This document shows, piece after piece, positions 1-64,000 of a DNA stretch of 64,000 nucleotides (its first letter is position 1; each line of letters starts with the position of its first letter). A program made the position numbers and the translations under genes. The notes beneath the pieces were generated by a model. It searched no databases, was not told where the DNA came from, and was given only the letters and a program-made list of their open reading frames with translations. Source of the DNA: Thiobacillus sp. 65-1059 (GTDB lineage Bacteria; Pseudomonadota; Gammaproteobacteria; Burkholderiales; Thiobacillaceae); the NCBI GenBank assembly GCA_001897675.1, contig MKUE01000079.1:1-64000 (forward strand), in the 5' to 3' direction.

Positions 1-120
1 ATCGAACTCGGCCAGCCGATAATCGAAGGGAATCGACGCGGTGTAGCGTTTGACGATTTCGGAAACCGGCTCGGAAAAGCGGCCGGACCAGGCGGCGGGC
101 GGCGTCGATGACGTGCTCAT
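1..120 (-). CDS. argH: argininosuccinate lyase, N-terminal fragment
   Basis: Only the first 40 codons lie in the window; the gene runs off the left edge. The protein begins [20 protein letters not shown] and continues through a [18 protein letters not shown] stretch. This matches the highly conserved start of argininosuccinate lyase (W-GRF, then the segment leading into the D-Q/H-G-S-xAH region). The enzyme splits argininosuccinate into arginine and fumarate in the last step of arginine synthesis. It is divergent from the algZ-like kinase gene with only 17 bases between the two start codons, an argH/algZ arrangement known from other Beta- and Gammaproteobacteria. The call rests on 40 residues but the motif is distinctive. 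Confidence 0.85.
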
Positions 121-137
121 GGGGACAGAAGCGGGGA

Positions 138-1184
138 ATGAAAAGAAGGAATCATAACAACCGGCAGGTCGAATTGCCGAACTTCTGTCACCTCGGCGTG
201 ACCCTGCGCATCGCGCTGACGGTCGAGGCGGCGCTGGTGGCCGGGGTGGCGGCGCGCGTGGCGGATGCCCCGGCCTTCTGGGCGGAATTCGTCGCCCTGT
301 CTGCGCTGGCGCAGCCGGCGCTGCTGCTGACCCTGCTTGCGCTATGCGCGACGGGACGCTGGCTGCGCGGACTGCCATATCGCATGGGCGTGGGCGCCAC
401 CCTGCTGCTCGGCATGGCGGTTCCCGTGCTGGCGACGCTGTGGCTCGGTCCGCTGCTGGCCGGATCGCAGCCGGTTCCGCTGGCCGGCGTGGCGGCGTTC
501 GCGCTGCTGCTCGGCGCCGGCCTGTTGGCCTATTTCAACCTGCGTGCCCGCGCCCTGTCGCCCGCCATCACCGAGGCGCGGCTGCAGGCCCTGCAGGCGC
601 GCATCCGTCCGCATTTCCTGTTCAACAGCCTGAACGCCGTGCTGTCGCTGGTGCGCAGCGATCCGCGCCGGGCCGAACACGCGCTGGAAAACATGGCCGA
701 CCTGTTCCGTGCGCTGATGGGCAACGCCAGCCAGCTGGCGCCGCTGGAGGACGAAGTCGCGCTCACCCGTGCCTATCTGGAGCTGGAGCAACTGCGCCTG
801 GGCGACCGCCTGCAGGTGGTCTGGCACATCCATAAAATGCCGGCGGACGCGCTGATTCCTCCGCTGGTGGTTCAGCCGCTGGTGGAGAACGCGGTCTACC
901 ACGGCATCGAGCCGCTGACCGACGGCGGCGAAATCAGCCTCAATATCTATCGCAGCGCCGACAAGGTGCACATCGTGGTGCGCAACCCGATCGCCGCCGA
1001 TGCCGGCCGCCACAAGGGCAACCGCATCGCGCTGGCGAACATCCGCGAGCGCCTGTTGCTGCACTTCGACCTCGACGCGCAGCTCAAGTTGGAGCCGCTG
1101 GGCGCCGTTTATCAGGTGCATATCGTCATTCCCTACACCCGTGAACGCACCCAACCCGCCCCTGCGCGTCCTCATCGTCGATGA
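138..1184 (+). CDS. algZ: LytS/AlgZ-family sensor histidine kinase
   Basis: Membrane-bound histidine kinase of 348 residues. Roughly residues 20-135 hold four hydrophobic segments. The His_kinase domain follows with the [15 protein letters not shown] phosphoacceptor motif near residue 159. A HATPase_c domain has its N-box at [15 protein letters not shown] (about 244) and a late G-rich NIRERL region. The ATG at 138 is preferred over an in-frame ATG at 108 because GCGGGGA sits just upstream and the longer form would overlap argH. The stop overlaps the GTG start of the response regulator by 44 bases, so the two are translationally coupled. The family (AlgZ/FimS) signals to LytTR regulators such as AlgR; the stimulus cannot be read from the sequence. 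Confidence 0.85.
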
Positions 1185-1911
1185 CGAGGCGCCCGCGCGT
1201 CATCGCCTGCGCGACGTGCTGGCGGATTGCGCCGACGAACTGGCGGTCGACATCGTCGGCGAAGCCGACAACGGGCTGGATGCGCTGAACCAGGCGCAGC
1301 AAAAACCGGTCGACGCGGTGCTGCTCGATATCCGCATGCCCGGCATGGACGGCCTCGAATGCGCTGCCCACCTCAACCGGCTGGCGGCTCCCCCCGCCAT
1401 CATCTTCAGCACCGCCTACGATGCCTATGCCTGCCAGGCGTTCGATCTCAACGCGGTCGACTACCTGCTGAAACCGGTGCGCGCCGACCGGCTGCTGCGC
1501 GCCCTGTCGCGGGCGCAGAGCTTGAGCGCCAGCGTGCTCGACCGATTGCGCGACGTCCACCCCAAGGCGCGCAGCCATCTGTCGGTCAACGAGAAAGGCC
1601 GCGTCGTGCTGATTCCGGCGGCAGACATCCTCTATCTCAAGGCGGAGTTCAAATATGTCACCGTGCGCACCGCCGCCCGCGAATTTCTTATCGAGGAATC
1701 GCTGGTCCGGCTGGAGAACGAGTTCGGCGAGCGCTTCCTGCGGGTCCACCGCAACTGCCTGGTGGCCACTGCGCGCATCCGCGAAATCGGCAAGCTGCCC
1801 GGCGACGAGGACGGCCATTTCTTGCGGCTGGACGGACTGGACGAACATCTGATGGTCAGCCGGCGCCAGTATTCCGCGCTGCGTGAAAAATTAGTTAAAC
1901 ATAAACAATGA
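1141..1911 (+). CDS. algR: LytTR-family response regulator (AlgR-like)
   Basis: A 256-residue response regulator that starts at a GTG inside the kinase gene. The receiver domain begins [13 protein letters not shown] (acidic pair near residue 11). The phosphoacceptor is the Asp of LLDIRMPGMDG near residue 63, and the late receiver Lys is in YLLKPVRADR. A LytTR DNA-binding domain (about residues 145-250) includes LYLKAEFKYVTVRT and FLRVHRNCLVA, typical for AlgR/LytR. It is the partner of the kinase immediately upstream. Regulators of this family bind short direct repeats and often control exopolysaccharide, pili or motility. Whether it acts on the EPS locus 43 kb away is only a possibility. A Rho-independent terminator lies about 125 bases downstream. 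Confidence 0.88.
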   Translation: MNAPNPPLRVLIVDDEAPARHRLRDVLADCADELAVDIVGEADNGLDALNQAQQKPVDAVLLDIRMPGMDGLECAAHLNRLAAPPAIIFSTAYDAYACQAFDLNAVDYLLKPVRADRLLRALSRAQSLSASVLDRLRDVHPKARSHLSVNEKGRVVLIPAADILYLKAEFKYVTVRTAAREFLIEESLVRLENEFGERFLRVHRNCLVATARIREIGKLPGDEDGHFLRLDGLDEHLMVSRRQYSALREKLVKHKQ

Positions 1912-1924
1912 GTTGCTTTGCTTC

Positions 1925-1940
1925 TACAACTAAAGTTGTA
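1925..1940. repeat. short perfect inverted repeat downstream of algR
   Basis: TACAACT, a two-base AA spacer and AGTTGTA form a perfect 7-bp inverted repeat 13 bases after the algR stop codon. It has no T-run, so it is not itself a terminator. It could be an operator or a small mRNA 3' hairpin. The function is unknown. Confidence 0.4.
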
Positions 1941-2037
1941 TAGCCAGATCCGGACCCCCTGCGTAGGATGAACCGGCTTGCTGCTTGTGCTGCAGGCAGG
2001 AAGTTCTCCGCAACGAGGGGCAGAAACCCCCGGTTCC

Positions 2038-2067
2038 GCCGGGTTCGCAAGAACCCGGCATTTTTTT
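2038..2067 (+). terminator. Rho-independent terminator after algZ-algR
   Basis: A 9-bp perfect stem (GCCGGGTTC / GAACCCGGC) closes on a GCAA tetraloop and is followed, after one A, by seven T residues. Its position 126 bases after the algR stop marks the end of the algZ-algR transcript and separates it from the Nudix gene. Confidence 0.88.
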
Positions 2068-2104
2068 GCCCGCGCCTGCGGCCGGCATCGCTATCATGGC
2101 GGCC

Positions 2105-2719
2105 ATGGAAAACGATACCCCCGAGCTTCACCTGCAAGAGGCAGGCCATGGTTGTAAAGACGCTGAAGCGTCAACAACCACGCTCACCGAAACCGGACTG
2201 GAGAGCGAAACCGTCTTCAAGGGACGGCTGATGCACGTCAAACGCGACCGCGTGCGCCTGCCCAACGGCGCCGAATCGACGCGCGAATACATCGTCCATC
2301 CCGGCGCCGTCGTCGTCATCCCGGTGTTCGGCAACGGCGACCTGCTGCTGGAGCGCCAGCACCGCTATCCGCTGCACCGCGATTTCATCGAGCTGCCGGC
2401 CGGCAAGATCGATCCCGGCGAGGACGACCTCACCTGCGCGAAGCGGGAACTGGAAGAGGAAACCGGCTATACCGCGGGCGAGTGGCGCGAGGTCACCACC
2501 ATCTACCCCTGCATCGGCTATTCCGACGAGCGGCTGGCGTTCTACCTGGCGCGCGGGCTGGAACCCGGCAACCACGGCCGCGACCACGACGAGTTCCTGG
2601 AAATCCTGCGGGTGCCGTTCGGCGAGGCGATGGACTGGGTTCGCAATGGCAAGATCTGCGAAACCAAGACCGTGATCGGGCTGTTCTGGCTGGAGAAGAT
2701 GCTGCAGCAGGGCTGGTGA
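2105..2719 (+). CDS. nudF: Nudix hydrolase, ADP-ribose pyrophosphatase type
   Basis: A 204-residue Nudix enzyme that probably cleaves ADP-ribose to AMP and ribose 5-phosphate. The Nudix box is complete at GKIDPGEDDLTCAKRELEEE followed by TG (pattern G-x5-E-x7-RE-L-xEE-xG). The upstream EYIVHPGAVVVIPVF and downstream PCIGYSDERLAFYLA segments are typical of the NudF/YqiE group. The start is uncertain: ATG 2105 is used here and ATG 2096 is in frame nine bases earlier; neither has a clear ribosome site. Residues about 6-27 have no counterpart that I recognise in this family and are encoded by a DNA hairpin (see the repeat at 2150). The gene is convergent with metH, with 18 bases between stops. 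Confidence 0.85.
   Translation: MENDTPELHLQEAGHGCKDAEASTTTLTETGLESETVFKGRLMHVKRDRVRLPNGAESTREYIVHPGAVVVIPVFGNGDLLLERQHRYPLHRDFIELPAGKIDPGEDDLTCAKRELEEETGYTAGEWREVTTIYPCIGYSDERLAFYLARGLEPGNHGRDHDEFLEILRVPFGEAMDWVRNGKICETKTVIGLFWLEKMLQQGW
2150..2179. repeat. nested inverted repeat inside the 5' end of the Nudix gene
   Basis: Two nested arms pair here: GGTTGT with ACAACC (outer) and GACGCT with AGCGTC (inner, two-base loop), with a small AAA/A bulge between. The hairpin is translated as part of the N-terminal extension of the Nudix protein. It could be a small palindromic insertion element or a regulatory mRNA structure. The assignment as mobile is inference. Confidence 0.5.
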
Positions 2720-2737
2720 ACCCTGCCCGGCAAGCCG

Positions 2738-6424
<3,687 letters not shown>

Positions 6425-6452
6425 GGCGGTCGGCAGAAGCGGAGAACGCTGC

Positions 6453-6458
6453 ATTATA
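6453..6458 (-). promoter_or_regulatory. putative -10 box of metH
   Basis: On the minus strand a perfect TATAAT lies 28 bases upstream of the metH ATG, which would give a leader of roughly 20-25 bases. No good -35 hexamer is seen at 16-18 bases spacing (GCGGGA is the nearest), so this is a -10-only call. Confidence 0.4.
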
Positions 6459-6616
6459 TAAGGTCCGCCACCGCGTCCCGCTGCGCCCCGCACGGGCTTA
6501 ACGAGTTTCTGCCGCTTTAGTCCGGCTCTAGACAGGGGGAATCCGGCGGAGCAGGGGCAGGGTACGCGGGCGTCCGCTGGCGCAGCCCGCGCTGAATGCC
6601 GCCGAACACATCCTGG

Positions 6617-6639
6617 CCGCCGCATCGGCGGGGTTTTTT
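6617..6639 (+). terminator. terminator-like hairpin between metH and the rhodanese gene
   Basis: CCGCCG, loop CAT, CGGCGG, then GG and six T residues. On the plus strand it looks like an intrinsic terminator 56 bases before the rhodanese start. No plus-strand gene immediately upstream needs it, so it may act as an attenuator or block read-through that is antisense to metH. Confidence 0.4.
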
Positions 6640-6694
6640 CGCCCGTGCGGGCAAGTGCTGCTATGGTGGAAGCACGATTGCACAGGAGCCCGGC

Positions 6695-7081
6695 ATGAAG
6701 CAGTTCAGCCCCACCGAAGCGCATGCTTTTTTACAGCAGCACCCCGAAGCCGTGTTCATCGACTGCCGCTCGGAGATCGAATATCTTTTTGTCGGCCATC
6801 CGATCGGCGCGATCCACGTCGCCTGGCAGGATGGCCCGGACTGGGACGTCAACCCGGACTTTCTCGGCCATGCGCGCAAGGCGGCGTCGGCCAACCGCCC
6901 GGTGGTGCTGATCTGCCGCTCGGGCCGCCGCTCGGCCGACGCCGGGCGCTACCTGGAAAAGTACGGCTTTCCCGAGGTGTACAACGTCGAGCACGGCTTC
7001 GAGGGCGACATGGACGAATCGCGCCATCGCAGCACCAGGAACGGCTGGCGCTTCGACGGCCTGCCGTGGGAACAGACTTGA
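6695..7081 (+). CDS. rhodanese-like domain protein
   Basis: A 128-residue single-domain rhodanese (sulfurtransferase fold). The catalytic loop is CRSGRRS with the active Cys at about residue 74, and the usual [10 protein letters not shown] and [10 protein letters not shown] segments are present. CAGGAG seven bases before the ATG at 6695 supports this start. Stand-alone rhodaneses of this type carry persulfide sulfur; the acceptor is unknown. The C-terminus ([13 protein letters not shown]) is typical of proteobacterial members of this size. It is convergent with the VIT transporter gene. Confidence 0.85.
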
Positions 7082-7125
7082 TGTTTTTCCGGGCGTCCGT
7101 GTGCCCGGCGTGGGCGGAGGAATGT

Positions 7126-8157
7126 TCAGCCCAGCGTCACGCCCAGCCAGGCGCCGATGAAATACGTGGCCAATCCCGCCGCGCCGCCGATGCCGAGCAT
7201 GCGCACGCCGGAGAGCGCGGCGTGGCGCCCGGTGAACAGACTCATGCTGGCGCCGACGGCGAACAGCCCGAGCGCGGTCAGCGCGATCGAGATCGTCAGC
7301 GCACTGCCGTGGCCGAACAGGAAAGGCAACAGCGGCAGCGCGGCACCGGCAGTGAAGGCCGAAAAGGAGGAAGCCGCCGCCACCCAGGGTGAGCCGAGTT
7401 CGTCGGGGTTGAGGCCGAGTTCCTCGCGCGCCAGCGTGTCGAGCGCACGTTCGGGGTCCTGCATCAGGGACTCGGCCACCTGCTTCGCCTGTTCGGCGTC
7501 CATGCCCTTGGCGGCGTAGATCAGCGCCAGTTCGGCCGCTTCTTCGCGCGGATATTTTTCCAGCTCGTCGCGCTCCAGTCCGATCTGGTACTCGAACATT
7601 TCGCGCTGCGAGCGCACCGAAATGTATTCCCCCGCCGCCATCGAAAATGCGCCCGCCAGCAGTCCGGCCACGCCAGTCAGCACGATGACGGCCGGTTCCG
7701 GCGCTGCGCCGGCCACGCCGTAGATCAGCGCGGCGTTCGATACCAGCCCGTCGTTGACGCCGAACACCCCGGCGCGCAGGACGTTGCCGGCGGTGCCGTT
7801 CTGGTGGCGCTTGCCGATGTCGTCGCGCCGCACCGGCATACCGTGCGGCGGGGTTTGCGCATACAGCGCCATGCCGCGCACCTTCATCGCCGCCAGCACG
7901 CCGCGCATGGCCCGCGGCCCGAAAGCGCGGGTGAGTCCGGCGACGAGGCGGGCGCGCAGGCCGGGCCGGAAAGCCGCCGGCGCCGCGCCGCCGCTGCGGG
8001 CGATGGCGGCCAGCCAGATGTCCGCCTGCTCGTCGGCAGCCTGCGCCAGTTCGTCGAACAGCGCTGCGCGCGGGGTGTCGCGCTCGCACTCGGCCACCGC
8101 GCGGTAGAGCCAGGCCGAGCGTTTTTCTTCCTGCCAGGCTTGACGCGGATCGCTCAT
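7126..8157 (-). CDS. VIT1/CCC1-family metal transporter with N-terminal ferritin-like domain
   Basis: A 343-residue protein. The first 130 residues form a helical, Glu-rich rubrerythrin-like region (WLYRAVAECERDT, LAQAADEQADIW). The rest is a VIT family membrane domain with GVFGVNDGLVSNAALIYGVAG, GAFSMAAGEYISVRSQRE and three C-terminal membrane segments. The family moves Fe2+ or Mn2+ out of the cytosol; in bacteria the ferritin-like part is thought to sense or bind the metal. The ATG overlaps the comM stop by four bases (ATGA), so it is co-transcribed with comM and ubiK, with no obvious functional link. Confidence 0.85.
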   Translation of the reverse strand: MSDPRQAWQEEKRSAWLYRAVAECERDTPRAALFDELAQAADEQADIWLAAIARSGGAAPAAFRPGLRARLVAGLTRAFGPRAMRGVLAAMKVRGMALYAQTPPHGMPVRRDDIGKRHQNGTAGNVLRAGVFGVNDGLVSNAALIYGVAGAAPEPAVIVLTGVAGLLAGAFSMAAGEYISVRSQREMFEYQIGLERDELEKYPREEAAELALIYAAKGMDAEQAKQVAESLMQDPERALDTLAREELGLNPDELGSPWVAAASSFSAFTAGAALPLLPFLFGHGSALTISIALTALGLFAVGASMSLFTGRHAALSGVRMLGIGGAAGLATYFIGAWLGVTLG

Positions 8158-9644
8158 GCCGCCTGTCTCCGGTACTGGATGGCCTCGGCGAGGTGGACGG
8201 ACGTGATGGCCTCGCTGCCGGCGAGATCGGCCACGCTGCGCGCGAGCCGGAGCACGCGGTGGTAGGCGCGAGCCGACAGGTTGAGGCGTGCGATCGCCTG
8301 CTTCAGCAGGGCTTCGCTGGCCGCATCCAGGGCGCAGTGGCGGTCGATTTCCTGGGTGCCGAGCGCGGCGTTGGGTTTGCCCTGGCGCGCCATCTGACGC
8401 TCGCGCGCCGCCTGCACGCGGGCGCGGATGGCGGCGCTGGGCTCGCCCGCAGCAGCCTGCATCAGCTCGTCCTGGGTCAGCGCGGGCACGCTGACCTGGA
8501 TGTCGATGCGGTCGAGCAGCGGACCGGAAATGCGCCCGCGATAACGCGCGATCTGGTCCGGGGTGTCGCGGCAGGCCTGGGTGGGATGGCCGAGGTAGCC
8601 GCAGGGGCAGGGATTCATCGCCGCCACAAGCTGGAAGCGCGCCGGGAAATCGGCCTGTCGCGCCGCGCGCGAAATGGTGATGTGGCCGGTTTCCAGCGGT
8701 TCGCGCAGCACTTCCAGCACCTGCCGCGAGAACTCCGGCAGCTCGTCGAGAAACAGCACGCCGTGGTGCGCCAGCGAAATTTCGCCCGGGCGCGGATTGC
8801 CGCCGCCGCCCACCAGCGCCACCGCGGATGCGGTGTGGTGCGGCGCGCGGAACGGCCGGCGCTGCCAGTGCCGGTGCTGGAAACCGCCGTTGAGCGATTG
8901 CAGCGCGGCGGCTTCCAGCGCCTCGGTCTCGTCCATCGCCGGCAGGATGCCGGGAAAGCGCGCGGCCAGCATCGACTTGCCGGTGCCGGGCGGTCCCGCC
9001 AGCAGCACCGAATGGCCGCCCGCGGCGGCGACTTCGAGCGCGCGCTTGGTGGCGGCCTGGCCTTTGACGTCGGCAAAGTCGGGATAGTCCGGCGCGAGCG
9101 GAACGGCATCCGGTTCGGGCGCGGCGAGCGCGGCCTGCCCCGCGAGCCAGGCGCAGACCTCGAGCAGGCTGGCCGCCCCCAGCGTCTCCACGCCGCGGGC
9201 CAATGCGGCCTCGCTGGCCGATTGCGCGGGCAGCACCAACTGCCGCTGCGCCGCGCGGGTGGCCAGCGCCATCGCCAGCGCGCCGCGCACCGGGCGCAGT
9301 TCGCCGGTCAGCGCGAGTTCGCCGGCGAATTCGGTGTGCCTGAACTTGTCGGCGGGAACCTGCCCGGAGGCGGCGAGGATCGCCAGCGCGATCGGCAGAT
9401 CGAAGCGCCCGGATTCCTTGGGCAGATCGGCCGGCGCCAGGTTGACCGTGATGCGCCGCGCCGGGAATTCGTAGCGTGCGTTCTGGATCGCCGCGCGCAC
9501 GCGGTCGCGCGCCTCCTTCACTTCGGTTTCGGGCAGGCCGACCAGCGTGAATGCCGGCAAGCCGTTGGCCAGGTGCGCCTCGACCACGACCTCGGGCGCG
9601 TGCATGCCGTTTAACGCCCGGCTTTTGACGACGGCGACGGCCAT
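8154..9644 (-). CDS. comM: YifB/ComM family Mg-chelatase-like AAA+ ATPase
   Basis: A 496-residue protein with an N-terminal Lon-like/ChlI fold (VVVEAHLANGLPAFTLVGLPE onward), a Walker A GPPGTGKS at residues 217-224, Walker B in LFLDELPEF, and the Mg-chelatase C-terminal domain (CPCGYLGHP, then SARAYHRVLRLARSVADLAG). ComM is a hexameric helicase that promotes branch migration during natural transformation in competent Proteobacteria. It starts four bases after the ubiK stop and overlaps the next gene, which indicates one transcript. Confidence 0.93.
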   Translation of the reverse strand: MAVAVVKSRALNGMHAPEVVVEAHLANGLPAFTLVGLPETEVKEARDRVRAAIQNARYEFPARRITVNLAPADLPKESGRFDLPIALAILAASGQVPADKFRHTEFAGELALTGELRPVRGALAMALATRAAQRQLVLPAQSASEAALARGVETLGAASLLEVCAWLAGQAALAAPEPDAVPLAPDYPDFADVKGQAATKRALEVAAAGGHSVLLAGPPGTGKSMLAARFPGILPAMDETEALEAAALQSLNGGFQHRHWQRRPFRAPHHTASAVALVGGGGNPRPGEISLAHHGVLFLDELPEFSRQVLEVLREPLETGHITISRAARQADFPARFQLVAAMNPCPCGYLGHPTQACRDTPDQIARYRGRISGPLLDRIDIQVSVPALTQDELMQAAAGEPSAAIRARVQAARERQMARQGKPNAALGTQEIDRHCALDAASEALLKQAIARLNLSARAYHRVLRLARSVADLAGSEAITSVHLAEAIQYRRQAA

Positions 9645-9648
9645 TTTT

Positions 9649-9912
9649 TTATTCTTCTTCGCGCTGCTGCTTTTCCAGTTCGGCCAGGCGGGCTTCCAGC
9701 TGCGCGAGCTTTTCGCGGGTGCGCGCCAGCACTTCGGTCTGCACGTCGAATTCCTCGCGGCTCACCATGTCGAGCTTGCCAAGCATCGAGGTGAGCCCGG
9801 CCTTGAGGTTCTGTTCGATGTCCTTGGCGGGCGACTGTTTCAACGCCTCGCCCAGCTTGCCGACCAGATCGTTGATGAATGCGGGGGTGGGAAATTTCGG
9901 ATTCGGGTTCAT
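9649..9912 (-). CDS. ubiK: ubiquinone biosynthesis accessory factor UbiK (BMFP)
   Basis: An 87-residue protein. It begins with [17 protein letters not shown], runs through [14 protein letters not shown], and ends in a coiled coil ([22 protein letters not shown]). This is the layout of the UbiK/BMFP family, a small membrane-associated trimer needed for efficient aerobic ubiquinone synthesis through UbiJ. The ATG at 9912 gives the usual family length; a longer frame upstream is unsupported. It is the first gene of the ubiK-comM-VIT run and is divergent from the NtrC/sigma-54 controlled porin gene. Confidence 0.9.
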
Positions 9913-9982
9913 GGCGCTCTCCAGTAAGCGGAGAGTGTACAAGCACTGCGTCGATCCGGCGCAGCGGCAGGCCGTGGCGCGC

Positions 9983-9999
9983 AGCACAAAGAGGGTGCA
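9983..9999. promoter_or_regulatory. putative NtrC binding site 1
   Basis: AGCAC-N7-GTGCA matches the NtrC dyad consensus TGCAC-N7-GTGCA with one arm base differing. The centre is about 128 bases upstream of the predicted sigma-54 transcription start. It is 31 bp from the second site, close to three helical turns. Confidence 0.65.
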
Positions 10000-10013
10000 T
10001 GGCGTTTTCATGG

Positions 10014-10030
10014 CGCACCACGAAAGTGCG
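10014..10030. promoter_or_regulatory. putative NtrC binding site 2
   Basis: CGCAC-N7-GTGCG keeps the symmetrical GCAC-N7-GTGC core of the NtrC dyad. The centre is about 97 bases upstream of the predicted transcription start, a usual distance for an enhancer-bound NtrC dimer. Confidence 0.65.
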
Positions 10031-10058
10031 GTCTATTCTTGATTTCACCAGTTTATTA

Positions 10059-10071
10059 ATTCAACCGTTTG
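10059..10071 (+). promoter_or_regulatory. putative IHF site
   Basis: ATTCAACCGTTTG matches the IHF consensus WATCAANNNNTTR at all but one defined position. It lies in an AT-rich stretch between the NtrC sites and the sigma-54 promoter, where IHF bending is expected. Confidence 0.45.
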
Positions 10072-10091
10072 TTTTTTAAATGAAATATTGT

Positions 10092-10108
10092 CTGGCACAG
10101 CTTGTGCT
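10092..10108 (+). promoter_or_regulatory. sigma-54 (-24/-12) promoter of the porin-glnK-amtB genes
   Basis: CTGGCAC with GG at 10094-10095 and GC at 10106-10107 gives the exact GG-N10-GC spacing of a sigma-54 promoter. The -24 element is perfect; the -12 element (TGTGCT) keeps GC and the following T. Predicted start near 10119, 35 bases before the porin ATG. Confidence 0.78.
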
Positions 10109-10153
10109 GAATGATGGGAGCGATCTTGCGCGTACTCATTTGGGAGACATTTC

Positions 10154-10846
10154 ATGAAAAAACTTGCCCACGCTGTGGTTGCGGCCGGCCTCGCGGGCGT
10201 GTCCGGCTTGGCCATGGCGGCTGAAGAAAGCAGCCCCCACAGCCTCACCGGCAACCTGGGGTTTGTCTCCGACTACGCCTTCCGCGGCGTTTCCCAGACC
10301 GACGAGGACCCGGCGATCCAGGGCGGTTTCGACTACGCCCACGCCAGCGGTTTCTATCTGGGAACCTGGGGGTCCAATGTCGAGTTCGGCGATGCCAACA
10401 TGGAATGGGACGTCTATGGCGGCTACAGCGGCAAGATCGCCGGCGATCTCGGCTACAACGTCGGCCTGCTCCAGTATTTCTACCCCGGCCTGTCCGATGC
10501 CGACACGCTCGAGGCCTACGCCGCCCTGACCTGGAAGGGATTCGGCCTGAAGGCCTCCTATAGCGCCACGGATTATTTCGGCGCTGCCGATTCCGACGGC
10601 ACGGTCTACTGGGACGCCAGCTTCAACTATGAGTTGCCCGCTGCGGTCATGCTCGGTCTTCACTATGGCTATACCGTGGGCGCAGGCGCCCAGGCTGACT
10701 ACGCGGACTGGAAGATCGGCGTCAGCAAGGAATTCGGCGGCTTCAACTTCGGCCTTGCCTATGTAGCCACCGACGACGACGGCGAGAAACTGTACGGCAA
10801 GTATGCCGACGACCGCGTCATTGTTTCAGTCGGCAAAACGTTCTGA
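10154..10846 (+). CDS. TorF family putative porin
   Basis: A 230-residue outer-membrane protein. A clear signal peptide (MKKLAHAVVAAGLAGVSGLAMA, cleaved before AEES) is followed by alternating aromatic/polar beta strands that end in the terminal Phe (VSVGKTF). The NLGFVSDYAFRGVSQT start of the mature part is the signature of the TorF (gcw_chp) family. In many Betaproteobacteria this gene sits directly before glnK-amtB, as here, suggesting a channel for a nitrogen source. GGGAGA lies shortly before the ATG. Expression is likely under NtrC and sigma-54 from the sites upstream. The substrate is not known. Confidence 0.85.
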   Translation: MKKLAHAVVAAGLAGVSGLAMAAEESSPHSLTGNLGFVSDYAFRGVSQTDEDPAIQGGFDYAHASGFYLGTWGSNVEFGDANMEWDVYGGYSGKIAGDLGYNVGLLQYFYPGLSDADTLEAYAALTWKGFGLKASYSATDYFGAADSDGTVYWDASFNYELPAAVMLGLHYGYTVGAGAQADYADWKIGVSKEFGGFNFGLAYVATDDDGEKLYGKYADDRVIVSVGKTF

Positions 10847-11203
<357 letters not shown>

Positions 11204-11213
11204 GGAGCCGATC

Positions 11214-12596
11214 ATGAAAAAGCTATTTGCTGTGCTGGGCCTGATGTTCGCCCTGTTGTCTCCCGGCATGACGCCGGCACAGGAGACTGCCGCTCCGGTC
11301 GAAGCAGCCGCAGCGGCCGAAACGGTGGAAGCCGTCGCCGTGGAAGCCGCGGCCCCGGTGCCGGACAAGGGCGACACCGCCTGGATGATGGTTTCCACCC
11401 TGCTGGTGGTGCTGATGATCGTTCCGGGCGTGGCGCTGTTCTACGGCGGCCTGGTGCGCGCCAAGAACATGCTGTCGGTGCTGACCCAGGTGATGGCGAT
11501 CTTCTGTCTGATCGCCATCCTGTGGGCGGTGTACGGCTACTCGCTGGCGTTCGGCGACGGCGGCGGCCTCAACTGGGCGATCGGCGACCTGTCCAAGCTG
11601 TTCCTGGCCGGCATCACGCCGGCCAGTACCGCGGCGACCTTCACCCAGGGCGTGGTGATCCCCGAGTTCATTTTCGTCGCCTTCCAGCTGAGCTTCGCCG
11701 CCATCACCGTGGCGCTGATCGTCGGCGGCCTGGCCGAACGGGTGAAGTTCTCCGCGCTGCTGCTGTTCGGCGCGCTGTGGTTCACCTTCTCCTATCTGCC
11801 GATCGCCCACATGGTCTGGGCAAGCGGCGGCTACCTGTTCGCGAAGGGGGATCTCGATTTCGCGGGCGGCACCGTGGTGCACATCAACGCCGGCGTCGCC
11901 GCGCTGGTCGGCGCCATCGCGCTGGGCAAGCGCATCGGCCTCGGCCGCGACGCGATGCCGCCGCACAGCCTGCCGATGACCATGATCGGCGCCTCGCTCT
12001 TGTGGGTGGGCTGGTTCGGCTTCAACGCCGGCTCCAATCTCGAAGCCACCGGCGGCGCCGCGCTGGCCTTCATCAACACCATTCTCGCCACCGCCGCCGC
12101 GGGGCTCGCCTGGATGTTCGCCGAGTGGATGCTGCGCGGCAAACCTTCCATGCTGGGGGTCGCCTCGGGCGTGGTGGCGGGCCTGGTGGCGATCACCCCG
12201 GCGGCCGGCCTGGTCGGCCCGATGGGCGGCATCGTGCTCGGCGCGGTGGCCGGCGTGGTCTGCCTGTGGGGCGTCACCGGCCTGAAGAAGGCGCTGGGCT
12301 ACGACGATTCGCTCGACGTGTTCGGCATTCACGGAATCGGCGGCATCATCGGCGCCATCGGCACCGGCGTCTTCGTCTCGCCGGCGCTGGGCGGCGTCGG
12401 CGTGGCCGACTACTCGATGGCGGGCCAGGTGGCGACGCAGGCCACCGGCGTGCTCATCACCGTCGCCTGGTCGGGCGTGGTCAGCCTGGTGCTGTTCAAG
12501 CTGATCGATCTGAGCATCGGCCTGCGCGTCAGCGAAGAACAGGAGCGCGAAGGCCTCGATACCGCCAGCCACGGCGAGCGGGCCTACACCCTCTGA
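11214..12596 (+). CDS. amtB: ammonium transporter AmtB
   Basis: A 460-residue channel with a cleavable signal peptide (ending about TPAQ) and an unusual Ala/Glu/Val-rich spacer of roughly 30 residues before the first channel helix (DTAWMMVSTLLVVLMIVPG). The 11 membrane helices hold the family landmarks: the first pore His in GTVVHINAGVAALVGAIALG and the second in FGIHGIGGIIGAIGTG. It conducts ammonia/ammonium and is gated by GlnK. A strong terminator follows within 25 bases of the stop, so porin-glnK-amtB looks like one operon. Confidence 0.96.
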   Translation: MKKLFAVLGLMFALLSPGMTPAQETAAPVEAAAAAETVEAVAVEAAAPVPDKGDTAWMMVSTLLVVLMIVPGVALFYGGLVRAKNMLSVLTQVMAIFCLIAILWAVYGYSLAFGDGGGLNWAIGDLSKLFLAGITPASTAATFTQGVVIPEFIFVAFQLSFAAITVALIVGGLAERVKFSALLLFGALWFTFSYLPIAHMVWASGGYLFAKGDLDFAGGTVVHINAGVAALVGAIALGKRIGLGRDAMPPHSLPMTMIGASLLWVGWFGFNAGSNLEATGGAALAFINTILATAAAGLAWMFAEWMLRGKPSMLGVASGVVAGLVAITPAAGLVGPMGGIVLGAVAGVVCLWGVTGLKKALGYDDSLDVFGIHGIGGIIGAIGTGVFVSPALGGVGVADYSMAGQVATQATGVLITVAWSGVVSLVLFKLIDLSIGLRVSEEQEREGLDTASHGERAYTL

Positions 12597-12620
12597 ATGC
12601 ATTTCCTCGAAGGAAGCCGG

Positions 12621-12645
12621 GGCGCTCTGCGGGGCGCCTTTTTTT
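12621..12645 (+). terminator. Rho-independent terminator after amtB
   Basis: GGCGC, an 8-base loop, GCGCC and seven T residues, starting 24 bases after the amtB stop. It ends the nitrogen operon before the convergent yceH gene. Confidence 0.8.
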
Positions 12646-12652
12646 GCGCGCG

Positions 12653-13324
12653 TCAGACCGGCATGCCCCGTTCCGCACAAAGCTTGCCCAGCAGGCTTTT
12701 CAAGCCCTCGACTTGCGCTTCCAGGCGCGTCACCCTGGTCTCGATCGCGGCGATCCCGTCCATGGTTACGGCGGCGCTGGGCGCGGCCGCCGGGGACGCT
12801 GCGGCTGTCTCGGCGGCCGGTGCGCCGCTGAGCAGATGGGCCCAGCGATTCTCGCGCGAGCCTGGCTGGCGCGGCAACTCGACCACCATGGCGGCGTCGG
12901 GCCGTGCGGCCAGTTCCTGCAGAAAGGCGTCCGCCGCCGAGATGTCGGCGAACCGGTGCAGGCGTTCGCAGTTGATGCGCAGTTCGCCCACGGTCTGCGG
13001 GCCGCGCAGCATCAGCACGGTGAGCAGGGCGACGGCCTGGGAAGGCAGGCGCAGGGCTTTTTCCATGTTGTGGGCGTAGCGGGTGACGCGGCCGCCGCTG
13101 GATTCGACGACCAGGGCCGGCCCCTTGAGATTGTCGATGGCGGCCTGCACCTCGGCCTCGCTGGCTTCGATGACGGGATGACGGCTGGTTTTCTGGTTGC
13201 AGCCGGCCACCAGGGCATTGAGGGACAGCGGATAGGTATCGGGCACGGTGTGCTGCTTTTCGCAGAGCACGCCGAGGACGCGGGTTTCGAGCAGGGACAG
13301 GACGGGCAGGCGGGGAGCGGTCAT
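12653..13324 (-). CDS. YceH family protein (DUF480)
   Basis: A 223-residue protein. The first 165 residues are a DUF480 double winged-helix region (SLLETRVLGVLCEKQHTVPDTYPLSLNALVAGCNQKTSRHPV and GPQTVGELRINCERLH). An Ala-rich linker and a short C-terminal coiled coil (IETRVTRLEAQVEGLKSLLGKL) follow. The family is conserved in Proteobacteria but has no firmly established role. The ATG at 13324 gives the family-like start MTAPRLPVLSLLE; an in-frame ATG at 13355 would add a low-complexity leader. It stands alone on this strand. Confidence 0.88.
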   Translation of the reverse strand: MTAPRLPVLSLLETRVLGVLCEKQHTVPDTYPLSLNALVAGCNQKTSRHPVIEASEAEVQAAIDNLKGPALVVESSGGRVTRYAHNMEKALRLPSQAVALLTVLMLRGPQTVGELRINCERLHRFADISAADAFLQELAARPDAAMVVELPRQPGSRENRWAHLLSGAPAAETAAASPAAAPSAAVTMDGIAAIETRVTRLEAQVEGLKSLLGKLCAERGMPV

Positions 13325-13671
13325 GGAGGGCGCGGATGATGGCGGTTGCAGCATTATGCCCCGCCGCGATGGGCACGTTTGCCGGCGGCGCCAGGCGCCG
13401 GCTTGTTGTCGGGGTCGGCTCATCTATATTGGAGAAGTGGTACTGCATGGCGCGGGGCGGCCGCCGAGCCGTGCCGGCACGCCGGGCATCGGGTCCATGA
13501 AAATCCCGGAATGCACCCCGGCTTTTCGGGTGCCAGCCCGGCCCCATCAATGAAACCGGGCGGCGTCGTCGCGCTGCGTGGCCGGCAAGGGGCGGCGCGT
13601 TCCGCAGCGAGACTGCGCGCATCCATTGGCGGTATGCGAAATGACCCACATTATTTTTCAAGGAGCCGGAC
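13325..13671. other. 347-base gap between yceH and the copper cluster
   Basis: No convincing gene. A 109-codon open frame at 13346-13675 has Arg/Ala/Gly-rich out-of-frame composition and no ribosome site. The gap holds a possible plus-strand promoter (TTGTTG 13403-13408, 16 bases, TATATT 13425-13430) and an inverted repeat GCACCC-N9-GGGTGC at 13513-13533. The inverted repeat has no T-run and could be an operator for the copper genes. No CueR- or CopY-type box is recognised. Confidence 0.45.
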
Positions 13672-14157
13672 ATGAGGGCAATGCAACGCACCACCCTGCT
13701 GTTCGCTCTCGCCGCGGCCCTGGCCATGCCGGCCGCAGCGAGAGCCGAGCACGAGCACGGCGATCGCCCGGATGCGGGCGCGGCGCAGGCCCGGGATGCG
13801 AGCGCGGCCGGCATGGCGTCCCTGCGCGAACGCATGGAGGAAATGCGCCGCACCGAGGACCCCGCCAAACGCATGCAGTTGATGGAAGAGCAGATGTCGC
13901 AGATGGACGCCGTGATGAAGGACATGCAGGCGTCCGGCCCCATGGCCGGCAAAAAACCGGGCGGCATGGGCATGATGGGCGGCCGGGATTGCATGGGCAT
14001 GATGGGCCATGGCATGAAGGGCGGCATGGGACACGGCATGCACGGCGGCATGGGGATGACCGGCGACAGCGACACGATGGCCAGGCGCATGGACATGCTG
14101 GAAAAACGCCTGGACAGGCTGCAGCAGAGGATGCAGATGAACATGGACAAACCCTGA
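13672..14157 (+). CDS. Met/His-rich periplasmic protein, probably copper-related
   Basis: A 161-residue exported protein. A signal peptide (MRAMQRTTLLFALAAALAMPAAARA) is followed by His/Asp-rich mature residues, a short helical region (MASLRERMEEMRRTEDPAKRMQLMEEQMSQMDAVMKDM), a central MG-rich, His-containing tract (repeats of GGMG, GMGH and MMG) and a C-terminal coiled coil (MDMLEKRLDRLQQRMQMNM). Met-rich tracts of this type bind Cu(I) in several periplasmic proteins. Position two genes before copA supports a copper role, but no named family was recognised. AAGGAG seven bases before the ATG supports the start; an ATG at 13678 is also possible. Confidence 0.75.
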   Translation: MRAMQRTTLLFALAAALAMPAAARAEHEHGDRPDAGAAQARDASAAGMASLRERMEEMRRTEDPAKRMQLMEEQMSQMDAVMKDMQASGPMAGKKPGGMGMMGGRDCMGMMGHGMKGGMGHGMHGGMGMTGDSDTMARRMDMLEKRLDRLQQRMQMNMDKP

Positions 14158-14202
14158 GGGCGCACTCCGCCGCCGATGCGGCTGGGGTGAAGGAGGCGGG
14201 AT

Positions 14203-14415
14203 ATGCTTGGCTTCGAGCACTACGGAATGGGGTGGGGAATGATGCTGGGTTGGTTCTTTCCCCTCCTGCTGCTTGTTCTGCTCGGCCTGTATGTCGTTCG
14301 CGGCCACGGCGATAAACCGAGGCGCACCGCACTGGACATTCTGGAAGAGCGCTATGCCCGCGGCGAGATCGATCGCGACGAATTCCTGAAACGGCGCGCC
14401 GACCTGATGCAATAA
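14203..14415 (+). CDS. small SHOCT-domain membrane protein
   Basis: A 70-residue protein. One membrane helix ([20 protein letters not shown]) is followed by a C-terminal SHOCT motif ([26 protein letters not shown]). The SHOCT motif is a short helical module found at the ends of many membrane-linked proteins; its role is unclear. Similar proteins are common beside copper ATPases and copper oxidases. AGGAGG lies just before the ATG. It sits between the Met-rich protein and copA and ends eight bases before the copA ATG, which fits one operon. Confidence 0.82.
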
Positions 14416-14423
14416 GCCTTGCC

Positions 14424-16586
14424 ATGGACCACGTCCATCCCCCCCAGGCGGGCCCGGTCCGGCAGCCGCAGCCGGCGTCCGGAGAAACGATCTACACCTG
14501 TCCGATGCATCCGGAAATCCGCCAGCCGGCGCCGGGCGTGTGCCCCAAGTGCGGGATGGCCCTGGAGCCGCTGCAGCCCGCCATCGAGGACGAGGACAAC
14601 CCTGAACTGAAGGATTTTCGCCGCCGTTTCCGGTGGACGCTGCCGCTGACGGCTGCGGTGACGATTCTGGCGATGGCCGGCCACCGCCTGGCATTGCCGG
14701 GCTTGCAATACCAGAACTGGATCGAGCTGGCCCTGGCGTCGCCCGTCGTCCTGTGGGCGGGCTGGCCGTTCTTCGTGCGCGGCGTCCGCTCGGTGGCGAC
14801 GCGCAATCCCAACATGTGGACCCTGATCGGCGCGGGCACCGCTTCCGCCTATCTCTATAGCGTGGTGGCGACGCTGGCGCCGCAGGCTTTTCCGGTGTCC
14901 TTCGTGTCTCACGACGGCCGGGTCGGCGTGTATTTCGAAGCCGCGGCGGTGATCGTGTCGCTGACCCTGCTGGGTCAGATACTCGAACTGCGCGCGCGCG
15001 CCCAGACTTCGGCGGCGATCAAATCCCTGCTCGGCCTGGCGCCGAAGACGGCGCGGCGCATTCGTGCCGACGGCGGCGAGGAGGACGTCCCGCTGGCGCA
15101 CGTCCATATCGGCGACCGGCTGCGGGTGCGGCCGGGCGAGAAGGTGCCGGTGGACGGCGCGGTCGAGGAAGGGGAGAGTGCGGTGGACGAGTCCATGCTG
15201 ACCGGCGAGCCGATTCCGGTGTCCAAGCGGGCCGGCGACGCGCTGATCGGGGCGACGATCAACACCAGCGGCAGCCTCGTCATGCGCGCCGAGAAAATCG
15301 GCGCGGACACCGTGCTGTCGCAGATCGTGCAGATGGTGTCGCAGGCCCAGCGCTCGCGCGCGCCGATGCAGCGGCTGGCGGACGGCGTGGCGGGCTACTT
15401 CGTGGTGGCGGTCATGCTCATTGCCGTGGCGTCGTTTTTCGGTTGGGGATTGTTCGGTCCCCAGCCGAGCTGGGTCTACGGCCTCATCAATGCCGTGTCG
15501 GTGCTGATCATCGCCTGCCCCTGCGCGCTCGGGCTGGCGACCCCGATGTCGATCATGGTGGCCACCGGCAAGGCGGCCACCGCCGGCGTGCTGTTCCGCG
15601 ACGCCGCCGCCATCGAAGGCTTGCGCACCATCGACACCCTCATCGTCGACAAGACCGGCACCCTCACCGAAGGCCGGCCGGCCTTCCATGCCGCCGTGGC
15701 GGCAGCGGGCTACACGGCGGACGAGGTGTTGCGCATCGCCGCCAGCCTCGACCAGGGCAGCGAGCACCCCCTGGCGCATGCCATCGTCGCGGAAGCGCGG
15801 CGGCGCCAGCTGGCGCTCGACCGGCCCGATGCATTCGAATCGGCGTCCGGCATCGGCGTGCGCGGCCAGGTGGCGGGCAGGACGGTCGCCCTCGGCAACA
15901 CGGCGCTGATGGAGGACGAAAAAATCGACTGGCATGCGCTGGCGGACCGGGCCGAGGCGCTGCGCATTGAAGGCGCGAGCGTCATGTTTCTGGCAGTGGA
16001 GCGGCAGCTGGCCGGCCTCGTCGCCGTCTCCGACCCGCTCAAGGCGGCGACGCCGGAGGCGCTGGCGGGACTGCAGGCGGCCGGCATCCGGGTGATCATG
16101 GCGACCGGCGACGGGCTGACCACCGCCCGCGCGGTGGCGTCCCGCCTCGGCATCGACGAGGTGTACGGCGAGGTGAAGCCGCGCGACAAGGTCGAGCTGG
16201 TGGCTCGCCTGCAGCGGGAAGGGCGCAAAGTGGCCATGGCGGGCGACGGCATCAACGACGCCCCGGCGCTGGCCCGCGCCGATATCGGCATCGCCATGGG
16301 TACCGGCACCGACGTGGCGATGCACAGCGCCCAGATCACCCTGGTCAAGGGCGACCTGCGCGGCATCCTGCGGGCGCGCGCGCTATGCGCCGCCACCGTC
16401 GGCAACATGCATCAGAACCTGGTTTTCGCCTTCCTCTACAACGCGCTCGGCGTGCCGCTGGCGGCCGGATTGCTGTATCCCTTCACCGGGATGCTGCTGT
16501 CCCCGCTGATCGCTGCCCTGGCCATGAGTTTCAGCTCGGTTTCCGTTGTTTTCAACGCGCTGCGGCTGCGCCGGGCACGGATCTGA
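14424..16586 (+). CDS. copA: copper-translocating P1B-type ATPase
   Basis: A 720-residue P-type ATPase that pumps Cu(I) out of the cytoplasm. In place of the usual ferredoxin-like HMA domain, the N-terminus carries a Cys/His heavy-metal-binding domain ([20 protein letters not shown], about residues 24-49). Landmarks: TGEP in the actuator domain, the CPC metal motif (Cys365, Cys367) in [12 protein letters not shown], phosphorylated Asp409 in DKTGTLTEG, the HP motif in [10 protein letters not shown], and [16 protein letters not shown] near residue 607. CPC plus the two C-terminal helices (Tyr/Asn, then Met/Ser) place it with Cu(I) pumps (P1B-1). The ATG at 14424 is eight bases after the SHOCT gene. 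Confidence 0.94.
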
Positions 16587-16653
16587 TTGCGCGCCCTTTT
16601 TAATTGGGTGGCTTTTCGGTAGGCTTCGCGCTGATTCCACGAAAACCGGCCCC

Positions 16654-17529
16654 ATGCATTTCACCCCCGCAACCTTCCGCGCCTGGCCGACCAAGCGCAT
16701 CACCCTGCTCGGCATGTCCGGCGTCGGCAAGACGCACATCTCGTCGATGCTGCGCGGCCACGACTGGTTCCATTTTTCCGGCGACTACCGCATCGGTACG
16801 CGCTATCTCGACGAGCCCATACTCGACCTGATCAAACAGCAGGCGATGCAGGTGCCGTTTCTGTGCGACCTGTTGCGGCGCGACTGGATCGACATCAAGA
16901 ACAACATCAAGATCCACGATCTCGGGCCGGTGCTGACCTTCGTCGGCAAGCTCGGCGGGCCGGCGTGGGGCGGGCTCTCGCTGGACGAGTTCACGCGCCG
17001 CCAGGCGGCCTACCGCGAGGCCGAGATCGCGGCGATGAAGGACGTGCCGGGCTTCATCCGCAAGGGCCAGGAAATCTACGGCTATCCGCACTTCGTCAAC
17101 GACGTCGGCGGCAGCCTGTGCGAGCTGGACGAGCCCGGCGTGATCGAACTCCTGGCGGAGCACACGCTGATCCTCTACATCCAGACCACCACCCGCGAAG
17201 AGGAGGACACGCTGATCAAGCGCGCGCAGTCCGACCCCAAGCCGCTGTATTTCCGCCCGGCTTTCCTGGCCGAGCACCTGCCGCTCTACCTCAGGGAAAA
17301 AGGCCTCGAATTCGTGGCCGAGATCGAGCCGGACGATTTCGCGCGCTGGGTGTTCCCGCGCCTGTTCCACTCGCGCATCCCGCGCTACGAGGCGATCGCC
17401 CGGCCGCACGGCTACACGGTGACCTCGCAGGAGGTGGCGCAGGTGCGCGACGAACGCGATTTCCTGGCGCTGCTGGAAACCGCGATTGCCAGGAAGGGTG
17501 AGGCGTCAGGCGTGAGGCGCGAGGCGTAA
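16654..17529 (+). CDS. P-loop NTPase of unknown role, next to metA
   Basis: A 291-residue protein. A Walker A motif GMSGVGKTH (residues 20-28) follows a short N-terminus. The remainder (FSGDYRIGTRYL, NDVGGSLCELDEPGVIELL, LILYIQTTTREEEDTLIKRAQSDPKPLYF) does not match a family I can name, though the fold resembles nucleotide or shikimate kinase-like P-loop proteins. It ends two bases before metA, so it is probably co-transcribed with it. The last 11 residues (KGEASGVRREA) are encoded by a heptamer DNA repeat and look like an added tail. The ATG at 16654 has no strong ribosome site; the frame is open further upstream, into copA. Confidence 0.7.
   Translation: MHFTPATFRAWPTKRITLLGMSGVGKTHISSMLRGHDWFHFSGDYRIGTRYLDEPILDLIKQQAMQVPFLCDLLRRDWIDIKNNIKIHDLGPVLTFVGKLGGPAWGGLSLDEFTRRQAAYREAEIAAMKDVPGFIRKGQEIYGYPHFVNDVGGSLCELDEPGVIELLAEHTLILYIQTTTREEEDTLIKRAQSDPKPLYFRPAFLAEHLPLYLREKGLEFVAEIEPDDFARWVFPRLFHSRIPRYEAIARPHGYTVTSQEVAQVRDERDFLALLETAIARKGEASGVRREA
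17498..17525 (+). repeat. heptamer repeat tract forming the 3' end of the P-loop gene
   Basis: Four tandem 7-base units of type GTGAGGC (unit 2 GTCAGGC, unit 4 GCGAGGC) run directly into GTAATCA, which supplies the TAA stop codon. The tract codes for the tail GEASGVRREA. The same repeat family occurs at 28086-28120 and, inverted, at 28143-28170. Confidence 0.75.
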
Positions 17530-17531
17530 TC

Positions 17532-18584
17532 ATGCCGCTGGTCGCGCATAACGCCCTGCCCACTTTCGAGCGCCTGCGCCGCGACGGCATGACGGTGCTG
17601 GAGACGGGCCGCGCGGCCCAGCAGGAAATCCGCGAACTGCACGTCGGCCTCCTCAACATGATGCCGGACGCCGCGCTGGAGGCGACCGAGCGGCAGTTCT
17701 ACCGGCTGGTCGGCGAATCCAACCCGATCGCGCAGTTCTACATGCATCCCTTCACCCTGCCGACGCTGCCGCGCGGCGAGGCGGCGCAGGCGCATATCGC
17801 GCAGTTTTACGAAAGCTTCGACGCCATCCGCGCCGCCGGGCTGGATGCGCTCATCATCACCGGCGCCAACGTCAGCCATGCCAACCTCGCCGACGAGCCG
17901 TTCTGGAAGCCGCTGATCGAAGTGATCGACTGGGCCTGGGACAACGTCACCTCGACCCTGTGCTCCTGCCTCGCCACCCATGCGGTAATGCAGTTCCGCC
18001 ACGGCCAGGCGCGAGTGAAGCAGCCGCAGAAGATCTGGGGCGTGTTCGAGCATCGCGTCACCGACAGCCGCCACCCGCTGGTGGCCGACGTCAACACCCG
18101 CTTCGACGTGCCGCATTCGCGCTGGAACGACGTTTCGCGTGCGCAATTCGAGGCGGCGGGGGTCAAGGTGCTGGTCGAAAGCGCGGAAGCGGGCGTGCAT
18201 CTGGCGGTGAGCCATGACGGCCTGCGCACCGTGTTTTTTCAGGGGCACCCCGAATACGACACCATTTCCCTGTTGAAGGAATACAAGCGCGATCTGCTGC
18301 TCGCCGCCGCCGGCAAGCTGCCGGCGTTGCCGCCGTTTCCGGTGCGCTATTTCGACCGCCAGGCACAGGCGCTGCTGGACGAGTTCGGCAGCCGCATGCA
18401 GGCGGGCGAGACGCTGGCTTTCCCCGAAGCGCGCCTGCTGCCGCTGCTCGACAACACCTGGCACGACACCGCCGAGGCAGTGGTCGGCAACTGGATCGGC
18501 TGCGTCTACCAGGTCACCCACCGCGAACGCAGCCTGCCTTTCATGCCGGGCATCGATCCCGATAATCCGCTGGGCCTGGAGTGA
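17532..18584 (+). CDS. metA: homoserine O-succinyltransferase (MetA family)
   Basis: A 350-residue acyltransferase that activates homoserine for methionine synthesis. The class I glutamine-amidotransferase-like fold is clear: HVGLLNMMPDAALEATERQF, the oxyanion-hole segment LIITGANVSHANLADEPFW, the nucleophile Cys in TSTLCSCLATHAVMQ (about residue 144), and the catalytic His and Glu region VFFQGHPEYDTISLLKEYKRD. Whether it uses succinyl-CoA or acetyl-CoA cannot be settled from these motifs. It follows the P-loop gene by two bases and overlaps the mlaE-like gene (GTGA). metH is at 2.7-6.4 kb, so two methionine steps lie in this window but not in one operon. Confidence 0.9.
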   Translation: MPLVAHNALPTFERLRRDGMTVLETGRAAQQEIRELHVGLLNMMPDAALEATERQFYRLVGESNPIAQFYMHPFTLPTLPRGEAAQAHIAQFYESFDAIRAAGLDALIITGANVSHANLADEPFWKPLIEVIDWAWDNVTSTLCSCLATHAVMQFRHGQARVKQPQKIWGVFEHRVTDSRHPLVADVNTRFDVPHSRWNDVSRAQFEAAGVKVLVESAEAGVHLAVSHDGLRTVFFQGHPEYDTISLLKEYKRDLLLAAAGKLPALPPFPVRYFDRQAQALLDEFGSRMQAGETLAFPEARLLPLLDNTWHDTAEAVVGNWIGCVYQVTHRERSLPFMPGIDPDNPLGLE

Positions 18585-19675
18585 CCGAAGCCCGCGCGCA
18601 CTTTGACGAGGCACAGGGCGCGCTGATCGCCAGCGGTGCCTGGCATGCCGAGGCCGCGCCGGTCTTGCCCGGGCTCGGCGGCAAGACGGTGCGTGTCCTC
18701 GACGGCGCCGGCATCACTCGGCTCGATACCAACGGCGCCTGGCTGCTACTGGCCGCCGCCCGCCCGCAGGCCGGCGACCCGCTGCCCGAGTTGCGCGCGT
18801 TCCGGCCGCAGCATCTGGCTGTGCTGCAACTGGTGGCGCAGCACAGCGCGGCTAGCGCCGCGCAGGCCGCGCCGCGCCGCGAAGGCGTGCTCGAGGTTGC
18901 CGGGCGCGGCACGCTGGCGATGGCGGGGCATGTCGTCGGCCTGCTCGATTTCATCGGCCGCCTGTCCGTCGAGCTGACGGCGTTGATGGGCCAGCCGGGG
19001 CGCTGGCGCTGGCGCGAATTCGGCGCCCAGGTGAGTTCGGTGTTCGTCGGCGCGATTCCCATCGTGGCCGGCATGCTGTTCCTGCTCGGCGTGGTGTTCG
19101 CCTACCTGCTGGGGGACCAGGCGCAGCAATACGGCGCCAACATCTTCGTCGTCGACGGCCTGCTGCTGGCGATCCTGCGCGAAATCTCGCCGGTCATCGT
19201 TGCCATCCTGGTTGCCGGACGCACCGGCGCGGCCATCACCGCGCAGATCGGCACCATGAAAATCACCGAGGAAATCGACGCCATCGCCACGCTCGGCCTG
19301 TCGCCGCTGGCGGTGCTGGTGATTCCGCGCACGATCGCCCTGCTGCTCGCGATGCCGCTGCTGGTCTTCATCGGCGACATCGCCGGCATTGCCGGCGGCA
19401 TGCTGATCGCGCAGGAACAGCTGGATATCTCGTATCACATGTTCATGGACCGCCTGGCCGACGTGATCCTGCTGAAAACCTTGCTGGTGGGCCTGGGCAA
19501 GGCGCCGGTGTTTGCTCTTTTCATCGCGCTGATCGCCTGCCGCATGGGGCTTTCGGTCACCCGCGACGCCCGCAGCGTCGGCGCCAACACCACGTCCACC
19601 GTGGTGCAGAGCCTGGTCGCCATCATCATCCTCAACGCCATTTTCGCCGTCATGTTCGTGAAGCTGGAAATCTGA
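18581..19675 (+). CDS. MlaE-type ABC permease with N-terminal STAS-like domain
   Basis: A 364-residue permease of a lipid-transport ABC system. The C-terminal 250 residues are a MlaE domain (VGAIPIVAGMLFLLGVVFAY, EISPVIVAILVAGRTGAAITAQIGTMKITEEIDAI, TLGLSPLAVLVIPRTIAL). The first 110 residues look like a STAS domain (VRVLDGAGITRLDTNGAWLLLAAA), the role played by separate MlaB in other systems. It starts at a GTG that overlaps the metA stop by four bases. MlaE-type permeases move phospholipids between inner and outer membrane with an MCE protein. Confidence 0.9.
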   Translation: MTEARAHFDEAQGALIASGAWHAEAAPVLPGLGGKTVRVLDGAGITRLDTNGAWLLLAAARPQAGDPLPELRAFRPQHLAVLQLVAQHSAASAAQAAPRREGVLEVAGRGTLAMAGHVVGLLDFIGRLSVELTALMGQPGRWRWREFGAQVSSVFVGAIPIVAGMLFLLGVVFAYLLGDQAQQYGANIFVVDGLLLAILREISPVIVAILVAGRTGAAITAQIGTMKITEEIDAIATLGLSPLAVLVIPRTIALLLAMPLLVFIGDIAGIAGGMLIAQEQLDISYHMFMDRLADVILLKTLLVGLGKAPVFALFIALIACRMGLSVTRDARSVGANTTSTVVQSLVAIIILNAIFAVMFVKLEI

Positions 19676-20442
19676 TGGCCGCACCCGTCATCGACGTCCG
19701 CGATGTCGCCACCACGCTGGGCGGGCACAGCATCCACCGCGGCCTCAGCCTGTCGGTGGCGCGCGGCGAGGTGGTCGCGCTGATCGGCGGCAGCGGCACC
19801 GGAAAATCGGTATTGCTGCGCGAGATGGTCGGCCTGCTGCGGCCGCAGGCGGGCCGCATCGAGCTGTTCGGGCAGTCGGTGTGGGACGCGACGCCTGCGC
19901 AGATGAATGCGCTGCGCCGGCGCTTCGGCGTGCTGTTCCAGGATGGCGCGCTGTTTTCCTCCCTCAGCGTGGAGGACAACGTCGCCACCCCGCTGTTCGA
20001 GCACACCGGCCTGCCGCACGCCACCTGCCGCCAGCTCGCCCGCCTGAAACTCGCGCTGGCCGGGCTGCCGCCGGACGCCGCCGGGAAGCGCCCGAGCGAG
20101 CTGTCCGGCGGCATGCGCAAGCGGGTGGCGCTGGCGCGCGCCCTGGCGCTCGATCCCGAGTTGCTGTTCCTCGACGAGCCGACTTCCGGGCTCGACCCGA
20201 TTTCGGCGCGCGCGTTCGACTCGCTGATCCGGCTGCTGGCCGACAGCCTCGGGCTCACCGTATTCCTCGTCACCCACGACTTGGATACACTGTTTTCGAT
20301 TATCGATCGCGTCATCGTGCTGTCGAATGGCCGCGTGCTCGGCAGCGGAACGCTGGCCGAACTGAAGCACATCGACGATCCGTGGCTGCGCGATTATTTC
20401 GCCGCACGGGCGCCGAACGGAGAAACCGCGCATGGAAACTGA
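19675..20442 (+). CDS. MlaF-type ABC transporter ATPase
   Basis: A 255-residue ATPase with Walker A GGSGTGKSVLL, Q-loop (VLFQDGALFSSLSVEDN), signature LSGGMRKRVALARALALDPE, Walker B LLFLDEPTSGLDP and the H-loop LVTHDLDTLF. The GALFSSLSVxDNVA segment is typical of MlaF-like ATPases. It drives the lipid transporter formed with the adjacent permease and MCE protein. Its ATG overlaps the permease stop. Confidence 0.93.
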   Translation: MAAPVIDVRDVATTLGGHSIHRGLSLSVARGEVVALIGGSGTGKSVLLREMVGLLRPQAGRIELFGQSVWDATPAQMNALRRRFGVLFQDGALFSSLSVEDNVATPLFEHTGLPHATCRQLARLKLALAGLPPDAAGKRPSELSGGMRKRVALARALALDPELLFLDEPTSGLDPISARAFDSLIRLLADSLGLTVFLVTHDLDTLFSIIDRVIVLSNGRVLGSGTLAELKHIDDPWLRDYFAARAPNGETAHGN

Positions 20443-21379
20443 AGGTCGCTATACCCTGGTCGGCACGCTGGTGCTGGCGGTGATCGCGCTGATGACGCTG
20501 GCCATCGTGTGGCTGGCGGGGGCGGCGGACCGGATCGCGTATCAGACTTACACCATCTATTTCAAGCAGCAGTCGCTCGACGGCCTGGCGGTCGGCAGCC
20601 CGGTGAAAATGCGCGGCATCAAGGTGGGCGTGGTCGACGGCTACCGTTTTGCCAAAGGCGGCGACGAGGCCGTCAGCGTCACCGCGCGCGTCGACGAAGG
20701 GGTGCCGGTGCACGCCGGCGCCGCGGCCTACATCAAGCGCAATCTGGTCACCGGCATCGCCGCCGTCGAAATCAACAACGGCCCGAGCGACAGCGCCCTG
20801 CTGCGCGAGATTCCTCCGGGCGAGCGCTATCCGGTCATCGCCGAGGGCAGCTCCGACATCGACAAGGTCGCCACCGCCGTCTCGCGGCTGGCGCTCAACG
20901 GCGCGCAGGTGCTGGAAAAAATGAACACGCTGCTGTCGGAAGACAACCAGCATGCCATCAGCCAGATGCTCGCCAACCTCAACGAGCTGTCCGGCCATCT
21001 CGCCGCCAACAGGCAGAGCCTCGACGCCGTGGTGCAGGGCATCCGCGACGCCGCCGACGAATTCCGCTTCGCCGGCGCCAGCATCGGCCAGGCCGCCACC
21101 CGTGCCGAAGGCAGCATCGTCGGCGTCGGCAACAACGCCGACGCCGCATTGACGGAAGCCAGGGTCGCGCTGGAAAAGCTGCAACGCGACGCCAGCCTGA
21201 TTTCCGGACAAATCCAGCAGCTCACCGAAGCAGGCACGCTGGAAATGACCAATGTCAGCCGCGATGTGCGCACCAGCGCCGAGGCGCTCACCACCGCCGG
21301 GCAACGCCTGTCCAACCCGCGCGCCATCCTGTTCGGCCCGGTCCAGCAGCAGCTCGGCCCCGGAGAAAAACTGCCATGA
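20432..21379 (+). CDS. MlaD-like MCE domain protein
   Basis: A 315-residue inner-membrane anchored protein. One N-terminal helix (YTLVGTLVLAVIALMTLAIVWL) precedes a single MCE domain (about residues 38-118: YTIYFKQQSLDGLAVGSPVKMRGIKVGVV) and a long helical C-terminal region (VSRLALNGAQVLEKMNTLL; then many short Ala/Gln helices). MCE hexamers form the lipid-binding ring of Mla-type systems. The long helical tail resembles the periplasm-spanning part of PqiB/YebT-like proteins more than short MlaD. It overlaps the ATPase gene by 11 bases. Confidence 0.9.
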   Translation: METEGRYTLVGTLVLAVIALMTLAIVWLAGAADRIAYQTYTIYFKQQSLDGLAVGSPVKMRGIKVGVVDGYRFAKGGDEAVSVTARVDEGVPVHAGAAAYIKRNLVTGIAAVEINNGPSDSALLREIPPGERYPVIAEGSSDIDKVATAVSRLALNGAQVLEKMNTLLSEDNQHAISQMLANLNELSGHLAANRQSLDAVVQGIRDAADEFRFAGASIGQAATRAEGSIVGVGNNADAALTEARVALEKLQRDASLISGQIQQLTEAGTLEMTNVSRDVRTSAEALTTAGQRLSNPRAILFGPVQQQLGPGEKLP

Positions 21380-21978
21380 AACGATTTCTCGCGCCGACCG
21401 CGTTCGCGCTCGTGCTGACAGGCTGCGTCAATTTCGGCGAACAGCCCAATGCCCCCGCAATGGTGTATTACGTGCTGGACGACCCTGTCCCTGCGCCCGC
21501 AGCCGCATCGGTCCGCGCCGCCGCTCCCGCCCTGCTGGTGCTCGACACCGCCACCGGCAGTTTTTACGACACCGACCAGCTGGTGTTCAGCCGCAGCGCC
21601 GGCACCCGCGGCCAGTACCAGTATGCGCGCTGGACCGAGCGCCCCGGCAAGCGCTTCGCCGATCTCCTGCGGGCGCGGCTCGATCGCCAGGGCGCCTGGC
21701 AGGTCAGCGCCGCCGGCGGCTATGTACGCGGCGATGTGCTGCTGGATACGGTATTGATGGAGTTCTATCACGATGCCGCCAGCGCGCCGGGGCTGGTGCG
21801 GCTGGCGCTGCGCGCCGAACTGGTCGACCTGAAGCAGCGCAAGCTGCTGGGGCGGCGGGTCTTCGAACAGCGGGTGCCGGTATCGACCTACGACGCCGCC
21901 GGCGCCGCCGCCGCCTCCAGCCTGGCCGTCAGCCGTGCGCTCGACGACCTGAGCGCCTGGCTCGCCACGTTTCAATAA
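21376..21978 (+). CDS. ABC-type transport auxiliary lipoprotein (PqiC-like)
   Basis: A 200-residue lipoprotein with lipobox LTGC (Cys about residue 17). It matches the PqiC/DUF330 auxiliary lipoprotein layout (MVYYVLDD, LLVLDTATGSFYDTDQLVFSR, RFADLLRARLDRQGAWQV, LRAELVDLKQRKLLGRRVFEQRVPV). These lipoproteins sit in the outer membrane as partners of MCE systems. The ATG overlaps the MCE gene stop (ATGA). With the three genes before it, it completes a four-gene operon that lacks MlaC and separate MlaB. Confidence 0.88.
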   Translation: MKRFLAPTAFALVLTGCVNFGEQPNAPAMVYYVLDDPVPAPAAASVRAAAPALLVLDTATGSFYDTDQLVFSRSAGTRGQYQYARWTERPGKRFADLLRARLDRQGAWQVSAAGGYVRGDVLLDTVLMEFYHDAASAPGLVRLALRAELVDLKQRKLLGRRVFEQRVPVSTYDAAGAAAASSLAVSRALDDLSAWLATFQ

Positions 21979-22025
21979 GCGCCTACAATTCGGATTGCAT
22001 TGCCCACAATAAGAGGAGAGTCACC

Positions 22026-22454
22026 ATGAAACGCCTGCTTGCCGCCTTGTGCCTGAGCGCCATCGCCGTTGCCGCCCATGCCGAAATCTCGCAGAAATTC
22101 GGCCCGCTCGAAATTCACTACAACGCACTCACCACCGACGATCTGCTGCCCGAGGTTGCGCGCGCCTACAAGATCGAGCGCAGCAAGACGCGCGGCCTGG
22201 TGACGATGTCGGTGCTGAAGCAGAACAAGGTTGGCGTGCCGACGCCGGTTGCGGCCAAGATCGCCGTCTATGCCACCAATCTCAACCAGCAGCTGGCCCA
22301 CGTGACCATGCGCGAAATCAAGGAAGGCACTGCCATTTACTACCTTGGCGAATTCCGGGTCAGCCCGCCGGACACCCTGAAATTCACCGCCAGCGTCGAA
22401 GTGGCCGGCGAGCCCAAGCGTGAAATGGTGTTCGAGCAGAAGTTCTACAAGTAA
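22026..22454 (+). CDS. DUF4426 periplasmic protein
   Basis: A 142-residue exported protein. A signal peptide (MKRLLAALCLSAIAVAAHA) is followed by a single DUF4426 domain that starts EISQKFGPLEIHYNALTTDDLLPEVARAYKI and ends FTASVEVAGEPKREMVFEQKFY. The family is conserved in Proteobacteria but has no assigned function. AGAGGAGAG lies seven to eight bases before the ATG. TACAAT at 21984-21989 could be its own -10 box, but no -35 is visible. A strong terminator follows. Confidence 0.85.
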   Translation: MKRLLAALCLSAIAVAAHAEISQKFGPLEIHYNALTTDDLLPEVARAYKIERSKTRGLVTMSVLKQNKVGVPTPVAAKIAVYATNLNQQLAHVTMREIKEGTAIYYLGEFRVSPPDTLKFTASVEVAGEPKREMVFEQKFYK

Positions 22455-22468
22455 ACCCGGCCACCCCG

Positions 22469-22496
22469 CAGCCCCGCCAGCCGGGGCTGTTTTTTT
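22469..22496 (+). terminator. Rho-independent terminator after the DUF4426 gene
   Basis: CAGCCCCG, 5-base loop, CGGGGCTG and seven T residues, 15 bases after the stop. It separates the plus-strand run from the convergent TauE/SafE-like gene. Confidence 0.88.
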
Positions 22497-22519
22497 GCGT
22501 ATTGGTGCAGGCGCCCCGG

Positions 22520-23200
22520 TCAGGGGTTTGGGAAGGCCGAACGGAGCAGCGCCAGTAGGCCCCATGCGCCGAAACCCGCCACCGTCAGGCCGGCGGCACG
22601 GCGCACCCAGCGCTGCTGCATGAAAGGCTGGAGTTGCCGCGCGAACAGCCCCATCCCCAGCAGGTTCGGCAGCGTGCCGAGACCGAATGCCAGCATCAGC
22701 GCCGCGCCGGAGGTGGCGCTGCCGGCCGCCAGCGCCGACACCAGCACCGAGTAGACCAGCCCGCACGGCAGCCAGCCCCAGGCCATGCCCGCCAGCACCG
22801 CCTGCGGCAGCGACTGCACCGGCAGCAGTTTCTGGAACAGCGGCTTCACCTTCTTCCACAGCGCGCCGCCCGCGCGCTCGAACACCAGCACCCATTGATT
22901 GAAGCCGGCCAGGTACAGTCCGAGCAGGATCATCACCCACTGCGCCAGCACGAACAGCGCGGTCTGCACCGGCACGAATCCGCTCAGCTTCAGCGTGGCG
23001 CCCAGCGCACCGGCCAGCGCGCCGAACAGCACGTAGGACGACAGCCGCCCCAGGTTGTAGGCCAGATGCAGGCGGAACGGCGGCGTGCTGCCGTCGGCGC
23101 GGAAGGAAAACGCCGCGACGATGCCGCCGCACATGCCGACGCAATGTACCCCGCCGAGAAGACCGGCGAGCAGGGCGGCGAGGAGGGAGAATTCGATCAT
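22520..23200 (-). CDS. TauE/SafE-like (UreH-type) membrane protein
   Basis: A 226-residue protein with about six membrane helices. GLLGGVHCVGMCGGIVAAFSF at the start and GMAWGWLPCGLVYSVLVSA in the middle are the Cys-containing signatures of the sulfite exporter TauE/SafE (UreH_2) group, which also resembles CcdA-type electron carriers. Members near cytochrome or copper genes are thought to take part in metal or redox handling; the substrate here is unknown. Its ATG overlaps the ampG stop by four bases. Confidence 0.83.
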   Translation of the reverse strand: MIEFSLLAALLAGLLGGVHCVGMCGGIVAAFSFRADGSTPPFRLHLAYNLGRLSSYVLFGALAGALGATLKLSGFVPVQTALFVLAQWVMILLGLYLAGFNQWVLVFERAGGALWKKVKPLFQKLLPVQSLPQAVLAGMAWGWLPCGLVYSVLVSALAAGSATSGAALMLAFGLGTLPNLLGMGLFARQLQPFMQQRWVRRAAGLTVAGFGAWGLLALLRSAFPNP

Positions 23201-24561
23201 GGTTGCTTATGGTCGCGGGAGACCAGCCAGACCAGCAGCAAAACCGGCACCCCGATCAGCGCGGTTCCGGTGAAGAAGTTTGCCCAGCCATATGCATCGA
23301 CGAACTCGCCGGAAAAGCCCGCGATGAACTTGGGCAGCAGCAGCATCACCGAGGTGAACAGCGCGTACTGGGTGGCCGAGTAGGCCTGGTTGACGAGGCT
23401 CGACAGATAGGCGACGAAGGCGCTCGAGGCGATGCCGGCGGAGAGGTTGTCCGCCGACACCGTGAACACCAGCGCGCCGACGTCGTGGCCGCGCCCGGCC
23501 AGCCACACGAACAGCAGATTGGTTGCCGCCGACAGCACCGCGCCGAGGAACAGCGTGCGCATCACGCCCAGGCGCATCACCAGCAGGCCGCCGAGCCCCG
23601 CGCCGACGATGGTCATGATCACGCCGTACACCTTGGAGACGGTCGCCACCTCGTCCTTGGTGAAGCCCATTTCCTGGTAGAAGGGATTGCTCATCACCCC
23701 CATCACCACGTCGGAGATGCGATACACGGCGATCAGCGCCAGCATCAGCAGCGCCTGCCACTTGTAGCGCTGGATAAAGTCGACGAAGGGCGACAGCACC
23801 GCGCTGTACAGCCATGCCGCTGCGGTCAGCAGCCAGCCGCGCAATCCGGCGGCGGCGAATTTCGCGCGCGCATGCGCCTCGCGCGCGCTGGTTTCGGTGG
23901 AAACCTTCTTTTCCGGCTCGCGGATGATCAGCGTGGTCAATATTCCGACCGCCATCAGCGCGGCCATCGCCGTGTACGCCACCTGCCAGGGGCGGAAGTC
24001 GTAGGTCGCCTCGGACGGATCGACGCTCGCCGCGATCCACAGCACACCCGCGCCGGCGGTGATCATCGCGATGCGGTAGCCCGCCTGGTAGGTCGCCGCC
24101 ATCGCCCCCTGCTTCTCGGTTTCCACCGCCTCGATGCGGTAGGCGTCGAGCGCGATGTCCTGCGTCGCCGAGGCGAAGGCGAGTGCCAGCGCGAAGAACA
24201 CCGTGTGCGCCAGGTTCACGACCGGATCGGTGTTGGCCATCCCCAGCAGCGCCAGCGCGATGCACACCTGCGACAGCAGCAGCCACGCGCGGCGCCGGCC
24301 CAGGGTTCGGGTCAAGAGCGGCAGCGGCAGGCGGTCGACCAGCGGCGACCACAGGAACTTGAAGCCGTATGCCAGCCCCACCCACGACAGATGTCCGATG
24401 GTCGCGCGCGCGATGCCCGCTTCCGACAGCCAGAACGACAGCGTGCCCAGCACCAATAACAAAGGCAGCCCGGCCGAGAAACCGAGGAACAGCATGCCGA
24501 CGACGCGGGGGTGGGTGTAGACCTTGAGGGCATTGAGCCAGGGGTGGGCGCGAAGCGTCAT
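23197..24561 (-). CDS. ampG: AmpG-type muropeptide MFS transporter
   Basis: A 454-residue major facilitator protein with about 12-14 membrane helices. The N-terminal part (MLFLGFSAGLPLLLVLGTLSFWL, KFLWSPLVDRLPLPLL, RRRAWLLLSQ) and FASATQDIALDAYRIEA are the AmpG signature. AmpG imports GlcNAc-anhydro-muropeptides for cell wall recycling. The ATG at 24561 overlaps the xthA stop, so xthA-ampG-TauE/SafE form one overlapping run. A longer in-frame upstream extension is out-of-frame xthA sequence. Confidence 0.9.
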   Translation of the reverse strand: MTLRAHPWLNALKVYTHPRVVGMLFLGFSAGLPLLLVLGTLSFWLSEAGIARATIGHLSWVGLAYGFKFLWSPLVDRLPLPLLTRTLGRRRAWLLLSQVCIALALLGMANTDPVVNLAHTVFFALALAFASATQDIALDAYRIEAVETEKQGAMAATYQAGYRIAMITAGAGVLWIAASVDPSEATYDFRPWQVAYTAMAALMAVGILTTLIIREPEKKVSTETSAREAHARAKFAAAGLRGWLLTAAAWLYSAVLSPFVDFIQRYKWQALLMLALIAVYRISDVVMGVMSNPFYQEMGFTKDEVATVSKVYGVIMTIVGAGLGGLLVMRLGVMRTLFLGAVLSAATNLLFVWLAGRGHDVGALVFTVSADNLSAGIASSAFVAYLSSLVNQAYSATQYALFTSVMLLLPKFIAGFSGEFVDAYGWANFFTGTALIGVPVLLLVWLVSRDHKQP

Positions 24562-25337
24562 GGGCCGTAATCGTAATCGACAATCAACGGCGCATGGTCG
24601 GAGAAGCGCTGGTCCTTGTAGACGCTGGCAGAGGTGGCTTTGGCGGCGATGCCGGGGGTGGCGATCTGGTAGTCGATGCGCCAGCCGACGTTCTTGGCCC
24701 AGGCCTGGCCGCGGTTGCTCCACCAGGTGTAGGCCTCGCCGGTGTGCTCCGGGTAAAGCGTGCGGTAGACGTCGACCCAGCCGAGCTCGTCGAACAGGCG
24801 GGTCATCCAGGCGCGCTCCTCGGGCAGGAAGCCGGAGTTCTTCTGGTTGGATTTCCAGTTCTTCAGGTCAACCTCTTTGTGGGCGATGTTCCAGTCGCCG
24901 CAGACGACGATTTCGCGGCCGGACTTCATCAGCGCTTCGAGGTGCGGGAAGAAGGCGTCGAGAAAGCGGAACTTGGCCTGCTGGCGTTCCTCGGAACTCG
25001 ACCCGGAGGGCTGGTAGAGCGAAATGACGGCAAGCTTGCCGTAATCCGCTTCGATGTAGCGCCCCTCGGCATCGAATTCGGGCACGCCGAGGCCTTCGAC
25101 GATCCTCTGCGGCGCCTGGCGAGTGTAGACGCCGACGCCGCTGTAGCCCTTCTTCTCGGCGTAGTGGAAGGCGCCGCTCAGGCCGTCGCACTGGATGAAT
25201 TCAGGTTTGAGGTCGGCGGCCTGCGCCTTCAGCTCCTGCACGCAGACGACGTCGGCGTTCTGCGTGGGCAGCCAGTCGAAAAAGCCCTTGGTGGCGGCGG
25301 AGCGGATGCCGTTGAGGTTGGCCGATATAATTCGCAT
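24558..25337 (-). CDS. xthA: exodeoxyribonuclease III
   Basis: A 259-residue AP endonuclease/3'-5' exonuclease of base excision repair. Motifs: [22 protein letters not shown] (metal-binding Glu), [17 protein letters not shown] (catalytic Asp/Asn), [11 protein letters not shown], and [13 protein letters not shown] (catalytic Asp-His). Length is normal. The ATG at 25337 (MRIISANL) is preferred over an ATG five codons earlier. Divergent from pyrE, with the pyrE -10 box inside its 5' end. Confidence 0.95.
25326..25331 (+). promoter_or_regulatory. putative -10 box of pyrE
   Basis: A perfect TATAAT lies 34 bases before the pyrE ATG and within the first codons of divergent xthA. No convincing -35 hexamer is seen at the right spacing. 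Confidence 0.4.
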
Positions 25338-25365
25338 TGCGTTTTTATTCAAGAAAAGTCAGGAA

Positions 25366-26004
25366 ATGTCCGATTACAAAGCCGAGTTTTTGGAATTCGC
25401 CATTGCGTCGCAGGTGTTGTGTTTCGGCGAGTTCAAGACCAAGGCGGGGCGCATGAGCCCCTATTTTTTCAATGCGGGGCTGTTCAACGACGGCGACAAG
25501 CTGAAACGGCTGGGCGAATTTTACGCGAAAGCCATCGTCGACTCCGGCATCGCCTTCGACGTGCTGTTCGGACCGGCCTACAAGGGGATCCCGCTGGCGG
25601 CGAGCATCGCGATCGCGCTGGCGGGGATGGGCAGGAACGTGCCGTACGCCTACAACCGCAAGGAGGCCAAGGATCACGGCGAGGGCGGCACGGTGGTCGG
25701 TGCGACGCTCACGGGACGCGTGCTGATCGTCGACGACGTGATCTCGGCGGGCACCTCGGTGCGCGAGTCGGTGGACCTGATCCGTGCCTCGGGCGCCGAG
25801 CCGGCCGGGGTGGTGATCGCGCTGGACCGCATGGAACGGGGCACCGGCGAGAAGTCGGCGGTGCAGGAAGTACGCGAACAATATGGCATTCCGGTGGTGG
25901 CGGTGGTCACCCTGGACAACCTGGTGGAGTTTCTGGAACGTGATGCGAAGCGACAAACCGAATTACAGGCCGTGGCGGCTTACCGGGAGAAATACGGCGT
26001 TTAG
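25366..26004 (+). CDS. pyrE: orotate phosphoribosyltransferase
   Basis: A 212-residue enzyme of pyrimidine synthesis that joins orotate and PRPP to give OMP. The sequence has the class landmarks: [47 protein letters not shown] (flexible catalytic loop) and the PRPP-binding motif [22 protein letters not shown] precedes the ATG at 25366. The last 62 bases overlap the start of the DUF4124 gene in another frame. Confidence 0.97.
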
Positions 26005-26590
26005 CGCACTGGCGGTTGCCGTGCTGCTGGCCGCGGGCACCGCGCAGGCGGCGATGTACCGCTGGGTGGACGGCAACGGCCGCGTGCATTACAGCGACAC
26101 CCTGCCGCCGAGCTACCAGAAAAGCGGCGCTGCCGAGATGAACAAGCAGGGCAGCATCATCAGACGCACCCAGTCGGAGGCGGAGCGCCGCGCCGAAGCC
26201 GAGCGCCTGTCCGAGCAAAAACGCCTCCAGCAGGAGCAGCAAAAACAGTCGCAGCTCGACCGCGCGCTGACCTCAACTTACACCACCGAAGCGGAAATCG
26301 ACCTGGCGCGCGACCGTGCGCTGGAACACCACAAGCTGGCGATCAAGGGCGCTGAAATCCGCGGCAAGGCGGTGGAAGCGAATCTGGCCGATCTGAGGGC
26401 GCGCATCGCCAAGATCGAGCAGGCAGGCCGCAAGGTGGGAACGGGTCTGACGGAGCAGCTGGAGCAGGCCACCCGGGAGCAGCAGGAATTGAAGCGCACC
26501 ATCCAGAGCAACGAGGAGGCGATGGAGAAGGTGCGCGGAAAATATGCGGCCGACAAGGCGCGCTTCGTCGAACTGTCGGGCAAGCAGTAA
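25943..26590 (+). CDS. DUF4124 domain exported protein
   Basis: A 215-residue protein. A signal peptide (hydrophobic [19 protein letters not shown], residues about 18-36) precedes a DUF4124 domain ([21 protein letters not shown]) and a long coiled coil (about residues 75-210, rich in Glu/Gln/Arg, e.g. [16 protein letters not shown]). DUF4124 domains are common in secreted proteobacterial proteins of unknown role. The ATG at 25943, preceded by GGAACGTG, lies inside pyrE; no later start keeps the signal peptide. The 62-base overlap with pyrE suggests coupled translation. Confidence 0.8.
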
Positions 26591-26604
26591 GGAACGGAAG
26601 CGGG

Positions 26605-26642
26605 AAAGCGGCCCGGCCGGACATCCGGCCGGGCCGCTTTTT

Positions 26643-26643
<1 letters not shown>
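26605..26643. terminator. very strong hairpin between the DUF4124 gene and gatB
   Basis: A perfect 16-bp stem (left arm 26605-26620, right arm 26625-26640) with an ACAT loop. The outer arms are AAA and TTT, so each strand ends in a T-run (six T on the plus strand, 26638-26643). It should terminate both convergent transcripts. Confidence 0.9.
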
Positions 26644-28073
<1,430 letters not shown>

Positions 28074-28085
28074 AAATGGAACCTC

Positions 28086-28120
28086 GTGAGGAGTGAGGGG
28101 TGAGGGGTAAGGAGCAAGGC
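28086..28120 (+). repeat. heptamer repeat tract between gatA and gatB
   Basis: Five tandem 7-base units (GTGAGGA, GTGAGGG twice, GTAAGGA, GCAAGGC) fill half of the gatA-gatB gap. They share the GTGAGGx core with the tract at 17498. The strand is opposite to gatA-gatB, and an inverted tract lies 22 bases away at 28143. Confidence 0.75.
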
Positions 28121-28142
28121 CCAGGACAAGGTCATCATCATC

Positions 28143-28170
28143 GCCTAACGCCTCTCGCCTGACGCCTCAC
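28143..28170 (-). repeat. heptamer repeat tract forming the 3' end of gatA
   Basis: Read on the minus strand: GTGAGGC, GTCAGGC, GAGAGGC, GTTAGGC. The fourth unit supplies the TAG stop of gatA. The tract codes for GEASGERR, nearly the same tail and same reading frame as at the end of the P-loop gene at 17.5 kb. Confidence 0.75.
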
Positions 28171-29620
28171 CCAGCGGCGGCAGCCGCTTGTGCCAGTCGG
28201 TGACGCGCTGGTACTGGTGGGCGACGTTGAGCATCTTCGCCTCGGAAAAATAGTTGCCGACCAGCTGCAGGCCGATCGGCAGGCCCTGGCTGTCGAAGCC
28301 GCAGGGCAAGCTCATGCCGGGCAGGCCGGCGAGGTTGGCGGGAATGGTGTAGAGGTCGTTCAGATACATCTCCACCGGATCGTCCGACTTTTCGCCCAGC
28401 CTGAACGCGGTGCCGGGCGCGGTGGGGCCGAGGATGACATCGCAGGCCTCGAACGCCGCGCTGAAGTCGTCGGCGATGAGGCGGCGGATTTTCTGTGCCT
28501 GCAGGTAGTAGGCGTCGTAATAGCCGTGACTCAGGACATAGGCGCCGATCAGGATGCGGCGCTTGACCTCGGCGCCGAAGCCCTGCGCGCGGGTCTTGCA
28601 GTACATGTCGTCGAGGCTGGCGTAGTCCGGGGCGCGGTAGCCGTAGCGCACGCCGTCGAAGCGCGACAGGTTGGACGAGGCCTCGGCCGGCGCCAGCACG
28701 TAATAGACGGGGATCGCCAGTTGCGAGTTGGCAAGCGAGATCTCGACCGGAGTGGCGCCGAGCTTCTTCAGCTCGGTGACCGCCGCCTCGACCGCGGCGG
28801 CGACTTCGCTGTTGAGGCCCTCGGCGAAGAACTCCTTCGGCAGGCCGACGCGCAGGCCGGAGAGCGGCTTGTCCAGGTCGCGCGCGTAGTCTTCCTTATC
28901 GCGTTCCAGGCTGGTCGAGTCGTTGGGGTCGAAGCCGGTCATCACGTTCAAGAGCAGCGCGCAGTCCTCGGCCGACGGCGCCATCGGCCCGGCCTGGTCG
29001 AGGCTGGAGGCGAAGGCGATCATGCCGAAGCGCGACACCAGGCCGTAGGTGGGTTTGAGGCCGGTGATGCCGGTGAACGCCGCCGGCTGGCGGATCGAGC
29101 CGCCGGTGTCGGTGCCGGTGGCGGCCGGCGCCATGCGCGCGGCGACGCACGCTGCTGCGCCGCCGGACGAGCCGCCCGGCACGCGGGCGGTATCCCACGG
29201 GTTCTTCACTGCGCCATAGAAGCTGGTCTCGTTCGACGAGCCCATGGCGAATTCGTCCATGTTGGTCTTGCCCAGGCTCGGCATGCCGGCGGCCTTGAAG
29301 CGCTGGATCACGTGGGCGTCGTAGGGCGCGACGAAGTTGGACAGCATCTTCGAGCCGCAAGTGGTGAGCCAGCCGTCGGTGCAGAAGATGTCCTTGTGGG
29401 CGATCGGCACGCCGGTGAGCGGGCCGTTCTTCCCGGCGGCGATGAGGGCGTCGGCGGCGGCCGCTTCGGCCAGGGTTTTTTCGGCGTCGACCGTGATGAA
29501 GGCATTGATCGAGGGATTCAACGCGGCGATGCGGTCGAGGTAGGTCTGCGCCAGTTCGCGACTGGAAACCTGCTTCGCCGCGAGCTGCGCGGCGAGCGCG
29601 GAAAGAGAGAATTCGGACAT
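28145..29620 (-). CDS. gatA: Asp-tRNA(Asn)/Glu-tRNA(Gln) amidotransferase subunit A
   Basis: A 491-residue amidase of the Ser-cisSer-Lys type. Catalytic Lys is in [18 protein letters not shown], the cis-Ser is in [14 protein letters not shown], and the nucleophile Ser is in [18 protein letters not shown]. It releases ammonia from glutamine for GatB. The natural end of the family is near VTDWHKRLP; here it is followed by [10 protein letters not shown], most of which is encoded by heptamer repeats. It starts four bases after the gatC stop. Confidence 0.97.
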
Positions 29621-29623
29621 GGC

Positions 29624-31055
<1,432 letters not shown>

Positions 31056-31087
31056 ACGTGGCGGCGCGGCATCCCGGGGTGTAAGCG

Positions 31088-31933
31088 ATGGCGACGCCGG
31101 GTCAGCTCATGTTCGCCCGCCGGCTGGGGCCGACGGCACGCCTGTTGATCTGGCTGCTGGTTGGCGCGAGCTGCGTGGTGCTCGATAGCCGCTATCGCGC
31201 GCTCGAAGGCGTGCGCAGCGGATTTTCGCTGTTGCTGCAGCCGGTGCGCGAAGCCATGCGCGCCCCCGCCGCGGTCGCTGCCGAACTCGGCGGATTCTTT
31301 ACCCGCCACCGCCTCCTGCAAAAAGAGCGCGATACGCTGCTGGCCGAGCGGGCGCGGCTGATCGCCGGCGTGAATGCGGCGCGGGATCTGGCGCGCGAAA
31401 ACGCCGAATTGCGCGCCCTGATGCAACTGCAAGCCCGCCCCGGGCAGCAGATGGTGCGGGCCGCCTCGCTGTATCAGGGACACGACTGGTTCTCCCAGCG
31501 CATCACGCTGGATCTCGGCGCCGGAGCGGGACTGCGCAGCGGGCTGCCGGTGATCGACACCATCGGGCTGGTGGGACAGGTGAGCCGGGTTTTTCCCGGC
31601 GCGAGCGAAGTCACGCTGGTGAGCAATCCGGACCAGCTGACGCCGGTGTTCGTCGAGCGCACCGGCCAGCGCGGGCTGGCCGCCGGCAGCGGGCACGGCC
31701 AGATGGAGCTGCGCTACATGCCCACCCAGACCGATATCCGGCCCGGCGACCGTCTGCTGACATCGGGCATCGACCGGGTGTACCCGGCCGGCATCCCGGT
31801 GGCGCGCGTGAGCCGGGTTTCCCGTTCGCAATCCAGCCCCTACCTGCGGGTGGAATGCCTGCCGTTGGCGGGCCTCGACCGTTCCCGGGCCGTGCTGATA
31901 CTCATCGCCGAACCGCGGGCGACCCAACCATGA
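31088..31933 (+). CDS. mreC: rod shape-determining protein MreC
   Basis: A 281-residue bitopic protein. One N-terminal helix (ARLLIWLLVGASCVVLDS), a coiled coil (LLQKERDTLLAERARLIAGVNAARDLARENAELRALM) and a periplasmic beta-barrel domain (ITLDLGAGAGLRSGLPVIDTIGLVGQVSRV; then GDRLLTSGIDRVYPAGIPVARV). It links MreB to PBP2. The gene starts 32 bases after mreB and its stop overlaps the mreD start. Confidence 0.95.
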   Translation: MATPGQLMFARRLGPTARLLIWLLVGASCVVLDSRYRALEGVRSGFSLLLQPVREAMRAPAAVAAELGGFFTRHRLLQKERDTLLAERARLIAGVNAARDLARENAELRALMQLQARPGQQMVRAASLYQGHDWFSQRITLDLGAGAGLRSGLPVIDTIGLVGQVSRVFPGASEVTLVSNPDQLTPVFVERTGQRGLAAGSGHGQMELRYMPTQTDIRPGDRLLTSGIDRVYPAGIPVARVSRVSRSQSSPYLRVECLPLAGLDRSRAVLILIAEPRATQP

Positions 31934-32430
31934 ACGCGGCGCCCCAAACTGTTGGCGGCTGGCGCCGCATCCTTGGCAGCCTGGCCCTGGCGGTGCTGCT
32001 GGAGCAGCTGCCGTGGTCGGGCTGGGCGCTGGCTTTGCGGCCGGATTTCGTGCTGGTCGGCGTGCTGTTCTGGGCCTTGCATCAGCCTGCCCGCATCGGC
32101 TTCGGAACGGCATTCTTTCTCGGCCTGCTGGCCGACTTTCAGGACGGCGCGGTGTTCGGCCAGCACGCCATCGCCTATGCGATCGGCGTCTATCTGGTGC
32201 TGTTCCTGCGTCTGCGGCTGCTGCAGTTCGATCCGTTCCGGCAGGCGGCACAGCTGTTTCCCATCCTGCTGACGGTGCAGCTGGCGGTGCTCTTGGTTGG
32301 CTGGCTGGCGGTCAATCCGCCGACCGGGCTGGTGATCCTGCTGCCGATTCTGAGCAGCACCCTGCTGTGGTATCTGATCGCCGGGTTTGTGCGCCTGTGG
32401 CACGGCAAGGGCCTGCGGGGCCAGGCATGA
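31930..32430 (+). CDS. mreD: rod shape-determining protein MreD
   Basis: A 166-residue membrane protein with about five helices. LRPDFVLVGVLFWALHQPARIGFGTAFFLGLLADFQDGAVFGQHA and YLVLFLRLRLLQFDPFRQ are typical of proteobacterial MreD. The ATG overlaps the mreC stop (ATGA). It works with MreC in the elongasome. Confidence 0.93.
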   Translation: MNAAPQTVGGWRRILGSLALAVLLEQLPWSGWALALRPDFVLVGVLFWALHQPARIGFGTAFFLGLLADFQDGAVFGQHAIAYAIGVYLVLFLRLRLLQFDPFRQAAQLFPILLTVQLAVLLVGWLAVNPPTGLVILLPILSSTLLWYLIAGFVRLWHGKGLRGQA

Positions 32431-32485
32431 GCCTGGCGCAAGCCCGCCGGCAGCGCCGCAACGCGTGCGGCGAGGAAAGCCGGAC

Positions 32486-34378
32486 ATGCTCATAGCGCCG
32501 CAGATCAAGAATCTGGACCGCGAACTGGCCCGCTTTCACGGGCGCCTGAAAGCGGGCGCGGCGTTCGTCGTGCTGCTGGCGACCGCGCTGCTGGCGCGTG
32601 CGTTTTATCTGCAGATCGTGCAGCACGATCACTACATCCAGCGCGCCGAAAGCAACCGTATTTCGCTGGTGCCCGCTGCGCCCAACCGCGGCTTGATCCT
32701 GGACCGCAACGATCGCATCCTGGCGGAAAACTATTCGGCTTACACGCTGGAACTGGCGCGGGCGCAGACCCATGATCTGGAGGCCACGCTGGCCATGGTC
32801 GGCCAGCTGATCGAGATTACGCCGGGGCAATTGCGGCGTTTCCGGCGCCTGCTCGCCGAATCGCACGAGTTCGAGACCGTGCCGCTGAAAAGCAAGCTGA
32901 CCGACGAGGAGGTGGCGATCCTGGCGGCCAACCGCTATCGCCTGCCGGGGGTGGAAGTGAAGGCGAGGCTGTTCCGCAATTATCAGGCCGGGCCCGGCAT
33001 GGCGCACGTGGTGGGATTTATCGGCCGCATCAACGACGGCGACCTGAAACGCCTGCGCGCGGACGGCCGCGAACAGAATTACAAGGGCAGCGTCCACATC
33101 GGCAAGACCGGCCTGGAACAGAGTTACGAAACCCTGCTGCACGGCCGCACCGGTTTCGACCAGATGGAAACCGATGCCAGCGGCCGCGCAGTGCGCATGC
33201 TGTCGCGGATTCCGCCGGTGCCGGGCAAGGATTTGCGGCTGTATCTCGATGCGGAGCTGCAGGCGGTGGCCGAACACGCGTTCGGCGATTACCTGGGCGG
33301 ACTGGTGGCGCTCGATCCCAATACCGGCGGCGTGCTGGCGCTGGTCTCCAAGCCGGGATTCGACCCCAACCTGTTTGTCGACGGCATCGATCCGGAAACC
33401 TGGAAGTCGCTCAACGAATCGCCGGAGCGGCCGATGGTGAACCGCGTATTGCGCGGCATCTACCCGCCGGGTTCGACCATCAAGCCGCTGATGGCGCTGG
33501 CCGGGCTGGAGCTGGGCTTGCGCAAGCCCGCGGACAGCATCGTCGATCCGGGCTATTTCACGCTGCCCAACAGCAGCCATCAGTTCCGCGACTGGAAGCG
33601 CGGCGGCCACGGCAGCGTCGATCTGCGGCGCTCCATCGCCCAGTCGTGCGACATCTACTATTACAAGCTGGCAGTGGACATGGGGGTCGACCGCATGCAC
33701 GACTACCTGGCGCAGTTCGGCCTCGGCGAGAAAAGCGGCATCGACCTGGAAGGCGAGTCGTCCGGCCTGCTGCCTTCGCGCGACTGGAAGCAGCGCCGCT
33801 TCAAGCAGGCCTGGTACCCCGGCGAGACGGTGATTGCCGGCATCGGCCAGGGCTATCACCTGACCACCCCGCTGCAACTGGCGACGGCGACCGCCATGCT
33901 CGCCAATGGCGGCAAACGGATCGAACCGCGTCTGGTGCAGGCGGTGCGCGACCCGCTCAGCCATGTCTGGCAGCCGCAGCCGGCCGTCGTACACCGGCAG
34001 GTGGCGATCGACCCGGCCAATCTCGGGGTGGTGCGCGCGGGCATGATGGACGTGATGCGCCCGGGCGGCACGGCGTCGGCAGCCGCGGCCGGCGCGCCGT
34101 ACACGATAGCCGGCAAGACCGGCACGGCGCAGGTGGTCGGCATCAAGCAGGGGGCGCGCTACGACGAAAGCCGCCTGGCGCGGCAGCATCGCGACCATGC
34201 GCTGTTCATTGCCTATGCCCCGGCCGAAAATCCCGCCATTGCGGTCGCGGTGATGGTGGAAAACGGCGGCCACGGCAGTTCGGTCGCGGCGCCGATCGCC
34301 CGCGCGGTGTTCGATTATTACCTGACCGGGAAACGCCCCGGCAACATGAAGCTGGAGGCGGACGATGCCGCAGAGTAG
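32486..34378 (+). CDS. mrdA: penicillin-binding protein 2 (elongasome transpeptidase)
   Basis: A 630-residue class B PBP. One N-terminal membrane helix (AGAAFVVLLATALLARAFYLQIV), the pedestal dimer domain (NRGLILDRNDRILAEN, GHVVGFIGRIN-like segment) and the transpeptidase domain with intact motifs: PPGSTIKPLMAL (SxxK), AQSCDIYYYKLA (SxD form usual for PBP2) and AGKTGTAQVVGI (KTG). The ATG at 32486 (MLIAPQIKNLDREL), preceded by GGAAAG, gives the normal length; 33 upstream in-frame codons are unsupported. It overlaps rodA by 14 bases. Confidence 0.96.
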   Translation: MLIAPQIKNLDRELARFHGRLKAGAAFVVLLATALLARAFYLQIVQHDHYIQRAESNRISLVPAAPNRGLILDRNDRILAENYSAYTLELARAQTHDLEATLAMVGQLIEITPGQLRRFRRLLAESHEFETVPLKSKLTDEEVAILAANRYRLPGVEVKARLFRNYQAGPGMAHVVGFIGRINDGDLKRLRADGREQNYKGSVHIGKTGLEQSYETLLHGRTGFDQMETDASGRAVRMLSRIPPVPGKDLRLYLDAELQAVAEHAFGDYLGGLVALDPNTGGVLALVSKPGFDPNLFVDGIDPETWKSLNESPERPMVNRVLRGIYPPGSTIKPLMALAGLELGLRKPADSIVDPGYFTLPNSSHQFRDWKRGGHGSVDLRRSIAQSCDIYYYKLAVDMGVDRMHDYLAQFGLGEKSGIDLEGESSGLLPSRDWKQRRFKQAWYPGETVIAGIGQGYHLTTPLQLATATAMLANGGKRIEPRLVQAVRDPLSHVWQPQPAVVHRQVAIDPANLGVVRAGMMDVMRPGGTASAAAAGAPYTIAGKTGTAQVVGIKQGARYDESRLARQHRDHALFIAYAPAENPAIAVAVMVENGGHGSSVAAPIARAVFDYYLTGKRPGNMKLEADDAAE

Positions 34379-35465
34379 ACACTGGATCGTGCGCCGGCTG
34401 AGCCACCTCGACGGCATCCTGCTGGCCCTGGTGCTGCTGCTGCTGGGCATCAGCCTGGCGGTGGTGGCGAGCGCTTCGGGCCAGAGCCCGGCGCGCATCA
34501 GCGGCCATCTCGTCAACATGGGGCTGGCGCTGTCGGTGATGGTGGTGATGGCCAACGTGCCGCCGCATCTGCTGTCCAAGGTCGGGCCGCCCCTGTATGC
34601 GGCCGGGGTGGTGCTGCTGATCGGGGTGGCGCTGTTCGGCGAGATCCGCAACGGTTCGCGGCGCTGGCTGAATCTGGGCGTGATGGCCTTCCAGCCGTCG
34701 GAACTGCTGAAGCTGGCGCTGCCGCTGATGCTGGCCTGGTATTTCCAGCGCAACGAGGCGGTGCTGCGCGCCAAGCATTTCCTGGTCGGCGGCGCCCTGC
34801 TGCTGGTGCCGTTCCTGCTGGTCCTGCGCCAGCCCGATCTGGGCACGGCGCTGATGCTCGGCGCTTCGGGCTTCTACCTGCTGTTCTTCGCCGGCCTGCC
34901 GTGGAAGGTCATGTTCGGCGGCGCCGCGCTCGGGGCGGCGAGCCTGCCGGTGGTATGGGGGCTGCTGCACGACTACCAGCAGCGGCGCGTGCTGACCCTG
35001 CTCGACCCCACGTCGGACCCGCTCGGCGACGGCTATCACATCATCCAGTCCACCATCGCGATCGGCTCGGGCGGGCTGTTCGGCAAGGGCTGGACGCAAG
35101 GCACGCAAAACCAGCTCGACTTCATTCCCGAGCGCACCACCGATTTCATTTTCGCCGTGTTCGGCGAGGAGTTCGGCTACATCGGCGCGATTCTGCTGGT
35201 CGCGCTGTATCTGGCCATCGTCGCGCGCGGCCTGACCATCGCTGCGCGCGCGCCGACCCAGTTCGGGCGCCTGATGGCGGCCACGCTGAGCCTCAATCTG
35301 TTCACCTACGTGTTCGTCAACATGGGCATGGTGTCGGGCATCCTGCCGGTGGTCGGCGTGCCGCTGCCCTTGATGAGCTATGGCGGGACGGCGCTCATCA
35401 CCCTGCTGCTGGGGATGGGCATCCTGATGAGCGTGGCGACGCACCGCCAGCTGAACAAAACGTGA
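34365..35465 (+). CDS. rodA: peptidoglycan glycosyltransferase RodA (SEDS)
   Basis: A 366-residue SEDS protein with about 10 membrane helices. It has the family signatures NGSRRWLNLGVMAFQPSELLKLALP, RQPDLGTALMLGASGFYLLF, FIPERTTDFIFAVFGEEFGYIGA (catalytic Asp loop region) and PLMSYGGTALITLLLGMGILMSV. RodA polymerises lipid II during elongation with PBP2. The start overlaps mrdA. Confidence 0.97.
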   Translation: MPQSRHWIVRRLSHLDGILLALVLLLLGISLAVVASASGQSPARISGHLVNMGLALSVMVVMANVPPHLLSKVGPPLYAAGVVLLIGVALFGEIRNGSRRWLNLGVMAFQPSELLKLALPLMLAWYFQRNEAVLRAKHFLVGGALLLVPFLLVLRQPDLGTALMLGASGFYLLFFAGLPWKVMFGGAALGAASLPVVWGLLHDYQQRRVLTLLDPTSDPLGDGYHIIQSTIAIGSGGLFGKGWTQGTQNQLDFIPERTTDFIFAVFGEEFGYIGAILLVALYLAIVARGLTIAARAPTQFGRLMAATLSLNLFTYVFVNMGMVSGILPVVGVPLPLMSYGGTALITLLLGMGILMSVATHRQLNKT

Positions 35466-35482
35466 CGCGATAAAATGGCGTC

Positions 35483-36313
35483 ATGAAAACGATTCTGATT
35501 CTGGGACTGGCCGCCGCCGCCCTGGCGCTGGGCGGTTGCGGCAGCAGCCCGCCGGTTCCCGCCAAGCAGCCGCCTCCCGCCGCGACGGCAAAGAAGGGCG
35601 GCTATTACCTCGACGACGGCCCCGAGGCCAATCCGCCGGCGAATCTGGATGCGGTACCCGACGCGGAGCCGCGCGACGAACCGCTGCATCGCTTTGCCAA
35701 CCGCCCCTACGTCGCGCTGGGCAATGCCTACACCCCGCAGACCGAGCGCCGCGCCCATCGCGAAGAAGGCCTGGCCTCGTGGTACGGCCGCCGCTTTCAC
35801 GGCAGGAAGACCGCGTCGGGCGAGCCGTACGACATGTACGCCATGACCGCGGCGCATCCCACGCTGCCGATTCCCAGCTATGCGCGGGTCACCGCGCTCG
35901 GCACCGGCAAGTCGGTGGTGGTGCGCATCAACGACCGCGGGCCGTTCCACAGCAAGCGCGTCATCGACCTGTCGTATACCGCCGCTTACAAGCTGGGGTA
36001 TCTGGGGGGCGGCAGCGCGCGCGTGCGGGTGGAAAGCCTCGACCCCGCCGCTTACGATACCCGCGGCGAAGCGCTGCTCGACGGCGTCTATCTGCAGGTG
36101 GGCGCGTTTTCGCGCCCGGATAACGCGCAGCAATTGCTCGAACGCCTGGCGCGGGCGCTGCAACTCGATGCCGGCCGCACCCGCGTGGTGCTCAACGGTT
36201 CGCTGCACCGCGTGCAGGTCGGTCCCTATCCCAGCGACGACGCGGCGCATGCGGATCGTGCGCGGGTGCGGGAACGTCTCGACCTGAATGCAGTCCTGGT
36301 AAGACGCGATTGA
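35483..36313 (+). CDS. rlpA: RlpA-like septal ring lytic transglycosylase with SPOR domain
   Basis: A 276-residue lipoprotein (lipobox LGGC, Cys near residue 19). A Pro-rich linker leads to the double-psi beta-barrel RlpA domain (GLASWYGRRFHGRKTASGEPYDMYAMTAAHPTLPIPS; catalytic Asp in VVRINDRGPF) and a C-terminal SPOR domain (GVYLQVGAFSRPDNAQQLLERL through RVQVGPYPS). RlpA cleaves denuded glycan strands; SPOR binds them at the septum. It starts 17 bases after rodA. Confidence 0.93.
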   Translation: MKTILILGLAAAALALGGCGSSPPVPAKQPPPAATAKKGGYYLDDGPEANPPANLDAVPDAEPRDEPLHRFANRPYVALGNAYTPQTERRAHREEGLASWYGRRFHGRKTASGEPYDMYAMTAAHPTLPIPSYARVTALGTGKSVVVRINDRGPFHSKRVIDLSYTAAYKLGYLGGGSARVRVESLDPAAYDTRGEALLDGVYLQVGAFSRPDNAQQLLERLARALQLDAGRTRVVLNGSLHRVQVGPYPSDDAAHADRARVRERLDLNAVLVRRD

Positions 36314-36326
36314 GATGAGGTCGAGC

Positions 36327-37442
36327 ATGAAATGGATCTGGTTGGGGCTGGCGCTGCTGCTCTCCGCCCCGCTGTGGGCCGCCCCCACCGGCGTATCGGC
36401 GCGCGCCTGGGTGGTGATCGACCAGGCGAGCGGACGCGAGCTGGCAGCGCATCAGGCCGACCTGCCGCTGGCGCCGGCGTCGCTGACCCAGCTGATGACG
36501 GCCTATGTGCTGCTGGGCGATATCCGCAAAAACAAGCTCCGCCTGGACGCGACGGTCGCCGTGCCGGAAGCCGCCGTCCAGGCCGACGGCGCGCGCGTGT
36601 TCCTCGTGGCGGGCGAGCAGGTGCGCGTCGACACCCTGCTGCAGGCGATGCTGGTGCAGTCGGCCAGCGACGCCACGCTGACGCTGGTGACGGCGGCCGA
36701 CGGCAGCGAGGCGGCATTCGTCGAACGCATGAACCGCGAGGCCAGGCGGCTCGGCATGAGCAAGAGCCGTTTCCTGAACGCCACCGGATTGAGCGAGCCG
36801 GGGCACGAGTCGAGCGCGCGCGACCTCGCCTTGCTGAGCCGGGCGCTGGCGCGCGACTTCCCGGATCGGCAGGCGCTGTTCGCCCAGAAGGAGTTTGCGT
36901 TCAAGGGCATCACCTATTACAACGGCAATCGCCTGTTGTGGCGCGACAGCACGGTGAACGGGCTGAAAGCCGGGCGCACGCCGCAGGCCGGCTATTGCAT
37001 GGCGGCATCGGCGCAGCGCGGCGACCAGCGCCGCATCGCGGTGGCGCTGGGCACGCGATCGGATGCGCTGCGCACGCAGGACACCCTGAAGCTGCTCAAC
37101 TACGGCTTTGAAAGCTTCGACAGCGTGCGGCTCTTCCGCGCGCAGCAGCCGGTCAAGGTGTCGAAGCTGTACCGCGGCGTGCGCCCTTCGGTGAGCATGG
37201 GGTTTGCGCAGGATTTCCATGTGCTGGTGCCCAAGGGCGGCGGCGCTCGCATCAAGGCCCAGGTCACCACCCAGCAGCCGGTCGTGGCGCCGGTGCGCAA
37301 GGGCCAGCGCCTCGGCACCCTGCTGCTGACGCTCGACGGCCAGCCGCTCGGCGATTACCCGCTGGTTGCCCTGCAGGATGTCGGCGTGGCCGGCATCTTC
37401 GGCCGCGGCTGGGATTCGATCCGGCTGCTGTTCGCGCAATGA
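36327..37442 (+). CDS. D,D-carboxypeptidase (PBP5/6) family protein with altered active site, probable pseudoenzyme
   Basis: A 371-residue exported protein (signal MKWIWLGLALLLSAPLWA). The fold and length are those of PBP5/6-type carboxypeptidases (peptidase S11): N-terminal catalytic domain, then the C-terminal PBP5 beta domain (KVSKLYRGVRPSVSMGFAQDF onward) and a terminal amphipathic helix. The three catalytic motifs differ from the family: SLTQ instead of SLTK (Ser52; Gln55 for Lys), SAS instead of SGN (112-114) and KAG instead of KTG (214-216). The SxxK Lys is essential in studied enzymes, so activity is doubtful. ATG 36327 is chosen for its GAGG; ATG 36315 is possible. Flanked by rlpA and the transaminase gene (ATGA overlap). 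Confidence 0.85.
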   Translation: MKWIWLGLALLLSAPLWAAPTGVSARAWVVIDQASGRELAAHQADLPLAPASLTQLMTAYVLLGDIRKNKLRLDATVAVPEAAVQADGARVFLVAGEQVRVDTLLQAMLVQSASDATLTLVTAADGSEAAFVERMNREARRLGMSKSRFLNATGLSEPGHESSARDLALLSRALARDFPDRQALFAQKEFAFKGITYYNGNRLLWRDSTVNGLKAGRTPQAGYCMAASAQRGDQRRIAVALGTRSDALRTQDTLKLLNYGFESFDSVRLFRAQQPVKVSKLYRGVRPSVSMGFAQDFHVLVPKGGGARIKAQVTTQQPVVAPVRKGQRLGTLLLTLDGQPLGDYPLVALQDVGVAGIFGRGWDSIRLLFAQ

Positions 37443-38287
37443 GCGCCTACCTCAACGGCCAGTTCCTGCCGCTTGCCGAGGCGAAGATCCCGGCGCTCGA
37501 CCGCGGCTTCGTCTTCGGCGACGGCGTGTACGAACTGGTGCCGGTGTATTCGAACAAGCCGTTCCGGCTCGACGATCACCTGCGCCGCCTGCAGGGCAGC
37601 CTCGACGGCATACGCCTGGCCAATCCGCACGGGATCGATGCATGGCGCGACCTGATCCTGCGCCTGATTGAACTGCAGGATTTCGCCGACCAGTCGATCT
37701 ACATCCAGGTCACCCGCGGCGTTGCGCCGCGCGACCATGCTTTCCCCAAGGGCGCGCCGCCGACGGTGTTCATGTTCGCGCAGCCGCTGCTGACGGCCAC
37801 AGCCGAGCAAAAAGCCGCCGGGGTGTGCGCGGTCACCGCCGTCGACAACCGCTGGCTGCGCTGCAACATCAAGGCGATTTCGCTGCTGGCCAACATCCTG
37901 CTGCGCCAGCAGGCGGTCGACGCCGATTGCGCCGAGACCGTGATGCTGCGCGACGGGTTTCTGACCGAAGGGGCGGCGAGCAACATCTTCGCGGTGAAGG
38001 ACGGCGTGCTGCTGGCGCCGCCGCCATCGAACCTGATGCTGACCGGCATCACCTACGACGTGGTGCTGGAACTCGCGGCGGCACACGGCATTCCGCATGA
38101 GGTGCGGGCGATCGGCGAGGCCGAGGTGCGCGCCGCCGACGAGCTGTGGATGAGCTCGTCGACCAAGGAAATCATGGCCATCGTGAAGCTGGATGGCGTC
38201 CCGGTCGGCGCCGGCGTGCCAGGCCCCATGGCGCGACGGATGGATGCGCTGTATCAAACCTTCAAACAACAGGTGATGCGCGCATGA
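37439..38287 (+). CDS. dat: D-amino acid aminotransferase
   Basis: A 282-residue class IV PLP aminotransferase. Motifs: [21 protein letters not shown] at the start, the PLP Lys in [40 protein letters not shown], and [14 protein letters not shown]. Members next to ybeD and lipB in Betaproteobacteria are annotated as D-alanine transaminase, which links D-Ala and D-Glu pools for peptidoglycan. The closely related branched-chain enzyme cannot be fully excluded. ATGA overlap with the genes on both sides. Confidence 0.88.
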
Positions 38288-38550
38288 GCGAAGAAGACAC
38301 CCTGCTGCAATTTCCCACCGATTTCCCGATCAAGATCATGGGCCAGCGACGCGACGACTTCGCGCAGGCCATGGTCGAACTGGTGTTGCGCCATGCCCCC
38401 GATTTCAAGGCCGAGACCGTCGAGATGCGCGTCTCCAGCAGCGGCAATTATCTGTCCGTGACCTGCGTGGTGCGTGCCACCTCGAAGGCGCAGCTCGATG
38501 CGCTGTATCGCGAGATCACCGCGCATCCGTGGGTGAAGATGGCGTTGTGA
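38284..38550 (+). CDS. ybeD: YbeD/DUF493 family protein
   Basis: An 88-residue protein with the DUF493 pattern: [35 protein letters not shown], then [43 protein letters not shown]. The fold resembles ACT-like regulatory domains. It precedes lipB in many Proteobacteria, suggesting a link to lipoylation. The precise function is unknown. The ATG overlaps the transaminase stop. Confidence 0.93.
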
Positions 38551-38563
38551 GCGCCAGCGGCCG

Positions 38564-38591
38564 GGAATCAGGATTCAGGGAGCAGGCAGGC
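38564..38591 (+). repeat. heptamer-period tract at the lipB start
   Basis: Four units with 7-base period (GGAATCA, GGATTCA, GGGAGCA, GGCAGGC) end exactly at the GTG at 38592. The tract provides the AGGGAG/AGGCAGG that would act as ribosome site. The unit differs from the GTGAGGC type but has the same period. Confidence 0.55.
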
Positions 38592-39215
38592 GTGGCGGCC
38601 GTGCGCAGCCTGGGGCGGCTCGAATACGTGCCGACCTGGCGGGCGATGCAGGACTTCACCGCGCGGCGCACGGCCGAGACGCCCGACGAGATCTGGCTGC
38701 TGGAGCATCCGCCGGTCTATACCCAGGGTCAGGCCGGCAAGCCCGAGCACCTGATCGCCGAAACCGACATTCCCGTCGTCCCGATCGACCGCGGCGGCCA
38801 GATCACCTATCACGGGCCGGGACAGGTGGTGGCCTATGTGCTGGTCGACCTGCGGCGGCGCGGCTACGGCATCCGCGAACTGGTGGCGCGCCTGGAGCAG
38901 GCGGTGATCGACCTGCTGGCGGCGCAGGGCGTGGCCGCCGCACGGCTGGCGGGGGCGCCGGGCGTGTATGTCGCCGGCGCCAAGATCGCTGCGCTCGGCC
39001 TGCGCGTGAAGCAGGGCTGCACCTACCATGGGCTGGCGCTCAACGTCGACATGGACCTGGCGCCGTTTGCCGCCATCAATCCCTGCGGCTACGCCGGCAT
39101 GCCGGTGACGCAATGCCGCGACCTCGGCGTCGCCCTGCCGCTCGCGCAGGTCGAAGAAGCCCTCGGCCTGGCGCTGCTGAACACGATCCACCTGCCCCCG
39201 GGCGCGAGCCTCTAG
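38592..39215 (+). CDS. lipB: lipoyl(octanoyl) transferase
   Basis: A 207-residue enzyme that moves octanoate from acyl carrier protein to lipoyl domains. Motifs: [40 protein letters not shown], the catalytic Lys in [14 protein letters not shown] and catalytic Cys in AINPCGYAG. Start: GTG 38592 puts six residues before [10 protein letters not shown], as in normal LipB. A GTG at 38547 overlaps the ybeD stop (GTGA) but would add 15 residues encoded mainly by a heptamer tract. The gene is convergent with a TlpA-like gene, three bases away. lipA is not adjacent but lies 1.2 kb downstream. Confidence 0.92.
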
Positions 39216-39218
39216 CCC

Positions 39219-39773
39219 CTACTTCCCCATCACGTCCCGGATCGCCTTCACCATGTCCGGATGGTCGAACTCGCGTCCGCCGATGGCGCTGGCGACGATG
39301 CGCCCCCGTTTGTCGACCAGGAAGGTGGTCGGCAGCCCCGCCACTTTCCAGGCCTGCATGGCGCGGCTCGTGCCGTCGAGCAGAATGGGAAAGTTCAGCG
39401 CGGTGTCGAGCTGGCTGGTGAAGGCGTGGATGGTGTCGGCGTCTTCGCCGACATCGACTGCCAGCACCGCAAAGGCTTCGCCTTTGAGCGCCTGCGACAG
39501 GCGCTCCATCGACGGCATTTCGCGCCGGCACGGCGGGCACCAGGTTGCCCAGAAATTGATCAGCACGACCTTGCCCCTGAGCTTCGCCAGATCGTGCGTT
39601 GCGCCGTCGATGTCTTTCAGCTTGAGTGCCGGAGCGGGCTTGGGCGCCTGCTTCATCAGGCTGTGGGACAGCGGCGGGAGGTCCGCTGCGTGGGCGCCGG
39701 TCGCGGCCGGCATGCCGCCGAATGCCAGCGCCGCCCCCAGCAGCATGCCTGCGATGCGATCAAGACGTTTCAT
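39219..39773 (-). CDS. TlpA/ResA-family thioredoxin-like protein
   Basis: A 184-residue exported thiol-disulfide protein. A signal peptide (MKRLDRIAGMLLGAALAFGG..., cleaved near AHA) precedes a thioredoxin fold with the active site WATWCPPCRREMPS and the cis-Pro segment VAGLPTTFLVDKRGRI. Such proteins reduce c-type cytochromes or other periplasmic disulfides. ATG 39773 is used; a GTG two codons upstream is possible. The start overlaps the upstream gene by 14 bases. It forms a two-gene minus-strand unit inserted between lipB and lipA. Confidence 0.9.
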   Translation of the reverse strand: MKRLDRIAGMLLGAALAFGGMPAATGAHAADLPPLSHSLMKQAPKPAPALKLKDIDGATHDLAKLRGKVVLINFWATWCPPCRREMPSMERLSQALKGEAFAVLAVDVGEDADTIHAFTSQLDTALNFPILLDGTSRAMQAWKVAGLPTTFLVDKRGRIVASAIGGREFDHPDMVKAIRDVMGK

Positions 39774-40323
39774 TTGCACACCTCACCTGTTCGAGTTTTC
39801 CTGAATGGGTTTTGCCGTCCGCGCGCCAGACGAAGCGCAGGTCGAATTGGCCGTCGCGCGGCACGCTGTAGGTCGTCATGCCCTGGTTCCAGTCCCCCGG
39901 CGCGAAGGTCTGCGCGGCGGGGAACTGCGCCCAGTTGAAGGCGATGCGCGCGGCCTCGTTCACGCCCTGCCGTTTCCAGATGCGTTCCCACTCGACCTTG
40001 CTGCGAATGGCGCGTGGCGGCTGTCCGGCCGGTTCATAGCGCCAGTCGGCCAGGCGGTGCTGAATCGGCGTCTCGCCGATATTGCGCACCACCGTCATGA
40101 AGATGCATTCGGCGGCGTAGCGTTCCGCCGCGGTGGCGGAAAAGCCCCGCGCCTGATAAAAACCGCGCGCCTGGTCCGGGCTGATCTGGGTCAGGCGCAC
40201 CTGGATGGCGCCGCTTTCGGCTTGCCAGGTGGCCAGCCCGGTTTCCGCATCCACGCTGAAATCGGTACCGGCAATGGAGGCGCTACTCCACGCAGCCAGC
40301 AGGGTCAGGGTCGACAGGCGCAT
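39760..40323 (-). CDS. hypothetical exported protein
   Basis: A 187-residue protein that I do not recognise. An N-terminal signal peptide (MRLSTLTLLAAWSSASIAG) is followed by a mature region with FSVDAETGLATWQAESGAIQVRLTQ, YAAECIFMTVVRNIGETPIQHRLADW and, near the end, PRDGQFDLRFVWRADGKTHSG. It contains two Cys. The strand pattern suggests a beta-sandwich periplasmic protein. It is the first gene of a pair with the TlpA-like protein (14-base overlap), so a redox or cytochrome-assembly role is possible but unproven. Divergent from lipA across 49 bases. Confidence 0.72.
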   Translation of the reverse strand: MRLSTLTLLAAWSSASIAGTDFSVDAETGLATWQAESGAIQVRLTQISPDQARGFYQARGFSATAAERYAAECIFMTVVRNIGETPIQHRLADWRYEPAGQPPRAIRSKVEWERIWKRQGVNEAARIAFNWAQFPAAQTFAPGDWNQGMTTYSVPRDGQFDLRFVWRADGKTHSGKLEQVRCANETS

Positions 40324-40372
40324 AAGCTAAAATCCCAAGAGTTGATATTCCCGACGTTGTTCCGAGCATATT

Positions 40373-41299
40373 ATGGCAGACCCTCTCCAGCACAAAGGCG
40401 CCGCCAAGACCGCGCGCATCCCGATCAAGATCGTGCCGCAGCCGCGCATGCGCCTGCCGCCCTGGATCCGCGTCAAGTCGCCCAACCTGCCGAACGTGGC
40501 GCGGCTGAAGGGCATCCTGCGCGAGGCGAAACTGCACACGGTGTGCGAAGAGGCCTCGTGCCCCAACCTCGGCGAGTGCTTCGGCCACGGCACCGCCACC
40601 TTCATGATCCTCGGCGACCTCTGCACGCGGCGCTGCCCCTTCTGCGACGTCGGCCATGGCACGCCGTTGCCGCCGGATGCCGACGAACCGCGCCACCTGG
40701 CCGAGACGATCGCGCTGATGGCGCTGCAATACGTGGTCATCACCAGCGTCGACCGCGACGACCTGCGCGACGGCGGCGCCGGGCATTTCGCGCAGTGCAT
40801 CGCGGCGGTGCGCGAAGCCTCGCCGGCCACCCGCATCGAGATCCTCACCCCGGATTTCCGCGGCCGCCTCGACAAGGCGCTGGACATGCTCGACATGGCG
40901 CCGCCCGACGTGATGAACCACAACCTGGAAACCGTGCCGCGTCTCTATAAGGCGGCGCGCCCGGGCGCCGACTATGCGCATTCGCTGAAGCTGCTGCAGG
41001 ACTTCAAGGCACGCCATCCCGGCATCCCGACCAAGTCCGGCCTGATGCTGGGGCTGGGCGAGGAGGACGACGAGATCCTGCAGGTGATGCGCGACCTGCG
41101 CGCGCACGACGTCGACATGCTCACCCTCGGCCAGTACCTGCAGCCCTCGCAGCACCACCTGCCGGTGCTGCGCTTCGTCACCCCGGAGCGCTTCGCGCAG
41201 TTCGAGCAGGAGGCGCTGGCGATGGGCTTCAGGCATGCCGCCTGCGGGCCGATGGTGCGGTCGAGCTATCACGCCGATCAGCAGGCCGCGGGGGTTTGA
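40373..41299 (+). CDS. lipA: lipoyl synthase
   Basis: A 308-residue radical SAM enzyme that inserts two sulfurs into octanoyl groups. The auxiliary cluster ligands are in [12 protein letters not shown], and the radical SAM cluster motif is [10 protein letters not shown]. Other landmarks are [42 protein letters not shown] and the C-terminal VRSSYHAD (the conserved Ser that ligates the auxiliary cluster). TAAAAT at 40328-40333 could be a -10 box. The minus-strand ABC permease gene begins its stop at the next base. Confidence 0.97.
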
Positions 41300-42085
41300 C
41301 TATTTGAGCAGTCGCCGCCGCGTCAGCGCCAGCGCGATCACGTAGCCGATGCTGCCGTAGATCACCAGCGCGGCGGCATGCAGCGCAATGTTGTCGGGCA
41401 TGCTGCCGACGACCAGCGGGCGCGCCAGATCGATGGCATGGGTGAGCGGCAGCCAGGCCGACACGCTTTGCACCGGCGGCGGCAGTTGCGATACCGGGAA
41501 GAACACGCCGCACAGCAGCACCATCGGCGTAATCACCAGCGTGAAGTAGTAGAGGAAGAAATCGTAGCTCGGCGACACCGCATTCATCACCAGCCCCATG
41601 CCGCCGAAGCAGAAGCCGACCAGCGCCACCACCGGCACGATCCACAGCGTCATCCAGAAATCGCCGTAGAGCCCGAGCCCCCAGATCACCGCCAGGATCG
41701 CCAGCCCGGACAGCAGGCTCTTCGCCACCGCCCAGGTCAGCTCGCCCAGCATCACGTCGTCGAGCGTGAGCGGCGCGTTGAGGATGGCGTCCCAGGTGCG
41801 CTGCACGTGCATGCGCGAGAAGCTCGAATACAGCACCTCGAACGTGGCGGCGTTCATCGTGCTGTAGGCGACCGTGCCGGCGGCGAGGAAGGTCAGGTAG
41901 GGCATGCCGCCGACATCCGGCAGCAGGCTGCCGAGGCCGTATCCCAGGCCCAGCATGTACAGCATGGGGTCGGCCAGGTTGCCGAGGATGGACGGGATGG
42001 CCAGCTTTCTCCACACCAGGTAGTTGCGCTGCCACACCGGGATGAAGCGCCACGACAGGCGCGGGAGGCGAAAAAAATGCGTCAT
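41300..42085 (-). CDS. ABC-2 type transporter permease (NodJ-like)
   Basis: A 261-residue permease with six membrane helices of the ABC-2 type. WRKLAIPSILGNLADPMLYMLGLGYGLG and AGTVAYSTMNAATFEVLYSSFSRMHVQRTWDAILNAPLTLDDVMLGE match the NodJ family. These exporters move lipo-oligosaccharides or drugs; nod genes are not present here, so the substrate is unknown. It lies four bases after the ATPase stop and is convergent with lipA with no spacer. Confidence 0.88.
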   Translation of the reverse strand: MTHFFRLPRLSWRFIPVWQRNYLVWRKLAIPSILGNLADPMLYMLGLGYGLGSLLPDVGGMPYLTFLAAGTVAYSTMNAATFEVLYSSFSRMHVQRTWDAILNAPLTLDDVMLGELTWAVAKSLLSGLAILAVIWGLGLYGDFWMTLWIVPVVALVGFCFGGMGLVMNAVSPSYDFFLYYFTLVITPMVLLCGVFFPVSQLPPPVQSVSAWLPLTHAIDLARPLVVGSMPDNIALHAAALVIYGSIGYVIALALTRRRLLK

Positions 42086-42089
42086 GCGC

Positions 42090-42988
<899 letters not shown>

Positions 42989-42995
<7 letters not shown>

Positions 42996-43618
42996 GGGCA
43001 GGCCTCCGTGAACGCCTGCTTCAGTTCCTTGAGCCTGCCATGAAAGAAGTGCCCGGCTTCGGGGATGATTTTCGTGGAGAGCTGCTGCTGCTCCGCCCAC
43101 AGGCGAATGGCGGCGGGCGGAATGAGTTCGTCGGCGTCGCCGTAGATCACCACGGTGTCGGGCGGCACCGGGTCGAATTCATACATGGTGACCGCCGGCG
43201 CGACCAGGATCAGCCGCTGTGCGTGGAGCTGCTGGCGCAGCCGGTGCTGCACGAAGGCGCCGAACGAAAATCCGGCCAGGACCCAGGGCAGGCCGGGGTA
43301 GCTGGCTTCGACGAAGCGGGCGACCGCCAGCAAATCCTCGGCTTCGCCGACGCCGGCGTCGAATTCGCCGTCGCTCATGCCGACGCCGCGGAAATTCGGG
43401 CGCACGCTGACCCAGCCCGCCTCGTTGGCCGCCTTGGCCAGGGTGGTGACGACCTTGTTGTCGAGACTGCCGCCGTGCAGCGGATGCGGGTGCGCGACCA
43501 GCAGCAGGCCATGGCGTTCGGTTTCGGGGTCGTCGATCACAGTTTCCAGCCGGCCTGCCGGCACCGGGATGCGCAGCTTGTAGCGCTTCATTCTGGCTGC
43601 TTCGTCCGGGCGTTTCAC
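42989..43618 (-). CDS. alpha/beta hydrolase
   Basis: A 209-residue hydrolase of the small CocE/DUF-type group. [21 protein letters not shown] and [20 protein letters not shown] are typical; the nucleophile is in [10 protein letters not shown] (GFSFG, Ser central), Asp in [12 protein letters not shown], and the His in EAGHFFHG. The substrate is not known. The ATG at 43618 overlaps the ferredoxin stop (ATGA); an ATG nine codons later is also possible. Confidence 0.87.
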
Positions 43619-43932
43619 TTCAGCTGCAAGCGTTCGACGATACGCCCCTGTTTGAGGTGGACTTCGAAGATTTCATCGATGTCGGTTTCGTCCACGTAGG
43701 TATACCAGACGCCCTCGGGATAGACGACCAGCAGCGGGCCTTCGTCGCAGCGGTCGAGGCAGCCGGCGCTGTTGATGCGGCATTTGCCTTCGCCATTGAG
43801 GCTGGCGTGCTTGACCTTCTTCTTCAGGTAGTCGCGCATGTGCTGGCCGCCGGATGCGCCGCAGCATTTGGCGCCGTCGTCGCGCAGGTTGGTGCAGAAA
43901 AAGACGTGGTGTTTGAAATACTGGTCAGTCAT
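43615..43932 (-). CDS. thioredoxin-like [2Fe-2S] ferredoxin
   Basis: A 105-residue protein with the Shethna-type, thioredoxin-like ferredoxin pattern. The likely cluster ligands are in HHVFFCTNLRD, AKCCGASGG and INSAGCLDRCDEGPLLVVYPEG; WYTYVDETDIDEIFEVHLKQG follows. It probably carries electrons; the partner is unknown. Four consecutive overlapping minus-strand genes surround it. The ATG at 43932 overlaps the end of the pyrophosphohydrolase gene by eight bases. Confidence 0.9.
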   Translation of the reverse strand: MTDQYFKHHVFFCTNLRDDGAKCCGASGGQHMRDYLKKKVKHASLNGEGKCRINSAGCLDRCDEGPLLVVYPEGVWYTYVDETDIDEIFEVHLKQGRIVERLQLK

Positions 43933-44305
43933 CCGAAAAGTCCGAATATTTGAGCGCATTGCCATGCGCCCTGTCGATGGGATACTTGCGTGCATTGATC
44001 GCCAGCTTGTCGGCGGCGGCATCGAGCAGGTCGATCTCCAGCACGTCGGCCAGCCGGGTCAGGTAGATCAGCACGTCGGCAATCTCCTGGCGTACCGCCT
44101 CGTGCTGTTCGGCGCTCAGGTGGCGGCTTTGTTCCGCCGTCAGCCACTGGAAGGGCTCGAGCAGCTCCGCCGTTTCCACGCTCAGCGCCATCACCAGGTT
44201 CTTCGGGGTATGGTAGCGTTCCCAGGCGCGGGCTTGCGCAAATTCGCGGATGCGCCGGCGCAGGGCATCGAGGCTGTCGATCTCGTGAGGGCTCATGGAC
44301 GGCAT
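43925..44305 (-). CDS. MazG-like nucleotide pyrophosphohydrolase
   Basis: A 126-residue all-alpha NTP pyrophosphohydrolase. The metal-binding pattern is LSVETAELLEPFQW (E-x-x-E) followed by RQEIADVLIYLTRLADVLEIDL (E-x-x-D). The DxxKLAINARKYP segment is typical for the RS21-C6/dCTP pyrophosphatase-like group that clears non-canonical nucleotides. First gene of the minus-strand run to the ABC exporter. Start MPSM at 44305; MSPH nine bases later is equally possible. Confidence 0.9.
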   Translation of the reverse strand: MPSMSPHEIDSLDALRRRIREFAQARAWERYHTPKNLVMALSVETAELLEPFQWLTAEQSRHLSAEQHEAVRQEIADVLIYLTRLADVLEIDLLDAAADKLAINARKYPIDRAHGNALKYSDFSDD

Positions 44306-44463
44306 GATACCGCGGCAGGCGACGGCCCTACGACAACGCTGTCAAGCGGCCAACGCTCCCGGCAGGACGGGGCGCGCGAAACCCCTTGTTTATCAAGGCG
44401 CTGAAGTGTTTGCGGTTTGGCCTGCGGCTTGCTTGCTGTCTGTGGCGATGAAACCGGTTTTTT

Positions 44464-44492
44464 AATCCGCTCTGGCATAATGCCAGCGGATT
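44464..44492 (+). promoter_or_regulatory. palindrome with sigma-54-like spacing at the start of the EPS operon
   Basis: Outer arms AATCCG / CGGATT and inner arms CTGGCA / TGCCAG (loop TAA) form a long inverted repeat 25 bases before the first EPS gene. It contains TGGCAT with GG at 44474-44475 and GC at 44486-44487, the GG-N10-GC spacing of sigma-54 promoters. The -12 half (CAGCG) is poor. It also contains CATAAT, a fair sigma-70 -10. It may be an operator that overlaps a promoter. Confidence 0.45.
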
Positions 44493-44516
44493 AACAGCCT
44501 ATAAGGGAGGGTGGAA

Positions 44517-45140
44517 ATGTTTACGAGCAACAAGCGCATTGCACGCGTCGGGGTGGTGCTGGCCGTGGCCGCCATGGCGGGCTGTTCCAGCACGCCGACC
44601 TATCCGCCCGCCCCCACGCAGACGGGCAGCTACGACTGGAACTATCTGGTCGGACCGGGCGACTCGGTCCAGGTGTTCGTCTGGCGCAATCCCGAGGTGT
44701 CCGGCAGCTTCCCGGTGCGTCCCGACGGCAAGATGACCATGAATCTGGTCGAGGATATCCAGGCCTCCGGAAAAACCCCCAGCCAGCTGGCGCGCGACAT
44801 CGAGAAGGCGCTCGCCAAATACATCCAGGAACCCATCGTCACCGTCATCGTCGCCGGCGGCATCGGGCCGTTCGACCAGCAGATCCGCGTGGTCGGCGAA
44901 GCGGCCAAGCCGCAGGCGCTGAATTACCGAGAAAAGATGAGCCTGGTCGATCTGATGATTGCAGTCGGCGGCCTCACCGATTTTGCCGCGGGCAACAAGG
45001 CCTACATTCTGCGTACCGTGGACGGCAAGCAGGAGCGCCTCGGCGTGCGTCTGGAAGACCTGCTGAAAGGCGGCGACGTTTCAGCCAACGTCGCCATGCG
45101 CCCGGGCGATGTGCTGGTGGTGCCCGAAAGCCTGTTCTAA
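44517..45140 (+). CDS. XrtA-type polysaccharide export lipoprotein (Wza-like)
   Basis: A 207-residue outer-membrane export protein. Lipobox AAMAGC (Cys near residue 23), then a polysaccharide export (Poly_export) domain (YDWNYLVGPGDSVQVFVWRNPEVSGSFPVRPDGKMTMNLVEDI) and a SLBB-like part (IRVVGEAAKPQALNYREKMSLVDLMIAVGGLTDFAAGNKA). It is short compared with Wza and fits the export protein that opens PEP-CTERM/exosortase EPS loci. AAGGGAGG seven bases before the ATG at 44517 fixes the start. An intrinsic terminator follows within 15 bases. Confidence 0.93.
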   Translation: MFTSNKRIARVGVVLAVAAMAGCSSTPTYPPAPTQTGSYDWNYLVGPGDSVQVFVWRNPEVSGSFPVRPDGKMTMNLVEDIQASGKTPSQLARDIEKALAKYIQEPIVTVIVAGGIGPFDQQIRVVGEAAKPQALNYREKMSLVDLMIAVGGLTDFAAGNKAYILRTVDGKQERLGVRLEDLLKGGDVSANVAMRPGDVLVVPESLF

Positions 45141-45152
45141 GTATGTATGTCT

Positions 45153-45176
45153 GCGCCGCCAACCGCGGCGCTTTTT
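45153..45176 (+). terminator. terminator or attenuator after the first EPS gene
   Basis: GCGCCGC, loop CAACC, GCGGCGC and five T residues, 13 bases after the export gene stop and 18 bases before the next start. It lies inside an otherwise tightly packed operon, so partial termination would give more export protein than downstream enzymes. Confidence 0.7.
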
Positions 45177-45193
45177 GATGGTGGAACGTCCGC

Positions 45194-46729
45194 ATGGATC
45201 AAATGCTGCAACAAATTCTGGGCTATGCCAAAGCCGCCTGGCAGCGACGCTGGTGGGGCGTGGCAATGGCCTGGCTGGTGTGCATTGTCGGCTGGACCTG
45301 GGTCATGATGATTCCCGACCGCTATCAGGCGTCGGCGCGCGTCTACGTGGATACGCAAACGCTGTTGAAACCGTTGTTGTCGGGGCTGGCGGCCGAACCC
45401 AATGTCGAGCAGCAGATCAAGCTGATGACGCGTCAGCTGGTCAGCCGCCCGACGCTGGAACGGGTCGCGCGCATGACCGACCTCGACGTGAAGGCGAAAA
45501 CGCCCGAGCAGACCGAAGCCATGCTGAACGGCCTGGCGAGCAAGATTTCCATCGCCGACGCCGGACGCGAAAACCTCTACACCATCAGTTACCAGGATGC
45601 CAACGGCGATCTCGCCAAGAAGGTGGTGCAGTCGCTGCTGACCATTTTCGTGGAAACCAGCCTGGGCAAGACCCGCCAGGACATTTCCAGCTCGCAGCGC
45701 TTCATCGAAGAGCAGCTGCAGCAATACCAGCAAAAGCTGACCGACGCGGAAAACGCGCTCAAGGAATTCAAGCAGAGGCACATCGGCATGATGCCGGGGC
45801 AGGGCGGCGACTACTATGCCAAGCTGGCTGAAGCGAGCAGCCAGCTGCGGCAGGCGCAGCTCGACCAGCAGGAAGCCACCAACCGCCGCAATCAGCTCAA
45901 GCGCCAGCTGGCCGACGAGGAGCCCGAGCTCACCGCGGCCGCCGCCGCGGTATCGACCAACAGCGAGATCGACGGCCGCATCCAGGCGCTGCAGAAGCAG
46001 ATGGACCAGCTGCGCCTGCAATATACCGACATGCACCCCGACATCCAGGCAACCAAGCGCCTGATCGACAAGCTGGAGGCGCAGAAGAAAATCGATCTGG
46101 CCGAGCGCAAGGCCGATCCGGCGGGCGCCAAGATCCAGAACCCGGTCTATCAGCAGCTCACCATCGCCATCGCCGAGGCGGACGCCACCGTCGCGTCGCT
46201 GAATGCGCGGGTGGCCGAATATCAGCGCCGCTACGGCGAACTGCGCAATGCATCCAACATGATTCCGCAGGTTGAGCAGGAATACACCCAACTGACGCGC
46301 GACTACGACGTGTATCGCCAGAACTACGATGCGCTGCTGAAGCGCCGCGAGTCCGTCAGCATGTCCGGCGAAGTCGAGAGCAAGACCGATACGGTCGACT
46401 TCCGGGTGATCGATCCGCCCTTCGTGCCGAGCCAGCCGGCGTGGCCCAACCGCCCGCTGCTGCTGTCGCTGGTAACCCTGGGCGGCCTCGGCGCGGGCGT
46501 GGCAGTGGCTTTCCTGCTGAGCCAGTTGCGCCGTACCGTGGCCGACCGCCGCGCGCTGCGCGAACTGACCGGCCTGCCGCTGCTGGGCGCGGTATCGCGG
46601 GTCGAGACCGATGCAACCCGCCGCCGCAAGCGCAAGGGCCTGCTGACCTATCTGGCGGCGCTGGGCAGCCTGATCGCGGCATACGGTGCGGTGATGATCC
46701 TGCAGATGGTCGTGTCGCGTGCGGGCTAG
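45194..46729 (+). CDS. XrtA-system chain-length determinant (Wzz-like)
   Basis: A 511-residue inner-membrane protein. Wzz domain with a first helix (WWGVAMAWLVCIVGWTWVMM), a periplasmic part with long coiled coils (about residues 165-280 and 330-400; SQRFIEEQLQQYQQKLTDAE), then FRVIDPPFVPSQPAWPNRPLLLS with a second helix near residue 425, and a third helix at the very C-terminus (LLTYLAALGSLIAAYGAVMI). Unlike fused tyrosine kinases there is no kinase domain; the kinase is the next gene. It sets polymer length during EPS export. Confidence 0.92.
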   Translation: MDQMLQQILGYAKAAWQRRWWGVAMAWLVCIVGWTWVMMIPDRYQASARVYVDTQTLLKPLLSGLAAEPNVEQQIKLMTRQLVSRPTLERVARMTDLDVKAKTPEQTEAMLNGLASKISIADAGRENLYTISYQDANGDLAKKVVQSLLTIFVETSLGKTRQDISSSQRFIEEQLQQYQQKLTDAENALKEFKQRHIGMMPGQGGDYYAKLAEASSQLRQAQLDQQEATNRRNQLKRQLADEEPELTAAAAAVSTNSEIDGRIQALQKQMDQLRLQYTDMHPDIQATKRLIDKLEAQKKIDLAERKADPAGAKIQNPVYQQLTIAIAEADATVASLNARVAEYQRRYGELRNASNMIPQVEQEYTQLTRDYDVYRQNYDALLKRRESVSMSGEVESKTDTVDFRVIDPPFVPSQPAWPNRPLLLSLVTLGGLGAGVAVAFLLSQLRRTVADRRALRELTGLPLLGAVSRVETDATRRRKRKGLLTYLAALGSLIAAYGAVMILQMVVSRAG

Positions 46730-46737
46730 GAGAAACC

Positions 46738-47682
46738 ATGAGCATTATTGAAAAAGCAGCGGGTAAGATCGGCATCGGCGCACCCCGTCCGGATTCCCCC
46801 GGCAGCAACGGCGACCCCGGCCACGACGCCAGCCTGATCGAAAACGCGCTCAACAAGCAGCGCAGCAGCCATGCCACGCCCTTCGTCGCCACCCCGGTCG
46901 AGCCCATGTTCAGCGCGCCGGGTGGCGATGCGGTGCCGGAAGGCAACAGCCAGGTGCAGTCGATCAATCTGGCGCGCCTGCACCGCATGGGCGTGGTGGC
47001 GCCGGATGCCGAAAAAAGCCAGATCGCCGAAGAGTTCCGCATCATCAAGCGCCCGCTCATTGCCAATGCCTTCGGTCAGGGCGCCGCGCGGGTCAAGAAC
47101 GGCAATCTCATCATGGTCACCAGTTCGCTGCCGGGCGAGGGCAAGAGCTTCTGCGCGATCAACCTCGCCATCTCGATGGCGATGGAAATGGACCGCACCG
47201 TGCTGCTGATCGACGCCGATGTCGCCAAGCCGCGCGTGCCCGAATATCTCGGCATCCATGCCGACAAGGGCTTGCTGGATGTGCTGCAGGACAAGGATCT
47301 CAAGCTGTCCGACGTGCTGATCAAGACCGACATCTCGAAGCTGACGGTGCTGCCGGCCGGCCGCACCTACAAGCGTGCAACCGAACTGCTGGCGAGCGCC
47401 GCCATGACCCGCCTGGTCGAGGACATCGGGAATCGTTATCCCGACCGTATAATCCTGTTCGACTCGCCGCCGCTGCTGGCGACCAGCGAATCGAGCGTGC
47501 TGGCCACCCATATGGGGCAGATCGTCATGGTGGTGGAAGCCGAAAAAACCTCGCAGGAGGCGGTGCGCGAGGCGCTGAGGCATATCCAGTCATGCGAGGT
47601 GGTGGGCATGCTGCTGAACAAGACCACCCCGACCCCGGGCGCAGATTACTACTATGGCTACTATGGCAGTCCCGGAAAATAA
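46738..47682 (+). CDS. XrtA-associated tyrosine autokinase
   Basis: A 314-residue BY-kinase. Walker A SSLPGEGKSFCAINLAISMA, Walker A' LLIDADVAKPRV and Walker B ILFDSPPLL. The C-terminus carries a tyrosine cluster (YYYGYYG) for autophosphorylation. With the Wzz-like protein eight bases upstream it forms the split chain-length kinase pair typical of these loci. The first 90 residues are an unstructured linker. The last 29 bases overlap the next gene. Confidence 0.94.
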   Translation: MSIIEKAAGKIGIGAPRPDSPGSNGDPGHDASLIENALNKQRSSHATPFVATPVEPMFSAPGGDAVPEGNSQVQSINLARLHRMGVVAPDAEKSQIAEEFRIIKRPLIANAFGQGAARVKNGNLIMVTSSLPGEGKSFCAINLAISMAMEMDRTVLLIDADVAKPRVPEYLGIHADKGLLDVLQDKDLKLSDVLIKTDISKLTVLPAGRTYKRATELLASAAMTRLVEDIGNRYPDRIILFDSPPLLATSESSVLATHMGQIVMVVEAEKTSQEAVREALRHIQSCEVVGMLLNKTTPTPGADYYYGYYGSPGK

Positions 47683-49240
47683 GCTCCGCTCGGGCAGCGC
47701 CAGCGCGGCGCCGCACCGGCAAGCTCTCCGCGCAGGCGCTGTTTCCGTTTTCACCGCGTTGGCATTCGCACCTGCCGCCGCCGCCGATTGGCGCTTCGAG
47801 CCGACCCTGAATGCGTCCGCCATTTACACCGACAACGTCAACCAAAGCGCGAGCAAGCCCGAAGACGCGATGATCCTGAGCGCAACCCCGGGCTTCACGC
47901 TGCGCTCCAGGGGCTTGCGCCGGGCGCAGGCCACGCTGCAATATGGCCTGACCGGCGTGGCGCGTTTCGGCGGCGACACCAGCGACGACCTCTACCACAA
48001 CCTCAATGCCGCCGGCAAAGCCGAACTGGTCGAGGATTTCCTGTTCGTCGACGGCAGCGCGCGCGTCTCGCAGGAACTCATCTCCTTGCTGGGCTCGCCC
48101 GCCGACGCCGAAATCAACAACCGCAACCGCGCCACCGTCGGCACCTACTCGATCAGCCCCTACATCCGGAAGCGCCTCGGTACCTTCGCCAACGCGCAGG
48201 CGCGCTACACCGCCAGCGGCGCGATTTTCGAGAACGACGTCGCCGCCAATTCCAACGCGAATTCGTTCAGCGCGGGGCTGAACAGCGGCACCCGCTTCGA
48301 CGATCTCAGCTGGGGGCTCAATTACTCCATCCGCAAGGCGCAAAACCGCAGTGCCGTGGATACCACCTTCGAACGCGCCAGCGCCACCGCAGGCTATGCG
48401 CTGACCCGCAAATTCCGCGTGTTCGGCTCGGTCGGCCAGGACTGGAACGATTACCTCAGCACCAGCGGAACCAGCGGTTCCTCCTACAGCGCCGGCTTCG
48501 GCTGGTCGCCCACGCGCCGCACCAGCGTCGAGGCTTCGGCGGGCGAGCGCTATTTCGGCCGCACCTTTAGCCTTGCCGGCAGCCACCGCACGCGCTCGTC
48601 AAACTGGAACCTGCGTTATTCCGAGGATGTTGGCGACATCACGCAGCAGTTGCTGGAAGAAAGCAGCAAGTTGTTTTTTGTGTGCGAAACATTTCCTTTT
48701 CTGCGGCCTGCCGCCGACCTCGCAGAGCTGTCTCCGGCGGGTTGTTGGGGGCCCTATACGGCAGGGCAGATAATAAGCAGAAGCAATTTGCCGGACCCGG
48801 TTCTGGTCGCCCTTGGCCTGAAGAACATCGGCATTACCAAGGGCGTTTACATCATCAAGAGCCTGACGGCCGGGGTGTCGTGGAATCTTGGCCGATTCGA
48901 TTTCGGGCTGTCGGCATACGATACCAAGCGTCTCTATCAGGCGCTGCGCGACGCGCAGGACCATGTTCAGGGCGTGATCGGCTCCGTCAGCTATCGCTTG
49001 ACTCCCCAGACCACGGCCAACAGCAGCCTGTCGCTCAGCCGCAATAGCCTGGACAGCGCAGTGACGGGCGGCGGGGCCCGGGAGGACGGCATTCTCAGCT
49101 TCAGCCTTGGCCTCAACCGCCGTTTCACCGACCAGCTCAACGGCGCGCTGGTTTTCCGCCATACTCGACGGGATTCAAACGCCGCGAATTCAGACTACGA
49201 CGAGAACCGGCTCACGGCTACGGTCGGCATGCGCTTCTGA
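47654..49240 (+). CDS. XrtA-system outer-membrane beta-barrel protein (TIGR03016-like)
   Basis: A 528-residue exported protein. The N-terminus has a poorly typical leader with a hydrophobic stretch (GAVSVFTALAFAPAAAA) before DWRFEPTLNASAIYTDNVNQS. The remainder is built of alternating beta strands (LRSRGLRRAQATLQYGLTG, SWGLNYSIRKAQNRSAVD, LGLNRRFTDQLNGALVFRHTRR) that end in a terminal Phe (VGMRF), typical for outer-membrane barrels. A protein of this type follows the tyrosine kinase in many PEP-CTERM EPS loci and may be the outer-membrane pore or assembly factor. Starts at 47654 or 47663; both overlap the kinase gene. Confidence 0.85.
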   Translation: MATMAVPENKLRSGSASAAPHRQALRAGAVSVFTALAFAPAAAADWRFEPTLNASAIYTDNVNQSASKPEDAMILSATPGFTLRSRGLRRAQATLQYGLTGVARFGGDTSDDLYHNLNAAGKAELVEDFLFVDGSARVSQELISLLGSPADAEINNRNRATVGTYSISPYIRKRLGTFANAQARYTASGAIFENDVAANSNANSFSAGLNSGTRFDDLSWGLNYSIRKAQNRSAVDTTFERASATAGYALTRKFRVFGSVGQDWNDYLSTSGTSGSSYSAGFGWSPTRRTSVEASAGERYFGRTFSLAGSHRTRSSNWNLRYSEDVGDITQQLLEESSKLFFVCETFPFLRPAADLAELSPAGCWGPYTAGQIISRSNLPDPVLVALGLKNIGITKGVYIIKSLTAGVSWNLGRFDFGLSAYDTKRLYQALRDAQDHVQGVIGSVSYRLTPQTTANSSLSLSRNSLDSAVTGGGAREDGILSFSLGLNRRFTDQLNGALVFRHTRRDSNAANSDYDENRLTATVGMRF

Positions 49241-49321
49241 CCACCATTCCGGAATGGCACAGCCGTTGCAGCGCATTCTGCGCGCACACGGGCGGTGCCC
49301 CACTCAGACAACGGAACGTCC

Positions 49322-50353
49322 ATGTACGAAGACTATTACCGCTTTAGCGCCAAGCCTTTCCAGCTCAATCCCGATCCGCGTTTTTTCTACGGTTCCAAGG
49401 GACACAAGCGGGCGATGGCGTACCTGGATTACGGCTTGTCGCTGGGCGAGGGCTTTATCGTCATCACCGGCGAGGTCGGCGCAGGCAAGACCACGCTGGT
49501 GCGCAACCTGTTCCGCCAGCTCGATGCCCACAGCCTGGTGGCCGCGCAACTGGTGTCGACCCAGCTCGATGCCGAAGACACGCTGCGCAGCGTGGCCGCT
49601 TCGTTCGGGCTGCAGCACGAGGGGCTGACCAAGTCCGCGCTGCTGAAAAACCTGGAGGATTTCCTGGGCGCCGCCAGCCGCCAGGGCAAGCGCGCGCTGC
49701 TGGTGGTGGACGAGGCGCAGAACCTGACGCCGCGCGCAGTGGAGGAGCTGCGCATGCTGTCCAATTTCCAGAGCAACGAGCGTTCGCTGATCCAGACCTT
49801 CCTGCTGGGACAGCCTGAATTCCGCGGCATCCTGCAGAGCCCCGACATGCAGCAGCTGCGCCAGCGCGTGGTCGCCTCCTACCACCTGGGGCCGCTCGAT
49901 GCCGACGAGACGCGCGGCTATATCGAGCATCGCCTGCGCACCGTCGGCTGGCAGGGCAATCCGGGTTTCGATGAAGAAGCGTTTGTTGCGCTGCACCGCT
50001 TTACCGGCGGCATTCCGCGCCGCCTCAACACCACCTGCGACCGCTTGCTGCTGTTCGGTTTCCTCGAAGAAAAGGGCCATTTCGGCGAGGCCGAGGTCGA
50101 CGAGGTGATTTCCGACCTGAAAAACGAGGTGGCGCACCAGGATTTCCATGGCAGCACCGGCGTCGGCAACCAGCTGTCCGCGGGCGGCGCGCTGCACAAC
50201 GAAGACACGGCGCGGCTGGCCTTGCGCGTCGAGCAGATGGAACGCTCGATCAACCGCATCCTGCCCATCGTGCGCAAGATTCTCTACACCGTCAGCGAGC
50301 GGCCCGCGGCGGACGACGAAGCGCCGTCCGGGCAGCGCGACGCCGCGCATTAG
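49322..50353 (+). CDS. XrtA-associated AAA ATPase
   Basis: A 343-residue GspA/ExeA-like ATPase. It starts MYEDYYRFSAKPFQLNPDPRFFY, the classical opening of this group, with Walker A GEVGAGKTTLVRNL, Walker B ALLVVDEAQNLT, and FTGGIPRRLNTTCDRLLLFGFLE later. A C-terminal helical tail follows. It is a regular member of PEP-CTERM EPS loci; the role is unknown but may be in complex assembly. ATG 49322 is chosen because MYEDYY is the family start. Confidence 0.93.
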   Translation: MYEDYYRFSAKPFQLNPDPRFFYGSKGHKRAMAYLDYGLSLGEGFIVITGEVGAGKTTLVRNLFRQLDAHSLVAAQLVSTQLDAEDTLRSVAASFGLQHEGLTKSALLKNLEDFLGAASRQGKRALLVVDEAQNLTPRAVEELRMLSNFQSNERSLIQTFLLGQPEFRGILQSPDMQQLRQRVVASYHLGPLDADETRGYIEHRLRTVGWQGNPGFDEEAFVALHRFTGGIPRRLNTTCDRLLLFGFLEEKGHFGEAEVDEVISDLKNEVAHQDFHGSTGVGNQLSAGGALHNEDTARLALRVEQMERSINRILPIVRKILYTVSERPAADDEAPSGQRDAAH

Positions 50354-50361
50354 GATCGGCC

Positions 50362-51465
50362 ATGACCCAGGTTTTATGCGTCGCGGGCGCACGTCCCAAT
50401 TTCATGAAAATCGCGCCGGTGATGGCGGCGCTGGCCGAGACCGGCATCGCTGCGCAGCTGCTGCACACCGGCCAGCATTACGACGCGGCGATGAGCGACA
50501 GCTTTTTTGCCGATCTCGGCATTCCGCGCCCGGATCACCATCTGGAAGTCGGCTCCGGCAGCCACGCGGTGCAGACTGCCGAAGTGATGCGACGCTTCGA
50601 GCCGGTGCTCGGCAGCGTGCAGCCGCAGGCGGTGCTGGTGGTGGGCGACGTCAACTCCACCCTCGCCTGCGCGCTGGTGGCGGCCAAGCGCGGCGTGCGC
50701 GTGATCCATGTCGAGGCCGGCCTGCGCAGCTACGACCGCAGCATGCCGGAAGAGATCAACCGCGTGCTGACCGACCAGATTTCCGATTTGCTGTTCACTA
50801 CGGAGAGGAGCGCGCTCGCCAACCTGCAGCGTGAAGGCATCGATCCCGCACGCGTCGAGTTCGTCGGCAACGTGATGATCGATACCCTGCACCGCAATCT
50901 CGAGCGAGCGGTGCCGGGCAGCCGGACCCTCGGCACGGCGCTGCCGCAGTATGCGGTGCTGACGCTGCACCGCCCGTCCAACGTCGACGACCCGGCCACG
51001 CTCGCCGCGCTGCTGGATGCGGTCGGCGAAATCAATCGCCGCCTGCCGGTCGTCATGCCCCTGCATCCGCGCACGCGCAGCAACATCGAGAAATTCGGCC
51101 TCACCGCCGGACTCGATGGCCTGCATGTCCTGCCGCCGCTGGGGTATCTGGAAATGCTCGGGCTGCTGCGCGACGCCAAACTGGTGCTGACCGACTCCGG
51201 CGGCATCCAGGAAGAGACCACGGCGCTCGGCGTGCCTTGCCTCACCTTGCGTGAAAATACCGAGCGCCCGATCACGATTGCCGAGGGCACCAATACCCTG
51301 GTCGGCCCCGATCCCGCGGCGATCCGGGCTGCGTTCGGCGAGGTGATGGCGGACGGCGGCAAGAGCGGGCGCATCCCCGAATACTGGGATGGCCGCGCGG
51401 CGATGCGCATTGCCCACACGCTGAAGGGCTGGCTGCCGATGCAGAAAGGAATCCGGGCCGCCTGA
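50362..51465 (+). CDS. wecB: UDP-N-acetylglucosamine 2-epimerase (non-hydrolysing)
   Basis: A 367-residue epimerase that makes UDP-ManNAc from UDP-GlcNAc. It shows VAGARPNFMKIAPVMAAL, LLHTGQHYDAAMSDSFF, VHVEAGLRSYDRSMPEEINR, VLTLHRPSNVDD and DSGGIQEETTALGVPCLTLRENTERP. It supplies an N-acetylated sugar for the EPS. The next gene starts directly after the stop. Confidence 0.95.
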   Translation: MTQVLCVAGARPNFMKIAPVMAALAETGIAAQLLHTGQHYDAAMSDSFFADLGIPRPDHHLEVGSGSHAVQTAEVMRRFEPVLGSVQPQAVLVVGDVNSTLACALVAAKRGVRVIHVEAGLRSYDRSMPEEINRVLTDQISDLLFTTERSALANLQREGIDPARVEFVGNVMIDTLHRNLERAVPGSRTLGTALPQYAVLTLHRPSNVDDPATLAALLDAVGEINRRLPVVMPLHPRTRSNIEKFGLTAGLDGLHVLPPLGYLEMLGLLRDAKLVLTDSGGIQEETTALGVPCLTLRENTERPITIAEGTNTLVGPDPAAIRAAFGEVMADGGKSGRIPEYWDGRAAMRIAHTLKGWLPMQKGIRAA

Positions 51466-52319
51466 ATGAAGAACGCCATGTCGATCGACGTCGAGGATTA
51501 TTTCCAGGTGTCGGCGTTCGCGCCGCACATCCGGCGTTCGCGCCGCACATCCGGCGCGAAGACTGGGACACGCTGCCGTGCCGGGTCGAGCGCAACGTCG
51601 ATGCCATTCTCGGCCTGCTCGACGAGGCCGACGCCAAGGCCACCTTCTTCACCCTCGGCTGGATCGCCGAACGCTATCCGCAGCTGGTGCGCCGCATCGT
51701 CGACAACGGCCACGAACTGGCCAGCCACGGCTACGGCCATCAGCGCGCGTCCGATCTTACGCCGGCCGAATTCCGCGCCGACATCGTCCGCGCCAAGCGC
51801 ATCCTCGAAGACCTCGGCGGTGTCGCCGTGCGCGGCTACCGCGCGCCGAGCTTTTCCATCAACCAGGCGAACTGGTGGGCGGTCGAAGAGCTGGAAAACG
51901 CCGGCTATGTATACAGCTCCAGCATTTACCCGGTGCGCCACGATCACTACGGCATGCCCGACGCGCCGCGCTTTCCGCACCGCCCGAATGGCGCGGACGG
52001 CATCCTCGAACTGCCGCCGACCACCCTGCCGCTGCTGGGGCGCAATCTGCCTGCGGCGGGCGGCGGCTGGTTCCGCCTGCTGCCCTACGCGATGTCGCGC
52101 TGGATGCTGCGCCGCGTCAACCGGCAGGATCGGGCGCCGTGCATGTTTTATTTCCACCCGTGGGAACTCGATCCCGGACAGCCGCGCCAGCCGGGGCTGC
52201 CGGCCAGGACGCGCTTCCGCCACTACGTCAACCTGCAGCGCATGCCGGACAGGCTGCGCCGCTTGCTGGACGATTTTGAATGGGACCGCGTCGACCGCGT
52301 GTTCCTGCCTGCCCATTGA
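51466..52319 (+). pseudogene. XrtA-system polysaccharide deacetylase, frameshifted by a 20-bp duplication
   Basis: The first 23 codons read MKNAMSIDVEDYFQVSAFAP, then HIR, the exact start of the PEP-CTERM locus NodB-family deacetylase with its metal/catalytic Asp (DVED). At 51515-51554 a 20-base unit is present twice in tandem and shifts the frame. From there the good sequence continues in the next frame: REDWDTLPCRVERN, TFFTLGWIAERYPQLVRR, the metal motif GHELASHGYGHQ, RGYRAPSFSINQANWW, and the C-terminal FYFHPWELDPGQPR, ending at 52319. Deleting one copy restores a full 277-codon frame. As it stands the product lacks all but the first motif. A start at ATG 51687 would give a fragment without the catalytic Asp. 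Confidence 0.9.
51515..51554 (+). repeat. perfect 20-bp tandem duplication
   Basis: CGTTCGCGCCGCACATCCGG is present at 51515-51534 and again at 51535-51554 with no mismatch. Twenty is not divisible by three, so one copy too many breaks the deacetylase reading frame. Confidence 0.97.
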
Positions 52320-52342
52320 ATACACCCGCCGAACCTCTTGCC

Positions 52343-53386
52343 ATGCCCGCTGCCGCCGCCGAAGTCACGGTGCGGACGCTGCAGGCGAACGACCTCGCGC
52401 GCTGGGATGCGTATGTCCAGGCGCACCCCGACGCGAGCTTTTTCCACCGTGCTGGCTGGAAGCGCGTCATCGAGGATGCGTTCGGCCACCGCAGCCACTT
52501 CCTGCTGGCCGAGCGCGGCGGCGAACTGGCAGGCGTGCTGCCGCTGGTTGAAATCGACAGCCGCCTGTTCGGCCATAGCCTGGGGTCGCTGCCGTTCTGC
52601 GCTTACGGTGGCATCCTGGCCGATCACGACGCGGCCTGGCGCGCACTCGACGAAGCCGCGCAGGCCCTGGCCAGACGGCTCGGGGTCGGCGCGCTCGAAT
52701 ACCGCAACCAGAGCGCGCAGCATGCCCACTGGCCGACCAAGGATCTGTACGTCACGTTCAAGAAGGCCATCGAACCCGAAATCGAGGCCAACATGACGGC
52801 CATTCCGCGCAAGCAGCGCGCGATGGTGAGAAAAGGCATCAAGGCCGGCCTGGTCAGCGAGATCGACGCCGACACCGCCCGCTTCTTCAAAGCCTACTCG
52901 GCGAGCGTGCACCGCTTGGGTACGCCGGTGTTTTCGCGCAAGTTTTTCCGCTTGCTGAAAAGCGAGTTCGGCGACGATTGCGAGGTGCTCACCGTCACGC
53001 TCGATGGCCGGGTGATCTCCAGCGTCATGTCGTTCTATTTCCGCGACGAAGTGCTGCCGTATTACGGTGGCGGGGTGGAGGCGGCGCGGGCGGTGGCGGG
53101 CAACGACTTCATGTACTGGGAAGTGATGCGGCGCGCCTGCGAGCGCGGGCTGAAGGTGTTCGATTTCGGCCGCAGCAAGCGCGGCACCGGCTCGTTCGAT
53201 TTCAAGAAAAACTGGGGCTTCGAGCCGACGCCGCTGTATTACGAGTATTTCCTGGTGGGCGACAAAAGCGTCCCCGAAATCAATCCGCTCAATCCCAAGT
53301 ACCGCCTCTTCATCCAGGCCTGGAAAAAAATGCCGCTGGCACTCGCCAACGTCATCGGGCCGCATATCGTGAAGAACCTGGGGTAG
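52343..53386 (+). CDS. XrtA-associated FemAB-like protein
   Basis: A 347-residue GNAT/FemAB-fold protein. ASFFHRAGWKRVIEDAFGHRSHFLLAERGGELAGVLPLVEI, then the acceptor half with GNDFMYWEVMRRACERGLKVFDFGRSKRGTGSFDFKKNWGF, is typical for the PEP-CTERM locus FemAB family. These proteins are thought to transfer an acyl or aminoacyl group; the substrate is unknown. The ATG at 52343 has a weak ribosome site; a TTG at 52316 that overlaps the deacetylase stop is another option. Confidence 0.88.
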   Translation: MPAAAAEVTVRTLQANDLARWDAYVQAHPDASFFHRAGWKRVIEDAFGHRSHFLLAERGGELAGVLPLVEIDSRLFGHSLGSLPFCAYGGILADHDAAWRALDEAAQALARRLGVGALEYRNQSAQHAHWPTKDLYVTFKKAIEPEIEANMTAIPRKQRAMVRKGIKAGLVSEIDADTARFFKAYSASVHRLGTPVFSRKFFRLLKSEFGDDCEVLTVTLDGRVISSVMSFYFRDEVLPYYGGGVEAARAVAGNDFMYWEVMRRACERGLKVFDFGRSKRGTGSFDFKKNWGFEPTPLYYEYFLVGDKSVPEINPLNPKYRLFIQAWKKMPLALANVIGPHIVKNLG

Positions 53387-53389
53387 GGC

Positions 53390-54610
53390 ATGAAGGAAGG
53401 GCTGCTGTTTCTTGCTCACCGCATTCCGTTTCCGCCCAACAAGGGCGACAAGATCCGCTCGTTCCACCTGTTGCGGCATTTGAACGCACGCTATGAAATC
53501 CATCTCGGCGCCTTCGTCGACGACCCTGCCGACTGGCAGTACCGGGATGCTCTGCAGCCCTACTGCGCATCGCTCAGGCTGCTGCCGCTGCATTCGCGCC
53601 GCGCCAGGCTGGCGAGCCTGGGCGGGCTGTTGACCGGCGAAGCGCTGACGCTGCCGTATTATCGCAGCCGCGAACTCAAACGCTGGGCGACCGGACTGGC
53701 CGCTTCCGGGACGGTGACCCGCGGGCTGGCGTTTTCCTCGGCGATGGCGCAGTTCATGCCGGAAAACCTCGCGCGCCGCGTGCTCGACATGGTCGATGTC
53801 GATTCCGATAAATGGACGCAATACGCGCCGACGCAGCGCTGGCCGCTGTCGTGGGTGTATGCGCGCGAAGGCCGCAGGCTGGCCGAATGGGAGGCGCGGG
53901 CGGCATGCGATTTCGACGCCACGCTGCTGGTGTCGAGCGACGAGGCGGCCCTGCTGCAACAGCGCGTGCCGCTTGCGCGCCACAAGATCGGCGCGTTCGA
54001 GAACGGCGTCGATGCCGACTATTTTTCACCGCTGCGCGACTATCCGGATCCATATCCAGCCGGCGTGCAGGGTGTGGTCTTCACCGGCGCCATGGACTAC
54101 TGGCCGAATGTCGACGCCGTGACCTGGTTCGCCGAGCGGATTTTTCCGGCCATCCGCGACGCGGTCCCGGGCGCGCAGTTCACCATCGTCGGCAGCCGTC
54201 CCGGCGAGGCGGTGCGGGCGCTGGCGCGCCAGCCCGGCGTCGTGGTCACCGGCGGCGTGCCCGACGTGCGGCCTTATCTGGCGCACGCCGCCTGTGCGGT
54301 GGCGCCCTTGCGCATCGCCCGCGGCGTGCAGAACAAGGTGCTCGAAGCCATGGCGATGGCGCGCCCGGTGGTCGCCAGCGCGCAGGCCGCCGAGGGTATC
54401 CGTGCCGAGGCCGGGCGCGATTTCATCCCGGCGCAGGACGAAGCCGGATTCGCCCGCGCGGTGATTGCCCGGCTGCAGGCGCCCGCAGCCGTTGCGGCGG
54501 CGCGCGACTGCATCCTGACCCACTACGACTGGACGCGCAATTTGAGCGCGATCGACGGACTGTTCGAACCGGCGCCGGCCGCTGCCGCTCTGGAGACCTG
54601 CCCCGCATGA
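53390..54610 (+). CDS. XrtA-system glycosyltransferase (TIGR03087-like)
   Basis: A 406-residue GT-B fold glycosyltransferase. It begins LLFLAHRIPFPPNKGDKIRSFHLLRHL, a start seen in the TIGR03087 group, has VLDMVDVDSDKW in the middle and a family 1 type donor domain (VVFTGAMDYWPNVDAVTWFAERI, APLRIARGVQNKVLEAMAMARPVVAS). It adds a sugar to the growing EPS repeat; donor and acceptor are unknown. The stop overlaps the exosortase start. Confidence 0.92.
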   Translation: MKEGLLFLAHRIPFPPNKGDKIRSFHLLRHLNARYEIHLGAFVDDPADWQYRDALQPYCASLRLLPLHSRRARLASLGGLLTGEALTLPYYRSRELKRWATGLAASGTVTRGLAFSSAMAQFMPENLARRVLDMVDVDSDKWTQYAPTQRWPLSWVYAREGRRLAEWEARAACDFDATLLVSSDEAALLQQRVPLARHKIGAFENGVDADYFSPLRDYPDPYPAGVQGVVFTGAMDYWPNVDAVTWFAERIFPAIRDAVPGAQFTIVGSRPGEAVRALARQPGVVVTGGVPDVRPYLAHAACAVAPLRIARGVQNKVLEAMAMARPVVASAQAAEGIRAEAGRDFIPAQDEAGFARAVIARLQAPAAVAAARDCILTHYDWTRNLSAIDGLFEPAPAAAALETCPA

Positions 54611-56154
54611 ACGCCCTGCCCGATTCCCTCCCTTCGACTGCGCGCAACGGCTGGCTGCTGCCGGCTGCGCTGACCAGTGGCGTCCTGCTGCTGCTGGGCG
54701 CCGCGTTCTGGCCGACCGTGCATTCGATGATCGAGGTGTGGGACCGGTCGGAGACCTTCACGCACGGCTACCTGGTGTTTCCCATCAGCGCCTGGCTGGT
54801 CTGGCGCCGGCGCGATGCGTTGGCGCAGATCCGGCCGCGCCCCGATCTGCGCGGGCTGCTGCTGCTGGCGGCGGCCGGCGCCGGCTGGCTGCTGGCCGAT
54901 GCCGGCAGCGTCAACGTCGCTGCGCAATACGCGTTCGTCGCCATGCTGATTGCCGCGGTGTGGTCGCTGCTCGGAGCGGCTTTCGTGCGGGCCGCCTTCT
55001 TCCCGCTGATGTTCCTGCTGTTCGCCGTGCCGATGGGCGAGTTCCTGATCCAGCCGCTGATGGGGGTCACGGCCGATTTCACCGTGGCGATGCTGCAGGC
55101 CAGCGGCATTCCGGTGTACCGCGAAGGCACGTTTTTCAGCATCCCGAGCGGCGACTGGTCGGTGGTCGAAGGCTGCTCCGGCCTGCGCTATCTGATTGCC
55201 TCGGTCACGCTCGGCGTGTTGTACGCCTACCTCACCTACCGTTCGTGGCAACGCCGGCTGCTGTTCTCGCTCGCCGCCATCGTCGTGCCGATCTTCGCCA
55301 ACAGCGGGCGCGCCTATCTGATCGTGATGATCGCCCACCTGTCCGACATGAAGCTGGCGCTGGGCATCGATCATTACATTTACGGCTGGGTGTTTTTCGG
55401 CCTCGTCATGCTGCTGCTGTTCTGGGTCGGCAGTTTCTGGCGCGAAGACGAGCAGCCCGAGCCCGCTGTCGCGTCCGGGCTTGCACCGTCCGCAGACGGC
55501 GCCGCTGCGCGCCCGCTGCTGCCGGTGGCGATCGCGGCGCTGGCGGTGGCCGGCCTGTGGCCGGCCTACGCCGGCTGGCTCGACGCGCGCGCGCTGCCGG
55601 CCATGCCCGCATTGCAGATTCAGGCGCAGGGCGGCTGGCAGCCCGGCGAGGATTTCACCGGCTGGACGCCGCACTGGATCGGTGCCGACCGCCAGCTGCG
55701 CCGCGCCTACACCCAGGCCGGCCGCAACGTGTTGCTCGAACTGAATTACTACGTCACCCAGCGGCAGGATGCCGAACTCATCAACTCGCAGAACTTCATG
55801 ATCCGGCAGAAAGATCCGCTGTGGTCCAACGTCGGCGAAACGCTCGCCACGGTGCAGATCGGCGGCATGGCGCGCCAGGTGCGGCAGGCCAGGCTGCGCG
55901 GCAGCAATGGCCAGCGCCTGCTGGTATGGCAGTGGAACCTGATCGGCCGGCATGCCACCGTCAACGATCAGTTCGCCAAGCTGAGCCTGGCCTTCGAGCG
56001 GGTGCTGCTGCGGCGCGACGACGGCCTGTCGGTGCTGATCGCCACGCCCTACGAGGATGCGGAGATCGAGACCGCGACCGCCGCGCTGGCGCGTTTCGCC
56101 GCAGACATGGAACCCGCGATCGGGCGCGCGCTCGACCGGGTTGACGGGCCGTGA
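54607..56154 (+). CDS. xrtA: exosortase A with C-terminal EpsI domain
   Basis: A 515-residue inner-membrane protein. The exosortase part (about residues 10-290, eight helices) carries the sortase-like catalytic set: Cys190 in VVEGCSGLRYL, Arg235 in FANSGRAYL and His256 in GIDHYIYGWVFFG. The C-terminal 200 residues are an EpsI domain (DFTGWTPHWIGADRQLRRAYTQAGRNVLLELNYY), fused as is usual for XrtA. It should cleave PEP-CTERM proteins and attach them for export. No PEP-CTERM substrate gene is in the window. ATGA overlap with the previous gene. Confidence 0.96.
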   Translation: MNALPDSLPSTARNGWLLPAALTSGVLLLLGAAFWPTVHSMIEVWDRSETFTHGYLVFPISAWLVWRRRDALAQIRPRPDLRGLLLLAAAGAGWLLADAGSVNVAAQYAFVAMLIAAVWSLLGAAFVRAAFFPLMFLLFAVPMGEFLIQPLMGVTADFTVAMLQASGIPVYREGTFFSIPSGDWSVVEGCSGLRYLIASVTLGVLYAYLTYRSWQRRLLFSLAAIVVPIFANSGRAYLIVMIAHLSDMKLALGIDHYIYGWVFFGLVMLLLFWVGSFWREDEQPEPAVASGLAPSADGAAARPLLPVAIAALAVAGLWPAYAGWLDARALPAMPALQIQAQGGWQPGEDFTGWTPHWIGADRQLRRAYTQAGRNVLLELNYYVTQRQDAELINSQNFMIRQKDPLWSNVGETLATVQIGGMARQVRQARLRGSNGQRLLVWQWNLIGRHATVNDQFAKLSLAFERVLLRRDDGLSVLIATPYEDAEIETATAALARFAADMEPAIGRALDRVDGP

Positions 56155-57281
56155 CCGCACACATCGTGCATGTCGTCCATCGCTTCGACACCGGCGGCAT
56201 GGAAAACGGCATGGTCAATCTGTTCAACGCCTTGCCGCCACAGCGCTACCGGCACACGGTGGTGGCGCTGACCGACTACAGCGATTTCCGTCGGCGCATC
56301 AGCGCGCAGGCGGTCGAATTCCATGCGCTGCAGCGCGCACCGGGACACGGCCTCGGCTGGGCGGCGCGGCTGTGGAAACTACTGCGTCAGCTCAAGCCCG
56401 ACCTGGTGCACACCCGCAATCTGGCCGCGCTGGAAGCGCAGTTCGTCGCCGCCGCCGCCGGCATCCGCGCCACCGTTCACGGCGAGCACGGGCGCGACGT
56501 GTTCGACCTCCATGGGCGCAACTGGAAATACAATTTGTTGCGCCGCGCGGCGCGGCCTTTGGTGTCGAACTACATCGCCGTGAGCCAGGACCTCGAAACC
56601 TGGCTGCGCCTGACCATCCACGTGCCGCCGCACAAGCTGCACCAGATCTACAACGGCGTCGACAGCGCGAAATTCCATCCGCGCGCGGGGGCGCGGCCGG
56701 CGTTCGCCCACCCCGAGAGCATCGTTTTCGGCTCGGTGGGGCGCATGGTCGAGGTCAAGGATTACCCCATGCTTACGCGTGCTTTCATCCAGCTGGTGCA
56801 CCGGCAGCCCGAGCGGGCCGAGCGCGCGCGGCTGGTCATCGTCGGCGAGGGGCCGGCGCGCGAGGTCTGCCAGGCCCTGCTGCAGCAGGCCGGCCTGGCG
56901 CATCTGGCCTGGCTGCCGGGCGAGCGCCACGACATTGCGGAGATCATGCGGGCGTTCGACGTATTCGTGCTGCCTTCCAAGAACGAGGGCATCTCGAATA
57001 CCGTCCTCGAAGCGCAGGCGAGCGGCCTCCCGGTGATCGCCACCGCGGTGGGCGGCAATGTCGAACTGGTGAAGACGGGCGTCAACGGCATGCTGGTGGC
57101 GCCGGGCGACGTCAACGACATGGCACAGGCCTTGCTCGGCTATCTGGACTCGCCGGCGCGCATCGCCGAACACAGCGGGCAGGCGCGGCGGCAGGCCGAG
57201 CAGCGCTTCAGCATTGCGGCCATGGCCGAGGCCTACGCCAGGGTATACGATCGAACGCTGGGGCGCCGTCAGGCAGCCTGA
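56151..57281 (+). CDS. XrtA-system glycosyltransferase (TIGR03088-like)
   Basis: A 376-residue family 4 glycosyltransferase. IVHVVHRFDTGGMENGMVNLFNALP is the characteristic start, HGEHGRDVFDLHGRNWKYNLLRR the acceptor part, and FVLPSKNEGISNTVLEAQASGLPVIATAVGGNVELV the donor-binding E-x7-E motif. The gene begins at a GTG that overlaps the exosortase stop (GTGA). Confidence 0.93.
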   Translation: MTAHIVHVVHRFDTGGMENGMVNLFNALPPQRYRHTVVALTDYSDFRRRISAQAVEFHALQRAPGHGLGWAARLWKLLRQLKPDLVHTRNLAALEAQFVAAAAGIRATVHGEHGRDVFDLHGRNWKYNLLRRAARPLVSNYIAVSQDLETWLRLTIHVPPHKLHQIYNGVDSAKFHPRAGARPAFAHPESIVFGSVGRMVEVKDYPMLTRAFIQLVHRQPERAERARLVIVGEGPAREVCQALLQQAGLAHLAWLPGERHDIAEIMRAFDVFVLPSKNEGISNTVLEAQASGLPVIATAVGGNVELVKTGVNGMLVAPGDVNDMAQALLGYLDSPARIAEHSGQARRQAEQRFSIAAMAEAYARVYDRTLGRRQAA

Positions 57282-57314
57282 AAACTCGACAGCAACAGGG
57301 ACGAACGACAAGCT

Positions 57315-59234
57315 ATGTGCGGCATCACCGGCATTTTCGACACCAGCGGCGCGAACGAGATTTCGCGCGAACTGCTGCATCGCATGAACGAAACCCAGTT
57401 TCACCGCGGCCCCGACGAAGGCGGCCTGCATCTGGAGCCCGGCCTGGGGCTGGGGCACCGGCGGCTGTCCATCATCGACCTGTCCACCGGGCAGCAGCCG
57501 CTGTGCAACGAAGACGGCTCGGTGGTGGTCGTGTTCAACGGTGAGATCTACAACTTCCAGCAACTGGTGCCCGAACTCGAAGCGCTCGGCCACGTCTTCC
57601 GCACCCATTCCGACACCGAAGTCATCGTCCACGCCTGGGAGGCCTGGGGCGAAGCCTGCGTCGCGCGTTTCCGCGGCATGTTCGCGTTCGCGCTGTGGGA
57701 CCGCAAGCAGGAAACGCTGTTCGTGGTGCGCGACCGCTTCGGCGTCAAGCCGCTGTATTACGCCTTCCTCGACAGCGGCGAGTTCATTTTCGGCTCGGAG
57801 CTGAAGTCGCTGATGGCGCATCCGCGCCTTGCGCGCGACATCGACCCGCTGGCGGTCGAGGAATATTTCGCCTACGGCTACGTGCCCGAGCCGCGTACCA
57901 TTTTCAAACGCGCGTACAAACTGCCGCCGGGGTTCACGCTCACGCTCAAGCGCGGCCAGGCGCGCGCATTGCCCAGGCAGTATTGGGACATGCCTTTTAC
58001 GCCGGTGGCGGTGAAGGACGAGGCCGGCGCGATGGACGAGCTGGTCGAGCGGATGAAGGAATCGGTCCGCCTGCGCATGATCGCCGACGTGCCACTGGGC
58101 GCCTTCCTGTCGGGCGGCGTCGATTCCAGCGCGGTGGTGGCGATGATGGCGGCGCAGTCGGCGGCGCCGGTGAACACCTGCTCGATCGGCTTCGACGATC
58201 CGGCCTTCAACGAGATCGAATTCGCGCAGCAGGTGGCCGACCGCTACCGCACGCGGCATCACGTCGAAACCGTCGCCGCCGACGACTTCAGCCTGGTCGG
58301 CAGGCTCGCCCAGGTATACGACGAACCCTATGCCGACTCGTCCGCGCTGCCGACCTACCGGGTGTGCGAACTGGCGAGGAAGCACGTGAAAGTCGCGCTG
58401 TCGGGCGACGGCGGCGACGAGCATTTCGCTGGCTACCGGCGCTACCGCTGGTTCCGCTACGAGGAGCGGATGCGCGCGGCGATGCCGCTCGCGCTGCGCC
58501 GCCCGCTGTTCGGCACGCTCGGCAGGCTGTACCCGAAAGCCGACTGGGCGCCCAGGGTGCTGCGCGCCAAGACCACCTTCGAGGCGCTGGCGCGCGATAC
58601 GGTCGAGGGCTATTTCCACGGCGTTTCGCTGCTGTCGGATGCGCAGCGCAGGCAGCTGTTTGCGCCGTCGTTCAAGCGCGAACTGCAGGGCTACCAGGCG
58701 GTGGAGGTGCTGCGTCGCCATGCGGCGGTGGCACCCACCGACGATCCCCTGTCGCTGGTGCAGTATCTCGACATGAAAACCTATCTGGTCGGCGACATCC
58801 TCACCAAGGTCGACCGTGCCAGCATGGCGCACGCGCTCGAAGTGCGCGAGCCGCTGCTCGATCACGAGCTGATGGGCTGGGTCTCCGGGCTGCCCACCGA
58901 TCTCAAGCTGCGCGGCACCGAGGGCAAATACCTGCTGAAAAAGGCGATGGAGCCGTATCTGCCGCGCGACGTGCTGTACCGCAGGAAAATGGGATTCTCG
59001 GTGCCGCTGGCCGCCTGGTTCCGCGGCCCGCTGGCCGCCACCATCCGCGGCGTGGTGCTGGGCGAGCGGCTGGCCTGCAGCGGCCTGTTCAACCAGGATT
59101 TTCTGCGCGAGGCGGTCGAGGCCCATCAATCCGGCCGTCGCGATTATTCGGTGATCCTGTGGACGGTGCTGATGTTCGACGCCTTCCTGGCGCAGGTGCT
59201 GGGCATGGACGACACGCAGCGCGAGGCGGCATGA
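57315..59234 (+). CDS. XrtA-system asparagine-synthase-like amidotransferase
   Basis: A 639-residue protein. An N-terminal glutaminase domain with Cys2 (MCGITGIFD), RGPDEGG and FNGEIYN is followed by a synthetase domain with the ATP pyrophosphatase loop GAFLSGGVDSSAVVAMMA and LSGDGGDEHFAGYRRYRW. Members in PEP-CTERM loci are thought to amidate a sugar acid or a protein of the EPS system rather than free aspartate. A 33-base gap precedes it; the stop overlaps the next gene (ATGA). Confidence 0.94.
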   Translation: MCGITGIFDTSGANEISRELLHRMNETQFHRGPDEGGLHLEPGLGLGHRRLSIIDLSTGQQPLCNEDGSVVVVFNGEIYNFQQLVPELEALGHVFRTHSDTEVIVHAWEAWGEACVARFRGMFAFALWDRKQETLFVVRDRFGVKPLYYAFLDSGEFIFGSELKSLMAHPRLARDIDPLAVEEYFAYGYVPEPRTIFKRAYKLPPGFTLTLKRGQARALPRQYWDMPFTPVAVKDEAGAMDELVERMKESVRLRMIADVPLGAFLSGGVDSSAVVAMMAAQSAAPVNTCSIGFDDPAFNEIEFAQQVADRYRTRHHVETVAADDFSLVGRLAQVYDEPYADSSALPTYRVCELARKHVKVALSGDGGDEHFAGYRRYRWFRYEERMRAAMPLALRRPLFGTLGRLYPKADWAPRVLRAKTTFEALARDTVEGYFHGVSLLSDAQRRQLFAPSFKRELQGYQAVEVLRRHAAVAPTDDPLSLVQYLDMKTYLVGDILTKVDRASMAHALEVREPLLDHELMGWVSGLPTDLKLRGTEGKYLLKKAMEPYLPRDVLYRRKMGFSVPLAAWFRGPLAATIRGVVLGERLACSGLFNQDFLREAVEAHQSGRRDYSVILWTVLMFDAFLAQVLGMDDTQREAA

Positions 59235-60457
59235 AGATCCTGCACGTATTCGACCACACCCTGCCGCTGCACTCCGGCTACACCTTCCGCAGCGCGGCGA
59301 TCCTGCGCAACCAGCGCAAGCTCGGCTGGGAAACATATCACCTGTCCGGCCCCAAGCAGATCGATTGCAGCGTGCCGGAAGAGGACGCCGACGGCCTGCA
59401 TTTCTACCGCACCCCGAAACCGTCCGGCCTGCTCTCCCGGCTGCCGGGCGGCGACCCGTTCGCGGTGATGGGGGCGATCGAGAAACGCCTGCTGGGATTG
59501 GCGTGCGAGCTGCAGCCCGACGTCATCCATGCGCATTCGCCGGTGCTCGACGCGGTGCCGGCGATACGCATCGGACGCAAGCTGGGCATTCCGGTGGTGT
59601 ACGAAATCCGCGCTTTCTGGGAGGATGCCGCAGTCGACCACGGCAGCACCAGAGAGGGCAGCCTGCGTTACAAACTGACGCGCGCGCTGGAAACCTGGGC
59701 GGTAAAAAATGCCGACGCGGTGACGGTCATCTGCGAAGGCCTGCGCCGCGATCTCGTCGCGCGCGGCATCGCGCGCGGCAAGATCAGCGTCATCCCGAAT
59801 GCGGTCGACATCGACCAGTTCGCGGTCGGCGGCAAGCCCGACCCCGAACTGAAAATGAAGCTCGGCCTCGGCACCAGCCGCGTGCTCGGCTTCATCGGAT
59901 CGTTCTACGCCTACGAGGGGCTGGACCTGCTGATTGCCGCGCTGCCGGCGATCCTCGGGCAGGTGCCCGACGTGAAGGTGCTGCTGGTCGGCGGCGGGCC
60001 GCAGGATGCGGCCCTGAAGCGGCAGGTGATGGCGCTCGATCTGAAAGAGCGCGTGGTGTTCGCCGGGCGGGTGCCGCACGGCGAGGTGAATCGCTACTAC
60101 GACCTGATCGACGTGCTGGTGTATGCGCGCCACCCGATGCGGCTGACCGAACTGGTCACGCCCCTGAAGCCGCTGGAAGCGATGGCGCAGGGGCGGCTGA
60201 TGGTGGCGTCCGATGTCGGCGGCCACAAGGAGCTGATCGAGGACGGCAAGACCGGCACCTTGTTCCGGGCGGGCAATGCGGAAGACCTCGCCAGCAAGGT
60301 GGTGGCGCTGCTGAAGGGCGAGCAGGGCTGGGACAGCATGAAGCGCAACGGCCGCCAGTTCGTGGAGTCCGAACGCAATTGGGCGGCCAGCGTGGCGCGC
60401 TATCGGGAAGTGTACGGCAGCCTCGTGAAACCGGGCATGGAGGCGGCGCTTGGCTGA
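59231..60457 (+). CDS. XrtA-system glycosyltransferase (TIGR04063-like)
   Basis: A 408-residue family 4 glycosyltransferase. The opening ILHVFDHTLPLHSGYTFRSAAILRNQRKLGWET is typical of the TIGR04063 group. Acceptor part: HAHSPVLDAVPAIRIGRKLGIPVVYEIRAFWEDAAVDHG. Donor part: RLTELVTPLKPLEAMAQGRLMVASDVGGHKELI. It ends inside the start of the next gene. Confidence 0.93.
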   Translation: MKILHVFDHTLPLHSGYTFRSAAILRNQRKLGWETYHLSGPKQIDCSVPEEDADGLHFYRTPKPSGLLSRLPGGDPFAVMGAIEKRLLGLACELQPDVIHAHSPVLDAVPAIRIGRKLGIPVVYEIRAFWEDAAVDHGSTREGSLRYKLTRALETWAVKNADAVTVICEGLRRDLVARGIARGKISVIPNAVDIDQFAVGGKPDPELKMKLGLGTSRVLGFIGSFYAYEGLDLLIAALPAILGQVPDVKVLLVGGGPQDAALKRQVMALDLKERVVFAGRVPHGEVNRYYDLIDVLVYARHPMRLTELVTPLKPLEAMAQGRLMVASDVGGHKELIEDGKTGTLFRAGNAEDLASKVVALLKGEQGWDSMKRNGRQFVESERNWAASVARYREVYGSLVKPGMEAALG

Positions 60458-61709
60458 GGCGGATACAGTCGAGCCGCGGCGGGCCGGCCTGGTCGTGTTC
60501 AGCTCGCTCTTCCCCAGCGCGGCGCGCCCCGGCGCCGGCCTGTTCATTCGCGAGCGCATGTTCCGCGTGGCGCAGCACCGGCCGCTCTGCGTCGTCTCGC
60601 CGCAGCCGTGGTTTCCCGGGCAGTCGCTGATCCGCCGGCTGCGCCCGGGCTACCGTCCGCCGGCGCCGGCGCTGGAAATCCAGCGGGGCATCCGCGTGTA
60701 TCACCCGCGTTTCCTGGCGCTGCCCGGCCTGCTGCGCCGGCTGGACGGCATGGCGATGGCGCTGGGCAGCTTTTTCCTGCTGCGCCGCCTCCAGGCCGGG
60801 GGGGCGCGCCTCATCGATGCCCACTTTGCCTACCCGGACGGCGAGGCCGCCGTCCGGCTGGGGCGCTGGCTCGGCCTGCCGGTGACGGTCACCCTGCGCG
60901 GCACCGAAGTGCCGCATAGCCGTGACCCGGTGCTGCGTCCGCGCCTGGCGCGCACGCTCAAGGCCGCCACGCGGGTGTTCTCGGTGTCCGATTCCCTGCG
61001 CCGGCTGGCGCTCGAGCTTGGCGCTGCCGGCGAGAAAACCGAAGTCGTCGGCAACGGCGTGGATACCGGGATTTTCCAGCCGGTCGAGCGGGCCGCCGCG
61101 CGCGCCAGGTTCGGGCTGCCGGCCGGCGCGCGCGTGCTGGTCTCGGTGGGAGGGCTGGTCGAGCGCAAGGGCATGCACCGCGTCATCGACTGCCTGCCGG
61201 CGCTGCTCATGCGTCATCCGGACCTGCATTACCTCGTCGTCGGCGGCGGCAGCCCGGAAGGCGACATGCGCCCCGAACTCGATGCGCAGGTTGCGCGGCT
61301 GGGCCTGGCCGGACGCGTGCATTTTCTCGGCGCACTGCCGCCGGAGGAACTCAAGTGGCCGCTGTCGGCATCCGACGTGTTCGTGCTGGCGACCCGCAAC
61401 GAAGGCTGGGCCAATGTATTTCTCGAGGCCATGGCCTGCGGCCTGCCGGTCGTCACCACCGACGTCGGCGGCAATGCCGAAGTGGTCTGCCGTGCCGAAC
61501 TCGGCAGCGTGGTGCCGTTTGGCGACGCGGCTGCCTTGCGGCAGGCGCTGGACGCCGCGCTGAATGCGCACTGGAATCGCGCCGCGATCCTCGAATACGC
61601 CCGCGCCAACCAGTGGGACAAGCGCGTGGCGCAGCTGCTGGGTGCGTTCGAGCAGGTGCTGGCGGGGTCGCCGGAATCGATTCAACCAAGCGCCGCAGCC
61701 GCCAAATGA
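60450..61709 (+). CDS. family 4 glycosyltransferase
   Basis: A 419-residue GT-B protein. FSSLFPSAARPGAGLFIRERM and VRVYHPRFLALPG-like segments form the acceptor half; VSVGGLVERKGMHRVIDCLP and VLATRNEGWANVFLEAMACGLPVVTTDVGGNAEVV the donor half. The start is a TTG at 60450 with GGAGG seven bases before it and an eight-base overlap with the previous gene. Start codon choice is the main doubt. Confidence 0.88.
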   Translation: MAEADTVEPRRAGLVVFSSLFPSAARPGAGLFIRERMFRVAQHRPLCVVSPQPWFPGQSLIRRLRPGYRPPAPALEIQRGIRVYHPRFLALPGLLRRLDGMAMALGSFFLLRRLQAGGARLIDAHFAYPDGEAAVRLGRWLGLPVTVTLRGTEVPHSRDPVLRPRLARTLKAATRVFSVSDSLRRLALELGAAGEKTEVVGNGVDTGIFQPVERAAARARFGLPAGARVLVSVGGLVERKGMHRVIDCLPALLMRHPDLHYLVVGGGSPEGDMRPELDAQVARLGLAGRVHFLGALPPEELKWPLSASDVFVLATRNEGWANVFLEAMACGLPVVTTDVGGNAEVVCRAELGSVVPFGDAAALRQALDAALNAHWNRAAILEYARANQWDKRVAQLLGAFEQVLAGSPESIQPSAAAAK

Positions 61710-62554
61710 CAAACCAGCCCAAACCCGCCACCGGCCACGACGCCCGCAGCCTGCCTGTGCGCATCCGGCATGCGCTGTGGCGGCACGCCAAGGCGTTGCG
61801 CCAGCGCGTGCTGCCGCGCCCGCTCGCGCAGCATGTGTTCGTTGCCGGGATGCAGCGCTCCGGTACCAATCTTTTGATGGACGTGCTGGATGCCAGCGCG
61901 ATGACCCGGGTGTTCCACGAGACCGACCCGCGTGCGTTCGAGCGCTACGAGATGCGCGATCTCGCCGTGATCCGGCAGCTTGCGATGCAATGCCCGGCGC
62001 CGGTTTTCGTGATCAAGGCGCTGTGCGAGCTCGATCGCGTCAAGGCCTTGATGGATGAGTTCGCGCCCGCGAAAACCCTGTGGGTGGTGCGCGACTGGCG
62101 CGACAGCGTCAGCTCGGCGATCAAGTCCTTCGGCAATTTCGTGCCGCAATGGCAGCGCCTGGCGCAGGGCGATGCGAGCGACTGGCGCGGGCGCGGCATG
62201 TCGGCCGCCACCCGTGAACTGCTCGCCGCGCTGTACCGTCCGGAGGCCAGCGAAGCCGAGGGCGCAGCCATCATGTGGTTTTACCGCAATGCGCTGTTTT
62301 TCGAGCAGCAGCTGGCCGCCGATGCGCGCGTGCGCGTCGTTTTTTACGAAGACATGGTGCAGCAGCCGCTGCGCGAAGTCGCTGCGGTATACGATTTTCT
62401 CGGCCTGCCCGGCTTCAATGCCGCGACTGCCGGGCGCATCCATGCGCGGTCGGTGAAGCGCCGCCGCCCGCCCGACATTGCGCCTGCCGTGATCGGCCTG
62501 TGCGACGAATTGCTGGAGCGCTTCAGGGCGTTGTCCCGGAGGACGCCGTCATGA
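61706..62554 (+). CDS. sulfotransferase family protein
   Basis: A 282-residue PAPS-dependent sulfotransferase. The 5'-phosphosulfate loop is FVAGMQRSGTNLLMDVLD (about residues 45-62). The 3'-phosphate binding part is WVVRDWRDSVSSAIKSFG. A C-terminal YEDMVQQPLREVAAVYDFLGLPG is typical. It could add sulfate to a sugar of the EPS. The ATG overlaps the glycosyltransferase stop (ATGA), so it belongs to the same operon. Confidence 0.88.
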   Translation: MTNQPKPATGHDARSLPVRIRHALWRHAKALRQRVLPRPLAQHVFVAGMQRSGTNLLMDVLDASAMTRVFHETDPRAFERYEMRDLAVIRQLAMQCPAPVFVIKALCELDRVKALMDEFAPAKTLWVVRDWRDSVSSAIKSFGNFVPQWQRLAQGDASDWRGRGMSAATRELLAALYRPEASEAEGAAIMWFYRNALFFEQQLAADARVRVVFYEDMVQQPLREVAAVYDFLGLPGFNAATAGRIHARSVKRRRPPDIAPAVIGLCDELLERFRALSRRTPS

Positions 62555-63927
62555 GCGTTCCCGCCTGGCTCGCCCGCGGTGTGTTTCGCGCCCAGGAGGC
62601 GGCGATGCGCCGGCCGACCTTCGCTGTGCTTGCCGAGCTGGAGCGCACGCAGTGGCTGTCGCGCAGCGAGATGCTGGATTATCAGACCGGGCATCTCAAC
62701 GTGCTGCTGCAAGGCGCCCTGGCGCACAGCCCGTGGCACGCGGCCAGGCTGCAGGCCGCCGGGCTGGCCGATGCCGTCAGGGCCGGGGCGGTGTTGCTGA
62801 CCGACTTGTCGCGCCTGCCGACGATGGACAAGCGCGACGCCCGCGACAACGTCGAACGGCTGGTGTGGCGCGGCGCACCGGGCGGGGTGTTCCCCTACAC
62901 CACCGGCGGTTCCAGCGGCGAGCCGCTGATTTTCTATTTCGGCCGGGCGCGCCAGGCCGCCGACGCCGCCGGGCGGCTGCGCGCGCGCCGCTGGTGGGGC
63001 GTCAACCCGGGCGAGCGCGAGGTGTACCTGTGGGGCGCGCCGGTGGAGCTGAACAAGACCGACCGCATCAAATCCCTGCGTGACCGCCTGGTCAACCAGC
63101 TGTTGCTGAATGCGTTCGAGATGTCGCCCGCGCGCATGGACGATTACCTGCGGGCGATCCAGGCATGGAATCCGAAGGCGATCTACGGCTACGCCAGCAG
63201 CCTGGCGCTGCTGGCCGCGCATGCCGAAGCGCGCGGCAGCCGGCCGAAGCTGGCCGCGCTGCGCGTGGTGAGCAGCACCGGCGAGCCGCTGTTTCCGCAT
63301 CAGCGCGAGTTGATCGAACGCGTGTTCGGGGTGCCGGTCTCGGTCGAGTACGGCGCCCGCGATGCCGGGCTGATGGCGCTGCAGGCGCCGGACGGGTCGC
63401 TGCTGCAGATGAGCGAGACGCATCTCGTCGAGGTGCTGGATGCGGCGGGCAATCCGGCGGAGGAAGGCGAGGCGGTGATCACCAGCCTGGTGTCGGCGGC
63501 GCAGCCCTTCATCCGCTACCGCACCGGCGACGTGGTCAGGCGTTCGGGGCGGACCGACCCCGGCGGGCGCGGCCTCGCCGTGCTGGATGCGGTGGTGGGG
63601 CGGCAGACCGATTTCATCGTCGCCGCCGACGGCCGCATCATGCATGCGCTGGCGGTGATTTACGTGCTGCGCGCAATTCCCGGGGTGGGCCAGTTCAAGC
63701 TGATCCAGCACGCGGTCGACCGGCTGGAGGTGCAGGTGGTGCCGGATGCGCGCTGGAACGACGCGGCGCGCGAGGCGATCCAGCATGGATTGCGTGCGCG
63801 CCTGGGCACCACCCTGGTCGTCGATCTGAAGCTGCTGGAGACGATCGCGCCGGAAGCCTCGGGCAAACACCGCTACGTCGTCAGCCACGTCCCCCTGCAC
63901 GGCGCGCTGGCGCAAGCCGTGGCCTGA
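62551..63927 (+). CDS. CapK-like phenylacetate-CoA ligase family protein
   Basis: A 458-residue adenylate-forming protein of the PaaK/CapK group. PYTTGGSSGEPLIFYFGR is the P-loop, IYGYASSLALLAAHAE and VVSSTGEPLFPHQRELIERVFGVPVSVEYGARDAGLMA follow, and RYRTGDVV is the core motif with the hinge. CapK-like members occur in capsule and EPS loci, where they may activate an acyl or amino acid for attachment to the polymer. ATGA overlap with the sulfotransferase gene. Confidence 0.87.
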   Translation: MSVPAWLARGVFRAQEAAMRRPTFAVLAELERTQWLSRSEMLDYQTGHLNVLLQGALAHSPWHAARLQAAGLADAVRAGAVLLTDLSRLPTMDKRDARDNVERLVWRGAPGGVFPYTTGGSSGEPLIFYFGRARQAADAAGRLRARRWWGVNPGEREVYLWGAPVELNKTDRIKSLRDRLVNQLLLNAFEMSPARMDDYLRAIQAWNPKAIYGYASSLALLAAHAEARGSRPKLAALRVVSSTGEPLFPHQRELIERVFGVPVSVEYGARDAGLMALQAPDGSLLQMSETHLVEVLDAAGNPAEEGEAVITSLVSAAQPFIRYRTGDVVRRSGRTDPGGRGLAVLDAVVGRQTDFIVAADGRIMHALAVIYVLRAIPGVGQFKLIQHAVDRLEVQVVPDARWNDAAREAIQHGLRARLGTTLVVDLKLLETIAPEASGKHRYVVSHVPLHGALAQAVA

Positions 63928-63936
63928 ACCGCGCGC

Positions 63937-64000
63937 ATGGAGCCGGCCGCCTGGTTCGAACTGCCGATGCGCCGCGAGCCCCGGCGCCCGCCGGCCCGAA
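63937..64000 (+). CDS. possible next EPS gene, N-terminal fragment
   Basis: An ATG ten bases after the ligase stop opens a frame (MEPAAWFELPMRREPRRPPA) that runs off the right edge. Only 21 codons are visible, no ribosome site is obvious, and no family can be recognised. The tight packing of the operon makes a gene here likely, but the exact start may lie further on. Confidence 0.35.
   Translation, partial: MEPAAWFELPMRREPRRPPAR

What the first reader, a model, noticed from the sequence alone, without database searches (positions are those of the whole stretch)
51466..52319. EPS deacetylase is switched off by a perfect 20-bp tandem duplication
The DNA shows two adjacent identical 20-base copies at 51515-51554. 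With one copy removed the gene reads through as a complete PEP-CTERM-locus polysaccharide deacetylase; with two copies the frame is lost after 29 codons. The bases after the junction still code for all later motifs without other defects, so the event is recent, or the locus flips between states by slipped-strand mispairing. In that case N-deacetylation of the EPS would be phase-variable. A sequencing or assembly error is the main alternative.
Basis: seen in the sequence. Interest (0 to 1): 0.75.

Follow-up and report, generated by a model that had tools for sequence, protein, structure and literature searches.

The report
Sugar-modifying gene broken by 20-bp repeat
In this Thiobacillus genome the only gene for an enzyme thought to trim the cell's slime polysaccharide carries an extra 20-base copy that scrambles it; the relatives checked have the intact form, so it looks like a recent copying slip (or an assembly error) rather than a built-in on/off switch.

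Summary
Window 51512-51556 is a perfect 20-bp tandem repeat (2.25 copies) in the 5' part of the genome's only XrtA/PEP-CTERM polysaccharide deacetylase gene (TIGR03006). The first 24 codons and the rest of the gene lie in different frames. All 110 relative loci read (89 distinct sequences) have one copy and an in-frame gene, including L036 (Thiobacillus sp. 65-1402; 98.6% identical over the gene, probably the same species). The one-copy form has the context expected for slippage: a 5-nt direct repeat (CGGCG) 20 nt apart and a 9-bp palindrome. The remaining 253 codons show no decay (dN/dS 0.06 against L036), though the test is weak. Most likely this is a recent slippage duplication that knocks the gene out and might revert by precise deletion. 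A dedicated phase-variable locus is not supported: none of the 110 loci varies in length here. An assembly error remains possible (about 0.3), since no reads are available. One correction: there is no early stop; the shifted frame runs 361 codons to 52551, inside the next gene. This is an ordinary mutation of a known kind, with pneumococcal capsule genes as the closest precedent.

The parts
51512..51556 (+). perfect 20-bp tandem repeat, 2.25 copies (unit CGGCGTTCGCGCCGCACATC, then CGGCG)
51537..51560 (+). 9-bp perfect palindrome with a 6-nt loop (TTCGCGCCG-CACATC-CGGCGCGAA); also present in the one-copy relative L036 (5004-5027)
51466..51537 (+). N-terminal 24 codons of the deacetylase (MKNAMSIDVEDYFQVSAFAPHIRR), holding D8, E10 and D11, invariant in the 29-sequence alignment of relatives
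51534..52319 (+). rest of the deacetylase gene in the other frame; TIGR03006 positions 15-271, Pfam Polysacc_deac_1 and DUF3473; stop 52317-52319
51466..52551 (+). actual reading frame from the normal ATG: 361 codons, out of frame after residue 24, stop inside femAB
51687..52319 (+). longest ATG/GTG/TTG-started product in the true frame (GTG, 210 aa); lacks the N-terminal aspartate motif and the TFFTLGW stretch
50362..51465 (+). wecB (UDP-GlcNAc 2-epimerase, TIGR00236), intact; its TGA directly abuts the deacetylase ATG
52343..53386 (+). femAB-like XrtA-associated gene (TIGR03019), intact; start codon chosen by me
54604..56154 (+). exosortase A with EpsI domain (TIGR03109, TIGR02914), intact; start position chosen by me

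Best explanation
A recent, lineage-specific replication-slippage duplication inactivated the sole XrtA-locus polysaccharide deacetylase. In the one-copy form, CGGCG occurs twice, 20 nt apart, and the second copy lies in the arm of a 9-bp palindrome (shown in the relative L036). If the polymerase stalls there, the new strand can slip back onto the first CGGCG and copy 20 nt twice (inferred). Since 20 is not a multiple of 3, ribosomes from the normal start read the wrong frame after residue 24 through to 52551, and no ATG, GTG or TTG start restores the full protein (shown from sequence). Loss of EPS N-deacetylation is inferred from family membership. The two-copy state could revert by precise deletion (inferred from precedent), so the allele is potentially reversible, but nothing indicates a dedicated switch.
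For: One copy in 110 of 110 relative loci, 89 distinct sequences, among them L036 at 98.6% nt identity over the gene. One-copy L036 has the 5-nt offset-20 match and the 9-bp palindrome; 3 of 110 loci (2 distinct sequences) have both a match of 5 nt or more and arms of 9 bp or more. Under a blind duplication of 20 nt, an extra match of 5 nt or more is expected at 10,976 of 512,981 positions of this genome (2.1%; 0.7% of 7,711 in L036), so 2.25 rather than 2.0 copies favours slippage over random joining. The remaining 253 codons: 10 synonymous and 2 nonsynonymous differences to L036, dN/dS 0.063, four neighbours 0.078-0.196; the window branch has 1 synonymous and 1 nonsynonymous polarised change, 4 ambiguous. 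No second TIGR03006 gene over cut-off in the genome. In 35 of 35 other genomes with exosortase A over cut-off (of 59 others searched) the deacetylase is full length. No X-XXY-YYZ slippery heptamer before the junction.
Against: No reads. The assembly is a 143-contig draft with 4.05% contamination. Its sampled stretches hold more short perfect tandem arrays (11 in 514 kb, 21 per Mb) than two one-contig relatives (6 in 800 kb) or six drafts (4 in 400 kb), a mild excess that could reflect assembly or local sequence. Only one near-identical relative is available. With 2 polarised window-branch changes in the gene, the test for decay has little power. The palindrome alone is weak evidence: 17 such rows occur in the window.
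Confidence: 0.6

Rival explanations
1. Assembly artefact: two contig ends that overlap by 20 bases were joined without merging, or a gap at the palindrome was closed wrongly; living cells have one copy and a working gene.
For: The genome is a 143-contig draft; all 110 relative loci have one copy; a 20-base overlap is the kind left by k=21 graph assemblers (recalled); own stretches have a mild excess of short perfect arrays; the gene shows no decay.
Against: It is the only perfect array of period 16 or more in the 514 kb sampled of this assembly, and in 1.71 Mb sampled over nine genomes of the genus, so no systematic joining fault shows. Blind joining predicts an extra match of 5 nt or more in only 2.1% of cases.
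Confidence: 0.3
2. Phase-variable locus: cells flip between one and two copies often enough that EPS deacetylation is heritably switched in the population.
For: Duplications in pneumococcal capsule genes are described as reversible (PMC4243769, passages), and for an insertion of at most 9 bp one paper gives an expected reversion frequency of at most about 1e-5 (PMC4022640, passages). The gene is otherwise undamaged. A palindrome and a direct repeat are present.
Against: No two-copy allele or length change in 110 relative loci; of 93 genomes over the family cut-off in a class-wide sample of 369 (own included), only this one's main match lacks the N-terminal part. Only 3 of 110 loci share the slippage-prone context. 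The 1-to-2 step has only 5 nt of homology.
Confidence: 0.08
3. The gene is still expressed as full-length protein through ribosomal frameshifting or an alternative start.
For: Both frames are open through the junction.
Against: No X-XXY-YYZ heptamer in the shifted frame before the junction; the first ATG/GTG/TTG in the true frame is GTG 51687, downstream of the invariant D8/E10/D11 motif; before it only CTG, ATA, ATC or ATT codons, and in that frame the motif is not encoded.
Confidence: 0.02

Closest known systems
Pneumococcal capsule off-variants by spontaneous sequence duplication (cap3A, cap8E/wchA, tts; Waite et al. 2001, 2003)
   Same: A spontaneous duplication inside a surface-polysaccharide gene turns it off and is described as reversible. 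Seen as citing passages and reference entries in PMC4243769 and PMC4022640; the originals were not read.
   Different: There reversion and phenotype were reported; here only one assembled sequence exists, and the gene is thought to modify rather than make the polymer. Different organism and gene.
icaC phase variation in Staphylococcus aureus (PMC4117637, abstract and passages)
   Same: Repeat-number change, attributed to slipped-strand mispairing, shifts the frame of a polysaccharide gene; RecA-independent and reversible there.
   Different: A tetranucleotide tract that varies in 9 clinical isolates (about 9%) of the genomes they examined, versus a single two-copy 20-bp event that none of 110 relative loci shares.
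Microhomology-mediated tandem duplications (MTD; ssp1 example in review PMC13207564, passages; the primary paper was not held)
   Same: A duplication between short direct repeats leaves two copies in tandem plus the repeat, and is described as inherently unstable and reversible.
   Different: Described there for fungi; the formation routes given (stalled replication and repair) need not be those of bacterial slippage.

Membership tests
XrtA-system polysaccharide deacetylase (TIGR03006) | match over the curated cut-off of 276.2 bits | tested here: met
   431.1 bits for 51534-52304 in one frame; the intact relative L036 466.4 bits
XrtA-system polysaccharide deacetylase (TIGR03006) | located in an exosortase A / EPS cluster | tested here: met
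   TIGR03027, 03007, 03016, 03015, wecB (TIGR00236), 03019, 03087, 03109 and 03088 all match over their cut-offs in the window
XrtA-system polysaccharide deacetylase (TIGR03006) | complete catalytic domain in one frame | tested here: not met
   N-terminal motif and remainder in different frames: a broken member
CE4 / NodB-fold deacetylases | NodB-like fold | tested here: met
   For the intact relative L036, not the broken gene: model mean pLDDT 85.4, best PDB match 3rxz, a putative polysaccharide deacetylase, E 1.6e-12. Strand 2-9 and D8/E10/D11 lie in the severed part
CE4 / NodB-fold deacetylases | deacetylase activity on the EPS | not testable with these tools
   needs biochemistry
Phase-variable (contingency) locus | copy-number variation among relatives | tested here: not met
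   0 of 110 relative loci with two copies; the one near-identical genome, L036, has one copy
Phase-variable (contingency) locus | reversible switching within a population at measurable frequency | not testable with these tools
   needs clones or reads
Slippage / microhomology tandem duplication | short direct repeat at both ends of the duplicated segment in the one-copy form | tested here: met
   CGGCG at offset 20 in L036

The most novel reading that the evidence does not exclude
The two-copy allele is a natural, reversible OFF state of EPS deacetylation in an environmental sulfur oxidiser, common enough to dominate the assembled population: tandem-duplication phase variation acting on an XrtA/PEP-CTERM polysaccharide-modifying enzyme.
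Probability: 0.08. Interest if true: 0.5.

Novelty: new member of a known kind. Interest (0 to 1): 0.22.

Why it matters
If real, it is a clean example of how one slippage event at a palindrome with a 5-nt repeat can silence a polysaccharide-modifying gene without an early stop, leaving an allele that may revert. It also warns that draft-genome annotation may call such a gene frameshifted or absent. It does not establish a new switching system.

Tried and rejected
Second functional copy: the genome's other two TIGR03006 matches are weak (22.6 and 19.1 bits, cut-off 276.2) and partial. Alternative start or -1 frameshift site: none found (only the X-XXY-YYZ pattern was scanned). Repeat as part of a dispersed family: the unit is not elsewhere in the genome within 2 mismatches. 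Recurrent hotspot: 0 of 110 loci, and no other of 93 over-cut-off genomes in the class sample. That search used E <= 1e-30, so a short severed N-terminal piece would not be listed, but every other over-cut-off row starts at model position 1 or 2. G263 (1-213) is cut by a contig end. Rows below the cut-off, among them G244 with two in-frame stops and G170 at a contig end, were not examined. Gradual decay: no sign, but the test has little power.

Literature: titles and abstract starts listed showed no study of the XrtA deacetylase's effect; most of those papers were not opened. PMC9850573 has 0 occurrences of 'deacetylase'. Searches looked for duplication or slippage precedents. Fold search with 'pdb_via' was not available.

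Full report
What is there. The window is bases 1-64000 of contig C79 (135,022 bp) of a 2.9-Mb, 143-contig draft. Its nearest named relatives are mostly MAGs labelled Thiobacillus. Bases 51512-51556 are a perfect tandem repeat of a 20-bp unit, 2.25 copies. The 25-nt self-match at offset 20 exceeds chance: the longest in 100 simulations of 64 kb was 16 nt.

The gene. It starts at ATG 51466, directly after the wecB stop, within an exosortase A (XrtA/PEP-CTERM) EPS cluster. Nine neighbouring genes between 44511 and 57278 were scanned, and each matches its NCBIfam family over the cut-off; the ORF ending at 47682 was not scanned. Three PEP-CTERM motif matches over cut-off exist elsewhere in the genome. 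The deacetylase model TIGR03006 matches in two pieces, positions 1-24 in one frame and 15-271 in another, and nothing else in the genome comes near the cut-off. From the normal start the frame is lost after residue 24, but no early stop follows: the shifted frame is open for 361 codons to 52551, inside femAB. In the true frame the first ATG/GTG/TTG is GTG 51687, which would give a 210-aa product without the N-terminal motif D8/E10/D11. These residues are invariant in 29 aligned relatives. In the predicted structure of the intact relative L036, D8 lies in the first strand (residues 2-9) and E10 and D11 directly follow it. The model's best PDB matches are CE4-type polysaccharide deacetylases. 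That these residues include the catalytic base and a metal ligand is recalled from CE4 biochemistry and was not tested.

Ancestral state. I read the site in 110 relative loci: 30 (of 38 other genomes with a full-length match there) and the 80 kept (of 570 found). These hold 89 distinct sequences, 21 of them appearing twice. All 110 have one copy and the motif in frame. The nearest, L036 (Thiobacillus sp. 65-1402), is 96.3-98.6% identical over the ATPase, wecB, deacetylase, femAB and (partial) glycosyltransferase genes, but only 78% over the TIGR03016 gene. The nearest of the 59 other genomes is 89% at wecB, so L036 is probably the same species as the window (inferred; ANI not computed). Across the deacetylase the window differs from L036 by 12 substitutions and the 20-bp insertion. 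Of 60 genomes (own included), exosortase A is over cut-off in 36; the 35 others all carry a full-length deacetylase. In a class-wide sample of 369 genomes, 93 are over the deacetylase cut-off and only this one's main match lacks the N-terminal part.

How it arose. One-copy L036 has CGGCG at both ends of the 20-nt stretch, and a 9-bp perfect palindrome with a 6-nt loop covers the second copy. A match of 5 nt or more at offset 20 together with palindrome arms of 9 bp or more occurs in only 3 of 110 loci (L010, L036, L041; L010 and L041 are identical). This is a context expected for slipped-strand duplication. A blind 20-nt duplication would show 5 or more extra matching bases at 2.1% of 512,981 positions in this genome. 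Palindromes of this size are not rare (17 rows in the window), so the palindrome alone is weak evidence.

Age and selection. The two copies are identical. Against L036 the remaining 253 codons have 10 synonymous and 2 nonsynonymous differences (dN/dS 0.063; four neighbours 0.078-0.196). Polarised with nine outgroups, the window branch has 1 synonymous and 1 nonsynonymous change, the L036 branch 6 and 0, with 4 ambiguous. This fits a recent event, or an artefact, but has little power.

Artefact or real. There are no reads. In 513,921 bases of this assembly (window plus 30 stretches), this is the only perfect array with period 16 or more; none occurs in 800 kb of two one-contig relatives or 400 kb of six drafts. 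Against my reading, arrays of period 10 or more are denser here (11, or 21 per Mb) than there (6 and 4, or 7.5 and 10 per Mb). A 20-base unmerged overlap between contig ends is a possible assembly fault (recalled). I put an artefact at about 0.3.

Switch or accident. Duplications in pneumococcal capsule genes are described as switching the polysaccharide off reversibly (citing passages in PMC4243769, and PMC4022640; the latter gives an expected reversion of at most about 1e-5 for an insertion of at most 9 bp). S. aureus icaC does this with a tetranucleotide tract (PMC4117637, abstract and passages). E. coli deletes 101-bp tandem repeats without RecA (PMC8378479, passages). So reversion of the two-copy state is plausible. 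Repeated forward switching is not supported: none of the 110 loci varies, and the forward step rests on 5 nt.

Noticed in passing
L036 6858-6949 versus window 53386-53390: L036 has 92 extra bases between femAB and the next glycosyltransferase, including a palindromic CCTCTCCC...GGGAGAGG-like stretch; a search of 514 kb of the window's genome found only one 16-base match.
   Followed up: partly
window 47654-49240 versus L036: The TIGR03016 outer-membrane gene is only 78% identical to L036 over aligned bases while its neighbours are 96-99%; both have open frames, which suggests allele exchange.
   Followed up: partly
window plus 30 stretches of its genome (L116-L135, L156-L165): Short perfect tandem arrays (period 10 or more) are about two to three times denser than in stretches of eight relatives.
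   Followed up: partly
L010 and L041, same site: These identical one-copy relatives share the same 5-nt repeat plus 9-bp palindrome context, and could be used to look for independent slippage.
   Followed up: no
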